Source of the DNA: Encephalitozoon hellem ATCC 50504
Taxonomy: Eukaryota; Microsporidia; Unikaryonidae
Length of the DNA: 64,000 nucleotides
NCBI RefSeq assembly: GCF_000277815.2
Contig: NC_018479.1
Coordinates: 176,866-240,865 of the forward strand
Direction: 5' to 3'
Each line of letters starts with the position of its first letter. The stretch's first letter is position 1. Of this stretch, positions 1 to 64,000 are shown one piece after another. The notes below the pieces were generated by a model that saw only the letters and a program-made list of their open reading frames with translations, was not told the DNA's origin and searched no databases. The position numbers were made by a program, and so were the translations under genes.

Positions 1-972
1 AACCGAGAGATAAGGAAGGAGAGCGGGGAGGAAGGGGCCCATCTGTTTGTAGGAGGGCTTGTGATAAATCCTCCTCAGATTCACGGAATCATAGATGCCA
101 AGACTCTTGCAAGAGATGTATTTACCAAGGCAAGCAATGGAAAGGACTTTCTTTCGTTCAGTGACTTCAGCAGCATATTCCCGACGCCGCAAGATGCCTC
201 GAATGCATTTTCCTTCTTTGACTCGAACAACGACAGAACGATCTCGAAGAAGACGTTCCACGACACGATCATGCATTTTTACATGGAAAGGGTGAATCTC
301 GAGAAGAGCATAGCGAGGACCGAGGACTTTATCGGTGTGGTTACAAACACCTTGAACACGGTTGTGGCGGTGGTCCTCTGCTTCACCTACCTCATAATTT
401 TTGGAATTCCGCCTAAGGAATTGCTGACGCTGACGCTCAGCGGATCCCTCGCATTCAGCTTTGTTGCAAGCAAGATAATTCCAGACATGTATCGCAACTT
501 CATGATGCTTACCATACACCCGTTTGACGTGGGCGACGATGTGATAATTGACGGAACGGACTATAGAGTTTATGAGTTTGGACTGACAAGCACATCTCTG
601 ATTGGCGAGAACGGAGGAAAAATAAAATTCCTGAACAGCGATCTCTGGAAGAAGAAGCTCATCAACATGACAAGGGCGCCTGAGAAGATAATCACGTTCA
701 ACTTTGATCTGAATCCCGACATAAAGGTCGAGGACTTTGGGCGGTTTAAGGGCATGATACGCGAGTTTATCAAGAAAAGGCCTTTCGACTACGATGGATC
801 GTTCTCCATTCAGGCGAAGACAGAAAGCTTTGCAAGCATTAATGTTCTGAGCTGCACGATGGTTCTGAAGTGCAAGAACTACAAGAACAAGTCCAAGAAG
901 TTCGTCCTCAGGGTTGAGATGACTGCATTCCTGAGATCGCTAATCACAAGCATGAACATTGGGGCAAAGTGA
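1..972 (+). CDS. MscS-like mechanosensitive channel with EF-hand-like segment (5' partial)
   Basis: The frame is open from the first base, so the N-terminus and probably several membrane helices lie outside the window; 323 residues are visible. An EF-hand-like stretch (around residues 71-87, with D-x-N-x-D spacing) precedes two hydrophobic segments (about 111-137 and 141-165). A beta-domain region carrying FDVGDDVIIDG follows, as in MscS channels. This order, EF-hand then pore helix then MscS beta domain, is that of eukaryotic MscS-like proteins of fungal and plant type. Likely role: a membrane channel relieving osmotic or tension stress, with possible calcium control. The stop codon lies 58 bases before the ATG of the next gene on the same strand. 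Family assignment is good; the full architecture cannot be judged from this window. Confidence 0.72.
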   Translation, partial: NREIRKESGEEGAHLFVGGLVINPPQIHGIIDAKTLARDVFTKASNGKDFLSFSDFSSIFPTPQDASNAFSFFDSNNDRTISKKTFHDTIMHFYMERVNLEKSIARTEDFIGVVTNTLNTVVAVVLCFTYLIIFGIPPKELLTLTLSGSLAFSFVASKIIPDMYRNFMMLTIHPFDVGDDVIIDGTDYRVYEFGLTSTSLIGENGGKIKFLNSDLWKKKLINMTRAPEKIITFNFDLNPDIKVEDFGRFKGMIREFIKKRPFDYDGSFSIQAKTESFASINVLSCTMVLKCKNYKNKSKKFVLRVEMTAFLRSLITSMNIGAK

Positions 973-1030
973 GTCCCGAGCATGTGACAATAAATTCTCC
1001 CAGTATTTATTTAAGGGTCTTTTTGAGGGC

Positions 1031-1996
1031 ATGCTCTTGACTGTTTTGTCGTGGAATGTAAATAACAGGGAGGGGGTTGCAGATGCCATTCCAAAGATCT
1101 TGAGGGACTGCAAGTCTGACATGATATTGATATCGCTACAGGAGCACTTCGACCTTTATAGTGGCGTGGCGAAGTCTGTTGTGAAGATGTGCCCGTCCTA
1201 CAGGGTGGTTTCTGTTGACCGAGTATTCGGGGTGTGGTCGATTGTGCTGTCGAAAGAAAGACACACTGCAAGTGCCATGAGGATGGGGCTTGGGCCATTG
1301 GGGTTCATCAATAAGGGGGTCTGCATGACCAGGATATCGAACGGGATCATATTCATAAGCTGCCACTTGTCTGCACACCAGGAAAACAACAAAAAAAGAC
1401 TGAATGAGATCAGAAGGATATTTGAGTGCATTTGTGACGAAGAGTCCCTGAAGAGTACAGACACTGTTATTCTGGCCGGGGATATGAACTTCAGGATTGC
1501 CAAAGGGGCAAGAGTTCTTAGCTACCTCAGGGCAAAGAAGGATGACCAATGCAATGAGTTTAAGAATGCATACCCGTCATTTGTGGAGGGGACAATAGAC
1601 TTTGAGCCAACATACAAATATATTGCATCCACGGACGAGCTGTGCAGTAAGAGGCAGCCATCGTGGTGTGATAGAGTGATTGTGTCTTCATGCTACACAA
1701 GTAAGTTCAATGTGTACAGATCGGCCCACGAAGTGAAGATAAGCGACCATAAGCCCATTATCTGCATATTTGAGACAAGTGGCAGAAGGGCAGACAGAGT
1801 AGCTATCCCGATGGTTGGATACAACGGGCATCAGATTATTCGGGCCCTTACAAGGTTCTACTGCGGTGTCCATGAGCACTGCAACACTGCCTTGGTATGC
1901 CTTCTGGTGCTAGTGGTTTATCTAGTGCTTGCAAGATGCAAGACTATTCCGAGGTTCAGTAGTCTATTTAGAGGGCTCGGCACCTCAACAGATTAG
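1031..1996 (+). CDS. Inositol polyphosphate 5-phosphatase-like enzyme with C-terminal membrane anchor
   Basis: 321 residues. An endonuclease/exonuclease/phosphatase fold is shown in order by SWNVNN (residues 7-12), GDMNFRI (about 150), PSWCDRVI (about 209) and SDHKPI (about 238). The last two are the signature motifs of inositol 5-phosphatases. A hydrophobic segment at about 285-306 followed by basic residues suggests a C-terminal tail anchor, placing the enzyme on a membrane where it would remove the 5-phosphate of phosphoinositides. I chose the ATG at 1031, which begins just before the conserved SWNVN strand and has GGG directly upstream; the frame is open further back but only from a TTG. 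There is no synaptojanin Sac domain, so this is a stand-alone phosphatase. Confidence 0.85.
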   Translation: MLLTVLSWNVNNREGVADAIPKILRDCKSDMILISLQEHFDLYSGVAKSVVKMCPSYRVVSVDRVFGVWSIVLSKERHTASAMRMGLGPLGFINKGVCMTRISNGIIFISCHLSAHQENNKKRLNEIRRIFECICDEESLKSTDTVILAGDMNFRIAKGARVLSYLRAKKDDQCNEFKNAYPSFVEGTIDFEPTYKYIASTDELCSKRQPSWCDRVIVSSCYTSKFNVYRSAHEVKISDHKPIICIFETSGRRADRVAIPMVGYNGHQIIRALTRFYCGVHEHCNTALVCLLVLVVYLVLARCKTIPRFSSLFRGLGTSTD

Positions 1997-2048
1997 ATTG
2001 TTGATAAAGATTGTTTTTTTGTATTTATAGTCCTGCAAAAGCCCCTTG

Positions 2049-5000
2049 ATGGAGGAAAGGTTTGAATGGAGGTGCATGGGGTCACCTCTTGAAGAGAAGC
2101 TACAGGAATACATTCAAGGCATAGTTGAGGAGGAAGACCTTGCTTGCATTTCCAAGAAGATTTCTGCATACTTTGATGTATGGCCGTTCAAAGACTTTTC
2201 TCTCAGATATTGGAGGGGGCTTAGCGACAAGCTTCTTGGCATTCTCTCTATGGAGGAGAAGAAATACTTTTCTGAAGGGATACAGCTGATGGAGATATCC
2301 GAAGAAGACAAAGGGCTGGTGGTTGCGATTTTCAAGCTCTTTCAAAGAATATTTGGATATTCAAAACAAAGGCACCCTCTTGATGTTTCCACGCAGATCA
2401 TGAAGTTCATATATGCAATGGACCTCGACATTGTGATTGAGGCATACAAGGTGCTTACGTTTTGCCTCAATTATTCCATAGGATTAGACGAGTTTTCTGA
2501 TGACCACGACATTCTCTTCAAGTGTCTGGGGATTGATCTCAGCGAATTAGATGCAGAGAAGGTTTTTGGCCTTTCTGACAAAGCCTTTACAAGCATACCC
2601 GGAGGTCTTGAAGATGGAGACATATTCGGTGTCCTCAAGCAGCACTCGAATGAATATGGAAAAGGAAACCTTGTGTTTGAGCTTCGGAGGAGGATGAATT
2701 CCACGAATGCAGACGGGCTGAATGTGCTGAATGCTCTTGGAACATGCGTGTTTCTGATACTTGCAAAGGGGGAGGGGGTTTTTGACGAGGTGGTTGGGAG
2801 AGTTGACTCCCTGGAGATTTGGAAGTTTGCCAGTGGAGAGCTGTCTGAGAACATGGAGTTTGCGATTATGAATCTTCTGGACATACTTATCTACGATGAG
2901 TTTGATTTCATCAAGATCTCCAGAATTCTTGAATTGAGTAACAGCCGCGGATTCTTTTACGAGAGGTTTGCAAATGGATTTAACGAGTGGAGCTTTGAGA
3001 GGCACATGGTGTTTCTTGTTTACAACACCCTTGTGGGCAGCCAGAAGTCGAGGTATCTCAAGATGAATATACTCATGGAGGCATTGCCAAGGTTCTATGA
3101 GTGCTCGCCAGATGTCCGGTATCATTTTCTTCGTACAATAAAGATGCATTGTAAGGAGACGAATTCAAGAGGTATTTCCGAGTTTATTTCTAAAAACGGA
3201 GTGAAGGTTCTGACAGAATATCTTGAGCATGCAGAGAAATACGATATCGAAGAAAACATAAACCTCAGGTATGCATTCAAGATACTGGGCGAGATCTACA
3301 TGGGCGAAAGAAATAGAGCGGAGGTTGGGAGCTTTGAAGACAGTGCCTTTCTGGACGTCACTGTTGCAACGATCAAAAAGCTTTGTCTCTCTGATGCCCG
3401 CCTTGTGTCTGTTTGCATAGGGATACTGTCTTCTTTCATGTTTGACGAGCCACTGAATTTCCCGACATACATGGAGAAGGGGGCTGATATTGTGCTGAAG
3501 ACACAGCTATCTGTTGAGCCTGCCTTCGAGTACATCTCTGCATTTATTTCCTATATTGATGCATTTTCGCTGAATCTTAAGTTCCAGGAGGAGATAGCGG
3601 ATGGAGAGTATCTTTTCAAGCTACTGGTGGTATGCAGGGAGGCAGACTTTCTTGGATCCGTGAACAGTACAAATAAGATGGCGTCTCTGCTGAATGTTCT
3701 CATAATGCACCACCCCATATTCAAGCAGGATATTCTGAAGTTCTACAGACATGGGATTAACTATCTTAAGGCTCTTTTTGGGGCGAAGCCAAGTTACCAG
3801 CTTATGGAAAGGGAGTACTGCACTGAGATTTTCAACAACTTCTTTAGCCTTGTTGAGAAGATGGAGATTTATCCATCAAGAGAGGATTCTGCTAGATTCT
3901 TCGATGAAATGTTTGACCTTGCTGCTAGTTTGAGGTATTCTTGCGGCATGCAGAATCTCTTCAAGGGGTCTTTTGGGGAGGTCTATCGGATGGTCTACAA
4001 GGAGGCAAGGCCTTCTCTGGACAAGCCTCTTGAGCATCTTATTCTCGACACGGAGAGGATTGTAGCGCTGTGCGAGCCTGACAACGGGGAGGTTGCTGGA
4101 TACTGGAGAAGGGATGGCTGCATTGAGGAAAAAGGGGAAGTTGATGACTTGGTACTTTCTTATGACAGCCAGATTGCTCTAGGATGCATTTTGTGCGAGG
4201 ACTTCATGGAGATAGCGAGTAGCGGGGTAAAGGAAAGGTTGTTTAGGATGATGGGGGAATTTTATCTTGTAGCCATCAGATTGAATGGAGCCTTTCTCTC
4301 GTTGTACAATCTTGAAGAGCATAAGTTTCTATCCACCTACAGATCAGTAAGGGCTAGGCTTGAGGAAAGCACAGCAAAGAAAGACAGCAGGCTTTATGTG
4401 TTGCAATCCATATACCTCTGTAATGTGTTTTTACTCCAGAAGATGTATCCTGGGATGGTTGAGGAATCGTTTAGTATGACTGTTGAGTTCGTTGAGAGGC
4501 TGGTAGGGATAATGGCTCTAGAAGGAAACGACTCGATTGTCTTGGGGCTTAGAATCATAGAGAGATTGAGTGCGAGCTTCAAAGAGATGCACTATGATGC
4601 GATATCGGGAGAGGAGTTTATAAGATGCCTGCTTGCACCCCATCCGAGCAGTGAAAGGCTGAAGGCTGTTATGAATTTCTTTGTATCCCAGCTATTGCCG
4701 AAGATGAGCACTGATATGGGGCTAAGGCGCATCTTCTTGGAGTACCTGAAGGGAGTGAATATCAAGGAATCTGCAGATGCCCGTGATGTTGAGCTCAGCA
4801 ACATGATTATTGAAGGGGTTGGGAAAATGTTCGGAGATTCCAACGAGCATTTGGAGCCATTATCTGACATTGAGATGGACATGATCCTCGATATTTACGA
4901 AAAGTTCCATACATCACCTTTGTGTGAGAGGCTGATGGTCAGAAGAATAATAAGATCTCCGAGATTTACTATGAGACTGGTCAAGATCAGGGCGTTTTCA

Positions 5001-8000
5001 TCATTCCAATACTTCTTGATGATAGATGAGAAGGTATATGACCACGGATGCCTCATCATAAACAAACTCTTTGAATACTCGGACGAGTTTATTGGAATGG
5101 CTAGCTGTGTTCTTCTGTTTGCAACTGTGGGGCGGTGTCCTCACAAGATAGACATCAAGGAAGTTGGAAGAAGGATCCCCGGGCTCATTGCATCTGACGT
5201 CTCTTTGTCTCGGACACTGTTTTTCCTAATCATGTACCTTAGACTAGTTTTCCAGATGGGGATGTCTAAGCTGTGTCCTCTTGGATTTGAGAAGTTGATT
5301 TCGCGGATAAAAACATGTGACGAGATGATGCTGATGAGAATTCTCCTCACCTATGTTGTGAGCCCCAACATTGGAGACATTCTGGACAACGTCAATTTTC
5401 CTCCCAGAAGGATCAAATCGAAAGACAGAGATTTCCTAAAGTCATATGACTTTCTAATATACCGGAACTACGATCTTTTTATTGAGAGATGCTTGAGGAG
5501 GTCTGGCCTTGTGCCTAAGGACTTAGTCTGCCTTGACCACGGGTGCCGCAGGATCTGCCTCGAAGAGACGAAAGATAGGATTTGTAAGGACGGTGAGATA
5601 GAAAGTGCCAAGAGTTTCATCAGGGAGCTTGTTCTTCTGCTAGACACTCAGGAATGCTTTGTGCTGGCAATTCAACTGCTTTGCGAGATAATGTTTAACA
5701 ACCCATCTCTGCTATATGACATATGTAGATATCAAGTCTTGGACACTATATACAAGAGATGCATCAAGAAGATAGACTTGACCACCAAGCACAAAATCGT
5801 CGGGGATTCGCACTGGGGCTTGATGCTGTTTGTGATTGGGCTCCATTCCGAGGTTCTTCTGTCGAAGTCGAGCAGTACCCCGGAGAAGCGGGGAGACGGG
5901 GACGAAGGACTCCCGTCTGTGTGTGATTTTCTCCTCGAGAAGATCAGAGACGGATCCAACGAGGACTTTCTGAACACATCGTTTATTCTCATTAGAAGCC
6001 TGACACCATTATTTATTTTAAGACATGATAATGAGGAAGACACAACCATGGAAAAGTTCAGGGAAGGCTCTATCTTCATGGGGTCTGCAGGGATTTTTGA
6101 AAAGATGATAGAAAGAATAATAACGATTGATGAGAACGATGCCATGTATAGCATGTGCATCCAGCACTCGCTAGATTATCTTGGCAGGGTTTTCAGGTAC
6201 TGCTACGGAGACATACTGCAAGATCTAGATGACTATGGAGACGACGAGTCCCACATTGAATACTACAGCCTTGCTTCGGAGGACCAGATGTTCGACGAAA
6301 GTGGCTTTGACTCTGACGAGAGCCATTTTGACGACTCGCCATTTCATGATCTGGAAGAGGACGGAAACACAATATCCGATGAGGCTGAGAGTTCCTCTGA
6401 ATCTGAGAACGCTGTGTTCATTAAGAGCATTGAGAATGACCATGAGATGCCGACGACGATGTACTTGCTCAGCTCTGAGTATTACACTATTTCTGCAGAG
6501 TGCAGGGATGAGATTGAGGCCATGATAAGCAGAAGACTCTATTCCGACCTGATTGATAAAGATACAAACTGCTATGATCGGAAAGGCGGTGACATGAAGA
6601 AAAACATGGCCTGTGAGCTGGACAACCCAACTGTTCTATGCAGAGATCCAGAAAGCTACATGTCCGAGGAGTCTGAGGGAGATTACGCAGACGGCATGAA
6701 AAGAAGAATATGGGACTTTGGATTGAATTCGGAAGAGAACAGTGAAGAGGACTTGGACGGAGGGGTGGATGTCCGAGACACATTGAATGGTAGGGAGATT
6801 GAGGAGAATGAGGACGTGGGGTCGTCTGAATCTGACGTCGGATCACAAAACGGAGAGATTCCACCGCTTGATCCTGAGGTCCTCAACACGATGGAGCGGT
6901 ATGAGCTGGAGGAGGTGCTGAAGGCTTACTTTGACGAGCGAAGGGCCCAGTCTCTCACATATGTGCCTCTGAACATAAGCTTCTATGACAGGCTCTCTTC
7001 CAATGTAAGGCCTGTTTTCGAGGAGATGGAGAGAGTGTACAGGGAAAGCTTTTTTTATGATATCCAGATGGAGTCTACAAAAGAGAGTGATGAGGATGCG
7101 ACTGAGGCCAAGGGCAGCCTTCTTGAGATGGACCTCCTAACATTTGAGAAGTTTATTAGGAAATCTATTGTTGAGAAGGAATTTCCATTTGCTAAAAGCT
7201 GGAAGCTGGTTGATGCGCTCTCGAAGGATCTGAAGATGAAGAGGGTTGTCTTTGAGGTATCCAAGGCGATGATTCTGTCAATTGCAGATTCTCAGGAAGA
7301 CGGCCTTGGCAGCCACGATGCGGTGAAGTTCAGAAGAATCCTGTGCTTGCTTCTCAGTGTTGTCAAAAGCTCATTAAGATACTACGACTATTTCAGGGAC
7401 AGCCCAGAGGTTATAAGCAAGATATTTAAACTCCTTGGAAAGGTCAAGCTGACGAACGACCTCCTAAGGTTGGTAACAGACTTCAGTGTCGTCTTCAGGA
7501 AGGATAGCGATCTTGTCTTTGACAGAAATGCCGATCTGAAGAGCATTCTCGAGTGTTTTGGAAGAATGATCGACTCGGAATGCTTCAACCTTCTCGAAGA
7601 ATTCATAGACAACACTGCAGACCACTTTTATGCAAGGTTCCTGGATGTCATTCTGGTGGAAGTGAAAAAGCAGATTCATGCACTCTCACAAGATATAATT
7701 TCGGGCCTTCCTTCTGATAGGTTTTTGGAGAATCAGAAGATACTTCTAAGGCTTTGGAAGATGCTGGCAAAGATTGTGGGAAGAGGCAGCAAGGCCGACA
7801 GAAAGACAGACGATGTTCTTATAGGCCTGATGATGGACTCCTTCTGGGGCACTTTCTTTGGGAAGCAAGAAGGCAAGGACTCGATTGAAGACCTGATTAG
7901 TGTGTCTGACGTCTACGAATCTTTCTTTGTTATTGGAAGGGTGTTTGAAAGCCGATTTGAAGGTGAGTCTGGGGCATCTGGAGATGCAGAGGCATGTAGT

Positions 8001-9272
8001 GCGTTTAAAACGTTCTATAGGGACACCATTGAGGCCCAGGCGAGCCAGATCAACCTGCTTGTTGACGAGAAGCCGGAAAAGCTTTTCAGGAACTTCAACG
8101 GTCTCATAAGCCACTCAATACTAACGTTTAGCAACAAAAAGAAGTACCTGTCGAGAATACTTTCTGTAGAGGGGATAGACAAGTCCTCGTCCACCTACAG
8201 GGTGTATGTGGACAGAAGTGATGTGCTGAGGAGCTCCTACTTCCAGGTGATGGCAAAAAGCCCTGAGGAGTTCAGAACGAGAAGACTGGAGATAAAGCTC
8301 ACGGGAGAAGAGGGATTAGACTATGGAGGACTGACAAGAGAATGGCTTGTTTTACTGGCAAAGGACCTACTTGATCCAAACTTTGCTCTGTTTGAATTTT
8401 CTACTGAAGACAAAACGGTAGCCGTTCCTTGCAAGAATAGCTATGTCAATCCCGAGCATTTATCATACTTCAAGTTTGTCGGGAGGATAGTTGCAAAGGC
8501 TATAATGGATGGGAACTTCATAAACCTTCATCTGTCCAAGTTCATTTACAAGCATATTCTTGGAAAGAGTTGCGACCTGCAGGATCTGGAATCTGCGGAT
8601 CCAGAGTTTTACAAGTCGCTTGCCTGGATAAGAGACAACCATGTGGACGAGTCTCTAGGACTAACATTCTCTTTTGACGATGTAAGCTTTGGGATTCACA
8701 GGACTGCCGAGCTGATAAAGGATGGCGCCAACGTCTTTGTCAACGACACAAATAAGGCTGAATACATAAGTCTGGCAACGCAGTACAGGCTTTTCAACGG
8801 GATCGAGCTCCAGCTATCTGCATTGAAGTCAGGGCTGTTCGAGATATTAGGAAATAAGGCTCTTGAGATGTTTGACGAGAACGAGCTTGAGCTCCTAATA
8901 TGCGGAGTCCCAGACATAGACGTTGACGACTGGAAGTCCAACACCCTGTATTATGGATATACAGAAAGCTCAAAGACCATCATCTGGTTCTGGAAGGCTG
9001 TGAAGAGCTTTGATTCTGTGAACCGTGCAAAGCTTCTGCAGTTTGTAACGGGAACATCCACCCTGCCCTTCGAGGGGTTTTCACATCTACAGGGGAACAA
9101 TGAGGTGCAGAAGTTTTCTATCCACAGGGTTTCCGATAGGACGGACAGCCTCCCTACTGCCCACACATGCTTTAATCAGCTTGTGCTCCCCGAATACACC
9201 TCGTACGAGAACCTCCTGAGGTACCTGACATTGGCTATCAACGAATGCTCTACAGGCTTCGGCTTCATCTAG
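2049..9272 (+). CDS. Giant HECT-type E3 ubiquitin ligase (Tom1/HUWE1-like)
   Basis: 2407 residues, the largest gene in the window. The C-terminal part (about 2050-2407) is a HECT domain: GLDYGGLTREW near its start, and the catalytic Cys2374 in the T-C-F-N motif, 34 residues from the end. The N-terminal 1350 residues are leucine-rich and helical, consistent with the armadillo-like N-terminus of the Tom1/HUWE1 class. Two strongly acidic, low-complexity stretches (about 1388-1460 and 1538-1605) resemble the acidic block of Tom1. Expected role: accepting ubiquitin from an E2 on Cys2374 and passing it to substrates, in Tom1 ribosomal and chromatin proteins. The ATG at 2049 follows a CCCC run. Assignment to HECT is secure; Tom1 orthology is inferred from size, acidic block and domain order. 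Confidence 0.9.
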   Translation: MEERFEWRCMGSPLEEKLQEYIQGIVEEEDLACISKKISAYFDVWPFKDFSLRYWRGLSDKLLGILSMEEKKYFSEGIQLMEISEEDKGLVVAIFKLFQRIFGYSKQRHPLDVSTQIMKFIYAMDLDIVIEAYKVLTFCLNYSIGLDEFSDDHDILFKCLGIDLSELDAEKVFGLSDKAFTSIPGGLEDGDIFGVLKQHSNEYGKGNLVFELRRRMNSTNADGLNVLNALGTCVFLILAKGEGVFDEVVGRVDSLEIWKFASGELSENMEFAIMNLLDILIYDEFDFIKISRILELSNSRGFFYERFANGFNEWSFERHMVFLVYNTLVGSQKSRYLKMNILMEALPRFYECSPDVRYHFLRTIKMHCKETNSRGISEFISKNGVKVLTEYLEHAEKYDIEENINLRYAFKILGEIYMGERNRAEVGSFEDSAFLDVTVATIKKLCLSDARLVSVCIGILSSFMFDEPLNFPTYMEKGADIVLKTQLSVEPAFEYISAFISYIDAFSLNLKFQEEIADGEYLFKLLVVCREADFLGSVNSTNKMASLLNVLIMHHPIFKQDILKFYRHGINYLKALFGAKPSYQLMEREYCTEIFNNFFSLVEKMEIYPSREDSARFFDEMFDLAASLRYSCGMQNLFKGSFGEVYRMVYKEARPSLDKPLEHLILDTERIVALCEPDNGEVAGYWRRDGCIEEKGEVDDLVLSYDSQIALGCILCEDFMEIASSGVKERLFRMMGEFYLVAIRLNGAFLSLYNLEEHKFLSTYRSVRARLEESTAKKDSRLYVLQSIYLCNVFLLQKMYPGMVEESFSMTVEFVERLVGIMALEGNDSIVLGLRIIERLSASFKEMHYDAISGEEFIRCLLAPHPSSERLKAVMNFFVSQLLPKMSTDMGLRRIFLEYLKGVNIKESADARDVELSNMIIEGVGKMFGDSNEHLEPLSDIEMDMILDIYEKFHTSPLCERLMVRRIIRSPRFTMRLVKIRAFSSFQYFLMIDEKVYDHGCLIINKLFEYSDEFIGMASCVLLFATVGRCPHKIDIKEVGRRIPGLIASDVSLSRTLFFLIMYLRLVFQMGMSKLCPLGFEKLISRIKTCDEMMLMRILLTYVVSPNIGDILDNVNFPPRRIKSKDRDFLKSYDFLIYRNYDLFIERCLRRSGLVPKDLVCLDHGCRRICLEETKDRICKDGEIESAKSFIRELVLLLDTQECFVLAIQLLCEIMFNNPSLLYDICRYQVLDTIYKRCIKKIDLTTKHKIVGDSHWGLMLFVIGLHSEVLLSKSSSTPEKRGDGDEGLPSVCDFLLEKIRDGSNEDFLNTSFILIRSLTPLFILRHDNEEDTTMEKFREGSIFMGSAGIFEKMIERIITIDENDAMYSMCIQHSLDYLGRVFRYCYGDILQDLDDYGDDESHIEYYSLASEDQMFDESGFDSDESHFDDSPFHDLEEDGNTISDEAESSSESENAVFIKSIENDHEMPTTMYLLSSEYYTISAECRDEIEAMISRRLYSDLIDKDTNCYDRKGGDMKKNMACELDNPTVLCRDPESYMSEESEGDYADGMKRRIWDFGLNSEENSEEDLDGGVDVRDTLNGREIEENEDVGSSESDVGSQNGEIPPLDPEVLNTMERYELEEVLKAYFDERRAQSLTYVPLNISFYDRLSSNVRPVFEEMERVYRESFFYDIQMESTKESDEDATEAKGSLLEMDLLTFEKFIRKSIVEKEFPFAKSWKLVDALSKDLKMKRVVFEVSKAMILSIADSQEDGLGSHDAVKFRRILCLLLSVVKSSLRYYDYFRDSPEVISKIFKLLGKVKLTNDLLRLVTDFSVVFRKDSDLVFDRNADLKSILECFGRMIDSECFNLLEEFIDNTADHFYARFLDVILVEVKKQIHALSQDIISGLPSDRFLENQKILLRLWKMLAKIVGRGSKADRKTDDVLIGLMMDSFWGTFFGKQEGKDSIEDLISVSDVYESFFVIGRVFESRFEGESGASGDAEACSAFKTFYRDTIEAQASQINLLVDEKPEKLFRNFNGLISHSILTFSNKKKYLSRILSVEGIDKSSSTYRVYVDRSDVLRSSYFQVMAKSPEEFRTRRLEIKLTGEEGLDYGGLTREWLVLLAKDLLDPNFALFEFSTEDKTVAVPCKNSYVNPEHLSYFKFVGRIVAKAIMDGNFINLHLSKFIYKHILGKSCDLQDLESADPEFYKSLAWIRDNHVDESLGLTFSFDDVSFGIHRTAELIKDGANVFVNDTNKAEYISLATQYRLFNGIELQLSALKSGLFEILGNKALEMFDENELELLICGVPDIDVDDWKSNTLYYGYTESSKTIIWFWKAVKSFDSVNRAKLLQFVTGTSTLPFEGFSHLQGNNEVQKFSIHRVSDRTDSLPTAHTCFNQLVLPEYTSYENLLRYLTLAINECSTGFGFI

Positions 9273-9300
9273 AAATAAAAAAGAGCTGATGTGAATTTAT

Positions 9301-10782
9301 TTAGGCCCCCTGGTAAAGCTTCAGGATGTTATTTCTCAGGCTTTCGTCATCCCCCGTGTACTTCTTGTTCCTTAGAGCATCTTCGACAGCATTCTCGATA
9401 TCGCCGGCAAGTCTTTCACCAAGCTCCTTGGGAAGGCGATACCTCCCCTGGCTTTCGATGTTCTTGTCGAGAAACAGAGTGATGTCCTCTTCCTTTCTCC
9501 TCGAAATCTCCTTTTTCCATACACCCAGAATGTCTTCGAGATTCACCTCAATCATCTTCTCTATTGGAATCCCTTCAATGCTCTTCAGATAATTACGAAA
9601 CACATAGACATTGTTTATGGTATAGACAGACTTTGAAATTCCCCTCAGAGTCTCTGCCAAAACCAATATCTTTTCAACTGTCCTGGCACTGAACTTCTCA
9701 AAGATGTCTTGGGAAGTCTCCAGCCCAAAGTCCCTTCCATACTCCGATGCAAAAACCTCAGAGACATCCCTGTGGTCATAGAAGGCATCCAGAGCCTCCT
9801 TCATCTTTAAGCACAGCTTTTCTGTGCCCTGGTTTTTGTCGGGCTCCATCAGCATGTCTAGGTCCTCGAAGTACCTAAGAATGCTGTTGCACATAATCTT
9901 GTGTATGCTGTCCTTAAACACATAAAGCTCCTCCACTACCTGGATTCTCTTGTCACCAGAGTAGTTGAGCTGATTGTTCAGCATTATCAGAAATTGCACA
10001 TTGAAGATGTCCTCCTCCTTCTCCATCTTCATAAGGTTGTCCGCTATCACTCTCTTCAGTCCAATCATAAACATTTTTAGCAGCCCGATATTCGTAACCT
10101 CGGAGTTCTCTTCCCCAAGTATGCTGTTGTTCATTTTGATAATATCCAGCAGAAACTTGTCTAGGTTGGTTGTTCTCTCCAGCAGCGTCTTCACGTTTGT
10201 TCCAATGTCGTCAAACCCTAGCATGGAGTAAACTGTGTCCGTGTACTTGCTAATAAATCTTCTTTTGTTGCAGCTCGAAAGAAGGAAGGTTGCAAACTCT
10301 CGGAACTCAGGCTTGTATTCGCCAGACCTTCTCAGCGACACAAAGAATGACTCGGAAATCCCATCCATCGTCTTTTCAACAAACTCGTTCAGGGAATTGA
10401 TCTCGACACCTACAATCCTGACACCCTCATACTCCTTGAGTACATTTCCCATGTCAACAAGCGTCCTAGCAGATTCCATTGTTTTCTTCTCAAGGAGCAT
10501 TTTCAGGTCCCGAGGAAGAAACCTTTTTTCAGACTCTCCAAATACTTCGTTTATCTTCGACTTCTCTTCCTCTATTACTTCCTTCGTCGATATAAATGTG
10601 TTGTAGAATGCCAGGAGCTTGCTGATGTTTCTCTTTGGATTTATGTAGGGCCTGAATCCATCAATAGCATTTAGCTGGAGTCTTTCAATCAGTGAACTCA
10701 GCGTGTTGGCCTGCGTCTCTATTTCCCTCGAAATCTCAGCACACTTCTTAAGCTTGTGCAGAATATTTGGACTTTCAGGCAT
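9301..10782 (-). CDS. Exocyst subunit Exo70-like protein
   Basis: 493 residues, helical throughout, with no membrane segment. The N-terminal 60 residues (heptad-like, then an N-I-S-K-L-L helix) resemble the Exo70 start. The C-terminus (F-L-D-K-N-I-E-S-Q-x-x-Y-R-L-P-K-E-L) resembles the last Exo70 helices, where a Tyr-x-x-x-Asp/Lys-x-x-Leu run precedes the final helix. Exo70 tethers secretory vesicles by binding plasma-membrane phosphoinositides and other exocyst subunits; a second exocyst gene (Exo84, 59105-60385) is in this window. It is shorter than the roughly 620 residues of the yeast protein, as is usual here. It is divergent from the gene at 10911, with 128 bp between the two starts. 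Identification rests on weak similarity and should be treated as probable, not certain. Confidence 0.5.
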   Translation of the reverse strand: MPESPNILHKLKKCAEISREIETQANTLSSLIERLQLNAIDGFRPYINPKRNISKLLAFYNTFISTKEVIEEEKSKINEVFGESEKRFLPRDLKMLLEKKTMESARTLVDMGNVLKEYEGVRIVGVEINSLNEFVEKTMDGISESFFVSLRRSGEYKPEFREFATFLLSSCNKRRFISKYTDTVYSMLGFDDIGTNVKTLLERTTNLDKFLLDIIKMNNSILGEENSEVTNIGLLKMFMIGLKRVIADNLMKMEKEEDIFNVQFLIMLNNQLNYSGDKRIQVVEELYVFKDSIHKIMCNSILRYFEDLDMLMEPDKNQGTEKLCLKMKEALDAFYDHRDVSEVFASEYGRDFGLETSQDIFEKFSARTVEKILVLAETLRGISKSVYTINNVYVFRNYLKSIEGIPIEKMIEVNLEDILGVWKKEISRRKEEDITLFLDKNIESQGRYRLPKELGERLAGDIENAVEDALRNKKYTGDDESLRNNILKLYQGA

Positions 10783-10910
10783 TCCTATGGGCTATTAGTG
10801 CAATAAATTCGGGAGACTTCCTTTCGGTATCATTGGTAAAGGCCAAACAAAACACCAATCATCACGCACTTCCTTTATTATTGCCTTCAAGATTCGATCC
10901 CCTATCGGTA

Positions 10911-12596
10911 ATGGTGGACTTCAGCACTTCCAGAAAGACACTGCTCTCGGGATTCATACTGCTGGCATACTCGGACATCCTTAACAACCGAACATACGAC
11001 CTTGTTGGAGTGGACCAGGGATACACAACTTTCAAGGGCTATCACTACAATTCTGAGAAAGACATGTATGACGAGGTGTTCAGCTATAAGCACAAAGAGA
11101 AAATTCATCTGGTTATTCCAGGCGACTTTACAGGGACCGGCAATGTGAGCTATGCTCTTGTCACAAAGAAGGGGCCGGGAAAGTTTGACACCTACATGTA
11201 CTTCCTGGACGAGGATGAGGCAAAGCATCTTGGAGAATCGGTCGCAGCACCGTTTCTTTATGCCTGTCCCAATGACCTACGTCCACAGCTACTCATCCAG
11301 TACGGTGATGGGCTGAAGAAAGTCAGAATTGACGAGGATAGGAACATAATCAAAGACTCTGCCGACGAGTATGGAAGGCTCCACCGCGACCACACATCTG
11401 CATTTGTTGAGCTTGATGGGACCATGAAGGCCTGTCTTTGCCTTGTTGTTGAAGACGGAAGGGGAGGGAAGCTTTTGAGGGTTCTGAGCAACAGAAACGG
11501 GGAGTTTGTGAGCTATTTCGAGATGAGGCTTCCCAATGAAATAGGCCCCATAGTCTTCGCAGACTTCAATGGGAATGGGATGAATGACATGGGGTTTGTT
11601 CAAAAGAGCGGAGAAAAGTATCTTCTGAAGATATATTTCAACATGACCTCCAGGGTTGATAGTGGTGGCAAAAGGCTTCTTGGGGGATTCCTTCCGCATC
11701 AGGTCGACAGCACAGTGTTTTCAGAAGGAAACATGAAGGTGATAGATCTGGGTGAGATGTTTCCAAACTGCACCCCCTTACTGAAGTCAGAGGACCATTT
11801 TGAAGGCCTGCCATACGGAATATTCAACGCAGATCTCAGGGCAAAGGGAAGGCAGGACTTCTTCATCATAATGAAAGATATAGACAATAGCACGAAGGTC
11901 GGGGTTCTTGAAAACAACTCCACTCCTGATGACATCCAGTTTGAGAAGGCAGCGTATAGCGATGACCTGCTCAGCATCAAGAATGTCATCTCGATAAGCT
12001 GCTGTGATTATAATAACAAGGGACGGGAGGCGGTGTTCCTGAATAGAGTTGTGGATAATAGCGCGGTTGTAGAGGCCTACAAAAACGATTTGTCTAAGGA
12101 GAATCTGAAGCTCAGCCTGTCAACAATCCACCCAGGGCAGCAGAAGTATGGATCTGTTGTTCCGGGGGTGTCTTACTTGGTGTCCTACGGAGACGGAGAG
12201 AGAATCATAATTTCAAACCAAGTGCCCTACAGCACATTTGTGCATCTAAAGCACCACGTTGCATACATCGGGCTGGGGACGATGAACCTTATAGTCGACA
12301 GCTTGATGATAGGGACACCAGGAAGGAACGGGAGTCCATATGCCGGCCCCTATGTGATTGATTCAATAGCCATTCCAAACACAGATTTAGTTGTATATCT
12401 GGGGGAAAATGAAAAATACACTGTAGAAGCACATTTTATTGTCGGAGAGCACTTCAAAACCATCATTGGCACGCTACTTATAGTTGCGGGTGTAAATCTT
12501 GCATTCATACTCTTACTCCAATATAGAGACAGGAGAAGGATAATCAGGGCGAAGAATATGGACAAGCTCCATCCGTTATTCTCTACGTTGCAGTGA
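10911..12596 (+). CDS. TIP/ITFG1-like FG-GAP beta-propeller membrane protein
   Basis: 561 residues. FG-GAP/integrin-alpha type repeats are visible: D-x-N-x-N-x-x-D calcium-binding loops such as FADFNGNGMNDMGF (about 217-230) and AYSDILNNRTYDL near the N-terminus. A single transmembrane segment (about 518-538) is followed by a short basic cytoplasmic tail. This is the layout of TIP (T-cell immunomodulatory protein, ITFG1), a type I membrane protein of the secretory pathway. The start at 10911 follows CCCC by seven bases. It leaves only a short hydrophobic N-terminal stretch that overlaps the first repeat, so a signal peptide is not obvious and an upstream exon cannot be excluded; upstream the frame is open only from a TTG. 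The cellular role in microsporidia is unknown. Confidence 0.72.
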   Translation: MVDFSTSRKTLLSGFILLAYSDILNNRTYDLVGVDQGYTTFKGYHYNSEKDMYDEVFSYKHKEKIHLVIPGDFTGTGNVSYALVTKKGPGKFDTYMYFLDEDEAKHLGESVAAPFLYACPNDLRPQLLIQYGDGLKKVRIDEDRNIIKDSADEYGRLHRDHTSAFVELDGTMKACLCLVVEDGRGGKLLRVLSNRNGEFVSYFEMRLPNEIGPIVFADFNGNGMNDMGFVQKSGEKYLLKIYFNMTSRVDSGGKRLLGGFLPHQVDSTVFSEGNMKVIDLGEMFPNCTPLLKSEDHFEGLPYGIFNADLRAKGRQDFFIIMKDIDNSTKVGVLENNSTPDDIQFEKAAYSDDLLSIKNVISISCCDYNNKGREAVFLNRVVDNSAVVEAYKNDLSKENLKLSLSTIHPGQQKYGSVVPGVSYLVSYGDGERIIISNQVPYSTFVHLKHHVAYIGLGTMNLIVDSLMIGTPGRNGSPYAGPYVIDSIAIPNTDLVVYLGENEKYTVEAHFIVGEHFKTIIGTLLIVAGVNLAFILLLQYRDRRRIIRAKNMDKLHPLFSTLQ

Positions 12597-12646
12597 TGAG
12601 GACATTAAATCAAAAGCCTTTATTAATTGTACTGGAATTTCCATCA

Positions 12647-14194
12647 TTAGTCTGCCTCCATCAGTGTTTTTCTATTCAGCCCCAGGGACTGCTTTTTGTT
12701 CAGGTAGAAAAGAAATCCAACCAGAATAAGAGCCAGCGTTCCTATAACTAATATGTAAGCCTCAACATTGTCGTATGAGTCGTCCCCGGTTGCAAGAAAT
12801 GCAACAACGACAGGAGAAAACGTAAACGCCAGGTTCAGTATGCAGTATATGGTGGCAAAGCCTGTTCCCAAGGACTCCTCGGATACTAGGGATGGGATGC
12901 ATGGCCAATAGCAGGCTATGAGTGGACCGGAGAATCCTAGGAGGGTGGCCGATGCATAGGGAGACAGGAAGTTGAAAAATATACCGGAGTGGCCTATGAG
13001 AAAGAGAATGCATCCGGCCATAATCAGCCACAGCTTGAATCCATACGCATCGGCGATTGCACTTGTAAATGTAATCAGCACCAGAGACGTGCCCTCGATA
13101 GTTGCCAGGATATTTCCCGATGAGACAGCGGACAGGCCATACCTTTTTTGGAATAGCATCGGGGCTACTGTGTAAAACGGCGACCATATCAGGGCAAATA
13201 AAAAGGACATACCAACAAGTATGTAGAATGCAGAATGGTGTGTATTCTTCCCCTCGAGCCTGGGCTCGTAAAACAGCATCCCGGATTCCTCGAAGAGAAC
13301 CTTGGGCTTTGCCTTTTCAAGCCTGCTCTTTACCGTTGTGCTTTCTTTGCTATCACCCTTCCAAGGAGAAAAGGGGCTGTCGAAAAGAATCGGATCTTCC
13401 TGGGGAAGCTCCTTAGGCTTAGATTCGCTGTAGTCGTGGAAGAACGGGCTTTCAGGGATGTTTAAGGCATTGGAAGTGCTTTTGGGTGTGGGGCCTATGG
13501 CTTCTGAGAAGGCTGCAGATCCCGGGTCGTTAAGAAAACCCTCCCCAGGATTCGCTCTTCTGTCTTGAGCCTCGCCTCCAAATCCCTCCTTCTGTAGGTC
13601 AATAAGCTTTTGCTTCAGTATCTTGTGCGATCTTTCTGAGCTGTTTATCCTGAAGCATACCCAAAGTCCCAAGAGCGTTAAAAATATCCCGATCACGCAT
13701 GGAAACATTCTGCCAACCGTGTCCGCAAGAAACGGCGTGAAGAGGAAGTTTGCAACCGTGCCCAGCCTAGCAATGCATGAGAAAATCCCCATCGCAAACC
13801 CCAGCTCCTTCCCCTTGAACTCATAAGATATTAACTTGTTCTGGATAACGGCAAAGCTCTCTCCTCCGACTCCAAACAGAAACCTCCCAATAAGCATGAT
13901 CTTAAAGCTCCGGCTCCACACACCTGCAGTGAAGATCAGATGCCCAAGGAAGACAAAGGTGCACAGAAGCTTGGCCAATGTAGACTTTTTTACATGCGTA
14001 ATCCACCCAAAGAATATGGGAACGATTATGTTTGGAAGTGAGTATACAGAGTAAAGCAGAGTTATCTTGTATTCTATTCCTGAGTCTGAGCCGAAGCTTA
14101 AATGGTGGCTGAGTGCAGACGGGATGTCGTACACAAAGTAAAAGGAGAACAGTATCAGCCCGGACAACAGCAGCACTCTGTGCCTCTCCTTCAT
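12647..14194 (-). CDS. Major facilitator superfamily transporter (MFSD1-like)
   Basis: 515 residues with about 12 hydrophobic helices split by a long hydrophilic central loop (about 200-310) rich in Pro, Ser and acidic residues. Typical MFS features are a G-R-F-L-F-G-V-G-G segment in the first half and a D-A-Y-G loop in the second. The overall pattern is closest to MFSD1-type transporters, which in animals act in lysosomal membranes, but the substrate cannot be read from the sequence. Encephalitozoon species depend on imported metabolites, so a nutrient or amino-acid/peptide role is plausible. Translation is taken from the ATG at 14194; a TTG three codons upstream is the only earlier option. 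This is one of the few genes here lacking a C or G run before the ATG. Confidence 0.8.
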   Translation of the reverse strand: MKERHRVLLLSGLILFSFYFVYDIPSALSHHLSFGSDSGIEYKITLLYSVYSLPNIIVPIFFGWITHVKKSTLAKLLCTFVFLGHLIFTAGVWSRSFKIMLIGRFLFGVGGESFAVIQNKLISYEFKGKELGFAMGIFSCIARLGTVANFLFTPFLADTVGRMFPCVIGIFLTLLGLWVCFRINSSERSHKILKQKLIDLQKEGFGGEAQDRRANPGEGFLNDPGSAAFSEAIGPTPKSTSNALNIPESPFFHDYSESKPKELPQEDPILFDSPFSPWKGDSKESTTVKSRLEKAKPKVLFEESGMLFYEPRLEGKNTHHSAFYILVGMSFLFALIWSPFYTVAPMLFQKRYGLSAVSSGNILATIEGTSLVLITFTSAIADAYGFKLWLIMAGCILFLIGHSGIFFNFLSPYASATLLGFSGPLIACYWPCIPSLVSEESLGTGFATIYCILNLAFTFSPVVVAFLATGDDSYDNVEAYILVIGTLALILVGFLFYLNKKQSLGLNRKTLMEAD

Positions 14195-14321
14195 TGTTGT
14201 CAATGAATATCCGTATCTTTTATTTCTGATCCTGTTTCAAAACTGCCAAATCAAATAATATAAAGAGTAAAAAGGCCTTGGCATAGTTGAAAGGCCATGA
14301 AATCCAATGGAACAGCTTTAA

Positions 14322-15527
14322 TCATGTAAAGTAGAGGAGCTTCGACTTCTTCCTGCTCAGAACCTCTTGGATCCCATCCATGAAGTCGTTTTGGGAAATT
14401 TCAGTCTTCTCCTTCCTTAGGGCCGCCATCCCTGCCTCTACGCAGACTGCCTTGCATTGTGCCCCGTTGAATCCCTCGGTGCTTCTCGCTAGCTCGTCGA
14501 AGTTTACATCATCTCTAACACTCATCTTTCTTGCGTGGATTTGCAAGATCCTTTTCCTGCCGAGCGCATTCGGCAACGGAAACTCAATCTTTCTGTCGAG
14601 CCTCCCGCTTCTCAGCAGAGCAGGGTCCAAAATGTCTACTCGGTTGGTCGCTGCAATTATCTTCACCTCTTCAGAAGAGGAAAACCCATCGAGCTGGTTG
14701 AGAAGCTCCAGCATCGTCCTTTGGACCTCTCTATCTCCCGTCTGGTCGGAGTCGGACCTCTTTGCCCCTATTGCATCGATTTCATCTATAAAGATAATTG
14801 TCGGCTTCTTTTCCTTTGCAAGGGCAAATGCATCCCTAACCAATCTGGCGCCATCTCCAATGTACATCTGCACCAGCTGAGGCCCTGCAAGCTTGAGGAA
14901 CGTTGCGTTGGTCTTGCTTGCACAGGCCCTTGCCATGAGAGTCTTTCCCGTCCCAGGCGGGCCATACATCAGAACCCCCTTCGGAGGCTTTATGTTTAGC
15001 TTCTCAAATCTTTCGGGATGTGTGAGGGAAAGAACTATTGCCTCATTCAGCTCTTCTATCTGCCTCTCTAGCCCCCCAATGTCCTCGTAGGTCTCGTCAG
15101 GCTTTGCATCAGATTTCAGCACCATTCCCCCCACCTTCATATCATAGTCAGGTGGAAGCTTCTCAAATACTATATTTGTGTCTTTATGCAGTGCTACAAG
15201 GTCTCCAGGTCGAAGCTCAGAGTTAGGTATAAGCCCTGTTATCGGGAGGTACGACGACATTCTTGTGGACGCATTCACAACAGCACTCTGCTCATCGAGA
15301 ACTTCAACAACATTTCCAACCAGGTAAGGAAGCTGTTTATTAAGCCTTATCCTCTCCATGTTTTCCGCAATCGAGGCGTTCTTCGTAGAAATATCATGCT
15401 TTATAGTACTGACACGGCTCTGAAGAATCCTAGTCTCAGAGTTCAGCATCCGGATCTTCTCCCGCACCTTCTCAAGAAACTCCTCAGGATTGCTTTGGTC
15501 CATCATCTCAAGTTCCTCCAATGACAT
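14322..15527 (-). CDS. RPT5: 26S proteasome regulatory ATPase Rpt5
   Basis: 401 residues, full length for the family. Order: N-terminal coiled coil (about 15-65), OB domain, then the AAA+ domain with Walker A GPPGTGKT (189-196), Walker B IIFIDEID (about 248-255) and the R-S-G-R-L-D-R arginine-finger region. High similarity along the AAA core and N-domain points to Rpt5 (PSMC3) among the six paralogues. Rpt5 unfolds ubiquitinated substrates and opens the 20S gate by inserting its C-terminus between alpha subunits. Here the last three residues are Y-F-T, so the Tyr expected at the penultimate position of the HbYX motif is Phe. The core-particle beta1 gene is 2.1 kb away. The ATG follows CCC. 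Confidence 0.95.
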
Positions 15528-15596
15528 CCTAGGGCCTTGCCCCTGCTTAATTTTTCATCTTCAAAACAATAAAACAAGGCTTCCGCCCAAAACAAT

Positions 15597-16802
15597 TCAC
15601 TTGGCCTCTCTTCTCTTTGGGAGTCTATCAATGACATGTTTGTAAAACTCAAGCCTTTTGTTGAAGTGCGCCAGGAGCATCTGTGCACACTTGTAGTACT
15701 GTGTATCTCTGCCATTGTACGTAAGACAGTTATTTACCATCAAGTTCACATCATCGATAAATGCCTCTATGTATTTGTACTCGTTGCCTTTTAGTTTGGA
15801 CGCCATGGTGGACAGATCCATAGGATTGGATATACGCTTGTAGTAGTCAGGAACCTCTGTAGGATCCACAGGCTTCAGAAATGGCCAGGCATGCGCATTC
15901 ATCCGGAGATCAGATATAAGATACGAAATAAACCTGGCTTGCCGCCTCATGTCACTATCTTCCTCATCAGAACCCTTAGCATCCAGGACGCCCGGGATGT
16001 CTCCAATGCTCTTAATATTCGAGTAGTCGTCTATCTTGTGAACTACATGATAGGTGTTGATTTTCTTCATTTCTTCCAGCAGCTTTCTCTTCATGTCCCT
16101 AATAATCTCCTGCTTCCTCAGATAATTGATCTCCCAAAAGACATGGCACTCAACTATGGTGCCTCCCTCGTAATCCTTAATGAACCCAATCCATCCTCCA
16201 AACCTTATTTCGGTAGAAAAACCTTGCTTCCTGAAGTATCCTATTGCAAAGTTGTCTGCATACGTTACCAAATAAAGAGGCCTTGCACCGCACTCGGGTG
16301 CTTTGGCTAGAAGCGGGCCGAGGTCTTCAATGGTCCTGTACTTGTGCTCGTAGATTCCGAGAACGTCGTCCGCCAACTTCCACCTGCAGCTTTTCACTTC
16401 TTCCTTGATAACCTCCTTGAAAAGATCCATCATAAACCCGCCAACTCCCTTCACTTGGAAGTCGTAGTCAACAGCCAGAAACACAATCTCTACAAAGCCC
16501 TGCTCAAAGAACGGCCTGTAGCATATTCCCCCCACAACCTCCTTTGCAGAGTTTATCAGCGCCATGCTGGCATGCTTGGAGTCAAACACTTGCCTAAGAA
16601 TGTACTCCCTGGGCATCCTCGACAGCTGCCTCTGGAACAGACATTTAAGTCCAAGGAGAAGCATCCTGTCTGCCTGTGGATCTGAAGAAGACACTATGGC
16701 TGCCCTTAGATCGCCGTCTCTGAATTTCTGGCACATCTCATTTCCATCCTTTTGAGTATGATTGCTCCCCAATCCAAAAAGATTCATCCTGGTATCATCC
16801 AT
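15597..16802 (-). CDS. GCN5: Histone acetyltransferase GCN5 with bromodomain
   Basis: 401 residues. The HAT domain contains the catalytic Glu105 in F-V-E-I-V-F, the acetyl-CoA loop Q-V-K-G-V-G-G and the T-Y-A-D-N-F-A-I-G-Y-F strand. A C-terminal bromodomain (about 290-395) carries P-D-Y-Y-K-R-I-S-N-P-M-D-L and C-L-T-Y-N. This is the GCN5 arrangement, the catalytic subunit of SAGA-type complexes that acetylates histone H3 tails. Compared with yeast GCN5 there is an insertion of roughly 35-40 residues (about 136-176) between the acetyl-CoA loop and the Y-A-D-N strand. The start follows GGG. It is transcribed in the same direction as RPT5, 69 bp away. Confidence 0.95.
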   Translation of the reverse strand: MDDTRMNLFGLGSNHTQKDGNEMCQKFRDGDLRAAIVSSSDPQADRMLLLGLKCLFQRQLSRMPREYILRQVFDSKHASMALINSAKEVVGGICYRPFFEQGFVEIVFLAVDYDFQVKGVGGFMMDLFKEVIKEEVKSCRWKLADDVLGIYEHKYRTIEDLGPLLAKAPECGARPLYLVTYADNFAIGYFRKQGFSTEIRFGGWIGFIKDYEGGTIVECHVFWEINYLRKQEIIRDMKRKLLEEMKKINTYHVVHKIDDYSNIKSIGDIPGVLDAKGSDEEDSDMRRQARFISYLISDLRMNAHAWPFLKPVDPTEVPDYYKRISNPMDLSTMASKLKGNEYKYIEAFIDDVNLMVNNCLTYNGRDTQYYKCAQMLLAHFNKRLEFYKHVIDRLPKRREAK

Positions 16803-16839
16803 CCCTTCCGAGCCTAGTTTTCTTCTCCATTTATATCAT

Positions 16840-17541
16840 TCACGGCTCAATGCTCTTGTACCTTTCTTGTACAGCAGTCGCCTCAAGGCGCTTGAACCTA
16901 GCAATCCCAACAAGTGCACCAATGATCCCTCCTCCTATCACATCGGAGACGAAATGCTTGTTGTCCATTACTCGACTCGCTCCTACAGCAACAGGTACCA
17001 CCAGAAGTGTAAAGTAAAGCAAAAATACAAATACTTGATTCAGCTTTGCTCTAATCCTAGGAAGCTTGGACTCCTTGGAGGCAAAGAGAACCAGAAAGAT
17101 AAAGCTGCATGCCGCAATAGAGGTGTGACCGGACGGAAAGCTCCTCCTCCCCTCGAGAATAAGCTTCGGACTCCCCGTACACTTTCCACCAACAGGACTG
17201 CACCTGCTTAGGAAATCAGGCCGGAGCCGCCCAACCATGTTCTTCATGTTCTCAACAATAGCAGACGTGGCAAGGCAGGCTATTATAAATGACAGATAGA
17301 AGTATGCCTCACAAGTGTTTTCTATGGCATTTATACGAAGTGTCCCAAACATGAATATGAGAGGAATAACAACCGATACAACTGTGATCTCTGTAAAGGT
17401 TATTGTTTCGTGGCGCACATAAGGCTTGGATATTGATCTGTCGCCTATAACGAACGGCCGTTCATATGGATCTGCAGACATTGAAAAGAACAAGAGCCCT
17501 ATTGATACAATCGTGACAACAGCCATTTCCCTCATCATCAT
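16840..17541 (-). CDS. PAP2-family lipid phosphate phosphatase (DPP1/LPP-like)
   Basis: 233 residues with about six hydrophobic helices. All three phosphatase motifs are present: K-N-M-V-G-R-L-R-P, then S-F-P-S-G-H-T-S, then S-R-V-M-D-N-K-H-F-V-S-D-V. The two histidines and the arginines needed for catalysis are therefore intact. Enzymes of this type dephosphorylate phosphatidate, lysophosphatidate or diacylglycerol pyrophosphate at the lumenal face of membranes, supplying diacylglycerol for phospholipid synthesis. This fits with the choline-phosphate cytidylyltransferase gene at 32181-33014. The frame is open upstream to 17607 but only from a GTG; the ATG triplet at 17541 follows GGG by ten bases and gives a normal family length. 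Confidence 0.9.
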   Translation of the reverse strand: MMMREMAVVTIVSIGLLFFSMSADPYERPFVIGDRSISKPYVRHETITFTEITVVSVVIPLIFMFGTLRINAIENTCEAYFYLSFIIACLATSAIVENMKNMVGRLRPDFLSRCSPVGGKCTGSPKLILEGRRSFPSGHTSIAACSFIFLVLFASKESKLPRIRAKLNQVFVFLLYFTLLVVPVAVGASRVMDNKHFVSDVIGGGIIGALVGIARFKRLEATAVQERYKSIEP

Positions 17542-17616
17542 AATCAGATACCCTCGTTTATTTGTCTTCAAGAGTTCTAAATAAAGAAAACATAGAGAAA
17601 TCAACACAAACAGAGT

Positions 17617-18225
17617 TTACTGAAGCACCTTGTCCCCTGGATAGAAGTACCTTTGGACGCCATCTCTAGTGATCGCAGACATCCTTATGCACCCCCCAGA
17701 GGCATTATCCCTGCTTATTGCACATGTAACGGCATCCTTGATAAATCGAATCCCCTCCTCAAGACTCATCCCGCTTCTCCAGTTCATGTCGCAATAGCTG
17801 TATATAAATGCAGATCCAGATCCCCCGATAGTCCAATCACACTCCATAAGCGTTCCTCCAAGAGATATATTGAATATCCTTGGCTTCTCGTCATAGCCAG
17901 CAACTATAAGGCCTGCCAGGAGGCTTGGGTTTTCATATATGATCTTGCTTGCTAGAGTTGCCGCCCTGTGAACAAGAGGAGCGGCGTTCTCGAGTTGTGA
18001 GTACATTTTAAGATACATCTTCAGGTATTCGGAAATCGTCTGGGTGTCGGCTGCACTTCCCGACCTGCAAACAAATATCTTGCCTGTGATTTGTGTAAGC
18101 TTGTCTGTCACTCTGCTTGGAATATACGTTCCCATCGATGTTCTCGAGTCCGCTCCAATTAGCACCCCATCGTCGTACTTTATTGCGATAATGGTCGTGC
18201 CTGTCATCTCTCTCTCGTTAAACAT
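17617..18225 (-). CDS. PRE3: 20S proteasome beta1 subunit (Pre3, catalytic)
   Basis: 202 residues. A nine-residue propeptide ends in Gly9, followed by Thr10-Thr-I-I, the N-terminal nucleophile exposed after autocleavage. The catalytic partners are in the expected places in the mature chain: Asp in G-A-D-S-R-T (position 17) and Lys in V-T-D-K-L-T (position 33), with the G-S-G-S-A-F loop later. Sequence around the active site matches beta1 (Pre3, caspase-like activity) best. The upstream open frame starts from GTG; the ATG at 18225 follows GCCC and leaves a very short propeptide, as usual in this lineage. It is downstream of GlnRS and upstream of the PAP2 gene on the same strand. Confidence 0.95.
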   Translation of the reverse strand: MFNEREMTGTTIIAIKYDDGVLIGADSRTSMGTYIPSRVTDKLTQITGKIFVCRSGSAADTQTISEYLKMYLKMYSQLENAAPLVHRAATLASKIIYENPSLLAGLIVAGYDEKPRIFNISLGGTLMECDWTIGGSGSAFIYSYCDMNWRSGMSLEEGIRFIKDAVTCAISRDNASGGCIRMSAITRDGVQRYFYPGDKVLQ

Positions 18226-18298
18226 CTTCCAAGGGCAAGCCTTCCCCCCTTTTGTTATCAAAGGTATCAAAAAAAACACTTATGGCAAAAGATAGCCC

Positions 18299-20389
18299 TC
18301 AAACAATATTCTTAAGGGGAATAGTAAGGTTTACAACAATGCTTTCTTCCGTCGTGTCCTTATCCACACAGAAATACCCTATTCGCTGGAACTGGAATTT
18401 ATCCTCTACCTTTGCCCCGGCAATTCTCCTGTCACAAAGTCCATGGAAGATCTCGAGGCTGTCTTTGTTCATTTCCTCAAGGTAGGTGGAGTCCTTTGGG
18501 CTGAACGATGTCCAGAGAGGAGAGTACATTCGCATTTCCACTTTGACAGCATCAGAGCTAACCCAGTGTATGAACTTCTTTGGAACTCCGTCCCATCTCT
18601 CCGCAAGTATCCCGTCATCAGTCACCTTTACAACCCTTATAGGATAGGCCATATACAGGCCAACAGGCTGCTCAGGAGTAAGCCTTAAGAAGTCTTCGCC
18701 TCCCTTCTCCATAAAGTCAGACTTCTCTATGTATATAACAGGAGTGAAAGAAACATCCCTCGTCACATCCGATCCGGGAAAGTCTGGAATGGATATGCTG
18801 AAGGGCTCAGCATTCACTATGGTCACCTTCAATGGATCCTTCACACACATAACCCTCCTGGCGGTTTTGTTAAGCTCAGCCCTCACAAAATTCTCAAGCT
18901 TTTTCACGTCGACCGTTGTTTCCGAAAAGGTTAGCCCAAGGCTTCTACAGAATTGGTTGATGGCATTTGGAGGGAAGCCTCTTCTCCTCATACCCTTTAT
19001 TGTAAAGAGCCTGGGGTCATCTAGCTTTATCCCGTATTTTACCAGTGGCACTAGCTTCCTTTTGCTCAGAACAGTGTTACTTATGTTCAGCCTGCTGAAT
19101 TCCCACTGGATGGGCTTGTATATCTCGAGCTGCTCAAGCAGCCAGTTGTAGCTTTCCTGTCTTGTAAAAAACTCTCTTGTGCAGAAAGAGTGCGTCACAT
19201 CCTCCAAACTATCGGAAACACAGAGAGCGAACTCATATGTCGGGTACACAGGATACTTCACCTTCTTTGTAGGATGCACTGCATCAAGAACTCGGATGCC
19301 CACCAGGTCAAGCATTAGAGGATTCTTTGTCTGTGTGTCCATCTTAAATCTGAGGCATGCCTTTCCCTCCCCCCATTTGCCATCAATCATCTCTTGGAAG
19401 ATCCTTAGATTTTCTTCGACAGACCTGTTTCTGTACTGGCTCAAATACGATCTGTCTTTCATGTTGTTTGATGCAAATTCTCTCCTTCTTTCGCATATCT
19501 CCTCCTGTGAAAGATGGCAGATGTATGCTTTCCCTTTCCTTATCAGCTGGAATCCAAACTCAGTCATCTTGTCAAAGTAATCGCTCGAGGCCGTAACCTT
19601 ATAGGGCTCAAACCCAAGCCACAGGACATCTTCATAAATCGAATCAAAGTACTCTGGCTCCTCATTCCTCGGGTTTGTGTCGTCATATCTCAGGTAGGTA
19701 TACCCTCCAAACTTCTTGGCATACTCAAAGTTTAGATTTATCGCCTTCACATGTCCAATGTGAAGAATCCCATTTGGCTCGGGGGGAAACCTTGTAACCA
19801 CCCTTCCTCCAGTCCTCCTCAGATGCGCCTGTCTTATCTCTTCACTCACCTGCGGGGTCTCTCCAGGCCTTGGGAGTTTTCTGATCTCTCCCTCCTCGAG
19901 CCAATCTCCCCCCTCCAGGCTTTCTACATGTCCGTCGGTGCCTTCGGGGACTTTGTTTATTTCCTCGATCACCATCTTGAAGTCTGCACAAGGCATGATC
20001 CTTCGTGCCTTACTGATCATGTCTTTCTTAGATAGTCCCTCGCCCCTCATCTTGTTTACATGCTTTTGTATATCCTCCAAACTAACCTCGTTCTCCTTTA
20101 CAAAGGCAACCATATCCTCTGCCGAGAAGCTCCTTTTCTCCATGCGCTTCAAGCATTCCTTCAGCATGCTTTCGTGCTTAATAACCCCGCTGTCAACTAG
20201 GCCTGCCAATAACTCGATATCTGCACCCCTCGGCGCCGTGCAGGCCAATGTATACAGTAGCCTGTTCGACATGTTTCTTCCAGGGAATATCCTCTCCATG
20301 TTCCTCACAACCTGCTCCTTTTTCATTATCTGGCATCGCTTTTCAGAGGAAATTTCTAGCTTCTCAAAGACCTCTTCAAGATTCAACAT
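18299..20389 (-). CDS. Glutaminyl-tRNA synthetase
   Basis: 696 residues. An N-terminal helical domain of about 185 residues of the eukaryotic GlnRS type precedes a class I catalytic core. The core has the HIGH motif in P-P-E-P-N-G-I-L-H-I-G-H and a KMSKS equivalent V-L-S-K-R-K-L. The beta-barrel anticodon-binding domain follows. The LRYDDTNP segment and the lack of a GluRS-type N-terminus favour GlnRS over GluRS. It charges tRNA-Gln in the cytosol. The ATG at 20389 is preceded by ACCC at seven bases. Confidence 0.94.
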   Translation of the reverse strand: MLNLEEVFEKLEISSEKRCQIMKKEQVVRNMERIFPGRNMSNRLLYTLACTAPRGADIELLAGLVDSGVIKHESMLKECLKRMEKRSFSAEDMVAFVKENEVSLEDIQKHVNKMRGEGLSKKDMISKARRIMPCADFKMVIEEINKVPEGTDGHVESLEGGDWLEEGEIRKLPRPGETPQVSEEIRQAHLRRTGGRVVTRFPPEPNGILHIGHVKAINLNFEYAKKFGGYTYLRYDDTNPRNEEPEYFDSIYEDVLWLGFEPYKVTASSDYFDKMTEFGFQLIRKGKAYICHLSQEEICERRREFASNNMKDRSYLSQYRNRSVEENLRIFQEMIDGKWGEGKACLRFKMDTQTKNPLMLDLVGIRVLDAVHPTKKVKYPVYPTYEFALCVSDSLEDVTHSFCTREFFTRQESYNWLLEQLEIYKPIQWEFSRLNISNTVLSKRKLVPLVKYGIKLDDPRLFTIKGMRRRGFPPNAINQFCRSLGLTFSETTVDVKKLENFVRAELNKTARRVMCVKDPLKVTIVNAEPFSISIPDFPGSDVTRDVSFTPVIYIEKSDFMEKGGEDFLRLTPEQPVGLYMAYPIRVVKVTDDGILAERWDGVPKKFIHWVSSDAVKVEMRMYSPLWTSFSPKDSTYLEEMNKDSLEIFHGLCDRRIAGAKVEDKFQFQRIGYFCVDKDTTEESIVVNLTIPLKNIV

Positions 20390-20420
20390 ATAGGGTAAAA
20401 CAAAATTTTATTAATATCCT

Positions 20421-20594
20421 CTAAACATCCTGGTCCCGTCTGCCGCGCCTCTTTTTCTTCTGCTCCAGCTCCTTCAAGTATTCGTCTACCGCTCTTATTT
20501 CATCGATTATCGATTTTCTTCTTTTCTCAGCCTTTTTCAGAAGAATATTCACGTTTTCTGCTATTCCTCTGATTTTCTTGGCGTTGTCGCACAT
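20421..20594 (-). CDS. Small basic coiled-coil protein, unknown
   Basis: 57 residues, unrecognised. A central helix of about 40 residues with heptad-like leucines and isoleucines (N-I-L-L-K-K-A-E, then D-E-Y-L-K-E-L-E-Q) is followed by a highly basic tail (K-K-K-R-R-G-R-R). The ATG at 20594 is preceded by GGGATCCC ending six bases upstream, the same C/G-run context seen at most starts in this window. The frame is open for 19 codons further upstream, but only from a TTG. It sits 31 bp beyond the start of the GlnRS gene on the same strand. A small nucleic-acid-binding or complex-subunit protein is conceivable. It could also be a chance frame; comparison with other Encephalitozoon genomes would settle this. 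Confidence 0.42.
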   Translation of the reverse strand: MCDNAKKIRGIAENVNILLKKAEKRRKSIIDEIRAVDEYLKELEQKKKRRGRRDQDV

Positions 20595-20983
20595 ACTATA
20601 GGGATCCCTGCGGCCGTTTCTTCTTTTGTGCCGTGGATGGATGCCAGACAATACATGGCCTGACTTTCAAGACATCAACCAGATGCCGACCCGTCAAACC
20701 AATCCTAGTCTGACATTTATCTTAATATTTTGCACATCTAGATCAAAACTAAATTAATTATCTTATAGTAGTAAATCACCTGTCCAGAAATCCATATACT
20801 GTATATTGGCGAATCGAGCAATATGTGCCAGGCATATCCATAAGCATTATATGATAAATTCGTCAATGATATATAGGGTTCCCTTTATGGAAATGACATT
20901 TATGAAGAAGAATGGAATCTTCCATTGCGCTTATGGTTGGTTTAAGGTATGGAATATAATTTGGCAATGACCCCGACTCTGTT
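20595..20983. other. Long intergenic region upstream of the first homeobox gene
   Basis: At 389 bp this is long for this genome. It is AT-rich and holds no convincing gene. A 27-codon open frame at 20887-20970 begins at an ATG a few bases after CCC and ends 13 bp before the homeobox ATG; it could be a short upstream frame or an unrelated peptide. TAAT-type runs (AAATTAATTATC near 20751-20763) and two TGACA pentamers (20711-20715, 20894-20898) are possible homeodomain sites. I see no tRNA or intron consensus here. Confidence 0.6.
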
Positions 20984-21439
20984 ATGTCAAAGTTGCCTGG
21001 TCTTGTATCTTCGCGGATCAATGAAATAAGGAGGATTTATGTGGAAGCAAACAACAGGATTGTTGATGAGATGGACTCAATGGTGGACAAGTTTGTGAAG
21101 AGTACTGGAGGCATCCCGGATATTTCTCCGGAAGTCAGTGCATATCTAGAAGAGAGGATTAGGCGCATCCGTGAGTTCGTTGTTGACAGCATAGGGTTCT
21201 CTATAAGCGAGTTCAAGACCTTGTACAATCCCAATGGAAGCGAGAATGCAAAGTCAAGAAGATTCCCGAAGTTCATAACCGAGGCACTGGAAAGAAGTTT
21301 CGAAGTTGACCAATATCCATCTGAGGCGGAAAAGGCGAGGCTTGCAAGAGTGTGTAAGCTCTCGACCAAGCAAATAAATAACTGGTTTACGAACAAAAGG
21401 AATAGAAGCAAAGGCCATGACGGGAGTAGGCAGTATTAG
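20984..21439 (+). CDS. Typical (non-TALE) homeodomain transcription factor of a mating-type-like pair
   Basis: 151 residues. The C-terminal homeodomain (about 87-143) has the recognition helix with W134-F135-T136-N137 followed by K-R-N-R. Spacing between helices 1 and 2 (L-E-R-S-F then E-V-D-Q-Y-P) is that of a 60-residue typical homeodomain, without the three-residue TALE loop. The N-terminal 80 residues are helical and could mediate dimerisation. Its neighbour at 21987 is a TALE homeodomain gene on the same strand. A typical plus TALE pair is the composition of fungal HD mating-type loci, and a published survey of E. cuniculi homeobox genes proposed such a locus. The ATG at 20984 follows CCCC. 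Likely a nuclear DNA-binding regulator; targets unknown. Confidence 0.9.
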   Translation: MSKLPGLVSSRINEIRRIYVEANNRIVDEMDSMVDKFVKSTGGIPDISPEVSAYLEERIRRIREFVVDSIGFSISEFKTLYNPNGSENAKSRRFPKFITEALERSFEVDQYPSEAEKARLARVCKLSTKQINNWFTNKRNRSKGHDGSRQY

Positions 21440-21564
21440 CTTGTAAGGAAGAGCTGTGTATGATTTTAATATAATCTATGTATGTATTTCTTTGAAGTAA
21501 AGTAAGGGGACAAATTAACTTATCTTTTCATAAGAGGCCAATAAGCCGCCGGCCAAATCCAATC

Positions 21565-21578
21565 CCATACCGGTATGG
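21565..21578. promoter_or_regulatory. 14-bp perfect palindrome
   Basis: CCATACCGGTATGG reads the same on both strands. It lies 126 bp past the stop of the first homeobox gene and 409 bp before the second. A symmetric site of this size is what a homodimeric DNA-binding protein would use, but no binding protein is known to me and the assignment is by shape only. Confidence 0.35.
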
Positions 21579-21732
21579 CTTGATTGACCCAAAACCTATG
21601 GTTTCAAAATGGGTGGTTAGCTTAGATTGTTAGACCTTGAGGAGGACATACATGTCGCCTGAGCCTCCGGATGCAAGAACAAAAATGAGCCCGTTGCTAA
21701 TGTGTACAGAGAAAGGTATAAGATTTTAATTG

Positions 21733-21749
21733 CTAATTTAAACAATTAG
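21733..21749. promoter_or_regulatory. Inverted pair of TAAT homeodomain core sites
   Basis: CTAATT and AATTAG face each other with a five-base spacer. TAAT/ATTA is the general core of typical homeodomains, and the first gene of this pair encodes one. The region is AT-rich, so a single core is unremarkable; the symmetric pair is the reason for listing it. Confidence 0.3.
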
Positions 21750-21887
21750 TTGTTTGGTGTAATATGTACCACTACAGACACACGGGAAAGCCTGCCCTGA
21801 TGCATAATGCCAGGAAATGCATAGGCATCTCCCAAGTAGCTGGAAAGACCTTGCCTTGGGCTCGGACTGCTCTGGCTTATTTACTTC

Positions 21888-21900
21888 TGTCATATTGACA
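21888..21900. promoter_or_regulatory. Inverted repeat of TALE homeodomain core TGTCA
   Basis: TGTCA-TAT-TGACA lies 87 bp upstream of the TALE homeobox ATG. TGTCA/TGACA is the established core site of TALE homeodomains (TGIF/MEIS type). Two cores arranged symmetrically with a three-base gap, directly upstream of a TALE gene, suggest autoregulation or control by the homeodomain pair. By hand estimate an inverted pair with such a short spacer would arise by chance in roughly one per cent or less of spacers this long. Confidence 0.4.
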
Positions 21901-21986
21901 CAATTGAAATATTAAATTATAAAACCTCTATCAAACAAGATTAATTAAGCCACCATAAGACAATTAGATAAAACAGAACGAATGGG

Positions 21987-22568
21987 ATGGAGGCCATGAA
22001 CACAATAATGGACATTTTAAACAGAGTCGTGCGTGCGGAGGAAAGCTACTTCACCGACGGAGCTGGCAGAGAAAAATTGTTGGAGGACATGAAGCAGCTT
22101 CGCAAAGAATACAAGGCTTCAATGCCCAGTAATGCCGGAAGAGAGGGAATAAAGTTCAAAATGGCACTATTGTTTGTTCTTGGGAAGGTAAAACATAAGA
22201 TTCTGTTTGAGGACAGACTTATGGAGGTTATAGACTCCGAGATGACTTTCATTAAAGGATGTGTGAAAAGCATAATCTCTGAGCCTATAAGGATCGGCCC
22301 TGTAGAGGCTACCAAATACGTTCAGCAGGAGGCGGAGCACAAGTGCTCTAAGCCAAAGACCAGAGCCAACTTCCCGATGGATACATCCCAACTTCTGAGA
22401 TCCTGGCTCAAGGAGAACATGGATAATCCATACCCGTCAGATGCAGAAAAAGCCTATCTTTGCCAGAAAACCGGGCTTGGGCCGGCACAAATCAACAACT
22501 GGTTCATAAATGCCAGGAGAAGAATTCTGCCGTTCATGAAAGGAAAGTGTACCAATTTCAGCAAATAA
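21987..22568 (+). CDS. TALE homeodomain transcription factor of a mating-type-like pair
   Basis: 193 residues. The homeodomain (about 120-182) carries the TALE hallmarks: the P-Y-P loop (148-150), three extra residues between helices 1 and 2, and W172-F173-I174-N175 with Ile at homeodomain position 50, then A-R-R-R. The N-terminal 110 residues are helical and charged, possibly a dimerisation or Meis/PBC-like region. With the typical homeodomain gene 547 bp upstream it forms the two-class pair seen in fungal HD mating-type loci, here in tandem rather than divergent. The ATG at 21987 is followed by a second in-frame ATG three codons later. It lacks the C/G run common before starts in this window, which may indicate different transcriptional control. 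Confidence 0.92.
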   Translation: MEAMNTIMDILNRVVRAEESYFTDGAGREKLLEDMKQLRKEYKASMPSNAGREGIKFKMALLFVLGKVKHKILFEDRLMEVIDSEMTFIKGCVKSIISEPIRIGPVEATKYVQQEAEHKCSKPKTRANFPMDTSQLLRSWLKENMDNPYPSDAEKAYLCQKTGLGPAQINNWFINARRRILPFMKGKCTNFSK

Positions 22569-22889
22569 ATTTAAATGGATGCATGGTGGAATCGCTTTTT
22601 TGTTAACGGTATGTAATTGAAACTTCAAGGCCAACAAATCACAAGAAAAGGCACACCAGGCCAGGCCAGGCCATTCGTCTAAAGCAGAGACATGAGACCG
22701 TAAATCCTTATTCCTCAGGTAGGCGGCGTGTGCCAGCCAGGCTTCAGTGGGCAAAAGCAGCCCGTGATGTCGAGAATAGCTGAGCGGGGAAACCCAGAAG
22801 ACACGGGCTATCCTATACTTTTAATCAATTATCTGTAACCATTTATTTTACGGACTACCATTGGCGCAGGCTCAGAGTAGGTTTTCCAT
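22569..22889. other. Spacer between convergent genes containing a GC-rich island
   Basis: At 321 bp this lies between the convergent TALE homeobox and SCCPDH-like genes. The ends are AT-rich; the middle (22651-22810) is about 57% G+C by hand count and rich in inverted repeats, described as a separate candidate RNA. A short tandem of GGCCA-type units (three copies, about 22658-22672) is included. No tRNA cloverleaf or credible protein frame was found. Confidence 0.6.
22651..22810. ncRNA. Candidate structured non-coding RNA (GC-rich island)
   Basis: This 160-bp block stands out in composition from AT-rich flanks. It contains an 8-bp perfect stem AGCCCGTG (22759-22766) with CACGGGCT (22802-22809) enclosing a GGG-AAA-CCC mini-hairpin. 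There is an alternative GGGC/GCCC hairpin (22749-22752 with 22760-22763) and a GGCGGC/GCCaGCC hairpin near 22722-22738. On the minus strand the 8-bp stem is followed by a T-rich run, as at a polymerase III terminator, so the strand is undecided. It matches no tRNA, snRNA, SRP or RNase P landmark that I can recognise. Composition plus stems is the only evidence. Confidence 0.28.
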
Positions 22890-24038
22890 TCAGTTCTCCT
22901 TGACCTCAAACTTTATTCCCTTCGACGATAGCCTCTGAACAATATCTGTGTTATACAGCACACAGGCAGGCGTAATGACGCCTCCTCTAAAAAGAGTCAC
23001 GCCGGTTCCCCTCACCCTCTGGTTAAGGGACTTCAAAAACACAACTGCAGTCTGTGTCAGGCATATAGAAGTCATTATGTAAGAAGGATCCGGGCCAGTT
23101 ATGGTCAGGCTCCTCCCAACTATCTCGTTTTTTCTTTCTCCCCGAGCTCTTATCTCAATCGTGAAGCTTGCCTTTCTGATTTCCTCGAAGCTCGGCTTAT
23201 TCTTGACAAATCCAAATCCAAAGGTAAAGAACTTGCACAGGTTCATTATGATCCACTTTCCAGCTGAAAATCCAGAGAAGAACCATACAAGATAAATGAA
23301 AATCCAGTACCTTATCATCCCAATTCGCCCGCCGACATCTAGATATGCAGAATACTTTGCACCATACATCCCTACAGACTCCATTAGCTCTTGACTTCTT
23401 CTTACAATGGAGTAGTCTATTCCTCTAAAAATTACCTGATAGGAGTTTTCTCTTACAATCCGGTGGGATCGCCTCTTCTTCCCCTGCCCATATCTTTTTT
23501 CTCTAAGCATCTTCAGCTCTTTGAAATTTGCAATGGATGAAAGAAGTGATACCCAGGTGGTCTCGTTCACAACAACATTGCTGACCTTGAGAACACTTTC
23601 GATCTCTGCATCTTCAAACATGTTTCGTAGATACATAACTCCAACGTCGGAAGGAACGGACTCAAACCCGCAGCAGTTGATGATGTAGACACCCTTTCGG
23701 GCGGCCTCGTCATGATACTTGTTGATGATGAACTCGAAGAAATACACCTCTCCAGATATGTCCATGTAGTGCGTACCATTCCTTATACACGATTTGACAA
23801 TGCTCTCCCCATAGCGGGAGTAGGGCCCAACGCAGTTTATCAATATCTTTGTCATAGATGCAATCTCATCAATGCCATCTATCTCGCACTCATAAACGGG
23901 AAATGCCTTGTCCTTGATCTTGCTTATGTTCCTTGCGGCCAGTGCTAGCCTGACATTTTCCGATTTGAAGGCTTCTATTATGTACCTTGCTGCATATCCG
24001 GATGCGCCGTAAATGATAAAATCATATTCTCTCTCCAT
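22890..24038 (-). CDS. Saccharopine dehydrogenase-like oxidoreductase (SCCPDH family)
   Basis: 382 residues. The N-terminus is a Rossmann fold with F-I-I-Y-G-A-S-G-Y-A-A-R-Y as dinucleotide-binding loop. The middle carries N-C-V-G-P-Y-S-R-Y-G and G-T-H-Y-M-D-I-S-G-E, the conserved pattern of the SCCPDH / trans-acting enoyl reductase family. A hydrophobic segment around 245-275 fits the membrane- or lipid-droplet-associated members. Despite the family name, lysine degradation is unlikely in this reduced genome; a lipid-linked reductase role is more plausible but unproven. The ATG at 24038 follows GCCCATCC. It is convergent with the TALE homeobox gene. Confidence 0.82.
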   Translation of the reverse strand: MEREYDFIIYGASGYAARYIIEAFKSENVRLALAARNISKIKDKAFPVYECEIDGIDEIASMTKILINCVGPYSRYGESIVKSCIRNGTHYMDISGEVYFFEFIINKYHDEAARKGVYIINCCGFESVPSDVGVMYLRNMFEDAEIESVLKVSNVVVNETTWVSLLSSIANFKELKMLREKRYGQGKKRRSHRIVRENSYQVIFRGIDYSIVRRSQELMESVGMYGAKYSAYLDVGGRIGMIRYWIFIYLVWFFSGFSAGKWIIMNLCKFFTFGFGFVKNKPSFEEIRKASFTIEIRARGERKNEIVGRSLTITGPDPSYIMTSICLTQTAVVFLKSLNQRVRGTGVTLFRGGVITPACVLYNTDIVQRLSSKGIKFEVKEN

Positions 24039-24153
24039 GGATGGGCTGTCTTAGAAAAAACATTATTTATCAAAAAGGAAAACCTAAGGTTGTACGTCTA
24101 ATCGCACTTTTTCCCTCTATGATTGGCCATACTTGCACCAGTGCTGCAGAGTG

Positions 24154-24189
24154 AACCAATGGAACGGCTGTAGGCTGAAGTGATTGGTT
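24154..24189. promoter_or_regulatory. Inverted CCAAT boxes upstream of the Ser/Glu-rich gene
   Basis: AACCAAT (24154-24160) and ATTGGTT (24183-24189) are exact inverted copies separated by 22 bases; a further ATTGG sits at 24122-24126. The group lies in the 203-bp divergent promoter region between the genes at 24038 and 24242. CCAAT is the NF-Y/HAP core in other eukaryotes. Whether a HAP complex acts here is unknown. Confidence 0.28.
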
Positions 24190-24241
24190 TCATGCTGTGC
24201 ATGGCTTGAGTACATATATCTGGGCACAAAAGCCGTTGGGA

Positions 24242-25654
24242 ATGGATGGGAGTTCTGATAAAAACAAGGATAGAGAAGACATGCCCAGCGAGAAACTAGA
24301 AGAAGGCGGGATGCCAACACCAAGCGAAGAGCGCAGTGCAGCGTGCTGTGAGTCCCCTGATCCCGGTGTTATGAAGCATGTGATTGGGGCAGCATGCATG
24401 CTGAGCCACAAGTCCTCATCAGAAGATATAGCTGAGAACAACAGCGACGAAAAGGTTTCTACATTCGATATATACATAGTCAATGAAGACGGAAAGGTGA
24501 ATGGATACGAGCTCAAGCACATCACTCCCATTGATGAGTCTAAGATTGCAGATCCTCAGAGAGACTCCTCAGTAAACGAAATGATGAGATCTTTCCGTTT
24601 TGATCGTAAAAGCAAGGGCGTCCCACCCCAGGAGTTCTACCGTAGAAGAAAATCTTCTGAGCTTCCAAGAAGCCGCGATGGAAATAATAGCTGTGGATCT
24701 AAGGAAAAGTGCGAGCCAATAATTCTCGAGATATCCGAGATCTCTGACACATACAATGCTGATGGTGTGGACGAGGGCCAAGATAATGTCGCATCTGGCC
24801 AGGACACTGTATTGAGCACGGGCTCCTTACAGCACAGCAAGGAGTCATTGGGTCCACTCGTCGTCTTAAACGACTCTTCTAGACAAGAGTCTCTCCTCCC
24901 GCCTAGCAGTGAAGGCTCTGCGTCTAGGGAGCCCTCTAAGGAGGAGAGTTCGGTAGTACCTCTGGATGAGGTTAAGGCTGTTTCTGAAACTTCAGAAGCT
25001 ACGTCCTTGGAGAGTAAGGGAAGCACGTCTGCAGGTAGTGAGTCGGAAGCCATAACACTGTCTAGTAGCTGCAAGGCTATTAAGCCAAAAGAATCTGAGG
25101 ACGAAGAGGCTAAGTGTGGAAGCATTGGAGACATCATAAAGGCAATTCAAGCACAGGAACCCTCGGAAAGGTTCACAATAAGCCGGAAGATAGGACTAAA
25201 CAGCCCTTGCGAAGGTCCTGAGGTGAAATGTCCGTGCGAAGTCGCGGAGAACTCTGAAAACCTTTCGAAGGAGTTGAAGAATGCTTTGCTTGCAGCGTTT
25301 ATTCCCTCTATGGAGCCCCCGGTGCCACCAATGGCAGAAGAGGCATCTGACACATCGGAAATGTCCTTTGTAGAAACTAGCATTACTCGGAACGTTAATG
25401 AAAAGCTAGACTCTGCAGAGGAGATGGAGAGGTTCAGGGCCATCCTGAGTCTTGGGGTTGCAGCAAGCAATCCTGCCTGTCCGGATGAGAAAAGAAAGAC
25501 TAGAGAAGGAGATAAAGACGATGAAATGATAATCTTCGTCGAGGCCGAAGATGTTCACAAAAAGAAGAACAACATGCTTACAAGGAACAATAGGGTTGGC
25601 CAGCTGGTCAAGTTCTTCGAGGACTTGGAAGAAAAAAATAAAGAAAAAGATTAG
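24242..25654 (+). CDS. Orphan Ser/Glu-rich low-complexity protein
   Basis: 470 residues, unrecognised. The chain is dominated by Ser, Glu, Lys and Pro, with no membrane segment or signal peptide. A slightly more ordered patch near 80-105 (F-D-I-Y-I-V-N-E-D-G-K-V-N-G-Y-E-L) looks like a short beta hairpin, and the last 60 residues contain an amphipathic helix (V-G-Q-L-V-K-F-F-E-D-L-E). Many Ser-Ser-Glu and Ser-x-x-Glu sites suit casein-kinase-type phosphorylation. It is probably an intrinsically disordered scaffold or nuclear protein; no specific role can be inferred. Start at the ATG at 24242, preceded by GGG; an earlier GTG in frame is discounted. Confidence 0.75.
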   Translation: MDGSSDKNKDREDMPSEKLEEGGMPTPSEERSAACCESPDPGVMKHVIGAACMLSHKSSSEDIAENNSDEKVSTFDIYIVNEDGKVNGYELKHITPIDESKIADPQRDSSVNEMMRSFRFDRKSKGVPPQEFYRRRKSSELPRSRDGNNSCGSKEKCEPIILEISEISDTYNADGVDEGQDNVASGQDTVLSTGSLQHSKESLGPLVVLNDSSRQESLLPPSSEGSASREPSKEESSVVPLDEVKAVSETSEATSLESKGSTSAGSESEAITLSSSCKAIKPKESEDEEAKCGSIGDIIKAIQAQEPSERFTISRKIGLNSPCEGPEVKCPCEVAENSENLSKELKNALLAAFIPSMEPPVPPMAEEASDTSEMSFVETSITRNVNEKLDSAEEMERFRAILSLGVAASNPACPDEKRKTREGDKDDEMIIFVEAEDVHKKKNNMLTRNNRVGQLVKFFEDLEEKNKEKD

Positions 25655-25728
25655 GGCATTAAACTTAAAATTGTTTACCGATTGATTAATTTCTTTTGAC
25701 GTCAGCCAAGGTTGTGAGGGGATGCCTT

Positions 25729-26088
25729 CTAGAGCAATGTAGACTTAAAAAAGGAGGTGGGCGTCTCCTGCTTTTCATTGATGATCTCCTCCATTGCTTC
25801 GTCGGATAAAGGCTCGTGGGAAAAGGGGCAATCTTTTCTGATGCAGTTTTTTCTTATATGGAATGCTTTACATGGAAACTTACTCGTATTGTGCGAATAC
25901 GTGCAGTTGTCTCCATGCTTGCACGAGTTCATTAGGAAAAACTTACATAAGATCGTACGATAGTTGTTGGATGCCGGCCTTTCATGTTCCTGTGGCTTTT
26001 GAACAGGCCTTGGGGCGGCTTTATGCGTCCTGTACTCCAACAGATAGTTCTTATTAAGACGAGTGGGAACATTTAGTTTCGGAAGCAT
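25729..26088 (-). CDS. CCCH zinc-finger RNA-binding protein
   Basis: 119 residues with two adjacent CCCH fingers in the C-terminal half: one with C-x7-C-x5-C-x3-H spacing (C-K-F-F-L-M-N-S-C to Y-S-H), the next with C-x8-C-x4-C-x3-H ending P-F-S-H. Such fingers bind single-stranded RNA, as in CPSF30/Yth1 and Tis11 proteins. CPSF30 normally has five fingers, so this is either a much reduced relative or a separate small regulator of mRNA processing or decay. The N-terminal 40 residues are basic and proline-rich. Start at 26088, 14 bases after CCC. It is divergent from the phosphomevalonate kinase gene with 67 bp between starts. Confidence 0.88.
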   Translation of the reverse strand: MLPKLNVPTRLNKNYLLEYRTHKAAPRPVQKPQEHERPASNNYRTILCKFFLMNSCKHGDNCTYSHNTSKFPCKAFHIRKNCIRKDCPFSHEPLSDEAMEEIINEKQETPTSFFKSTLL

Positions 26089-26155
26089 TTTGGTATGGGC
26101 TTGGCAAAATAGCTTTTTTTACTGGAAGAAGGATAGCTATGCCAGAGCCCCATCA

Positions 26156-27208
26156 ATGAATGAAAGGATAGAGTTCAAGGTGCCTGGGAAGGTGATTATA
26201 AATGGATCGTACATAGTACTGAGCGGAGAAACATGTAGAGCAGTAGCACTCAAAACATACATTGTGTGCGAAGCAACCAGGACAATGCCAGGCGAGCCAA
26301 AGATAACGATGGAGATAAATGGAAAAGAGAAAAGCACATATTATCATGATGGCCGTGGGTACGATGCCATAGGTGATTCCTGCTATTTACTTAGGACTGC
26401 CGACTGCTTTTTCAAGGTCACCGGGGTTTCGCCTAAAAGCACTATACACATTAGAATGAGGGCCGAGGAAGGCTTCTTTGCCGGCAAAGCTGCGGGAGAA
26501 AAGACCGGGATTGGGTCTTCGGCCTGCATCCTTGTGTCCATAGTGTATGCCCTTCTGAGATTCCACCAGGATGACTTCAGGGAGATCGTCTCGAAAAACG
26601 GCTTCAACGGGCAGGAAAAGTCCCCTAGCTTTCAAGGCGACCTGAAATCGTGGCTAAGACATCTTTCCTTGGATGAGGATGTTGTGGAGTACATCTTGCC
26701 CATAACATATCTGGTGCATCAGAAGGTTAATCAGGAAGGTTCTGGAGGGGATGCAATGTGCTGCCTTCTAGGGTCTATATACTTCAACAGGAAGACATGC
26801 GTCCCGATGGAGAAGATTCCCCGACATGTTGTTCTTGGGTCATTTGGAAAAAGCACCTCAACAAAAGAAATGCTCAAAAAGGTCGACCTTGAAGATCCTA
26901 GATGGGTGTCTCTTAAGGCCATTAACCTCAAGATCAACGAAGAAAGAGGCTGCCCAAGAAGCTTGTACATGGAGTATTTGGGTGCCATGAAGGACATAGG
27001 CATGGATATAGTTCCTAGGAGGCAGTACGAAATATTGATTAAGACTAACGAATATGATGTTTGGGGATGCGGGATTTCTGGAGCAGGGGGAGATGATTGT
27101 GTATGGGCTCTATCTGATGATTACAGAGATGTACACAGATATTGGAAAGAGGCCTTTACCTTTACATTTGTGACTGAGGTGTCTTACAAGGGAATTCATT
27201 TAATATAA
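26156..27208 (+). CDS. ERG8: Phosphomevalonate kinase (ERG8 type)
   Basis: 350 residues, GHMP kinase fold. V-P-G-K-V-I-I-N-G-S-Y is the N-terminal substrate-binding motif, K-T-G-I-G-S-S-A-C the ATP-binding motif 2, and G-C-G-I-S-G-A-G-G-D-D-C the C-terminal motif 3. G-S-G-G-D-A-M-C-C is characteristic of ERG8-type phosphomevalonate kinase. The enzyme phosphorylates mevalonate 5-phosphate to the diphosphate in the mevalonate route to isoprenoids; HMG-CoA reductase of the same pathway is at 49714-50925. The frame extends upstream without an ATG to 26063; the ATG at 26156 follows CCCC and fits the family N-terminus. Confidence 0.88.
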   Translation: MNERIEFKVPGKVIINGSYIVLSGETCRAVALKTYIVCEATRTMPGEPKITMEINGKEKSTYYHDGRGYDAIGDSCYLLRTADCFFKVTGVSPKSTIHIRMRAEEGFFAGKAAGEKTGIGSSACILVSIVYALLRFHQDDFREIVSKNGFNGQEKSPSFQGDLKSWLRHLSLDEDVVEYILPITYLVHQKVNQEGSGGDAMCCLLGSIYFNRKTCVPMEKIPRHVVLGSFGKSTSTKEMLKKVDLEDPRWVSLKAINLKINEERGCPRSLYMEYLGAMKDIGMDIVPRRQYEILIKTNEYDVWGCGISGAGGDDCVWALSDDYRDVHRYWKEAFTFTFVTEVSYKGIHLI

Positions 27209-27244
27209 ATGCATCTGATTCATTGATTAAACTGTTACAATTCC

Positions 27245-27251
27245 TATATAA
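27245..27251 (+). promoter_or_regulatory. TATA-like element before the ABCG gene
   Basis: TATATAA lies 71 bp upstream of the ABCG ATG inside a near-palindrome TTCC-TATATAA-GGGAA. It is a plausible TATA box by sequence and position only. Confidence 0.3.
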
Positions 27252-27321
27252 GGGAATATCTTGTGCCAATTATGGCTAATTGAGGAGACACAGGGTTTTA
27301 TTTCGTGAATCTACCAAGCCC

Positions 27322-29361
27322 ATGGAAGTCCATACGCCGAAGGAGGACCATAGGATTGCAGAGGCATATAAGCTTGAGCTGAAAGACGTTGTTCTTGAGG
27401 TCTCCAGTGAAAACCTATCCTCGGGCGGTAAGTATGTTAGGTTGCTGAACGGAGTATCTGCCACCTTTGAATCAGGGAAGTTGTCGGTTGTCATGGGGCC
27501 TAGCGGAAGTAGCAAGACAACATTGATGAACTTGATCATGGGCGCAATCCAGAAGGACTCGCTGACCTACGGAAGGGTACTGTTTCGGGGGGAGGATAGG
27601 GACCCGAACACATGGCTGTCCCACACAGCATATCTGAATCAGGATGACTGCGTAGTCCCCTACACAACGGTATATGAGTACATATACTTCTGTGTTAGCT
27701 GCAGAACAGTAAAAAAGCAGAGGGGTGGAAGAAGTGTTGGGGAAATTGTAAGCAGTGTGATGAAGAGACTTCACATTCAAGATCTTAAAGACATGATGAT
27801 GACGGCGATTTCTGGGGGAGAGCGGAAGAGGGTGATGATAGCCATCGAGTTCGCTGTTTTTCCTGATGTGCTGATCCTCGACGAGCCAACAAGCGGGCTC
27901 GACTCGCACCTTGCATTCGAATTGATTCAAATGATTAAGCAATATGCAGCTGAAAGCAATAGCATTGTGATTACAACCGTTCATCAGCCTGGGCCAGGAC
28001 TGTTTGACATGTTTGACGACCTCCTATTTCTTTATAGGGGGACCGTGGTATACTCTGGGCCAGCCAATAGGTGTGAGGAGTTTTTCGATTCCAAAGGGAT
28101 CCACAGGACCGGAAAGCTGTCTACAAGCGAATTCATATTTGAGCTTTTCTCCGATAAGTCCTACATTCCTGGGATAGAAGAGTACAGGCAAAAGATTGAT
28201 GAAATAATAGAGTCTTCTGTGAAGGAGGGAAGTTCAAAGAGCGAAGACAAGATCATGAAGCATGGCGGAAACTCCCCAACCAGCGTGCCGTTTAGCCTCA
28301 CAAAAGCACTTATGATAGCCAGAAGGCAGTTTGCCATTGAATGGAGGTCTTGGAAAATGCTGAAGAGCCGGGCTGTGGAGATATTTATACTTGGATTCTA
28401 TGTATGCTTCTGGTATCCTGTATCTTTTACCGTAAAGTTCTCAAACTATATCAACGATCTGCAGTTGGATTTAAGTGGCAAGGATGGCACAGAATCCATC
28501 TTCCATTGGCTCCTTCGCTCCCTGAAAACCAATATCGACGAGTCGGTAAGATCCAATATAGACGAAGGCATCAAGTGGGAGATGTGCCCATTCCTATTGT
28601 TTTTGCTTTCACCTCTGGCCCTAACAGATTTGTTAGACGGGCTGGACTATATCCACAGAGAGATGTCCAAGGCAACATACGGGCCATCAACATTGTATTT
28701 CTCGGCATGGATTGTCGAGGTTCCACTGATCATCTTGAAATGCTGTATGTTTCTTTGGATCACATCGCTCTTTGGGATCCGCAGCGGGAATACAGTTGGA
28801 CTAATTACCTACATGATTATAGGAAATATTCTGGTGTTGGTATTTAATATGATGACAAGAAGCGCCACGTCTTCGAGTGTTCTCAAAAAGATCTTATCCA
28901 TCTTCACTCTTGCACTTATACCTCTTCTAGACCCAAATAACCTATACGCGACTTCTAATTTTCTTTCTTCACCATCGATTGGAAAGCTTGGATACCTTAG
29001 ATTCCTGAAGTACTTGTTCCTACCTTTTTGGCCTCACGTCTTCTTCCAAGGCTTTATGAGGCTATCCTTCTTTGAAAGAGTGCTGTTCCCCTCAGAGCCG
29101 AACAAGAAATTTACGCCTCCATACAGAACAATTATGGGCCTTCTCGCGGACTCATGGCTTTACGATCCAAGGCTTAATGACGAAGAGAACAAACTGAAGC
29201 TCTTCAGTCCTCAGACGAAGTTCTTGGTAAACTGTGAGTACTCTAGACATTTCCTGCTACTCCTTGGAGCCATCTCTTTCGTCATTGTTGTTCTGGCGAG
29301 TAACTTTGCTCTTATGTGTAGATTTTCACCGCACCTGCGGCTTAAGCTATCTACAAAATAA
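27322..29361 (+). CDS. ABCG-type half ABC transporter with altered P-loop
   Basis: 679 residues in the ABCG order: nucleotide-binding domain first, then six membrane helices (about 360-679). Visible motifs are Walker A at 59-66, signature I-S-G-G-E-R-K-R, Walker B V-L-I-L-D-E-P-T-S-G-L-D and the H-loop T-T-V-H-Q-P. Walker A reads G-P-S-G-S-S-K-T, so the Gly just before Lys is Ser64; all other ATPase motifs are intact. As a half-transporter it must dimerise, moving lipids or small hydrophobic molecules. The ATG at 27322 immediately follows CCC; an upstream TTG is discounted. Confidence 0.93.
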   Translation: MEVHTPKEDHRIAEAYKLELKDVVLEVSSENLSSGGKYVRLLNGVSATFESGKLSVVMGPSGSSKTTLMNLIMGAIQKDSLTYGRVLFRGEDRDPNTWLSHTAYLNQDDCVVPYTTVYEYIYFCVSCRTVKKQRGGRSVGEIVSSVMKRLHIQDLKDMMMTAISGGERKRVMIAIEFAVFPDVLILDEPTSGLDSHLAFELIQMIKQYAAESNSIVITTVHQPGPGLFDMFDDLLFLYRGTVVYSGPANRCEEFFDSKGIHRTGKLSTSEFIFELFSDKSYIPGIEEYRQKIDEIIESSVKEGSSKSEDKIMKHGGNSPTSVPFSLTKALMIARRQFAIEWRSWKMLKSRAVEIFILGFYVCFWYPVSFTVKFSNYINDLQLDLSGKDGTESIFHWLLRSLKTNIDESVRSNIDEGIKWEMCPFLLFLLSPLALTDLLDGLDYIHREMSKATYGPSTLYFSAWIVEVPLIILKCCMFLWITSLFGIRSGNTVGLITYMIIGNILVLVFNMMTRSATSSSVLKKILSIFTLALIPLLDPNNLYATSNFLSSPSIGKLGYLRFLKYLFLPFWPHVFFQGFMRLSFFERVLFPSEPNKKFTPPYRTIMGLLADSWLYDPRLNDEENKLKLFSPQTKFLVNCEYSRHFLLLLGAISFVIVVLASNFALMCRFSPHLRLKLSTK

Positions 29362-29403
29362 AATTCTGCCTCCACACTTTTAACATCGGGCCTTCTCCCT
29401 CGG

Positions 29404-29736
29404 ATGGAATTTCTAGTTCTCTGGGATGGAAGGCGCGTCAGCAGACTCAGGAAGATTCCGAAGTCCATACTGATAGTTGACGGGTATGGCACAATATCTG
29501 AGGAAGAGAAGAGGAAGATAAAAGATTCTGCGGCCGAGATGGACATAGACTTCGAAGAAAGAACAACACACTACTCCCTTGTGATACTCTGTAACACAGT
29601 CTTGAGGTTTAACCTAACCAATCCGTTGACCCTGGCCGAGTGCGAGATTTGGTTTAGTAGAAGAATGTTTTCTTCGAAGGTATTTGCAGATGCCCTTGGC
29701 CACTACTCGGAATGCGAGATAAGAAATGGGGTGTGA
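29404..29736 (+). CDS. Small protein of unknown function
   Basis: 110 residues, not recognised. It has a mixed alpha/beta look: beta-like strands near the start (F-L-V-L-W-D, I-L-I-V-D-G-Y-G) and middle (Y-S-L-V-I-L-C-N-T-V-L-R-F), and a C-terminal helix. There is no signal peptide or zinc motif. The ATG follows CCC by five bases and 42 bp separate it from the ABCG stop. Its last codons overlap an ATG of the next gene at 29726, but that gene more likely starts at 29744, giving a 7-bp gap. It is the first of three small orphans clustered around the E2 gene. Confidence 0.6.
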   Translation: MEFLVLWDGRRVSRLRKIPKSILIVDGYGTISEEEKRKIKDSAAEMDIDFEERTTHYSLVILCNTVLRFNLTNPLTLAECEIWFSRRMFSSKVFADALGHYSECEIRNGV

Positions 29737-29743
29737 ATGGCCC

Positions 29744-30205
29744 ATGAACCCATCGGATGCATTTTCCTTTGCGTCCTTCCGCTTGAGGACAGAGATCAAG
29801 TCTATTGAGCTGCTTCCGGGAGCATCACTGTCTGTAGGTAAGTCCTCGGAGGAGAGGTATGCCATGGAAGTTGAATATACAATGCCAATAGCAGAGGGCA
29901 TCTATGAGGGAAGAGTCCTAAGATTCAAGCTGAAGATTCCACACGCATATCCGTTCAAGCCTCCCAAGCTCTTGTGCCTCGACAAAGTGTTCCATCCAAA
30001 CATTGATGGTGATGGAAATGTCTGCATGGAGATCCTGAGGCTGGGATGGAGACCGAGCCATGGGCTAGAAAGCATACTCATCAACCTTTATGTCATATTT
30101 ATTGAGATTACCGGAGAAGATGCACTGAATGCCTTAGCAGGAGACATGTTCAGGGAAGATTATGAGAGATTTGTAAGGATCGCAAAGGGCCAGGAAGAAG
30201 CATGA
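29744..30205 (+). CDS. UBC12-like ubiquitin/NEDD8-conjugating E2 enzyme
   Basis: 153 residues forming one UBC domain. H-P-N-I-D-G-D-G-N-V-C gives the catalytic Cys94, followed by M-E-I-L-R-x-x-W-R-P, the pattern closest to UBC12 (NEDD8 E2). The upstream Y-P-F-K-P-P segment is the usual HPN-flap approach. UBC12 carries NEDD8/Rub1 to cullins; whether a NEDD8 gene exists in this organism cannot be told here, and it may serve ubiquitin. An in-frame ATG six codons upstream (29726) overlaps the previous gene; I prefer 29744 because it directly follows GGCCC. Confidence 0.85.
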   Translation: MNPSDAFSFASFRLRTEIKSIELLPGASLSVGKSSEERYAMEVEYTMPIAEGIYEGRVLRFKLKIPHAYPFKPPKLLCLDKVFHPNIDGDGNVCMEILRLGWRPSHGLESILINLYVIFIEITGEDALNALAGDMFREDYERFVRIAKGQEEA

Positions 30206-30219
30206 GGCCTTTACAGGGC

Positions 30220-30522
30220 CTATTGCTTGTATATTATTGCAGCATACTCTTCCCCTCCGTCCTCGGCTATCTCTTTCAAGGTAAAGTCAAATGGCAGAGA
30301 TGCTGCATGTCCATTAACCACAATAAAGTCTGTCTTCTTCCTGATTCTCCTGTTCAAGTTCTTCTCGATAAATTGGTATGAAGATCCGGGCTCAAGTAGG
30401 ACAACCCCGATATTGTTCGGAGAAGTTAGTATCCTTAAGGGGCCATGTATCTCCTCTCTAAACACCCTGCATGGGGTTCCCTTTAGGGAAGAGCTTCTCC
30501 AGTTATTTATGGACTCTTCCAT
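30220..30522 (-). CDS. Small protein of unknown function
   Basis: 100 residues, not recognised. The sequence looks like a compact beta-rich fold: strands such as G-V-V-L-L-E-P-G-S-S-Y and T-D-F-I-V-V-N-G-H, ending E-E-Y-A-A-I-I-Y-K-Q. The G-V-V-L-L-E-P-G start and terminal Q vaguely recall cupin domains, but I would not assign one. It is convergent with the E2 gene (14 bp apart) and divergent from the next small gene, with 53 bp between chosen starts. The ATG lacks the upstream C/G run. The clean fit between neighbours supports a real gene. Confidence 0.55.
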   Translation of the reverse strand: MEESINNWRSSSLKGTPCRVFREEIHGPLRILTSPNNIGVVLLEPGSSYQFIEKNLNRRIRKKTDFIVVNGHAASLPFDFTLKEIAEDGGEEYAAIIYKQ

Positions 30523-30575
30523 CTTGAGGATTCATGTTGAAGAATTTTTCTATCCATCGTATGGCCCGCCCTGCA

Positions 30576-30803
30576 ATGAGCAGCCTATTCAATATCCTTG
30601 ACGAGATTCAGAGCCAAGTGGAGAGAGAAGAAAAGCCGGATAATCTGAAAAAAGCCTTGGAAAATGAGCTTCACAAGCTATACCTGCATACATCCTTGGA
30701 AATATGCAAACAGAGGCTACGCGGATCTGTAAGCAAGGAAACACTTGCAAAGGTAGAGAAAATTAAGCAGTACTTCAAGCATATAGAGAATGTCCAGAAC
30801 TGA
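30576..30803 (+). CDS. Small helical protein of unknown function
   Basis: 75 residues, all helical by appearance, with heptad-like leucines (L-F-N-I-L-D-E-I, then L-K-K-A-L-E-N-E-L-H-K-L-Y-L). It may be a small complex subunit. Three in-frame ATGs occur (30534, 30561, 30576); I choose 30576 because CCC lies five bases upstream and the extra N-terminal residues look unlike the rest. It is convergent with eS24 (34 bp between stops). No family recognised. Confidence 0.5.
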   Translation: MSSLFNILDEIQSQVEREEKPDNLKKALENELHKLYLHTSLEICKQRLRGSVSKETLAKVEKIKQYFKHIENVQN

Positions 30804-30837
30804 GGCATAGAGGTTCTATATAAAATAAGAATGACGG

Positions 30838-31262
30838 TTATTTATTCTTCTTCTCAGCTTTCTTCATTGCTCTCTTGAGGGTACCAAAGATCTTGTAGCG
30901 CTTCTTCCTCTCGTCCTTTCTGACTCTTCTAGGCGTCACCTGGAATTCTTTCCCAGTAAGTTTTGCAACGATGTGCTTCTTCTCGACGTTTGACAGGGCC
31001 TCGGCACTTGAATAAATCTTTGCCTTGAGGGTGGTTCTGTGTGTACCATATCTGTTCCTCAAGCCGGCAACCACAACGTTCCTCTTGTTTGTTTGGTAGA
31101 GCTCAGATATCTTGCTCCTTATCTCCTCCTGGCTGGGCGTTGGCATCCCCGGATGATATGCAACCACTTCCAGCTCCCTCCTAGAGAGAAGTTTGTTATC
31201 CCTCATGCTAGAAATCTCCAGTTCCAAACTCTATAAGTTAGCCTCAGTCTCACACTTACCAT
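30838..31262 (-). CDS. RPS24: Ribosomal protein eS24, with intron directly after the start codon
   Basis: 131 residues after splicing. L-L-S-R-R-E-L-E-V-V-A-Y-H-P-G and the R-N-R-Y-G-T-H-R-T-T segment match eS24, a small-subunit protein; the C-terminus is Lys/Arg-rich. The frame has no ATG at its natural start; the ATG is at 31260-31262, followed at once by a 29-nt intron (31231-31259) beginning GTAAGT and ending CTAACTTATAG. Joined protein starts M-S-L-E-L-E-I-S-S. Without splicing the frame shifts and stops after 19 codons. CCC lies 7 bases upstream of the ATG. It is divergent from eS30 with 89 bp between starts. Confidence 0.95.
31231..31259 (-). other. Spliceosomal intron of eS24 (29 nt)
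   Basis: On the minus strand it begins GTAAGTGTG, directly after ATG, and ends CTAACTTATAG, with the branch-site CTAAC only a few bases from the AG. These are the known features of short Encephalitozoon introns. Removal joins ATG to AGT in the frame of eS24. Confidence 0.92.
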
Positions 31263-31270
31263 TTCGTGAG

Positions 31271-31285
31271 GGATAAAATTTTCGG
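31271..31285 (-). promoter_or_regulatory. Shared ribosomal-protein promoter element, eS24 copy
   Basis: Read on the minus strand, CCGAAAATTTTATCC lies 8 bases upstream of the eS24 ATG. It matches 13 of 15 positions of the element in front of the divergent eS30 gene (31316-31330). A candidate promoter element for co-expressed ribosomal protein genes. Confidence 0.4.
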
Positions 31286-31315
31286 AAATATCTGCTTCAG
31301 GCTTTGAGCCTAGAC

Positions 31316-31330
31316 CCGAAAATATTTTCC
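31316..31330 (+). promoter_or_regulatory. Shared ribosomal-protein promoter element, eS30 copy
   Basis: CCGAAAATATTTTCC lies 21 bases upstream of the eS30 ATG and is the counterpart of the eS24 copy, in mirrored orientation, so each gene has its own site pointing toward it. Confidence 0.4.
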
Positions 31331-31351
31331 TCGTTGGAAAGGCCCTTTGAA

Positions 31352-31576
31352 ATGGTAAGTGAAGTCTTGCAGAGTCTTGGAGACTCGTTCTAACTTTAGG
31401 CAACTATTACAATCAACAAGGCAGGTAAGGTTAGGAACCAGACACCAAAGGATCCCGTTGTCGAGAAGGAAAGGAAGAAGTGTGGCCGTTGCAGACAGCG
31501 CTTGAAGTTTGAGAAAAGGAACGATATGGGCTATTTCGAGGTAGCTGGAAAGATGAAGCTGAATCCTCAGTCATGA
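31352..31576 (+). CDS. RPS30: Ribosomal protein eS30, with intron directly after the start codon
   Basis: 59 residues after splicing. [11 protein letters not shown] is the hallmark of eS30 and is followed by a basic stretch and K-M-K-L-N-P-Q-S. Exon 1 is only the ATG (31352-31354); the intron is 31355-31399 and exon 2 is 31400-31576, giving M-A-T-I-T-I-N-K. No ubiquitin-like fusion precedes it, unlike animal FAU. Exon 2 contains a C-G-R-C pair, unusual for eS30. GGCCC lies 5 bases upstream of the ATG. The gene is too short to be seen in a length-filtered search. Confidence 0.92.
31355..31399 (+). other. Spliceosomal intron of eS30 (45 nt)
   Basis: It begins GTAAGTGAAG directly after ATG and ends CTAACTTTAG. 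The length is a multiple of three, but the TAA within CTAAC and the terminal TAG are in frame, so retention would terminate translation after 13 codons. Confidence 0.92.
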
Positions 31577-31639
31577 AAGATAAATAAAATCTTAGCCTTC
31601 ATTGCCATAACATTTCTGCTTAAAAATACTTTAATGAGA

Positions 31640-31735
31640 TGCCCTTGCTGCCTTCGAAGCTTTCTTGATTTCTATCAAGAATGTCAAAAGGTAGCAACAA
31701 AGAATGCAGGCTTAGAAAGCGCCAGGCATACATTT
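31640..31735 (+). ncRNA. Candidate H/ACA-type small nucleolar RNA
   Basis: The stretch between eS30 and SmD2 folds by eye into two hairpins. Hairpin 1: TTGCTGCCTT (31645-31654) pairs with AAGGTAGCAA (31688-31697), one G-U pair; an internal loop of 7 and 6 nt follows; then an 8-bp upper stem TTCTTGAT/ATCAAGAA (31662-31669, 31674-31681) with a 4-nt loop. A hinge AAAGAA (31699-31704) fits the H box ANANNA. Hairpin 2 uses ATGC/GCAT with inner GCTT/AAGC. ACA at 31730-31732 stands three bases before the proposed 3' end. It lies downstream of eS30 on the same strand, so it could be processed from that transcript. It is shorter than typical H/ACA RNAs. Confidence 0.35.
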
Positions 31736-31739
31736 TAAT

Positions 31740-32126
31740 CTAGACGTCTTCCCCGTCTTCTGCTCTTTTTTGATCTTCGGTGCTCTTCAGGCCCTCCTCC
31801 TGAAGCCCCCCGGCACCCCCCGCAACAAGTATAACTGTGTCCCCTCTGATAAAGACATTGCCAAGCCGCCTGGAGAAGCCGCAGCCCTGCCTCTTCTTCT
31901 TTCCCCTGTTCTTTCCGCGCATGGTTCCAAGCTCCTTGGCATCCTCCATCAGCAAGTTGTAGTGGCGGTCATATGCTATCACCTTGCCCACAACCTTCCT
32001 GTTGTTGCGCAGAGAAACCAGCACAGGCATCATCTTCACCATAGCCCTATGGACAAGCGAAAGAGGCCCTTTCATCTCCATTGCCTCCTTCTCGTTAGGG
32101 CTCTCTAGATTCTTCGGGAGAAACAT
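31740..32126 (-). CDS. Spliceosomal core protein SmD2
   Basis: 128 residues, Sm fold. G-P-L-S-L-V begins the Sm1 motif region, R-N-N-R-K-V-V-G-K-V and D-R-H-Y-N-L-L-M-E-D match SmD2, and F-I-R-G-D-T-V-I-L-V is the Sm2 motif. A Lys/Arg/Gly insertion between Sm1 and Sm2 is also typical of SmD2. It forms part of the heptameric ring on U snRNAs and is consistent with the two introns in adjacent genes. The ATG at 32126 overlaps a second ATG four bases upstream that opens an 11-codon frame; GGCCC precedes both. The acidic C-terminal tail (about 25 residues) is extra. Confidence 0.9.
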   Translation of the reverse strand: MFLPKNLESPNEKEAMEMKGPLSLVHRAMVKMMPVLVSLRNNRKVVGKVIAYDRHYNLLMEDAKELGTMRGKNRGKKKRQGCGFSRRLGNVFIRGDTVILVAGGAGGLQEEGLKSTEDQKRAEDGEDV

Positions 32127-32180
32127 CCATGGGCCTCCCTAAACATTAAAATAACAAAGATTTATTCACATATCTCAAAG

Positions 32181-33014
32181 CTACTCGGCCTTTCTCTTGA
32201 GCTTCACAAACTCCACCAGGCGATCAATGAACTTGCCGGAAGCATTTCCGTGATAAAAATTCTCTATAAAGCCAGAAATAATCTCGTTGGACACCCTCTC
32301 CCAGTACTTCATTGCAATCCGTATCTCTCTCCTTATATCGTCAATCTCCCTCTGAATATCGACGTTCTTGATCATCTCGTTCATCTTCTTGCTCACCTTT
32401 ATTCTCTTCATGTGAAGAAACGATATGTTCAGGTCCTTTGCAGAAACCCCCCTTTCAAGATTCCTCCTGACATACATGTCGTAGTTCCGAACGATGTTCG
32501 TTATTATCCCGCTTGTGCTGATTCCTTTTGTTCTTCTGATCGGTATGAACATCCCCATGTCCTTCACAAACTTGTAGATGTCTTCCTTGCCCTCTCCCTT
32601 ATACGGTATGTCGTCATGCGCAACAAAGTCTATCCTATGCTTTTGAAGGAATTCTGATGTTAGCTCCCACGGCGCACTTGTTATAACCTCGTCAACATAT
32701 CTGCAGTGTATAAGCCCCTCTGCCCTTTCTTTTTCATTCATAACAAGGTTTCCCTTGAGCCTTGTTGTTATGTCGTCGTCGGTAACACCAACCAGCAGGT
32801 AAACATTCGGAAAGAGGTTCTTTGCCTGCTTCAGGCTCCTGGCATGCCCATAATGGAACAGATCGTACACCCCATCGCAGTATATTCGAACAGGCCTGTT
32901 GACCGGTATCTTATACATGCCAACATCGGAAGTCATCTCCTCGTACTCAAATGCATTTCTGTCTGGGTATGTAGGCGCCATAATCTTGTACTCCTCTACA
33001 CTATCCTCCTTTTC
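32181..33014 (-). CDS. Choline-phosphate cytidylyltransferase (CCT)
   Basis: 277 residues. The cytidylyltransferase domain shows [14 protein letters not shown] (HxGH at 55-58) and the [10 protein letters not shown] nucleotide-binding motif. [12 protein letters not shown] is typical of the choline-phosphate (not ethanolamine) enzyme. It makes CDP-choline in the Kennedy pathway to phosphatidylcholine and fits with the PAP2 phosphatase gene. The C-terminal 90 residues are helical and basic, as the membrane-sensing helix of CCT. Two in-frame ATGs are possible (33032 and 33014); the second directly follows CCC and is used. Confidence 0.93.
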
Positions 33015-33099
33015 CATGGGCTCGGCATGCATAGGAGAAAATAAAGTCAAACAAATTCTTTAATATTTTAAGGTTCTCCGTCAAAGCCATCATGTCAAT

Positions 33100-33711
33100 T
33101 CATTGAATATAATCCAAGTCCTGAGGGATCCCGAAGCTGCTGTTAAACTCAGACTTCTCCATCGAAAACTTGTTGCATATGTAATCCTGTATGATAAAGA
33201 TGTTATCAATAATCTTATTGTATTCATCAACCACCTCCCTTCTGTCGGCAATAAGCTTGTCGTAAACCGTGGGGTCTGTTTCCTCAAACTTGCTCAGCTC
33301 CTCCCTTTGCTCCTCTTCTATCTTTGAAAGCGCATTTAGTTTGCTCTCCAGCTCCCTTCTTTCCTCGGTGTAGTTCTTGGCCACCCTCTCACTCTCCAGA
33401 TACTCCCTCTTCCTTAGAACCTCCTCAGACATGCTTTTGCACTCCTCGGCAAGGCTCTTGCATCTCAGCTTCTTCTTCTGGACTCCGTCAGATGCAAATG
33501 ACCAGTACAGGTTCGAGGACCCAACCTTTTCAACAGTGACAAGCCCGTCGTCGACAAGCTGCTGCAGGATATCCTTGATGGTGTTTACTACTATTCCTTT
33601 CTTCGACCCCAGGCTTTCTAGCTCCTGCAGTTTAAAGAACGACTTGCTTCCCCTTATTATGTCAAGCAGGATGGTCTTCTTCTGATCGGCCTTCATCTTG
33701 ACTGTTGCCAT
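33100..33711 (-). CDS. MND1: Mnd1 meiotic recombination protein
   Basis: 203 residues, close to the 205 of human MND1. The N-terminal winged-helix is recognisable by K-K-T-I-L-L-D-I-I, V-L/I-Q-Q-L-V-D-D-G-L-V and G-S-S-N-L-Y-W-S-F. A long coiled coil follows, then the conserved end W/I-x-D-N-I-F-x-I-x-x-Y/W and F-G-I-P-Q-D-L-D-Y-I, nearly identical in layout to other Mnd1 proteins. Mnd1 works only with Hop2 to stimulate Dmc1/Rad51 strand exchange in meiosis. The ATG at 33711 is preceded by GAGCCC and matches the family N-terminus; the open frame upstream would overlap the next gene's promoter. Confidence 0.93.
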   Translation of the reverse strand: MATVKMKADQKKTILLDIIRGSKSFFKLQELESLGSKKGIVVNTIKDILQQLVDDGLVTVEKVGSSNLYWSFASDGVQKKKLRCKSLAEECKSMSEEVLRKREYLESERVAKNYTEERRELESKLNALSKIEEEQREELSKFEETDPTVYDKLIADRREVVDEYNKIIDNIFIIQDYICNKFSMEKSEFNSSFGIPQDLDYIQ

Positions 33712-33777
33712 AGCTCCAGGGCTCCAGAATGCCGTATTTAATAGGCTGCCTACTTCATCGTCGAGAAAGAACACCCC

Positions 33778-35043
33778 ATGATGTCGCTGGAGCTGACCAA
33801 GGAGAACATCAACGCAGTCTCTCTCGAGTTGGTGAAGGACAAGAAGATGTTCGATAAAAACGTGAACTATGTAATGAGCTTCATGTTCAAGAGCTTTCCG
33901 GAAAAAACCGAGCTTCTCAGTAGAATCAAAGTCCTCAGCATCAAGTCGAAAGCTGCAAAGAAAATAGATCTGGAATCAGACATTATGGAGCAGATAGCAA
34001 TGAATGTTTTTGCCATTAAGAACATCAACGAGGGGAGCTTCATGAAGAACATGATGACTCTTTTCAAGGACCCAAGCACCTTCTCAAAGGTGTTTCTGAC
34101 TTACTTCTACTCTGGTTCGGATCTTGGAACCGAAAAAACGGATGAGATCTTGAACGAAATCATGGAGCTAATACTCTGCGAGTCTGGTCTCAAGAAGGAC
34201 TTTGAGGAGTTTATGGCCGACATTGGGCCCTCAGAGGACTTGAAGTCTGTATCGTCCTGCGAAGAAGTAGCAAAGGATCTGGACACAGGTGGCCCTGAGA
34301 AACTCGCCAACGAGGCCGTTGACGATGAATCATCAAGCACAGCAGTGTCGTTGGTCTCCCTAGATGATTCCGAGGAAATCAGGAGAATCGATGCATCCAT
34401 CTCCTTACTGTTTGAGGGAAGAAAAAAGAAACTGTCGCCGCTGTCTCTTGCAACATGTGCCAGGGCACTAAGCATCATGAACATAATACTAGAAAACAAC
34501 TACCCCGGGCGTGTAGACATTGTTCCTGCCCTCATGTATATTTCAAAGATAGACCAAGTAATCTTCAAGCGGTCGTTGGCGGCCTTGAAAACAGTACTAA
34601 GGAAGATAGACTACAAAGACAAGGAAAGGCTGTTTGAGATGTTCTGCATCCTGCTGGAGCAAAACCCAGAGATGATAAGAATGACGATGCTTGTTGTAGA
34701 CAGCTGCGGAGACCATTTTCTATGGCCCGAGTTCCTCGAGAGTGTGGATAGAAACGAAGAGGCCGATTTGGACATGATTGATAGAACCTGCATTCCGGAG
34801 CATTTTTTCTACGAGTTTATAACGCTTACCGAAAATCCAAAAAGATATCTGACTGTGGCCAAGAACATGATTAAGAACGAGACAAATGTCGACGTCCTCG
34901 AAGACTTGCATTCGAAGATTAGGGATATTAGGCTGAGAGGAATAAAGCAAATGAAGGACGCCATAAGCTCAAGGATTGTGGCCTTGAAAGGTGAGGAGCG
35001 CCCCAAGAAACAAAAAAGATCAGAAGAACGCCATGATAATTAA
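33778..35043 (+). CDS. Helical-repeat protein, possibly Pol5/MYBBP1A-like
   Basis: 421 residues, helical with an acidic Ser-rich segment in the middle (about 140-205) and a Lys-rich C-terminus. The part after the acidic segment (D-A-S-I-S-L-L-F-E-G-R-K-K-K followed by a helix repeat) resembles the DNA-polymerase-phi/Pol5 family, nucleolar proteins acting in rRNA synthesis and ribosome assembly, but the yeast protein is much longer. The resemblance is by eye and weak. Two ATGs in tandem (33778, 33781) follow CCCC. It is divergent from MND1 with 66 bp between starts. Confidence 0.6.
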   Translation: MMSLELTKENINAVSLELVKDKKMFDKNVNYVMSFMFKSFPEKTELLSRIKVLSIKSKAAKKIDLESDIMEQIAMNVFAIKNINEGSFMKNMMTLFKDPSTFSKVFLTYFYSGSDLGTEKTDEILNEIMELILCESGLKKDFEEFMADIGPSEDLKSVSSCEEVAKDLDTGGPEKLANEAVDDESSSTAVSLVSLDDSEEIRRIDASISLLFEGRKKKLSPLSLATCARALSIMNIILENNYPGRVDIVPALMYISKIDQVIFKRSLAALKTVLRKIDYKDKERLFEMFCILLEQNPEMIRMTMLVVDSCGDHFLWPEFLESVDRNEEADLDMIDRTCIPEHFFYEFITLTENPKRYLTVAKNMIKNETNVDVLEDLHSKIRDIRLRGIKQMKDAISSRIVALKGEERPKKQKRSEERHDN

Positions 35044-35098
35044 AAACAGGCTTAATTCTATTTATTGGTTTATACTTTACTGTTGATGTTCGAAATAC

Positions 35099-36010
35099 CT
35101 ACAAAACACATTTTCTGTGGCAAAAGCTCGTCCTTCCTCCCTTCTCAAGGGAGACGGCATCCCTGAGAATCCATCTGTCCTCCTGGTCGTCCCACTCAAC
35201 CTCTATTCTGTTGCGGCAGACATCACAAAATGCAGGGCCCCCAGAGTGGGCAATTTTCTCGACCTTCTCGACTTCTAGCCTAAGCTTAATTTTTTCGATA
35301 TTCTTGGTCCACGCCTCGAGGGTCGGGAAGAACTCCCTGCTTATGCAGTCCTTCTCTCCCAGGACCCTTGCCTTTCTCCTGTGCTCGTCGATGTGAATTC
35401 CCATCTGCTCATCGCCCTCGGGCGTATCCTCGTATCTTAGACCACACAGCTTGCATTGGCTGGGCGGGTACAGGATGGATGGATCCGCCTCGGCCTTCAA
35501 ACATTCGTTATTCAAGATCTCAAACCCATGTTCTTTTTTGTCCCACGAGTTTTTTGATCTCGCCTCCTCAAGCACGTTTTTTCCTATTTTTTTATTGGAT
35601 ACGTCCTTATTCTTGGGATCGCCCCCCACCGTAGGGTCCACAGGCGCACACTTCGCATCATTGGATCTCCTGGCATCTGCTGGCTCGGTGCTTCCCTTTG
35701 TGTCTATCTTTGGCCTTTTGGGCTTCCCCTCCAAGTTCTCTTCAGACAGCAGCCTGGAAATCTTGTGGTCCACATCGAACTCTCCCCTGTATTTTCTAAA
35801 GAGATCTAGATATCTTGCGTCCTTGCTGCAGAGTAGAAAAAGAAAGTCCAAAACCGGCTCTCTCAAGAGAAGATTCCTGTGGTGTTTAATAAGCGCATCG
35901 CCCACCACCTCTTCATTATACCTGAAACTTTCCGAAATCATAAGAAGAACGTTTTGTGCAATCTTGTCGTTCTTCTTGAGGATCTTCAGAAGAGAAACAA
36001 ACTCGTCCAT
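35099..36010 (-). CDS. Pcf11-like mRNA cleavage factor IA subunit
   Basis: 303 residues. The N-terminal 100 residues are helical and may be a shortened CTD-interacting domain. The C-terminal half has two zinc-finger pairs of Pcf11 type. The first is C-K-L-C-G-L-R-Y with M-G-I-H-I-D-E-H and the S-R-E-F-F-P-T-L-E-A-W segment; the second is C-D-V-C-R-N-R-I-E-V-E-W-D-D with D-A-V and a terminal H-R-K-C. These flank the Clp1-binding region in Pcf11. Role: 3'-end cleavage and transcription termination. It is about half the length of yeast Pcf11. The ATG at 36010 follows CCCTCC. Confidence 0.8.
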   Translation of the reverse strand: MDEFVSLLKILKKNDKIAQNVLLMISESFRYNEEVVGDALIKHHRNLLLREPVLDFLFLLCSKDARYLDLFRKYRGEFDVDHKISRLLSEENLEGKPKRPKIDTKGSTEPADARRSNDAKCAPVDPTVGGDPKNKDVSNKKIGKNVLEEARSKNSWDKKEHGFEILNNECLKAEADPSILYPPSQCKLCGLRYEDTPEGDEQMGIHIDEHRRKARVLGEKDCISREFFPTLEAWTKNIEKIKLRLEVEKVEKIAHSGGPAFCDVCRNRIEVEWDDQEDRWILRDAVSLEKGGRTSFCHRKCVL

Positions 36011-36070
36011 GGAGGGTCATCGAATTGGTTTTTTATCGTTTGCCTGTAATAGCATTAGCAGGGGTCTATG

Positions 36071-37240
36071 TCAGAACCCTCCCCGGTTCTTCTCAGTGTA
36101 CTTGACCTTCTTCCTGGGTGCTGGCTTAGAAGCCTTCTTTTCCTTTTGTGTGAGCTCCTCGATGATTTCGTTGAGAGTGGAGATCACTTTACCAGGCATG
36201 AGGATGCCCTTGGAAACCTTTCTTTCCTTGTGGACCTTCTCGAGCATCTCAAGGTTTTCAGGAAATTCCATAAGATAGTCCTCCTTTTTCCTTAGGTCTA
36301 TGTCTACAACCTCCACATTTCCGTTGTCCCATAGCACAAACCTCTCCTCAAAGAAAAAGCAGCTTTTGTCTCCACTGAAGAAAAACCCCAAGAGGTTCTC
36401 GACCTCATATGCAACGCCCTTTGCGTTGATGAGATCAAATCTATCGCAAAATATAAACTCCCCCTCGGTCTTGTACAGCACCAGCGTTGTCTCTCCGACC
36501 GAGATATTCATGGGATTCTCTATATAGATAGACTCTGCAGTCCTGTCTTCTATGTTCAAGGAAGTGACGCGGACATGCTTTTTGCAGCCCTCCTGAATGT
36601 AAAGCCGGTCCTTCAGGACGGCAGATCGGATTTTCAAGGGCGTGGAGTATATGGTGCTTAGTTTAAGGCTTATAAGGTCCAGGTGGAATACATGATACTT
36701 TGTCGCAACTATAACCTCCCTGTAAAGATAAAAACATATAAAAACAGGGCTGCCGGTGTATGGAAGTGCCTTCCTGACACCTGTCTCGTCAAGTATTAGA
36801 ATTTCCTTGCCAGTCAGTATAAATATCTCTCCAAAGGGAGAGGTGCACAGGTCAATTGCATGGATGTTAAACATGCTTACCTTCTTCTGCTTGTAGACAT
36901 ACATGTGGCTGTCCGTAAGGATAAAGGCCTTTTGGTGCCCAGTCACTAGTCTTACACATAAGTCCTTTATTTCGAACCTGTATTTATACGTCCCAACAAC
37001 GTTGAACTTGTGGCCATCCTTTGAATATATCACAGTACTATCATCTATCTTCTCTATGAAAACCACCTGCCTAGGATTTCTGGATCTAACAGCAGATTTC
37101 CTGAACGGAAATATCAGGGGGATATCTATCTTCTTTCTGCTGAAGTCAAACTCTCCGTCGTACCTGGGCGGGCCAAGCATCTTGAGTGTAAACGTGCTGT
37201 TAAAGCGCTTGCGCGGCTTTCCTCCAGGAAAAATTATCAT
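36071..37240 (-). CDS. Predicted beta-propeller-like protein, unknown
   Basis: 389 residues, family not recognised. The body is a run of short beta strands with recurring turns (K-D-G-H-K-F-N-V-V, then G-E-I-F-I-L-T-G-K-E-I-L-I-L), consistent with a WD-like propeller lacking clear WD dipeptides. The C-terminal 70 residues are helical and Lys-rich, with a nuclear/nucleolar look (K-K-A-S-K-P-A-P-R-K-K-V). A U3 snoRNP-type or other ribosome-assembly propeller is conceivable but not shown. The frame is open to 37456 and would overlap UPF1; the ATG at 37240 directly follows CCC and avoids the overlap. Confidence 0.65.
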   Translation of the reverse strand: MIIFPGGKPRKRFNSTFTLKMLGPPRYDGEFDFSRKKIDIPLIFPFRKSAVRSRNPRQVVFIEKIDDSTVIYSKDGHKFNVVGTYKYRFEIKDLCVRLVTGHQKAFILTDSHMYVYKQKKVSMFNIHAIDLCTSPFGEIFILTGKEILILDETGVRKALPYTGSPVFICFYLYREVIVATKYHVFHLDLISLKLSTIYSTPLKIRSAVLKDRLYIQEGCKKHVRVTSLNIEDRTAESIYIENPMNISVGETTLVLYKTEGEFIFCDRFDLINAKGVAYEVENLLGFFFSGDKSCFFFEERFVLWDNGNVEVVDIDLRKKEDYLMEFPENLEMLEKVHKERKVSKGILMPGKVISTLNEIIEELTQKEKKASKPAPRKKVKYTEKNRGGF

Positions 37241-37364
37241 GGGTGTCCTACGGAGCAGCGAAATGAACGGAGATGCTAGCTCTCCATCTAGAAGCCATAG
37301 GCTTATTATGCAATATATTTGATATTTTGCACAGGATTTGGCAGACATGAGGAGACCCCAGGAA

Positions 37365-39680
37365 ATGAAATGCCAATACTGCGAAGCAACAGAATTCTTA
37401 ATAGAGTGCATAACATGTGGAAAGTATTTCTGCAATTCACGTAGTGCTTCGTCCATATCGCATATAGTGTTTCATCTTGTGAAGGCGAGGCACAAGTCAA
37501 TTCGGATTGAGGGAGATGTCAAGTGCAGGAAATGCGGAGAGGACAACTTGTTCAAGCTTCTCGACAACAATGGGAAAATCTTCTGCAATGGATGTAGCAC
37601 CGGCAGAACCCTGGTTGAGGAGAGATGCCTCACCATAATCAAGAGTCCGGAGGTTCGAGGAAGAAGACTTACCAAGCAGCAGATGGCCGAGATGGAGGAG
37701 AAGGGTGTGTCGTCACTCCCCCAGGTCAAGCCAAGGTTTGAGGCCAAGGAATATGTCGAGGTGTTTTCTTCACTAATTGAGGCCGAGTGCCGGAAGGAAA
37801 GAGAGATAAAAGAGTCCATGAGGCAGGAGAATGTGTTTGTCCGATGGGAAAGAATGAGGTACTGCTACTTCTACTTCCAAAATGGGGACAGTGAGCTGAA
37901 GATCAATGTTGGAGACGAGATTAGGCTGACGCACAAGAGCGGGTTTGTCCTGCATGGATTTGTCAGTGGAGAGACATTCAGCGAGGAGCTGAAGGTGGAG
38001 GTCGAGACGCCTGGAGACTATCCAAGAAGTGGGTATACTGTTGAATATCTTTGGAGAGGAGTATGCTACGAAAGAATGGAGTGGGCTCTGCGAAAACTAT
38101 ACAGCACATATAGGAAAGAGATTAGCAAGAGCAAGAGAAGCAGATGCAGCAATGACGAGGAAGCAGACGCTAGCAAATGCTTGGGCAAAAGAAATCCTAT
38201 GGGATGCACTGAGGACAGGGGCGAGATAGACGGGAAAAGAGCGGCAAAGAAAAGCGCAAATGAAGGGCCATCGATATTTGAATACATCCTCAAAGGACAC
38301 AAGGAAAGCATTGGTAATGTCGAACACATTTTTATGTCTCCTAATCTTCCAAGGCTCAATGCCTCCCAGGAAACTGCAGTTAGGGCAGCCCTTGGGAGAA
38401 AAGTGACGCTGATACAGGGGCCTCCTGGGACAGGAAAAACCTTGGTATCGTCTGCTATTGTTTACAATTTCGTGAAGCACTATGGAGGAAAGGTTTTGGT
38501 TGTTGCGCCAAGCAACACTGCAGTGGACCAGCTCACATTGAAGATCCATAAGACAGGCCTGAAGGTTCTACGAGTGATGAGCAGAAGAAGAGAGTGTGGG
38601 CAGTCTGACGTAAGCTTTCTGTCTCTTCACGAGAACTTGAAGGAGCTGCAGGAGGGAAGGAAGAAGAAGGATGAAGCATGCAGGGACAATGGAAGATACA
38701 GCAGCATCTACAACGACGAGGCCAGTGAATCGTTGAGGAAGCAGCTTCTAAACCAGGCAGAGGTTATTACATGCACATGCGTAACATCAGGGCAGAAGAT
38801 GTTTAACAAGTTCAGATTCCACTATGTATTGATTGACGAGGCCGTCCAGTCCACAGAGCCTTTGAGTCTCATCCCCTTGGTGTACGGATGCAAAAAGCTT
38901 GTTCTTGTTGGTGATCACAAGCAGCTGGGCCCCACGATTCTGTGCAAAAAGGTTGCGCAGGCTGGATTCAAGCAAAGCCTGTTTGAAAGACTGATTTCGA
39001 TCGGAGTGGTTCCATATGTGCTGTCAGTCCAATACAGGATGGACACAGATCTCTGCGAATGGCCTTCAGAGATGTTCTACAATGGAGAGCTTCTCACGGG
39101 AGGAAAAGGCTTCTGCAGATTTGACCTCGGAATACCGACGAATTTTTTCTATGTATGCTATGGAAGAGAGGAGGTGAGTGCAAGCGGAACCTCGTTCATT
39201 AACCAGGCCGAAGCTCTGTATTGTGAAAGCATAATAAGACACTTGTTCAAGTGTGGCGTCACAGAAAGCCAGATAGGCGTGATAACGCCCTACGAAGGAC
39301 AAAGGTCTTACATTCTAAATAGAATATTTGGTGCCGAGCCTGGAAACCTCGAAATAAGTAATGTAGACGGATTTCAGGGAAGAGAGAAAGACTTCATAAT
39401 AGTCAGCCTCGTCCGAAGCAACCTGTACCAGGGGATAGGGTTCGTTGGAGACAAAAGAAGAATGAACGTTACATTAACAAGGGCGAAGCACGGGCTAGTA
39501 ATAATAGGAAACCCAACGACCCTAATGAAGCACGACATATGGAGTAATCTCCTGTCGTTCTATGACAGAAAAGGCCTTGTAATGGAAGGCCCCTTACATA
39601 ACCTGAGAAGGGTAATCATAAAGCCCCCTAAACTTTTCGACTTCAAAGAGATGAGCAGAGCTCTTATGAACCAAATATGA
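37365..39680 (+). CDS. UPF1: UPF1/NAM7 RNA helicase of nonsense-mediated decay
   Basis: 771 residues. The N-terminal Cys/His-rich domain (about 3-85) holds the zinc ligands in C-Q-Y-C, C-I-T-C, H-I-V-F-H-L-V and C-R-K-C pairs, as the UPF2-binding CH domain. The helicase core is SF1B: GPPGTGKT (352-359), D-E-A-V-Q (491-495), Q-Y-R-M-D and V-D-G-F-Q-G-R-E. UPF1 is an ATP-dependent RNA helicase that triggers decay of mRNAs with premature stops. The protein is shorter than yeast Upf1 (971), mainly in the linker and C-terminus. I use the ATG at 37365, six bases after CCCC; an in-frame ATG at 37347 would add six residues. Confidence 0.94.
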   Translation: MKCQYCEATEFLIECITCGKYFCNSRSASSISHIVFHLVKARHKSIRIEGDVKCRKCGEDNLFKLLDNNGKIFCNGCSTGRTLVEERCLTIIKSPEVRGRRLTKQQMAEMEEKGVSSLPQVKPRFEAKEYVEVFSSLIEAECRKEREIKESMRQENVFVRWERMRYCYFYFQNGDSELKINVGDEIRLTHKSGFVLHGFVSGETFSEELKVEVETPGDYPRSGYTVEYLWRGVCYERMEWALRKLYSTYRKEISKSKRSRCSNDEEADASKCLGKRNPMGCTEDRGEIDGKRAAKKSANEGPSIFEYILKGHKESIGNVEHIFMSPNLPRLNASQETAVRAALGRKVTLIQGPPGTGKTLVSSAIVYNFVKHYGGKVLVVAPSNTAVDQLTLKIHKTGLKVLRVMSRRRECGQSDVSFLSLHENLKELQEGRKKKDEACRDNGRYSSIYNDEASESLRKQLLNQAEVITCTCVTSGQKMFNKFRFHYVLIDEAVQSTEPLSLIPLVYGCKKLVLVGDHKQLGPTILCKKVAQAGFKQSLFERLISIGVVPYVLSVQYRMDTDLCEWPSEMFYNGELLTGGKGFCRFDLGIPTNFFYVCYGREEVSASGTSFINQAEALYCESIIRHLFKCGVTESQIGVITPYEGQRSYILNRIFGAEPGNLEISNVDGFQGREKDFIIVSLVRSNLYQGIGFVGDKRRMNVTLTRAKHGLVIIGNPTTLMKHDIWSNLLSFYDRKGLVMEGPLHNLRRVIIKPPKLFDFKEMSRALMNQI

Positions 39681-39774
39681 CAGCCAACTTGTCACTAATC
39701 AAGATAAAGCAGATTTTGAGAGATAAAGTCCTTGAATTATTTTTATGTCTTTCTTTATACTCTGGGGATGAATT

Positions 39775-41688
39775 TTACAGGGACTGCCCCGAAGATGGCT
39801 TTGTACTTTCGATGCCAAGCTCCTCTCTTATGTCCAGTGCAGTCCTTCTAACTATAAACACCGGATCCCTAGTAAAGATGTCAAGATTGAAAATCCCCTC
39901 GAAAAAGTGGGGGTGCTCTCTATATGAATGGAGCAATGCCCTTCGATACCTCCAATCGTTATCATAGTCTCCACACAGGATGCTAACAATCTTCAGCCTG
40001 AAGTCATCTGGAAAATGCAGCAAGACTTTGATCTGCGAAAGAAAAGCCTTTCTGTAGCGCTTGCACACCTCAAAAACAATCTTTTCCAGCTCTTGCTTTA
40101 TACAGAAGTTAGGTGCATCAAGGCGGCTCGAGTTCCTGAATATCTTTTCGTCATCCATCAGCGTGTTAGATGCCTTCCTCCTGTCGTCTTCGTTTGTATC
40201 GCCAAATAGCCCCAGGATGATACTGACTATCTCCTCTAGGTCGCAAGCAATGCGCCCATAAACCACATTGGAAACCCTGTCTATCCTGCTTTCACACATG
40301 CCTTCAAGGATAAGAAACATCTTCTTGTGAGGAAAGGCTCTGAGAAACTTTACATACAGCCTGCTTATATCCGAGTAGTCGTTGATGGACGAAATTGAGA
40401 TAGACCCAAAGGTGTCCATACACCACTCGACGTAAAGATTGAATGTCGTGCTCGTAACAGCCAAGTTCTCAGACTTCAGTATCTCCCTCTTCGCATCCTT
40501 CATCTCCCCTATCAGAGCTTCAGAGGTTTCGCGGTCTATGGTCTTCAGCTTAAATACATGGAAGGCACAAACAGTACCGTACTCGGTGTTCACATACTTC
40601 CTAAACAGGTCCAGGAGCTCTTTGTCAAACGAAAGGCTGAGATATAGAGCGACATTTTCAAGAAAGAACCTCGGTGAGATGGATTCAATGTCCAACAGGT
40701 GCTTTTTGGCCTCGCTTAGGCAATAGGCCTCATCACTTGGCTTATAAGAAGCGCACAGGCAGGTTTCATTTGGCCTCCCATCTGTTCCGCACTCACACGA
40801 TGTGTTGCGAGAACCGCCGTCAGAAGTCAGGTGGGGCTTGCCCTCCAGGACACCTCCATCTGCACTGCGATCCTCACTCCCATTTAGACTTTTGCCACCT
40901 TCAAGTGAATGCGACTCAACACCAGATTCAAAAAATGGCTTCCCTTGGCTAAAACTCAGGTCCTCTGGAAACTTCTCGTTACTCTCCTTTCTGATGCTGT
41001 CGACATCTTCTATCGAGTAAAAGTCCGTTTTTTTCTCCGGATCCTTCTCCATTTCTCCCCCACTGGGCGATATCTTCATGTTCTTGATGCATTCCTCCAT
41101 GTCCAGACTGGCCTTCTTATCAGCATTTCTACATCTTTCGCACTTATATTTGGCACTTCTTTCCCTCATCAGCTTGACCTTCAGAAGATACAGCTCAACA
41201 AGAAAGTCCTTTTTCTTGCCAAATATTTCAAACAGCTCGTCAAACTCTGCCGTGCTCGTTCTGGTAAACAGAAAGGCCACAATATCAACCACCTGCTTTG
41301 TGCATACCTTGGCAAACGGAAGGACAAGCCTGTAAAGATAGTCCACATACCGCATGCAGGTGTCAGATTCCCCGCTGGTTATGGAAAGCCCACACTTGCT
41401 GGCAACAAAGCTTATTTCCTCATCGTCCTCCTCCTCCCCAAAGTGCTTGTGCAGAATACCCCCGATCTCCTCCAGCACTATTAGGCTTGTGTTGAAATCC
41501 AGTGGCCTGTGCTCAGCCATCATCTTGACCATCCTCGAAAAATCCGTGGCAGAGTGGCTGTACGCCTGCCGGATGTTCTTGTAGGCCCACACAACATGCT
41601 CAGGATTGCCCATGTCCAGTCTGTCTATTCTCGAAGAAAAATCTCGGAAATTCGTGTCCACAGCCTCCTTGATTCTACTCCCCTCCAT
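39775..41688 (-). CDS. HEAT-like helical protein of unknown function
   Basis: 637 residues, not recognised. Both ends are helical; the C-terminal 120 residues, ending D-P-V-F-I-V-R-R-T-A-L-D-I-R-E-E-L, look like HEAT repeats. The middle (about 200-330) is disordered, acidic and Ser-rich, with several cysteines (C-x2-C at about 185 and C-E-C near 300). A regulatory subunit of a phosphatase or another scaffold is conceivable but unsupported. The open frame extends to a GTG at 41751; the ATG at 41688 follows CCCC by eight bases. It is divergent from the SWP1 gene with 335 bp between starts. Confidence 0.75.
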   Translation of the reverse strand: MEGSRIKEAVDTNFRDFSSRIDRLDMGNPEHVVWAYKNIRQAYSHSATDFSRMVKMMAEHRPLDFNTSLIVLEEIGGILHKHFGEEEDDEEISFVASKCGLSITSGESDTCMRYVDYLYRLVLPFAKVCTKQVVDIVAFLFTRTSTAEFDELFEIFGKKKDFLVELYLLKVKLMRERSAKYKCERCRNADKKASLDMEECIKNMKISPSGGEMEKDPEKKTDFYSIEDVDSIRKESNEKFPEDLSFSQGKPFFESGVESHSLEGGKSLNGSEDRSADGGVLEGKPHLTSDGGSRNTSCECGTDGRPNETCLCASYKPSDEAYCLSEAKKHLLDIESISPRFFLENVALYLSLSFDKELLDLFRKYVNTEYGTVCAFHVFKLKTIDRETSEALIGEMKDAKREILKSENLAVTSTTFNLYVEWCMDTFGSISISSINDYSDISRLYVKFLRAFPHKKMFLILEGMCESRIDRVSNVVYGRIACDLEEIVSIILGLFGDTNEDDRRKASNTLMDDEKIFRNSSRLDAPNFCIKQELEKIVFEVCKRYRKAFLSQIKVLLHFPDDFRLKIVSILCGDYDNDWRYRRALLHSYREHPHFFEGIFNLDIFTRDPVFIVRRTALDIREELGIESTKPSSGQSL

Positions 41689-42023
41689 CTCAGTGGGGTT
41701 AAAAAACAGCACATATTTCCAATCCTGCAGTGGCACCAGATTCAAAACCACATCTTCTGCACCTTCCGTTGGCGGACTCGTCGCACGGCTGCGATTAATC
41801 CCATTAATCTACTATATGATAAATGCTATTGATTTTTGTCCATCAAGAAATATTCTTATTCATCACAGATTTAATATGCCTAGCCTAAACACTGCCTAAA
41901 CAGGCCTGTCAGCATCCAGATTAATTGCAAATATTTCCAAAATAAGGAAAAGAACACATCCATGGAACACATTCCTCGGGGCAAAAACATATAAATAAGC
42001 AAGCGCCGAGAGGAAAATTAAAG
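41689..42023. other. Divergent promoter region between the HEAT-like gene and SWP1
   Basis: 335 bp without a gene. The SWP1 side is AT-rich with a TATA-like element listed separately. A ten-codon frame at 41962-41994 overlaps that element and is probably upstream of the transcript start. Homopolymer and TTAAT runs occur, but no clear repeat. The unusual length fits a stage-regulated gene such as SWP1. Confidence 0.55.
41990..41997 (+). promoter_or_regulatory. TATA-like element of SWP1
   Basis: TATAAATA sits 26 bp before the SWP1 ATG, close to a GGGG run (41978-41981). SWP1 is among the few genes here without a C/G run immediately before the ATG, so this box may direct its transcription. Confidence 0.4.
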
Positions 42024-43682
42024 ATGTTGAAGCTCTCGTTGCTCCTAGGTCTAGCAAATTTCACTGCAATCCTTGCAGGTGGAGAGAGAAGGAGAAGCGG
42101 ACTGCTGCAATGTAGTGCTAATGGCTCCAGGTATTTCCGAGAACAAAACCTTCTTGGAATTAAGTACAAAGATGATGTAAAGAGGCTTTGTGGAGAAAGG
42201 CCCGAAGGACCTCATCCGTCTGAATCTTCCTCATGCTCTTCTTCATGCTCTGAGGAGTGCGGCCGAAGGAGATTCCCTGGAATCAGAGATGACTGCGAGT
42301 ACAGCTCTTGGGACGCATGCTGCAGCTCGTCATGGGATGAATGCACCGACTCTACCCCATGCACCACACCTACACCTCTGAGATGCGATGCCGAGCTCAG
42401 AGTCCCTATAATCAATATGGGTGAAAGGATATACGAGTTCCTCAAGAACTACGAGGACCAGTACGAGAGTGCCGTTACTCTTGCACTGAACAACATCCTC
42501 TCCCAGGTCTCGGGATTCAACCCCATCTTTGCAGGTGCAGACTATGCAGCCCTTGTCGAGCAGCTGGAAACACTTGGCGTAAATGTCCCAGCCAACACCG
42601 CTGCCGAGCTTGCATCAATAGACTCTTCTGAGTCTGCTGCCCTCTCCAGGATCATCCAGGGTAATGCACAGAAGATAATCAGTGACCTGTTTGCTAGAGT
42701 TGGGTCAATGTGCTACTCAGATATCACGAGCCTCATCAACAGCGGGCTCTTCGCCAGCCAGATTTCAAGCGCATTCAGCAACACCCAGCCAGTGATCACG
42801 ATTGCATCAAACGATCTGTATGCCAAGCAGATGGCTGTGTTCCAGAGAATCCCGGGGACTCTGCCGGCAGCTGCAGTCACTGCCATCACCAATGCTCTCC
42901 AGACAAACAGGAACAACTTTGCCACGTTCTTCACAACCCAGGCAACCACTCTGCAGACAAATGTCCAGAACATCCTCACGGCCCTGACAACTGCCCTGAC
43001 AACTCTGACGAACAGCACATCAACAGAGTTCACCACATTTGCAAACTCTGAGATTGCTGCGCTTGCGGCCAGGATTTTCCCAGCCACGACTGCGTCTGGC
43101 GACAACAACAGTGGGTCAACGGGAGGAGATGACACCGGAGATGAAGGAGATGGCGGAGAGGAAGAAGAATCTCCAGAAGAGGAGGAAGAGTCAAGGAAAC
43201 AAAGGAGCATACAAAAACCAAAAAAAGGGCTCCGAAATAAGCGACAAACCCTGCCTGTCTATCCTGACCGTGAATCGCCAAAAGCTATTCTAACCGCTCT
43301 ATTGAATACAATAAAGGAAGAGGGTGAGAAGCTCGGAAAGGCTGCAATGGAAGAGGTGATGACTGCGATAAAGGAACAAGGAACAACACAGGGAGCCGAG
43401 GCAGTACAAGAAATGATGGATGCAGTAAAGAACGAAGCAGATACAAAGAAGACAGAAACTGTGGAGGATATACTGAATAAAGTAAAAGACGAAGTAGATA
43501 CAAAGAAAACTGAGACAGTGACTGAAATCATGGACAAGGTGAAGACAGAGGCAGATGGAAAGAAAGCTGAGACAGTGACTGAAATCATGAACGAGGTGAA
43601 GACAGAAGGGGAAACAGAGGTAGACAAGATAGTAAAAGAATTCATTGAAGAAGCAAAGACAGCATATGAAGAAAAGGAATAA
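42024..43682 (+). CDS. SWP1: Spore wall protein SWP1-like (exospore)
   Basis: 552 residues. A signal peptide (hydrophobic to about residue 18) is followed by a Cys-rich N-terminal domain with 12 cysteines, mostly in a Ser/Cys-rich stretch (about 70-125). A long Ala/Thr/Ser helical region (about 140-350) comes next, then an acidic Gly/Glu linker, a basic K-K-G-L-R-N-K-R-Q segment, and a C-terminal array of 19-residue Lys/Glu/Thr-rich repeats. The domain order is that of Encephalitozoon SWP1, an exospore protein made during sporogony. Lys/Glu-rich repeats recall E. hellem SWP1a/b, whose repeat region is reported to bind heparin. Pairs of basic residues near 405-410 could be a processing site. 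Only one copy is visible in this window. Confidence 0.9.
43353..43679 (+). repeat. 57-bp tandem repeats encoding 19-residue units in SWP1
   Basis: Units start at 43353, 43410, 43467, 43524, 43581 and 43638 (last one 14 residues). The two central units share D/A-T/G-K-K-T/A-E-T-V-T/E. Ends of the array are the most diverged. Such arrays vary in copy number between strains and are used for typing. Confidence 0.85.
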
Positions 43683-43715
43683 TAATTCAGTTTCCTAATA
43701 TGTGAGTCTGAGTGT

Positions 43716-43767
43716 CCACAAGACACTTAAGGTGTCAGCAGGGAATAAGGACTCAATAACCTTGTGG
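43716..43767 (+). terminator. Nested inverted repeats downstream of SWP1
   Basis: Outer arms CCACAAG (43716-43722) and CTTGTGG (43761-43767) enclose a hairpin GACAC-TTAAG-GTGTC (43722-43736). They lie 34 bp after the SWP1 stop in a 196-bp spacer. They could fold in the 3' UTR as an mRNA stability or processing element. Eukaryotic terminators are not of this form, so the class is a best fit only. Confidence 0.22.
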
Positions 43768-43878
43768 CCATAAGCATCCTCATATTACTATCAGGACTAG
43801 AGAGACTTTTTCCCACTAGGTTGTAAATAAACTGATTTCAAAAATGCTGTATTTACATGGCGGTGCATTGCGCGACCC

Positions 43879-45231
43879 ATGGAGTTTTCGGACTTGAATA
43901 TTGACGAAAGGATTGAGAGGGGACTCAGAGAAAACGGGTTTGTTGCAATGAAGGAAATCCAGCAGAGGGTTATTCCTGCGGCGCTTGAGGGGAGCAACAT
44001 AATTGGGTCGTCCCAGACGGGAAGCGGCAAGACTCTTGCTTTTGTTGTTCCTGTTTTGCAGAAGCTGACCGACCTCCAGTGGCGGGGGGAGGACGGCCTT
44101 GGATGTGTGATAATCACGCCAACGCGCGAGCTTGCATTGCAGATATTTGGTGTTCTTAGTCGGGTTGGAAGATACACGGCGCTGAACACCGGGCTGATTA
44201 TGGGCGGTGTTGAGGCGGAGGATGAGTCTCTGAAGGTAAGCAACATGAGTATTCTTGTGTGCACGCCTGGAAGGCTCCTCCAGCACCTTCAGGAGAACCC
44301 TTGCATAAAGGCGGACAACGTCCAGATGCTGGTTCTTGACGAAGCAGACAAAATGATTGAGATGGGGTTTAAGGAGATTCTGGAGGACATACTTGAGTAC
44401 ATTCCCTCCAAGAAGCAGACCCTGTTGTTTTCAGCAACGCCAAAGGCCTCGACAGCTAGAATACTGAGGATGGAGGATCCGAAGATCATATCCATATACA
44501 AGGAGGAGGGGTTTCCGTCGAGGCTGAGGCAGTACTTCTATATGATGAGGATAGAAGACAAGGCCAACTATTTGCACACGTTTATCAGAGGCAATCCGGA
44601 AATGAAAGGGATTGTGTTCTTCAGCACCTGCAAGGAGGTCAAGTTCCATTATCTCTTGTTTGAGAAACTCAAGCTTCGTAACCGGGTCTTCTGTCTCAGC
44701 GGGGGGATTTCTCAGAAGCAGAGGGTGGATACGTTCAAGCGGTTTGTGAAGGAGAAGAACGGGCTTCTGTTTTGCACAGACCTGGGGTCCAGGGGGCTTG
44801 ACTTTCCGAAGGTTGATGTGGTTATACAGTACGATTGCCCGTGTAACATTGAAACATATGTCCATCGTGTGGGAAGAACAGCCAGGAACAACGAGGGCGG
44901 AGAGTCGTATGTATATCTTGTTTATGGAGAGGAGAAGCTTCTTGGAGACATTCAAAAGAAAGGATGGATTAAGAGCCAGGAGACCAGGGACAAAAAGCCG
45001 GAAGATGAAAGCATTTCTGAGGAGATCCAAGAGGGCCCGAGGGTCCAGATCAGAAGCATCGATAAGATGGTAAAGGGACTTGTGAAGTCAAGCAAGGAGC
45101 TCAACGAGTACTGCAGAAAGTATCTTGTGACATATGAAAAGTTCCTTAACTTCAGTAGCAAGAGATATTCTGAGGGCACATTGAGAAAGATTCCGGCATT
45201 ATATGAATACTTTGGAGTCTCGAGAGATTAG
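43879..45231 (+). CDS. DEAD-box RNA helicase Dbp4/HCA4-like
   Basis: 450 residues. Motif Q region A-M-K-E-I-Q, motif I GSSQTGSGKT (43-52), D-E-A-D (154-157), S-A-T and H-R-V-G-R-T-A-R are all present. The flanking sequence (F-S-D-L, G-F-V-x-M-x-x-I-Q, I-L-V-C-T-P-G-R-L-L-Q-H-L) follows the Dbp4/DDX10 subfamily closely. A C-terminal segment after the core (about 370-445) fits the extra domain of this group. Dbp4 releases U14 snoRNA and acts in 18S rRNA maturation. It is far shorter than yeast Dbp4 (770) because the long charged tail is missing. The ATG directly follows CCC. Confidence 0.88.
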   Translation: MEFSDLNIDERIERGLRENGFVAMKEIQQRVIPAALEGSNIIGSSQTGSGKTLAFVVPVLQKLTDLQWRGEDGLGCVIITPTRELALQIFGVLSRVGRYTALNTGLIMGGVEAEDESLKVSNMSILVCTPGRLLQHLQENPCIKADNVQMLVLDEADKMIEMGFKEILEDILEYIPSKKQTLLFSATPKASTARILRMEDPKIISIYKEEGFPSRLRQYFYMMRIEDKANYLHTFIRGNPEMKGIVFFSTCKEVKFHYLLFEKLKLRNRVFCLSGGISQKQRVDTFKRFVKEKNGLLFCTDLGSRGLDFPKVDVVIQYDCPCNIETYVHRVGRTARNNEGGESYVYLVYGEEKLLGDIQKKGWIKSQETRDKKPEDESISEEIQEGPRVQIRSIDKMVKGLVKSSKELNEYCRKYLVTYEKFLNFSSKRYSEGTLRKIPALYEYFGVSRD

Positions 45232-45274
45232 AGATTTATTTATTAAACAAATCCTGGAAAACCTCTTAGTGTTG

Positions 45275-46513
45275 CTAATACTCACTCAGCCGCAGTAGCT
45301 GGTTGTACTTGCTGACTCTTTCTCCACGGCAGGGCGCACCCGACTTCATGTATTCAGCTCCAACTCCTACGGACAGGTCGCTTATGAAATTGTCTTCTGT
45401 CTCCCCGCTCCTGTGGGAAACCATAATCTTCATTCCGTACTTTCGGGCAATCTTTATTGCTTCTATCGTTTCGCTAACTGTGCCTATCTGGTTAGGCTTT
45501 ACCAGAAGCGTGTTGCACATTCTCCTTGCACCTGCATCTTCAACAAGATGTGGATTGGTAGCAGTTAAATCGTCGCCAACAATATTGACTTTGTCTCCAA
45601 CCTCTGCATTTATCCAGCACCATCCGTCGCAGTCTCTTTCGGAAAATGGGTCTTCAATGCTGTATACCTGGGGATATTTCCTAAGCATTTCTATGTACTT
45701 TTCTCCGAGGTTTCTTGTAGTGTAAACTCCACCGTCAAGCTCATATCTTCCATCGTCTCTTGCAAATTCGTTGGCTGCAAAGTCGATGGCAATCTTCATG
45801 TCTGTTCTGTGGCATCTTTTGGATGCCTCCAATACCAGGTCCAGCCCGTCTTCCAGTTTCTTTATGGGAGGTGCAAATCCCCCTTCATCTCCCACAGACG
45901 TGTACAGCGAGCCATACTTCTCAGATATTGTCTTCCTAAGGGCTTCATACAGCACACAGCCGGATTCGATGTTTTTCTCCAGGCTGTCGTGCTGATATAC
46001 AACCATGATTTCTTGTACAGACATCCCGTTTCCAGAGTGGACACCTCCATTTAGAACATTGAAGTGGGGAATGGGGATGTTTCTTTTGAAGTTTCCCATG
46101 CCCGAAACAAGCGTGTCCACCCGTCTGTTTGAGCATCCGGCACCCATCTTGCAGAAAGCTGTAGAAAGCGCGATTATCCCATTCCCTCCTATCTTTGACT
46201 TGTTGCTTGTTCCATCCAGCTGCAGTAGGCAATTGTCTATGCTCGATTGGTCATCTACACTGCACTCTAATTCGAGAAGGTCTCCTGATATGCTGTTTAT
46301 GTTGTTTATGACAGTCCTGACGCCTCTTCCATTGTAAAGACTCCCTCCATCGGTGATCACCACAGCCTCCTTTGAGCCTCTAGATGCGCCTGATGGGCAA
46401 GAGGACCTGTATACGCCGTTGGATGTGACCAGGTCGACCTCGACTGTCGGATAACCTCTGCTTGTAAGCACCATTCTTGGCTTGATGCCGAGCAAGACAT
46501 CTTTGACCTTCAT
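45275..46513 (-). CDS. Enolase
   Basis: 412 residues. Catalytic and metal-binding residues are in their expected segments: V-G-D-E-G-G-F-A-P, I-A-I-D-F-A-A-N-E-F, S-I-E-D-P-F, G-D-D-L-T-A-T-N-P, L-L-V-K-P-N-Q-I-G-T, V-S-H-R-S-G-E-T and M-K-S-G-A-P. It interconverts 2-phosphoglycerate and phosphoenolpyruvate in glycolysis, the main ATP route of microsporidia. An in-frame ATG 14 codons upstream (46555) exists, but the downstream ATG gives the usual enolase N-terminus (K-V-K-D-V-L-L-G-I-K-P-R). Neither start has a C/G run within 20 bases. It is divergent from RPR2 with 61 bp between starts. Confidence 0.95.
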   Translation of the reverse strand: MKVKDVLLGIKPRMVLTSRGYPTVEVDLVTSNGVYRSSCPSGASRGSKEAVVITDGGSLYNGRGVRTVINNINSISGDLLELECSVDDQSSIDNCLLQLDGTSNKSKIGGNGIIALSTAFCKMGAGCSNRRVDTLVSGMGNFKRNIPIPHFNVLNGGVHSGNGMSVQEIMVVYQHDSLEKNIESGCVLYEALRKTISEKYGSLYTSVGDEGGFAPPIKKLEDGLDLVLEASKRCHRTDMKIAIDFAANEFARDDGRYELDGGVYTTRNLGEKYIEMLRKYPQVYSIEDPFSERDCDGWCWINAEVGDKVNIVGDDLTATNPHLVEDAGARRMCNTLLVKPNQIGTVSETIEAIKIARKYGMKIMVSHRSGETEDNFISDLSVGVGAEYMKSGAPCRGERVSKYNQLLRLSEY

Positions 46514-46574
46514 CCTCGGTTTTGTTTGGCATCTGGTAAGTATAAATACGGCCATTCACTCCCTTTGACAGACA

Positions 46575-46865
46575 ATGAAGAAAGACTTTGCAAAGCATTT
46601 GATGTACCTATATAGCACGGCACTCAAAACGATTGAGATTCCATCCGTGCATAAGAGAAAGATGAGGAAGATGAAAACAATATCAAACAAATATCAAGTA
46701 AGGCTGTCCAGAGAAATAAAAAGAACAGCCTGCCCTGGCTGCAGCACCATTCTGATTCCTGGACTCAACTGTACATCAAGGGTTGCCAGAAAGGAAAGAG
46801 GGCTATGCCTCGAGACCCTGTGCAACTGCGGGCACGAAAAGGTTTTTGTTGCCCAGGGAAGATAA
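46575..46865 (+). CDS. RPR2: RNase P protein subunit Rpr2/Rpp21
   Basis: 96 residues. A helical basic N-terminus is followed by a zinc ribbon with C-P-G-C (about 55-58) and a second pair C-N-C-G near the end. L-I-P-G-L-N-C-T-S-R-V is the typical Rpr2 segment between them. The protein belongs to the RNase P holoenzyme that trims the 5' ends of pre-tRNAs. The size fits the smallest known members. CCC lies 11 bases before the ATG. The stop is 87 bp before the next start. Confidence 0.85.
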   Translation: MKKDFAKHLMYLYSTALKTIEIPSVHKRKMRKMKTISNKYQVRLSREIKRTACPGCSTILIPGLNCTSRVARKERGLCLETLCNCGHEKVFVAQGR

Positions 46866-46952
46866 CGAGCCCGGGTGTGTTTTGTAATGCATCAGTTATG
46901 AAACATAGGCGTGTTTCACAACTTGGATATAAAGTGTTGCATCTATATTGGC

Positions 46953-48848
46953 ATGGCAGTCATGGATCTACTTATAGAAAAGATAAACGACCTCCAGGAC
47001 ATATGCATAGAGAATGGTATATCGAATAAAATCGAGCTTCCGCAGATAGTAGTTGTTGGCAGCCAGAGCTCTGGGAAAAGCAGTGTGCTTGAAAACATAA
47101 TAGGTAGGGATATACTGCCAAGAGGCACGGGGATTGTCACCCGGAGACCCCTAATCCTACAGCTTATCCACAGCAAGACTGAAGACTATGCGGTTTTCAA
47201 CCATCTTCAGGAGAAGAGATACACCGACTTTGAGGAGGTGAAGAAAGAGATTGTAAGGGAGACAAACCGGGTCTTAAAGTCGAAGAACGACGTCTCGCCC
47301 CAGCCCATTATACTCAAGTATTACTCTTCCAAGGTCCTGACGCTCACACTGGTTGATCTCCCTGGGCTGGTAAGAGTCCCAACCAACGACCAGCCCAAGG
47401 ACATATGCACGAAAATAACGGAGATGTGCAGGAAGTATGTGTCGAATAAGAACGCCCTGATTCTTGCGGTTTCCTCTGCTAACACAGACATATCAAACTC
47501 TGATGCTCTGCAGCTTGCCAGAGAGGTTGACCATAACTACGAAAGAACGATTGGCGTTCTTACCAAGGTGGATCTTATGGACTCTGGGACAGATGTTGTG
47601 GACATTCTAGCAGGAAGGATCATATGCCTAAGGCTGGGCTTTGTTCCTGTTGTGAACAGAAGCCAGCAGGACATCGAGAAGAACAAAGGCATACAGCAGG
47701 CACTGAAAGACGAGGAGCTGTTTTTCTCGACCCACGAGTCCTACAAAAGAAACAGGGCGTATTGTGGGACAGCATACCTGATATCAAAGCTCCACAACAT
47801 TCTTCATGAGCACATAAGGCAGTGCTTACCTGAGCTCCAAGAAAGGATCAACAGCGGAATGATCGATGCACAGAATAATCTCAGGGACCTTGGAAATGTA
47901 TGCCTGAGCCCAAAGGAAAATGTAATGAGAATCATCAACGGCGTTTCGAAGAGGTTCAGTGATATTCTGTCGGGGAACATTGAGTCGAAGGGAAACGAGC
48001 TGATGGGAGGAGCAAGATTAAACTATGCATTCAACCACCACTTCTCGAAGTTTATAAACAGGCTTGGGGCCCTGGACAGCATTCACGACGAGCAAATAAG
48101 AGCGCTGCTGTACAACTCCAGTGGGTCATCATCTGTTCTTCTGTTTGGCCATGCAGCATTTGAAAAGCTAGCAAGGATCTCTGTTGAGTCTTTCAAGCCT
48201 CACAGCCTGAAGCTTGTAAGCATAGTGTTTTCTGAGCTGGTCAGAATGATCAAGCACATTGTGGATGGATCTACCATAAACAGGTATCCTGTGCTTGGAG
48301 AGAAGGTCATAAGCAGTGCGATTAGAATGCTTAAAGAACGGTGTGATGCAACGCATAGGCTAGTTGAATCGTTTATTGACTGGAATACAGGGTACATCAG
48401 CACCAAGCATCCTGACTTCATAAAGTGGAGCGAAATGCTGTCGAAGGAGCTAGAGGACTCCACGGCGGAAAGGAAAGCAGAAAGAATAGACTTCTACAAG
48501 GGGATGGAGACCAAAGCCACTCTTGACTCCATCCCCAATACATTGAGGATTCGCGACGGGCTTTCAGAACAGGAGGCCATAGAAATAAGCATGATTAAGT
48601 CTATGGTTGAATCCTATTTTGAAATAACTAAGAAAATAGTTGTTGACCAGGTCCCAAAGGCAATAATGTGTGAACTTGTCAAGAAAGCCGAGAATTCTCT
48701 TCAGGAAACACTGTTTCTGGAGATATATAACAGGGATGATATAGACACCATAGCCTCTGAGTCTGAGGAGGTAAGGATGGAAAGAGGCAGGATAGAGTCC
48801 ATGCTGAAAGCCCTGAAGCAGGCTTATGACATAATATGTTCTTTATGA
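46953..48848 (+). CDS. VPS1: Dynamin-related GTPase (Vps1/Dnm1-like)
   Basis: 631 residues. GTPase motifs: G1 GSQSSGKSS (36-44), R-G-T-G-I-V-T-R-R-P switch region, D-L-P-G-L G3 and T-K-V-D G4. A stalk region follows and a GTPase effector domain closes the protein (last 90 residues). There is no PH domain or proline-rich tail, so it belongs with Vps1/Dnm1/DRP1 rather than classical dynamin. Role: membrane fission in vacuolar or endosomal traffic; mitochondrial division is less relevant in mitosome-bearing cells. A GTG upstream in frame is discounted; ATGs at 46953 and 46962 are both possible. No C/G run precedes the start. Confidence 0.93.
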   Translation: MAVMDLLIEKINDLQDICIENGISNKIELPQIVVVGSQSSGKSSVLENIIGRDILPRGTGIVTRRPLILQLIHSKTEDYAVFNHLQEKRYTDFEEVKKEIVRETNRVLKSKNDVSPQPIILKYYSSKVLTLTLVDLPGLVRVPTNDQPKDICTKITEMCRKYVSNKNALILAVSSANTDISNSDALQLAREVDHNYERTIGVLTKVDLMDSGTDVVDILAGRIICLRLGFVPVVNRSQQDIEKNKGIQQALKDEELFFSTHESYKRNRAYCGTAYLISKLHNILHEHIRQCLPELQERINSGMIDAQNNLRDLGNVCLSPKENVMRIINGVSKRFSDILSGNIESKGNELMGGARLNYAFNHHFSKFINRLGALDSIHDEQIRALLYNSSGSSSVLLFGHAAFEKLARISVESFKPHSLKLVSIVFSELVRMIKHIVDGSTINRYPVLGEKVISSAIRMLKERCDATHRLVESFIDWNTGYISTKHPDFIKWSEMLSKELEDSTAERKAERIDFYKGMETKATLDSIPNTLRIRDGLSEQEAIEISMIKSMVESYFEITKKIVVDQVPKAIMCELVKKAENSLQETLFLEIYNRDDIDTIASESEEVRMERGRIESMLKALKQAYDIICSL

Positions 48849-48880
48849 ATAAGATTAAATATCCCAAGATACTAACTTGT

Positions 48881-49666
48881 TTACTCGAACTGAAGCACAA
48901 ACATGTCTTTCTTGTAGTAATCTGGGTCTATGCGTATGTTGTGCATAACGTCATGCAGCGGGATCGATCTTATGGATGAGGCAGTTCCCTCGTGTGCAAT
49001 CTTTATGTTTATGACATGAAGATGCAGCCTGAGGTATGTCGGTCTATAGTGAAAGAACATAAAAGTGTAGCTTGGATCCAAAGAGAACATAGATGTTAAG
49101 ATGCTGGATGCTTCTTCCTGTGCCTTGATTAGAAGGTCGTAGCTGCCTATGTCTCTGACCGTCCTGAGATTGGAATCTTTGAATATCACTAGAAGATGAA
49201 GAGAGTCTATGTCATGGCAGTTCCATTTATAGTCGGGAATAATCATTATTTCTTCGTCTTCGTATAAGATTTTTTCGTTTGTGTCTCTTTTGTCTTGCAT
49301 GATGATGTTATCCATCCAGTTAGCACTTATGTGCCTATGGTTATTCACAAAGTCCAGGTATTCCTCATAGGTTTCTCGGACATAAACAAGCTTTGAAGAG
49401 TACTTCTTGATATGCTCCTCGGTTGCCGGATATACAACCCTGAAATGGATATGAGTGGGACTCAAGACTCTGTACGAGTGATATACATCGTTTGATTGGG
49501 TGTTCTCCATCGGAAGGGACAGGAGATGGGCCAAGGCATCCCCTGGGAATGATTGCTTTGGGAATACAAGTATTGCCTTCTGATTTTGAATTCTGCCTAT
49601 GTACAGATTTCCTTCTGAGTTGAAGAGACTCTGATCTAGGATGAACTCCTTAAGTATATTCTCCAT
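48881..49666 (-). CDS. Scavenger mRNA decapping enzyme DcpS-like
   Basis: 261 residues, in HIT superfamily layout: an N-terminal swapped beta domain, then the HIT core with N-W-M-D-N-I-I (about 116-122), S-L-H-L-L-V-I-F-K-D (about 155-164) and H-Y-R-P-T-Y-L-R-L-H-L-H-V (206-218). The last segment aligns with human DcpS, where the triad is H-x-H-x-H; here it is Arg213-x-His215-x-His217. The central His, which attacks the phosphate, is kept. DcpS hydrolyses the cap left after 3'-5' mRNA decay. The protein is about 75 residues shorter than human DcpS. The ATG follows GGCCCTGA. Confidence 0.82.
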   Translation of the reverse strand: MENILKEFILDQSLFNSEGNLYIGRIQNQKAILVFPKQSFPGDALAHLLSLPMENTQSNDVYHSYRVLSPTHIHFRVVYPATEEHIKKYSSKLVYVRETYEEYLDFVNNHRHISANWMDNIIMQDKRDTNEKILYEDEEIMIIPDYKWNCHDIDSLHLLVIFKDSNLRTVRDIGSYDLLIKAQEEASSILTSMFSLDPSYTFMFFHYRPTYLRLHLHVINIKIAHEGTASSIRSIPLHDVMHNIRIDPDYYKKDMFVLQFE

Positions 49667-49713
49667 TCAGGGCCTAAATTTTTACATGTGATGTGAGGTC
49701 CCTGGCAGGAAAG

Positions 49714-50925
49714 ATGGATATCAATAAAGAGGCAAATGAGCGAGCAGGGGAGTTGAGGAAGAAGATAGAGGAAGTCACTGGCATTAGGATTGAGGGGGTG
49801 GGGCGTGAAGAAGATTATTCTGGTGTCATCAATAGATGCTGCGAGAATCTTATTGGATACAAAAAGGTACCTTTGGGTGTTTCGAACAGAGGAGTTCTGA
49901 TAAATAACAAGGAGTTCTTTATCCCGATAGCTACAACCGAGGGCGCGCTAGTTGCGTCAATGAGCCGGGGCATCAAGCTTATAAATGCCTGCGGGGGTGT
50001 TGAGGGATATGCAGAGAATGTCGGGATTACAAGAGGATTCATCATGAGATTTAGGACTTTTAAAGAAGCAATGGAGTTCTACCAGTGGATAAAAATGGAT
50101 GAGTCTGTTGCAAATCTCAAAAGAGTAGGCAACGAAGGAAGTAAACACCTAAGGATTAGCAAGATAGAGTCCAAGCATGTTGTTGGAGAAGATGTGTATG
50201 TAAAGGTGTATGGATATTCCGGAGATGCCATGGGAATGAATATGATAACAAAGGCATGTGTTCAAATATCCAATGAGATAATGCGAATGTTTCCGAACAC
50301 CTCTCTGGTGTCCATAAGCTCGAATACATGCACTGACAAAAAATGGTCTGGAGAAAATTACTGCAATGGAAGGGGGAGGAGGATATTCATGAATATTAAG
50401 ATAGACGATAGGAACTGTAGGGAGATACTTGGCGTCGGGATAGATGAGATTCTTGATGTGTATCATGCGAAGGTTGTTGTTGGGGGGTCTCTCGTCCTGG
50501 GGGGATTTAATTGCCAGGCAGCTAACTACGTAGCAGGAATGTTTTTAGCCTTAGGGCAAGATCTTGGACAAGTTGTTGAAAGCAGCAACTGTATACTGAG
50601 CATGAAGAAGTCTGCGGCGGATATTCTGAGTGTATCCCTGTTTATGCCCTCTGTCACAGTGGGGATTATTGGGGGTGGCACGCATCTGGAACCGTCAAAG
50701 AGCTTTCTAAGGCAGTTTAGTAAGGGAAGTGATGAGTATATAATAACGAACAAAGATGAAGACAAGTCATCTGGACCTGGATACCTGGGGCTAGCCGTTG
50801 GGGCAGCAGTGCTTGGAGGGGAGTTGTCTCTTCTAGGTTCTCTGGCGAATAACACCCTAATGGAAAGCCACGAAAGATTGAACAGAGGAGGCTGTCCAAG
50901 CAGCGGGACAGACAAACGGCATTGA
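49714..50925 (+). CDS. HMG-CoA reductase (soluble catalytic domain)
   Basis: 403 residues, class I type. The catalytic Glu is in A-T-T-E-G-A-L-V-A-S, Lys in C-T-D-K-K, Asp in G-Q-D and His in E-S-H-E-R; the G-D-A-M-G-M-N-M cofactor motif is intact. It reduces HMG-CoA to mevalonate with NADPH, the committed step of isoprenoid synthesis. The N-terminal sterol-sensing membrane domain of fungal and animal enzymes is absent, so regulation by ER retention is unlikely. The frame upstream is open only from a GTG; the ATG at 49714 has CCC 14 bases before it. Confidence 0.93.
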   Translation: MDINKEANERAGELRKKIEEVTGIRIEGVGREEDYSGVINRCCENLIGYKKVPLGVSNRGVLINNKEFFIPIATTEGALVASMSRGIKLINACGGVEGYAENVGITRGFIMRFRTFKEAMEFYQWIKMDESVANLKRVGNEGSKHLRISKIESKHVVGEDVYVKVYGYSGDAMGMNMITKACVQISNEIMRMFPNTSLVSISSNTCTDKKWSGENYCNGRGRRIFMNIKIDDRNCREILGVGIDEILDVYHAKVVVGGSLVLGGFNCQAANYVAGMFLALGQDLGQVVESSNCILSMKKSAADILSVSLFMPSVTVGIIGGGTHLEPSKSFLRQFSKGSDEYIITNKDEDKSSGPGYLGLAVGAAVLGGELSLLGSLANNTLMESHERLNRGGCPSSGTDKRH

Positions 50926-51021
50926 AGTCCCAATGGCCAATAGTTTATTTTGATCTCCTTTTGATCTATCAATGATTTTTCTTGTATCAAAAGAATAAAA
51001 ATAAAGACCCATCATATTCGG

Positions 51022-51852
51022 ATGTCAATTAGGCTGACGATAAGATATAGAACAGATTCTATAGAAGCAAGTGTCATGATGACGGATACTCTAGAATCTC
51101 TAAAGTTAAGGATTCAGGAAATCACAGGCGTGCCTGTCGACTCTCAGGTGCTTTTGTTCAATGATAGGGTCCTTAGTGATAATAACAAGGAACTGAAAGA
51201 ACTAGGAATAGAAAGCGACTGCACTCTACATTTGAAGAAGAAGATGGAGGTGAAGAGAGAGGGGAAGAAGCCGGACTTTACGGCCTCGATGATGAAGAAC
51301 CCTCTAGTTAAGAATTTTCTAAAAAATCCTGATGCCATGAAGAGTATTGTTGAGATGTTTCCCGGACTCAAGGAGGAGATGAATAACAACCCCGACCTCA
51401 GGATGATGATGAACAGCTCAAATTTGCAGGATGAGCTGGAGATGTTTTCCATGAATCCCGAATACATGAACACCCAGCTTAAGAACCTAGACATAACGAT
51501 GTCCAAGCTGGAAAACATCCCCGGAGGACTTAATATGATAAGCAGTATGATCAAAGATGTTCAGGATCCCCTGTCCTCGGCACTGAAGGAAGGAATGGGG
51601 AGGGGATACAAGGTGAGGGAAGGAAGGAAAATAGACAAACCCATTAACGAAGCGATTCCAGGCAATAGCAGCCGCAGAGAGAGCCAGCTACTCAAGTATA
51701 AAGATAAGTTAGCAGAGCTCAAGCAGATTGGATTCAACGATACTAGGCGGAACTTCATGGCACTCATGGCATGCAATGGGGACTTGGAGGGGTCCATAAT
51801 GTATTTACAAGAGCTCGACAGGAAGTCGTCGCCTACACAGAGGGCAAAATAA
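51022..51852 (+). CDS. DSK2: Dsk2/ubiquilin-like proteasome shuttle factor
   Basis: 276 residues. An N-terminal ubiquitin-like domain (1-73) is followed by STI1-type Met/Asn/Pro-rich repeats (about 90-175; M-K-N-P-L-V, N-P-D-A-M, M-F-P-G-L) and a C-terminal UBA domain (about 225-270; Q-I-G-F-N-D and G-D-L-E-G-S-I). This is exactly the Dsk2/ubiquilin layout. The ubiquitin-like domain docks on the proteasome and the UBA binds ubiquitin chains. It complements the HECT ligase, E2 and proteasome genes of the window. CCC lies 15 bases upstream of the ATG. Confidence 0.93.
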   Translation: MSIRLTIRYRTDSIEASVMMTDTLESLKLRIQEITGVPVDSQVLLFNDRVLSDNNKELKELGIESDCTLHLKKKMEVKREGKKPDFTASMMKNPLVKNFLKNPDAMKSIVEMFPGLKEEMNNNPDLRMMMNSSNLQDELEMFSMNPEYMNTQLKNLDITMSKLENIPGGLNMISSMIKDVQDPLSSALKEGMGRGYKVREGRKIDKPINEAIPGNSSRRESQLLKYKDKLAELKQIGFNDTRRNFMALMACNGDLEGSIMYLQELDRKSSPTQRAK

Positions 51853-51944
51853 AAAATAAAGCGCTTGGTCTCCTTCACCTCAAAGTACCTTTGCTTCCAG
51901 TAAATAGAGATAGTCTTCGGAATTGTTTTTAATAGCAAGGCGTA

Positions 51945-54900
51945 CTATATTTCGCTTCCGATATACTTAGAATTTACGAGATCAATGAATCTACATACGC
52001 TGAAAGAGCATATTCCTGCTATATCACAAATGTTGTTTCCATTTTTTCTCAGCTTAAGAAGGTCATCAAACCTAAATGAGACTGGATGAGAAACCAGAAT
52101 GTTTTGGACATAAACCTCTACGCTAAAAAGGAGAGGGGCCTCAGAAAGGAATAGGAAGAATATTTCAGAGATGTCAGGAGAATCGTACACCTGGACCAGC
52201 ACGCCCATACTCATAAGCTTCTCTGCACTGTACTTGTGCGTCCCGTATTTAGAATCCCTGGCAATATCATCAATACCACTGAACCCAAACAGGGACCTCT
52301 TCTTAATCGCCAGCTTTGCAACGAAGGAATTAAGATAGCTTTGGTACAACTCTATCTTTCCAGATAGGTAATCATCTCTGTAGCATAGATTGTCGTAGCT
52401 GATCTCATTTATCCTGAGCTCCTTGCTTCTTTCCTCTGACATGAATCTCAAGATGACTATGTCTTGGGCTAACATAAACAGAAGTTCCGAGTAAAGGTTA
52501 TGCCTGCTAGTGACGTTTTTGTCCTCCAAGAAGTTCAGGTCGTCAATGATGGACTCCTTCAGTTGGTCGATGGACTCATACTGCGATGGAGGAGAAGCTA
52601 TCGATGACTCGTCCTCCTCGTTCTTGCTGCAAAAGCTGTGCCTCTTCATTTCGAGATAGGAGGACCTTTCTTCTTCGTCAGATTCCCTTAAGAGCATCTC
52701 CACCAGATTCCTTCCCTTGCACACCGATATAGCATATATAAGCTTCTTCTTCAGCCCCCTTACAAAGTTGTCCAACGCTATCTTTTCCGGGTCCTGAGAG
52801 CATATCCATTCAGGGCCGAAGAAAGTGAACGAGAGAGTCTTGTTATGGTCATCCGGGAACAGAGGCAAAGACTCAAGAATCTCGCACATCTCCGGGCCTA
52901 GCAGCCTCGCATTGCTTAGAAGAAGCGTGATCAATTGGTTGGCAGTGCTACTGGGAAGGTGCACTGTAGCTCGCTTGAGCTTCCCCAGCTCGTTCATTGA
53001 CTCAAACTGGAAATAGTGGTCAAGACTAGAGACATCCGTGAGCCTGGAAAGGATTGCCTGGTACCTTTCGCGGCATCTTCTAAAGAAGGAATAGAGAGGC
53101 GAATAGAATTTGAGCTCAAAGCTCTTTCTCTCCCCATTGGAGAAGGATGGTCCGCCTATTCCGTCATTCTTCTCTTCCTCATCATTATCAGACTCATCAA
53201 AGCTTGTTGCCCGGTCTGCTATGTGCTCCAAAACCTTTGATATTATAAAGCATTTGTTTCTGAGGGACTTGCTGACCTCAAACGATTCAATAAATGCATC
53301 AGGAGCCAAGATGAAGGGCATCACAAATTCGGTGTAAAACATCCCTGCTCCATAAAGCTTGAGGAAGTACCTGAGTATGTATGGAATGGACTCGACACTC
53401 GACTCTAAAAGATCCAAGGCAGACGAAATCACCCCACGCATGACCATAAGCCTTGTTTGAACCGCCTCTCTAACTCTTTCATTTTCCAGTGCCTTATCTG
53501 CAGATGCACTTTGGTTGAACAGCATCTTGTAGATAAGGACAGGATTGGCATCTACTTCAATGTTCTCTAGGTTCTTCACAACATGAAGAATCTTGTCTCT
53601 TAGGCTGAAGCTCCCCTGGGACACTCTGAAATAGTTAACCATAAGCTTATGGCAAACAGACCCTGATGCCAGGGTGTGATGGATGGGTGACTCAATCTCT
53701 TTAAACAGCTCAAGGGAGAAGAAGGTGCTTGAATGAATTCCTAGAGACATGTCAATAGGAACGAGCTTCCTCACATCTAGTCCGTTGTCAAGAAGCTCCC
53801 TTCTGAATATCTCGAGCACAAGATTTATGAACATATACTCCTCCTTCTTGGAACAAACATTCGAGAAAATGGGAATAACAATAGATACAATGAGACTGTC
53901 CGGGTCATTGACACTCCTAAGCAGCTCAGAAAGATACTTGGGATTGTTTTGCAGGAACAGCAGCACCCTTTCGAAGTCCCGAGTATCTTCGTCTTCTGGA
54001 ATCGGGTTCTTGATTGTTATGTTCCCAATTTCCATTCTGTTTTGAACTATCAGTCTAATCCTCGTCTCGATGTCCTTTATCTGCGCCTCCTTCGCATAAA
54101 TGCTATCAAACTTCCTTGATATTTTGTGATGAAGGTTCTCAATAAGCTTTTCCTTAACCATTTCAGATGAGTTGCTGAAGAAAATAAACACAAACCTCCT
54201 GATAGAAAACAAGGATACATCCTTCCTGTAGTATATGTCGTCAAAACACTTCTTGTACAGAAACGTCCTCAAAGTCAACTTGAGGATGTCAAAGGATTCA
54301 TCACAAACACTCACATCCTCAGACAAGAAGCTTCCCTCCTTATCAAGCGGCTCGGCCGTGCTTTCTTGGTCCAAGACCTCCTTCTTCGCTTCATTCTCTT
54401 CGGAGTCTACCGCCTCCATGGCCATCTTTTCCTTCAGCACATCGCCAATGTTATCAAACTTAGGCATGTGTAACTTCTCAACCTGTACATCGGCTCTTGC
54501 CATGTCGTCATGCGAAAAAACCTTTCCTTTAGCACTTTTGATGTTCCCAGAAATTCCCTTCGAACTCAAAAGATGTGCCAGTGCGTGAACACAGTATATG
54601 ACTTTTACAAAGTTCTTCTTCTCATACAAATCAATCACCTCGAAATGGAAATATTCAGGCAAACCTATTTTCATTACTCCATCTAAGAAATAGTTGATGT
54701 TATCCGTATGCCTATATTGCAAAGTGGAATCAACAAAGACATTCTTAACAGAGCTGGGTGCAAATATCCTGCATATGTCAGTGAGAATCACACCCTTCCT
54801 CATTTCTTCTTCAAATTCCTCAAATGATTCAGGTACACTACTAAACTCCCCCAGCCAGGACTTTGCCTCTTCCAGCCTGCACAGGTATTCATAGGCCCGG

Positions 54901-55010
54901 GTGTTCCTCCTCTCCTTGTCCATGTCTTCGGATGACACATGGACATCAGTACCTAGCCTCTGATGAACATTGATACTGTTTCTTTTGAGCTCTTCCTTCC
55001 TGCTTTCCAT
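51945..55010 (-). CDS. IQGAP-like protein with CH and RasGAP domains
   Basis: 1021 residues. A calponin-homology domain (about 38-155) is followed by a disordered acidic linker and a RasGAP-related domain (about 330-600; L-L-R-S-V-N-D-P-D-S, L-N-x-K-C-F-I-I-S region). A C-terminal RGCT-like region closes the protein. This is the order of IQGAP/Iqg1/Rng2, actin-binding scaffolds of the cytokinetic ring. I see no IQ motif (I-Q-x-x-x-R-G) between CH and RasGAP domains, where calmodulin or myosin light chain would bind. The ATG at 55010 directly follows CACCC. It is divergent from the gamma-tubulin complex gene with 80 bp between starts. Confidence 0.85.
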   Translation of the reverse strand: MESRKEELKRNSINVHQRLGTDVHVSSEDMDKERRNTRAYEYLCRLEEAKSWLGEFSSVPESFEEFEEEMRKGVILTDICRIFAPSSVKNVFVDSTLQYRHTDNINYFLDGVMKIGLPEYFHFEVIDLYEKKNFVKVIYCVHALAHLLSSKGISGNIKSAKGKVFSHDDMARADVQVEKLHMPKFDNIGDVLKEKMAMEAVDSEENEAKKEVLDQESTAEPLDKEGSFLSEDVSVCDESFDILKLTLRTFLYKKCFDDIYYRKDVSLFSIRRFVFIFFSNSSEMVKEKLIENLHHKISRKFDSIYAKEAQIKDIETRIRLIVQNRMEIGNITIKNPIPEDEDTRDFERVLLFLQNNPKYLSELLRSVNDPDSLIVSIVIPIFSNVCSKKEEYMFINLVLEIFRRELLDNGLDVRKLVPIDMSLGIHSSTFFSLELFKEIESPIHHTLASGSVCHKLMVNYFRVSQGSFSLRDKILHVVKNLENIEVDANPVLIYKMLFNQSASADKALENERVREAVQTRLMVMRGVISSALDLLESSVESIPYILRYFLKLYGAGMFYTEFVMPFILAPDAFIESFEVSKSLRNKCFIISKVLEHIADRATSFDESDNDEEEKNDGIGGPSFSNGERKSFELKFYSPLYSFFRRCRERYQAILSRLTDVSSLDHYFQFESMNELGKLKRATVHLPSSTANQLITLLLSNARLLGPEMCEILESLPLFPDDHNKTLSFTFFGPEWICSQDPEKIALDNFVRGLKKKLIYAISVCKGRNLVEMLLRESDEEERSSYLEMKRHSFCSKNEEDESSIASPPSQYESIDQLKESIIDDLNFLEDKNVTSRHNLYSELLFMLAQDIVILRFMSEERSKELRINEISYDNLCYRDDYLSGKIELYQSYLNSFVAKLAIKKRSLFGFSGIDDIARDSKYGTHKYSAEKLMSMGVLVQVYDSPDISEIFFLFLSEAPLLFSVEVYVQNILVSHPVSFRFDDLLKLRKNGNNICDIAGICSFSVCRFIDLVNSKYIGSEI

Positions 55011-55090
55011 GGGTGAAAAAAAACACCAGAATTTATTAAGAAATTCCTGAAAGTATTAAATCTTAGAAGTTAAAACATTGCCCCTTTTAG

Positions 55091-56926
55091 ATGCGAGAGT
55101 TGCTCCAAAACTTTATCCATGCCTTCTTCAGAAACCAAAGCAGATCTCCTTCCCCACTGTTTCTAGAGAGTGCTTCAAGGTATCTAAGGCCATCCAGGTT
55201 TGCCGGCATAGGAGATGACGAGATAGAGAATGCAATCAAGGCCAAATCATATAAGGCATATTTGGCATATAGAAGAATGAAGAAAAACAGCATTACAAAA
55301 ATGCTTTGCTATGTTCTGGCAGAGGTAGCCGACTCTACTCCCTCTATAATGGACGAGCTTAACAGAAATGTGAAAAGAGGCGCCCTGGGAATCGAGGTTT
55401 CCTATTTCACAGAATCAAGTCTTGCCTTTATAAAAGAAAATGCAGGCACGCATATATACTCAATCGTGTTCCAGATATATCAAAATGCATGCATATACAA
55501 GAAGCTTAAATCAGAAACATTCTTTTCTTCAAAGGCGCATTCGCACTTCTACGAAATCGTGAGAGAAGAGCTTCAAAGATACGAAAAGTCTGTCATCGAG
55601 CAAGATGAGGAACTTCTTTCGTTTTACACCGGTATGTATTCCATGTATATACGAATTCAGATAGTTCATCAGTTAAATGAGTGCTTTAGAGATAATCCCA
55701 AGAAGCCCTTTGAGTTTCTTAGATTCAACTTTATTTCCAACCATCCATTCTACAGAAGGGTTTTGGAATCAAGCTGCTTGCACATCAACACCTGTCTCAG
55801 AGAGTTCTTGTTCACAGGATGCTTTAGAGACGAAACATGCGAGTTTTTTATATCCAGAAAGGCATCCATAGACCCCTGGGAAGAATTCAGTATCGACTTT
55901 GGACTTGTTCCTTACTTTATCAATAACAGGGTCGCTCAGAAAATATTATACATAGGAAAGTGCTCGTCCCTCTTGGGAGGATACAGTGCTGAAAAAATGG
56001 TCGGATTGGATAATCTCCTTCAAGTTCAAGTATCCACCGAGGATCAAGGCAAGGTCGTTCAGAGCCATAGCCTCCTTGATGAAGAGGAAGAAAGCAGTGA
56101 CAAGCATATCGACATCCTGAATCCAGATCTTGAGGAGAGTATAGACATAATGCTCTATAAGATCAATAAGAAGGTAGATCGTGTTTTTCTTAGAAACCCT
56201 AGCATATCTAGCCAGATAGGCGGAATCAAAAACACTTTTTTGTTTGGTAGATGCGACTTCATTGAAACGCTTTTTCTCTATCTAAAAGACAGCAAGGATC
56301 TCAGTAGAAAAAGCTTCAGCTATATTCTGGACCTAGCCATTAGAAACACCTATGGGGGTGTTGATGAATTTACCTCTAAGCTGGGGGTATACATCGTGGA
56401 CGATGAAAACAAGTATGAAAATTTCGCACTGTTCTGTCAAGTAGACTATCCTGCAAGCATAATAGTCACAAAGGAAAGCATCCTTAAGCTTGTAACAATA
56501 TTTCAGTTTCTTTGGAAGCTGAAGAGAGTTGAGCATCTTCTTCTAAGAGTTTCAAAGATGGAAATGCAAAAGAAGCTCAAGATAAAGGTTATTTCCTACA
56601 AAACCTTACTTTATAAAATAAGCTATTTTGTTTTTGAGGAGGTGATAGCAAGAAAATGGAAGTTCTTCTCTGCAGTTGATGAAATGCCTCTGGACGGGCT
56701 GAGACTAGGAATAGAAAGGGCTTTAGACGAGGTTATAGGTATATGCCAAATCGGAGGGTGTATCGAGGCTCTGCTTGATTCAATGAAGAACTCATTAATG
56801 GATGTAGGAACAGGATCATCTTTGTTTAAGGATTCCAGGATCCAAGGAAAACTATCGGAGCTAATAGAAACATCTAGAGATAATTTTATTGGGACGTCGT
56901 TATATGACCTCCACAGATATGCTTAG
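55091..56926 (+). CDS. Gamma-tubulin complex protein (Spc97/Spc98, GCP2/3-like)
   Basis: 611 residues. D-P-W-E-E-F-x-I (about 256-263) and V-P-Y-F-I-N-N-R-V-A-Q-K-I-L-Y-I-G-K marks the GCP family motif 1/2 region. The C-terminal helices (S-I-L-K-L-V-T-I-F-Q-F-L-W-K-L-K-R-V-E) form the gamma-tubulin-binding domain. It is a subunit of the small gamma-tubulin complex at the spindle plaque, nucleating microtubules. Which of Spc97 or Spc98 it is cannot be told by eye. It is about 200 residues shorter than the yeast proteins. CCCC lies 4 bases before the ATG. Confidence 0.9.
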   Translation: MRELLQNFIHAFFRNQSRSPSPLFLESASRYLRPSRFAGIGDDEIENAIKAKSYKAYLAYRRMKKNSITKMLCYVLAEVADSTPSIMDELNRNVKRGALGIEVSYFTESSLAFIKENAGTHIYSIVFQIYQNACIYKKLKSETFFSSKAHSHFYEIVREELQRYEKSVIEQDEELLSFYTGMYSMYIRIQIVHQLNECFRDNPKKPFEFLRFNFISNHPFYRRVLESSCLHINTCLREFLFTGCFRDETCEFFISRKASIDPWEEFSIDFGLVPYFINNRVAQKILYIGKCSSLLGGYSAEKMVGLDNLLQVQVSTEDQGKVVQSHSLLDEEEESSDKHIDILNPDLEESIDIMLYKINKKVDRVFLRNPSISSQIGGIKNTFLFGRCDFIETLFLYLKDSKDLSRKSFSYILDLAIRNTYGGVDEFTSKLGVYIVDDENKYENFALFCQVDYPASIIVTKESILKLVTIFQFLWKLKRVEHLLLRVSKMEMQKKLKIKVISYKTLLYKISYFVFEEVIARKWKFFSAVDEMPLDGLRLGIERALDEVIGICQIGGCIEALLDSMKNSLMDVGTGSSLFKDSRIQGKLSELIETSRDNFIGTSLYDLHRYA

Positions 56927-56953
56927 AGTTGCTGCATAGGTCTATGGGCTATG

Positions 56954-57550
56954 CTAAAGATACTCCTTTTCGTCTTCCTCCACTATTCCAGACCTCACTA
57001 TTCTCACAGGAGCCACAGGCTTGGTGTGGCTGATGTCCACCCTTTGTATGGACTCTATCAGGGGAATGCATTCCTGACTAACGTTTCCAAACACAACATG
57101 CCTGCGGTCGAGGTGGGGCTGCGGGCCGAATGTGATGAAGAACTGGGACCCGTTGGTGTTTGGCCCGCGGTTGGCCATCGACAGCTTCCCGATGCTGCTG
57201 TGGGTCCTTATGAATTCCTCATCCTCAAACAGCTTTCCATCGTATATTGAAATGGAGCCTGTGCCGTCTCCGTTGACGATGTCGCCGCCCTGCATCATGA
57301 ACCCCGGGATGATTCTGTGGAACTCGCTGTTTTCGTACTTGTAGAGCTCGCCATTGATCTGTGTTCCCCTTACAAGCTCATAGAAATTCCTGGCTGTTCT
57401 GGGTGCCTCGTCCCAATAGAGCTCGAAGGTGACTCTTCCGGACCTTTTCTCGCCATTGACGACGTATTCCAGGTCGAGGTATGGCGTTCCTGCCTCGAAT
57501 GCACTTATTGCAGCAGCAAGTAATAATAATAAAGTGCTACGACCTTTCAT
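56954..57550 (-). CDS. Secretory-pathway cyclophilin (peptidyl-prolyl isomerase)
   Basis: 198 residues. A signal peptide (M-K-G-R then a Leu/Ala-rich run to about 18) precedes a full cyclophilin domain. Active-site segments F-H-R-I-I-P-G-F-M-M-Q-G-G-D and A-N-R-G-P-N-T-N-G-S-Q-F-F-I-T are intact. The Trp that contacts cyclosporin in CypA (W-L-D-G-K-H-V-V-F-G) is His here (H-L-D-R-R-H). The chain ends D-E-K-E-Y-L, slightly like a KDEL retrieval signal. It should assist folding of secreted or spore wall proteins in the ER. An earlier ATG three codons upstream exists; the chosen one follows CCC. Confidence 0.92.
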   Translation of the reverse strand: MKGRSTLLLLLAAAISAFEAGTPYLDLEYVVNGEKRSGRVTFELYWDEAPRTARNFYELVRGTQINGELYKYENSEFHRIIPGFMMQGGDIVNGDGTGSISIYDGKLFEDEEFIRTHSSIGKLSMANRGPNTNGSQFFITFGPQPHLDRRHVVFGNVSQECIPLIESIQRVDISHTKPVAPVRIVRSGIVEEDEKEYL

Positions 57551-57600
57551 AATGGGCATATTAAGAACCTTAAATTTTCAGCAAATTTTTGCCGGCACCC

Positions 57601-59064
57601 ATGGAAATGGGATTGATTAACTATGAAAAGCTTATGGTTATGTCAGGGGCAGATCCTGACTCGACGAAGGTCAGGATTGTGCTCTGCAGCAACACCGAGG
57701 AGGGTGTCAGCATAGTAGCGGACGAGAAAAGCTCTGCACACGAGGAGTTCCTTAGCAGCCTGGGGGCGAAAGGGAACTTGGGGGAGAGCCATGTGCTTCC
57801 GGAGGGGAATGGCCGGATAACTGTGTTTGTAGGCATAGGGAAGGTAGACGAGAATATACTGATTGCCAAGAACAATGCAAGGAAGGCTGGTGCATCTGGG
57901 TACAAGGCTGTGTCGCAATTCAGGAATATAGAGGTGTCTCTAGGGTCTGAGTTTATGGCAAGAGAGGTTGTGTCTGGGATAATACTGGCGTCCTACAAGT
58001 ACCAGTTCCTGAACAAGGAAGGGGAGGAGCCCAAGAAGATAGTAATAAACTCTGACCTTGAGATGGCCAGGAAGGCAACGATTGTAGGGAATGCACAGAA
58101 CTTTGCCAGGTTCCTGGGAGACACGCCGGCGAATCTTATGAACCCAACGCTGTTTACGGAGTATGCCACGAAGTACCTTGACGGCAAGAGGAATGTGACT
58201 GTTGATGTGTTTGACAGGGAGTTCATGAAGAGTAAGTCGATGAACCTTCTTCTGAGTGTTTCGCAGGGGTCGACGCAGGAGCCGAAGCTTTTTGTTGCTA
58301 AGTACAGAGGAAAGGGCGGAGAGGGCGTGGACCTTGCGCTTGTTGGAAAGGGTGTTTGCTTTGACTCTGGCGGAATATCATTGAAGCCGTCTGGACGAAT
58401 GTGCCGCATGAAGGGGGACATGCTTGGGGGAGCCTCTGTTCTGAGTGCCTTCGGGGTTATAGCTGACATGGGTGTAAAAATGAATGTAGATCTTGTTATT
58501 CCACTGGTAGAGAACCTTCCAAGCGGCACTGCAACGAAGCCTGGAGATGTCTATGTAGGGATGAACGGGAAAAGCGTGGAGATCGACAACACCGACGCGG
58601 AGGGAAGGCTCATTCTTGCCGATGCACTTGTGTATGCACAGGAGAGCAAGCCGACCTACATATTTGATGTTGCAACGCTGACGGGGGCCATGTCTGTTGC
58701 CCTTGGAGATGCATTCATAGGGTACTTCACTGCGGACGACAATCTTTCGGAAATAATCTACCGGAGCGGGATTGATTCCAACGATCCCACATGGAGAATG
58801 CCCCTGTCCCAGTTGTATTTGCCGGCAATGAAGTCGGATGTTGCAGACCTGAAGAACACAGGTGCAGGGAGATACGGTGGGTCTTCAAGCGCAGCCATTT
58901 TCCTGAACGAATTTATTAACAAGGAGTCCAAGTGGGTTCACTTTGACATTGCAGGTGTGATGGAAAGCAACAACAACAAGGGTGTGTATGGAGAAGGAAT
59001 GACGGGATGTTCTGTCCCGGTGCTGGTTGAAACGATCGAGAGGTTATCTGGGATAACTAATTAA
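57601..59064 (+). CDS. Leucyl aminopeptidase, M17 family
   Basis: 487 residues. The C-terminal catalytic domain has the Lys/Asp metal ligands in V-G-K-G-V-C-F-D-S-G-G and the family signature N-T-D-A-E-G-R-L (330-337). K-G-D-M and the G-A-G-R-Y-G loop follow as expected. M17 enzymes are hexameric, two-zinc exopeptidases that remove N-terminal residues from peptides released by the proteasome. A TTG upstream is discounted; the ATG at 57601 directly follows CACCC. It is divergent from the cyclophilin gene with 50 bp between starts. Confidence 0.95.
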   Translation: MEMGLINYEKLMVMSGADPDSTKVRIVLCSNTEEGVSIVADEKSSAHEEFLSSLGAKGNLGESHVLPEGNGRITVFVGIGKVDENILIAKNNARKAGASGYKAVSQFRNIEVSLGSEFMAREVVSGIILASYKYQFLNKEGEEPKKIVINSDLEMARKATIVGNAQNFARFLGDTPANLMNPTLFTEYATKYLDGKRNVTVDVFDREFMKSKSMNLLLSVSQGSTQEPKLFVAKYRGKGGEGVDLALVGKGVCFDSGGISLKPSGRMCRMKGDMLGGASVLSAFGVIADMGVKMNVDLVIPLVENLPSGTATKPGDVYVGMNGKSVEIDNTDAEGRLILADALVYAQESKPTYIFDVATLTGAMSVALGDAFIGYFTADDNLSEIIYRSGIDSNDPTWRMPLSQLYLPAMKSDVADLKNTGAGRYGGSSSAAIFLNEFINKESKWVHFDIAGVMESNNNKGVYGEGMTGCSVPVLVETIERLSGITN

Positions 59065-59104
59065 ACATGATGAACTCGTAATGGTGCCTAGCTTTGAGGG
59101 TGTT

Positions 59105-60385
59105 TCACTGGAGTGAGTCAGCAACCATGTCGCTGATTATCTTCTCTATGTCTTTCATTGCATTACTCAGATATTTCTTCTTATACTCGCTTCTCTTCCT
59201 GAAGAAATGCTCCATCAAGTACGAGAAATCGTACTTCGCGAACTTGAGGCTTCGGCTGATGAGCTCGAGTACGGAGTCTGTGTACTTTGCATCGTATCCC
59301 TTGCTGAATATCCGGGACCCGAGGATCTCGATGCACCTAACGAGCTGCCTCTCTATGAGAAGAACCACGCCGCCCCTCCTGATGCTTCCTATCTTCTTCA
59401 TATCCTCTATAAGGCTGTCCTGCTCTTCTAGAAACTCGTTGAAGTACTTGAAGACATCCTCGACAAAGCTTCGGAGAGGCTGGATTTTGTTGATCTTCTC
59501 AAGGCCCTTTCTGAGCCTCTCCTCAAGAAACGGGAAGACGTGCGCCGATATTCCCTCCTTAGACTTTGAGGCAACAGAAAGATACCTCGTGATCTCTTCC
59601 TTGCTGTGGAATACGATTCTGGGGGAGAGGGGCGATCCGTCGGCTTCAATGCACTCGTATTGCTCTGTAAAGACAAGGTAGTCTATTAGGTCCTTGTCAA
59701 CCTCGGGCTTGGGAGAGCTGTCTGAAGCCTTCTTCTCGTAGCTATATGTCAGCTCCTGGTAGACCCTGAGTATGTACTCCACGCTCTCCTTGTCTTTCTC
59801 AAACGTGTAGACGCTCGGGCTCACCCTTACCTCGAGCATGCAGTCCTTAACCTGGATCTGGGCAATGCTGTAGCTGTAGGCATTCAAAAGTCTGTACTTC
59901 TTGACTCCCTTCTGGACAGTGCCAATCAGAAGAATGTCGTTTGTAAGGACAAGGATGCACTCCCAGCCGCTCTTCTCCTTGAGGATGTCGAAGTGAACCA
60001 GGTATCTTTCCTCGGTTGCAAAGACTGCAGCCTCGTCGTCGAAGTTGTTGAGTATCTGCCTGAACTTTTCCACAAGCTCCCTGTCAACAAAAACTTCCTC
60101 CTCGGTACCCCTGTCCATGTTGGACCTGACCAGCTCCTTGGACAGGTCGACCATGGCAGTGACCATTCTGTACGACTCTTCGTAGACATCAAGAATGGCA
60201 AGTAGGGAGTCGCTGTTGAGAAGAAACGTCTTGAGCAGCTCCGTGTCTATTTCGTGCTCTATCTTTGAGACATTGTGCCTTTCGTTTTCCAGTATGGATC
60301 CTTCGTACTTCTGGAAGGCATTGTTCAGGTAAGACTCGAGGTTGAAGGAGTTGAACTTCGATATTTTGCTTGCCAGATCTGGCAT
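59105..60385 (-). CDS. Exocyst subunit Exo84-like, with PH domain
   Basis: 426 residues. The N-terminal 95 residues are helical, as the Vps51/Exo84 coiled coil. A PH domain follows (about 105-215; R-Y-L-V-H-F-D-I-L-K, C-I-L-V-L-T-N-D-I-L-L-I-G-T-V, K-Y-R-L-L-N-A-Y, I-A-Q-I-Q-V). The C-terminal part is helical. Helix plus PH in this order is characteristic of Exo84, the exocyst subunit whose PH domain binds phosphoinositides or RalA. It is about half the length of yeast Exo84 (753). Start at 60385, after CCAGGCCCTC. It is divergent from GlyRS with 55 bp between starts. Confidence 0.72.
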   Translation of the reverse strand: MPDLASKISKFNSFNLESYLNNAFQKYEGSILENERHNVSKIEHEIDTELLKTFLLNSDSLLAILDVYEESYRMVTAMVDLSKELVRSNMDRGTEEEVFVDRELVEKFRQILNNFDDEAAVFATEERYLVHFDILKEKSGWECILVLTNDILLIGTVQKGVKKYRLLNAYSYSIAQIQVKDCMLEVRVSPSVYTFEKDKESVEYILRVYQELTYSYEKKASDSSPKPEVDKDLIDYLVFTEQYECIEADGSPLSPRIVFHSKEEITRYLSVASKSKEGISAHVFPFLEERLRKGLEKINKIQPLRSFVEDVFKYFNEFLEEQDSLIEDMKKIGSIRRGGVVLLIERQLVRCIEILGSRIFSKGYDAKYTDSVLELISRSLKFAKYDFSYLMEHFFRKRSEYKKKYLSNAMKDIEKIISDMVADSLQ

Positions 60386-60440
60386 GAGGGCCTGGGTGGC
60401 AATATTAACTATTTGTTTGGATAAAGATTTGCTGTCCCTT

Positions 60441-62180
60441 ATGAAAAAGTTTGATCAACAGCAAATTGAGCAAATTCTCAGGAAGAGGTTTTTTATTGCA
60501 CAGTCTGCTCATATATACGGGGGAGTTTCTGGGCTGTACGACCTGGGGCCTCCTGGATTGGGCATAAAGACAAACATCTTAACGCTGTGGAGAAGACACT
60601 TTGTGCTTGAGGAGGACATGCTTGAGGTGGAGACGACGACGATGCTGCCCTACGATGTCCTGAAGGCGAGCGGGCATGTGGACAAGTTCTGTGACATCCT
60701 GGTTTTTGACGAGGAGACTGGAGACTGCTTCAGGGCGGACCATCTGGTTTCTGATGCGCTGGAAAAGATGGCGCCGACGGAGGAGACGATGAAGGATCTC
60801 CAGAGGGTTGATTGTATGGGGTGCGAAGAAATCGACGGCGTTATATCGAAGTACAACATCAAGAGCACACTGGGAAACAGGCTTAGCAAGTCGCAACAGT
60901 TCAATCTGATGTTTGGGACGCAGATAGGATATAAGGGCGGGCAGACGATGTTCTTAAGGCCGGAGACTGCGCAGGGGCAATTTCTGAACTTCAAGAAACT
61001 CTACGAGTACAACAACGGCAAGCTTCCTTTTGCATCTGCATCGATAGGAAAGGCATACAGGAATGAGATAAGCCCGAGGTCTGGGCTTATCAGGGTCAGG
61101 GAGTTTGACCAGGCGGAGATTGAGCACTTTGTCCTTGCGTCTGAAAAGGGCCATCCGAAGTTTGCTGCAGTCAAGGAGATCAGGCTGAAGCTTGTGCGTG
61201 AGGATGGGGCTGAGGAGATTACTTTAGGAGAGGCTGTTGGGAGAGGAATTATATGCAACGAGACGATTGGATATTACATTGGAAGGACGGCGCTGTTCTT
61301 GATTGAGCTGGGGATTGATAAGGAGCTACTGAGGTTTCGGCAGCACAAGAAGGAAGAGATGGCACACTATGCCAAGGATTGCTGGGATGCGGAGATATAC
61401 ACATCCTATGGATGGATTGAGTGTGTAGGGATAGCAGACAGGTCGTGCTATGATCTGAGGTGCCATGAGGAGGCATCGAAGGTTGACCTGAGGTGTAAGA
61501 AGGAGCTTTCTGAACCAAAGGAGGTTGAGGAATGGGTTTTGAAGGTGGACAAGAAGGAATGGGGAGGAAGGCTTAGAGACAGGTTTTCTGAGCTGATGGA
61601 GATGGTCAATGGATTTTCGCAGGAGTATATTGAAAAGAACATGTCGACCTCTGATGAGAACAGAAACTACTTAGAGGTGAGGTTTTCTGGGCATGCAATT
61701 AGGTTTGAGTGTTCGAAGGTGAAGAGAAAGGTGTTTGTTGAGAACTTGATTCCCGATGTGATTGAGCCATCTTTTGGGGTTGGGAGGATTCTCTATGCCT
61801 TACTTGAGCACTCGTTCTACTTGAGAGAGGATTCAAGGCCTGTGTTCAAGTTCAGGCCGATGGTTGCACCGATTCAATGTGCAATAGGATATCTTATGTA
61901 TCTCAGCGAGTTTGACGAGCACATTGGGAAGATAAAAAGGTTTCTGACAGATAATGGATTGGTTGTCCATGTGAACGAGCGCTCGTGCAGCATTGGGAGG
62001 AAGTATGCGTCGTGCGATGAGCTTGGGATTCCGTTCTTTATAACGTTTGACCCCGACTTTCTTAAGGATAGCATGGTGACGATAAGGGAAAGAGACTCTA
62101 TGCAGCAGATAAGGGTTGATGTGGAGAAGTGTGCCTCCATTGTCCTAGAGTATGTTAGAGGACTGAGAAAGTGGAATTAA
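60441..62180 (+). CDS. Glycyl-tRNA synthetase
   Basis: 579 residues, class II eukaryotic/archaeal alpha2 type. G-G-V-S-G-L-Y-D-L-G-P-P-G begins the core. L-R-P-E-T-A-Q-G-Q-F and F-A-S-A-S-I-G-K-A-Y-R-N-E-I-S-P-R are motif 2 landmarks, and E-P-S-F-G-V-G-R is motif 3. The anticodon-binding domain occupies the last 110 residues. It charges tRNA-Gly and can make diadenosine tetraphosphate. The frame extends upstream to 60342 without an ATG; the ATG at 60441 follows TCCCTT and gives a standard N-terminus without the WHEP domain. Confidence 0.96.
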   Translation: MKKFDQQQIEQILRKRFFIAQSAHIYGGVSGLYDLGPPGLGIKTNILTLWRRHFVLEEDMLEVETTTMLPYDVLKASGHVDKFCDILVFDEETGDCFRADHLVSDALEKMAPTEETMKDLQRVDCMGCEEIDGVISKYNIKSTLGNRLSKSQQFNLMFGTQIGYKGGQTMFLRPETAQGQFLNFKKLYEYNNGKLPFASASIGKAYRNEISPRSGLIRVREFDQAEIEHFVLASEKGHPKFAAVKEIRLKLVREDGAEEITLGEAVGRGIICNETIGYYIGRTALFLIELGIDKELLRFRQHKKEEMAHYAKDCWDAEIYTSYGWIECVGIADRSCYDLRCHEEASKVDLRCKKELSEPKEVEEWVLKVDKKEWGGRLRDRFSELMEMVNGFSQEYIEKNMSTSDENRNYLEVRFSGHAIRFECSKVKRKVFVENLIPDVIEPSFGVGRILYALLEHSFYLREDSRPVFKFRPMVAPIQCAIGYLMYLSEFDEHIGKIKRFLTDNGLVVHVNERSCSIGRKYASCDELGIPFFITFDPDFLKDSMVTIRERDSMQQIRVDVEKCASIVLEYVRGLRKWN

Positions 62181-62232
62181 ATGACTTCCTTGACTCCTTC
62201 TAATTTGATATTTCGAAAATGCAGCCCTTTTG

Positions 62233-63252
62233 ATGAGGGCCAAAAGAAGGATTGTAGTCCTGGTACTTGTCCTTTCGGCACTTTTTATATTTTCTGCAGC
62301 AGTTATAATCAATAAGAAAAGCTTGAGGAAGGATGCCCGAGGCTGTCGTGGCACGGCCCTGTTGAGCAAGGATGTTGGGAAGGCATGTGGCATGGGTCTG
62401 GACGGAAGGGCAGCAAGAGAAGGCGAGAGTTCTTTTTCTGACCCGGAAAGCGTGCCAAAGGAAGATGGGGCTACATGCAGGATATACAACAGTTTTATGC
62501 TGGTTGTTGGGGAGGAAAACGGAGGGACAGAAAAAGAGGATTCTTGCAGTCCTCCTTGTGACACAGAGGCCATTGAAAACAAGCTATTCAAGCGTTCTCC
62601 AAGGCTGATTTCGTTTGAGGTTAAGGATAGGGATTCCATGGGGGAGTATCTGTTTGGGCTATTGAGGAAGACGATTGACGGTATATGCAGTTATTCATCT
62701 TCTGGGGGGAAAGAGCAGGGGATGCCCGAGATTACTTCATCTCACATAGGGCTTATTAATCATTATATGGGATATCTTAGGAAACTCATCTACAAGCTTG
62801 GGGTGATGTACTCTGACGACTTTGAATTAGAGAGTATTTATACACCGTATTCTGATGCGATTGACTGCTTTACAGGAATCAAGCTTACAAGATACCATAC
62901 TGCAGGTGCCCTTACGAAAAACGAGGGCCGGTACATGTCGTACATAGAACGGTTTGTAGACAAGGAGGCAGAAGATATTCCAATAAGGGTAGAGGGAGGG
63001 CGGTCTTGCTTGAACATGAAGGACCACATAATGTATGTTTTGCTTCATTACATTTGCCTCTTTTCTTTGAAGTCGCAAGACACCATAGATATGCTTTACA
63101 CGAAGCTGAGCATGGAGAAGGTGGGCAAATCCAATGTCGATCCATTGAAGGTGGTGAACAAGTATAGATATAAAGACATATTAGAGAGCGTAAGGCCGAT
63201 CCATTTTGTAAATGCGGATGGATACATAGTAAAGCCCTTGATAAAGAGATAG
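62233..63252 (+). CDS. Signal-anchored orphan protein
   Basis: 339 residues, not recognised. A basic N-terminus and a hydrophobic segment (about 7-27) form a signal anchor or uncleaved signal peptide. About 85 disordered residues with several cysteines follow. The C-terminal two thirds look folded and helical (G-L-I-N-H-Y-M-G-Y-L-R-K-L-I-Y, H-I-M-Y-V-L-L-H-Y-I-C-L-F). No catalytic motif is visible. It is probably in the secretory pathway, cell surface or spore wall. The ATG at 62233 follows CCC by five bases; a TTG just before it is discounted. It lies 52 bp downstream of GlyRS. Confidence 0.7.
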   Translation: MRAKRRIVVLVLVLSALFIFSAAVIINKKSLRKDARGCRGTALLSKDVGKACGMGLDGRAAREGESSFSDPESVPKEDGATCRIYNSFMLVVGEENGGTEKEDSCSPPCDTEAIENKLFKRSPRLISFEVKDRDSMGEYLFGLLRKTIDGICSYSSSGGKEQGMPEITSSHIGLINHYMGYLRKLIYKLGVMYSDDFELESIYTPYSDAIDCFTGIKLTRYHTAGALTKNEGRYMSYIERFVDKEAEDIPIRVEGGRSCLNMKDHIMYVLLHYICLFSLKSQDTIDMLYTKLSMEKVGKSNVDPLKVVNKYRYKDILESVRPIHFVNADGYIVKPLIKR

Positions 63253-63798
63253 GGTACTTACTCTGAAGTCAAATTTGCTACTTTCGCTAGCTAAGATACT
63301 GTGGGCAGGGAAGATCTTCTTGAAATGATTTTGGCAAGGCAGTTGTGGCGAAGGCAGCAGACAATGCCTGCCCTGCTACCTCGAAGCTCCATATGTAATA
63401 AAGAACAATAATGTTAAAATATCAATAAAAACGCCGTCTTTGGACCAATGCAGCAGTCCTTAGTGAAAGCATGCTGGATGGGGAAGGTCTCTTTCTTGGT
63501 AGGAGTCAACGAAGATAGGAGGTGTAATGGAATGAATAGGCAGATTATGCTGTCCATGATATCTACAGCGTGTTGTGTCTTATTCCTCCATTGTGTAGGC
63601 AACGGTTTGTGTGATTATGGGAGCCTTTACCAATACCCAAAATGGGATTCCTAAAGAGTTGTAGGGATGATAGGTGATTTATGTGGAAATGGAGGAAGCC
63701 CAATTATAAGGAACTGATTAATGGAGGATTTTAGGTGATAGGGAATGATGTACAGGAAAAGGAGATGAGTGTATTAAGCACCGAGGAAAGAGGAGGGG
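63253..63798. other. Gene-poor spacer near the window end
   Basis: 546 bp with no convincing gene. A 68-codon frame (63448-63654) contains a hydrophobic stretch near M-L-S-M-I-S-T-A-C-C-V-L-F-L and might be a remnant of a secreted-protein gene, but it has no CCC/GGG run near its ATG. The 8-mer TAGGTGAT occurs twice (63671-63678, 63732-63739). The final 200 bases are purine-rich. No tRNA found. Confidence 0.5.
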
Positions 63799-64000
63799 AT
63801 GAGATGGGATGTGTTCTGCCTGGTAGCTCTTGTTTATAGGGCATTTTGCACATCTTTGAGGCAAGAAAAAGAAAGTGACGAAATAAAAAGAAGCATTATG
63901 GTAGTGCTTCCGCTAGCATTTTTAGGAAACACTATGGCTTTGCAACCAACGATAAGTCTTAGAAACTTGAAGACTGTACTGTCGAAAGATGCTTACTCTG
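63799..64000 (+). CDS. Probable secreted protein, 3' truncated by window end
   Basis: 67 codons are open from the ATG at 63799 to the last base. The ATG directly follows GGGG. The N-terminus has a short hydrophobic run (V-F-C-L-V-A-L-V-Y-R-A-F-C) that could be a signal peptide. After a charged stretch comes a second hydrophobic run (I-M-V-V-L-P-L-A-F-L-G-N-T-M-A-L), which may instead be the true signal if translation starts at the internal Met codon (63898). No family recognised from this fragment. Confidence is limited by the truncation. Confidence 0.45.
   Translation, partial: MRWDVFCLVALVYRAFCTSLRQEKESDEIKRSIMVVLPLAFLGNTMALQPTISLRNLKTVLSKDAYS

Follow-up and report, generated by a model that had tools for sequence, protein, structure and literature searches.

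A tandem homeodomain gene pair in Encephalitozoon hellem that may be a heterodimeric life-cycle regulator and is probably not a segregating mating-type locus

Whether microsporidia have sex, and how, is an open question for which few candidate regulators are at hand. Fungal HD mating loci pair a TALE gene with a loop-less homeodomain gene. The window analysed here, a stretch of 64,000 nucleotides (C11:176866-240865 of the 2.25-Mb genome in 12 contigs), contains this same combination side by side, and the pair is one of those few candidates. An earlier note on this DNA pointed out the combination and likened the pair to a mating-type locus. The observation is correct, and the mating-locus idea is already published: the available portion of Lee et al. 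2010 (PMC2866331) describes three homeodomain clusters in E. cuniculi and credits the proposal of a mating locus to Buerglin 2003. We ask here whether the pair is best understood as such a locus. On our data it looks less like a mating-type locus and more like a conserved developmental regulator of two parts.

Two intact homeodomain genes and their families

The two homeobox genes are adjacent, intact and in tandem on the forward strand, as the earlier note had it (Table 1). Gene 2 scores above the curated cut-offs of two Pfam families, Homeobox_KN (75.0 bits) and Homeodomain (28.7 bits). Its homeodomain (residues ~122-185) has three extra residues, with the PYP motif, between its first two helices, together with Asn47, Ile50 and Arg54, so that both the loop and the Ile50 of the earlier description are seen. 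A TALE-type recognition helix has Asn47, Ile50, Asn51 and Arg54. With its PYP insertion and a recognition helix of this type, gene 2 is a member of the TALE superclass. A family search returned 294 matches, and general TALE proteins are in the majority among the best 120; the best 31 of the 294, taken from these 120, were aligned, and Asn47, Ile50, Asn51 and Arg53-55 are invariant in all of them (31/31). The protein is 86% identical to its relative in E. romaleae, 76% to that in E. cuniculi and 73% to that in E. intestinalis. Since the orthologues in three other named Encephalitozoon species begin at the second methionine, the true start is probably 21996 (190 aa), and the central spacer measured to this point is 556 bp. 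Two differing TALE proteins of Hepatospora eriocheir (P0036 and P0039) share a longest contig of 39,834 bp, which suggests a TALE duplicate in that species.

Table 1. The homeobox pair and its spacers, in window coordinates
Feature	Position	Strand	Remarks
Spacer 5' of gene 1	20595..20983		389 bp, up to ATG of 57-aa ORF; 38% GC
Gene 1, HD-1 / "homeodomain protein class 2" family	20984..21439	+	intact ORF, 151 aa
Spacer between genes, 5' of gene 2	21440..21986		547 bp; 39% GC
TGTCATATTGACA, everted TALE-type TGACA half-site pair	21888..21900		pattern TGTCA-N3-TGACA, central spacer
Gene 2, HD-2 / TALE family	21987..22568	+	intact ORF, 193 aa as called
Spacer 3' of gene 2	22569..22889		321 bp

Gene 1 likewise exceeds the curated cut-offs of Homeodomain (50.9 bits) and Homeobox_KN (47.7 bits). 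Its homeodomain (residues ~89-145) has no loop and carries Asn47, Thr50, Asn51 and Asn54. Neither gene 1 nor any of its seven homologues in the homeodomain alignment has the three-residue insertion, and gene 1 is for this reason classed as TALE-like and not as TALE. Identity to the relatives in E. romaleae, E. cuniculi and E. intestinalis is 87%, 78% and 74%, respectively. Of 63 matches at E <= 0.01 (the window's own included), 44 were aligned; those left aside are one fragment and weak matches, some of them plant KNOX proteins. The family ranges from Encephalitozoon to Mitosporidium, with members in Nosema, Vairimorpha, Hamiltosporidium, Hepatospora and Edhazardia, and the named aligned members are all microsporidian. 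Asn47, Thr50, Asn51, Lys52, Arg53 and Asn54 are invariant throughout (44/44). On sequence comparison, then, each gene is placed in a family that is widespread among microsporidia and whose recognition residues are invariant among the aligned members, a point that is new here and that yields a short list of such residues. Two differing gene-1 homologues, P0147 and P0148, are both recorded with a 5,051-bp contig and may be tandem copies, alleles or a coincidence.

The class of the gene 1 homeodomain deserves some care. The earlier note called it typical, a description that holds only in part, since the recognition helix is TALE-like. Identity is 38-46% to PBX1, KNOX, TGIF1, MEIS1 and the gene-2-type homeodomains, 32% to yeast alpha2, 26-30% to Antp, En and MATa1, and 22-34% to the genome's other nine homeodomains; the nearest of the non-family sequences compared are PBX1 and KNOX. 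These identities and Asn47 favor a TALE-like character, against which alpha2, at 32%, is unremarkable and DUX4 heads the list of solved structures matched by sequence, ahead of Exd/PBX1. Since Foldseek also ranks PRH and DUX4 first for the predicted structure, the TALE-likeness is not clear-cut. In trees built from few alignment columns, typical homeodomains are split from gene 1 plus TALE with support of 51/80 and, in a second tree that leaves out the two yeast sequences and carries a long-branch warning, 98/95. These trees are unrooted with three groups, from which a sister pair is not readable, and they do not prove TALE membership. Judged by identity, gene 1 is likely a TALE-like homeodomain protein without the diagnostic loop.

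The single-chain model of gene 1 (from 44 sequences; pLDDT 83.8, pTM 0.44) predicts two long N-terminal helices (residues 4-41 and 49-80) and the homeodomain. That of gene 2 (31 sequences; mean pLDDT 86.0, pTM 0.50) predicts three confident N-terminal helices (residues 2-98), a low-confidence linker and the TALE homeodomain. Such helices in both proteins would suit dimerization. The N-terminal domains are unrelated to each other (hhalign probability 0.4%) and have no match to plant KNOX (0.3-0.4%), so that a shared TALE dimerization module was not found. PBC or MEINOX/KNOX N-terminal homology is missing among the best 25 of 35 Pfam families for gene 2 and the best 25 of 77 for gene 1. The N-terminal divergence of the two proteins is correlated across 28 species pairs (r 0.96), as would be expected from shared phylogeny alone.

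Linkage across microsporidia and the surrounding DNA

Linkage in other genomes was inferred where records of gene 1 and gene 2 share the exact size of their longest contig, a match that does not show orientation. By this measure, of the 11 gene-2 records with identities of 48% or higher (one of them the window's own), 7 have a gene-1 partner, the shared sizes being 278853, 230122, 277983, 31389, 2369, 34279 and 41408 bp; on the contig of 2,369 bp, the two genes would have to be close neighbors. The other four are E. cuniculi, two records on contigs below 2.4 kb, and P0023, which sits on a 79-kb contig and has no gene-1 partner. For the E. cuniculi gene 1 no contig is given; its locus tags, if rightly assigned, are consecutive. 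Counted from the gene 1 side, 7 of 13 records have a gene-2 partner by the same contig size, and P0003 (63 kb) and P0011 (11 kb) stand without one that is perhaps hidden in the 90% clusters. Among the more distant gene-2 records that were aligned (P0025-P0044, 20 in all, nine of them on contigs of 8.5-252 kb), no longest-contig size matches that of any gene-1 hit. Linkage of the pair looks confined to one group on these records and, because the 20 distant records and P0023 show no such match, partnership of the proteins would not require adjacency of their genes. No relatives of the pair were confirmed in viral contigs.

The spacers around the pair are real, and the earlier note's norm of tens of bases fits the median gap of 62 bp in the window (n=48). 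All three are within the six largest gaps (chance ~0.001, a post-hoc figure). The gap list leaves out ORFs below 60 aa and gives 594 rather than 389 bp upstream of gene 1, because a 57-aa ORF falls under this limit. This lysine-rich ORF (20421-20594), flanked by the tRNA synthetase gene and gene 1, is of unsure gene status, and its one Pfam match, KELK, is sub-threshold. We considered the wide spacers as a mark of a mating locus and rejected them in this role, since the other homeobox genes usually have long upstream gaps too: those of nine others in the genome measure 228, 299, 295, 393, 277, 184, 113, 349 and 22 bp, at least 184 bp in seven of the nine. The 547 bp upstream of gene 2 are the maximum for homeobox genes genome-wide; the 389 bp upstream of gene 1 have a counterpart in one gap of 393 bp and would become the longest, at 594 bp, only should the 57-aa ORF be no gene. 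Homeobox genes of this genome thus commonly have long DNA upstream, which gives no evidence for mating.

TALE homodimer sites have the arrangement TGACA-N2-TGTCA, of which the genome has a single instance, at C11:160487, beyond the window. The central spacer contains instead an everted pair of half-sites, TGTCATATTGACA, and the exact pattern TGTCA-N3-TGACA has its only genomic occurrence there, at 21888. This pattern was picked after we had seen it and has no statistical weight, its reversed control likewise turns up once, and the spacers of the pair show no enrichment of TGACA half-sites (p 0.18), two of which lie 5' of gene 1; the site is accordingly kept as no more than a lead for autoregulation. 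The spacers have no Rfam match to a structured RNA, there is no tRNA gene in the stretch around them, and folding z-scores for 22640-22830 are -1.11 and 0.15 on the two strands. The neighbors are, on one side, a class I Glu/Gln-type tRNA synthetase, a proteasome subunit and a PAP2 protein and, on the other, a saccharopine-dehydrogenase-like protein, a protein without Pfam match, a CCCH zinc-finger protein and a weak GHMP-kinase match. No mating-gene match was found among the eight neighbors of the pair.

Mating type or life-cycle regulation

Alternative alleles or idiomorphs are the property that defines a mating-type locus. One assembly was analysed here, and the comparison comes from the E. 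cuniculi literature. The pair is likely, by elimination, the counterpart of ECU10_1470/1480, tags that would belong to the E. cuniculi proteins sharing 78% identity with gene 1 and 76% with gene 2: the three published clusters appear to have counterparts at C3:66-67 kb (convergent), at C4:110 and 120 kb, and in this pair, and we assign the tags because the other two clusters match C3 and C4. It is at this E. cuniculi locus that the idiomorph test was made, and the available portion of PMC2866331 reports that distinct alleles or idiomorphs were not evident in three E. cuniculi isolates (four according to the Figure S4 legend). The Encephalitozoonidae are described, in the portion of PMC10845963 available, as diploid with heterozygosity below 0.5%. 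The mating-type reading of the earlier note is therefore upheld as to gene classes and published proposal and weakened as to idiomorphs; their absence, which that note itself said would tell against it, is partly borne out, in a sister species, by the findings of Lee et al. Expression data on the pair were not found in the literature searched.

Like this pair, the basidiomycete HD1/HD2 locus (U. maydis bE/bW and kin) consists of two adjacent homeodomain genes of two classes. The present pair differs from it in being tandem and not divergent, as the earlier note recognized, in the lack of idiomorphs reported in the available E. cuniculi text, and in having no fungal mating-protein domain among the best 25 Pfam families per gene (of 35 and 77). 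Closer in phylogeny, Paramicrosporidium saccamoebae has adjacent HD1/HD2 homologs (PSACC_01945/01946) for which the accessible part of the paper gives no allelic divergence. That part calls their organization basidiomycete-like and not conserved in Microsporidia, a statement modified by our data, since a linked pair does exist in one microsporidian group and is tandem here. In comparison with the PBX/MEIS and KNOX/BELL systems, gene 2 stands near TGIF/MEIS and the gene 1 homeodomain nearest PBX1 and KNOX. Unlike these, gene 1 is loop-less with DUX4 as its best PDB sequence match, and no KNOX homology was found in the N-terminal domains, that of gene 2 having no TALE match among the matches listed in comparison with TGIF1/MEIS. 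PBC and MEIS/KNOX homology is reported from several lineages, and not from Fungi, in the available text of Joo et al. 2018 (PMC6219170).

We put the probability at about 0.5 that the pair is a heterodimeric life-cycle regulator and not a segregating mating-type locus. The two proteins would dimerize with each other through their predicted N-terminal helices, gene 2 would read TGACA-type sites as other TALE proteins do, and the long spacers may carry regulatory input. By analogy with the PBX/MEIS and KNOX/BELL dyads or the fungal HD1/HD2 pairs, the pair would work with both partners in one genome and might switch a step of the life cycle, such as the move to sporogony, through a developmental target programme. 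As both partners occur in one genome without known alternative alleles, pairing would be set by expression or stage and not by the fusion of cells that carry different alleles. A developmental switch is favored over a mating locus because, in the published portion available, none of the alternative versions to be expected of a mating-type locus were found among strains of the sister species. In close relatives, the shared longest-contig sizes suggest that the linkage is kept.

It seems rather improbable that the two are independent transcription factors, neighbors by chance in one clade and without any partnership, although adjacency among close relatives only and unrelated N-terminal domains would fit this. 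The homeobox pair at C3:66-67 kb, convergent and apparently paralogous, might also speak for it, so that clustering may reflect family history. Yet the inferred linkage persists to ~48% identity in seven records, while a 2025 survey (available portion) describes microsporidian genomes assembled to chromosome level as rearranging too quickly for their ancestral linkage groups to be reconstructed, and the TALE gene would lie next to one of the ten other homeobox genes by chance in ~1% of cases, assuming 1,725 genes. An HD-type mating-type locus, homothallic or a relic from a fungal ancestor, we hold to be unlikely. The reported absence of idiomorphs in E. cuniculi isolates and of allelic divergence in Paramicrosporidium (both from partial texts), the tandem orientation, the modest similarity of gene 1 to yeast a1 (30%) and of gene 2 to alpha2 (34%), the absence of any linkage seen for 20/20 distant gene-2 records and the lack of a mating-gene match among the eight neighbors all count against it, and this outweighs the adjacency of a TALE and a loop-less homeodomain gene, the published proposal, the basidiomycete-like arrangement in an early relative, and the presence in the genome of an HMG/TPT cluster and a Spo11-type gene. 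Tandem orientation, neighbors, a1/alpha2 similarity and wide spacers add nothing for mating.

Local tandem duplication, with gene 1 as a copy of gene 2 that lost its loop, is very improbable. The two homeodomain families do align (hhalign probability 99%, 43% identity), and gene 1 is farther from the other homeodomains of the genome, but both families extend far past the linked clade, the N-terminal domains are unrelated, and gene 1 is equally close to PBX1, KNOX and gene 2. Returning to the life-cycle regulator, we consider it a long shot that this is a two-part TALE switch with one loop-less partner, descended from an ancient eukaryotic haploid-diploid heterodimer and now serving sporogony or meiosis without mating types. 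If true, the pair would be a living intermediate between the PBX/MEIS-KNOX/BELL dyads and the fungal HD mating loci.

Other sex-related and homeobox loci in the genome

At C6:157.1-159.8 kb (L017-L019), two HMG boxes above and a third below the cut-off lie ~1 kb from a TPT transporter; by its HMG boxes and TPT transporter this cluster resembles the published microsporidian sex-related locus, and it does not share a contig with the homeobox pair. The Spo11-type (TP6A_N) gene is located on C4. No STE2/STE3 match was found in the genome, nor in the control genomes. The convergent homeobox genes at C3:66.3-67.4 kb (L013/L015) have similar homeodomains, are probably paralogs and likely correspond to ECU03_0600/0610. 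A further homeobox gene (L006, C6:60034-60204) may correspond to ECU06_0735, an E. cuniculi ORF that, according to the available portion of PMC3629993, was first detected by RNA-seq.
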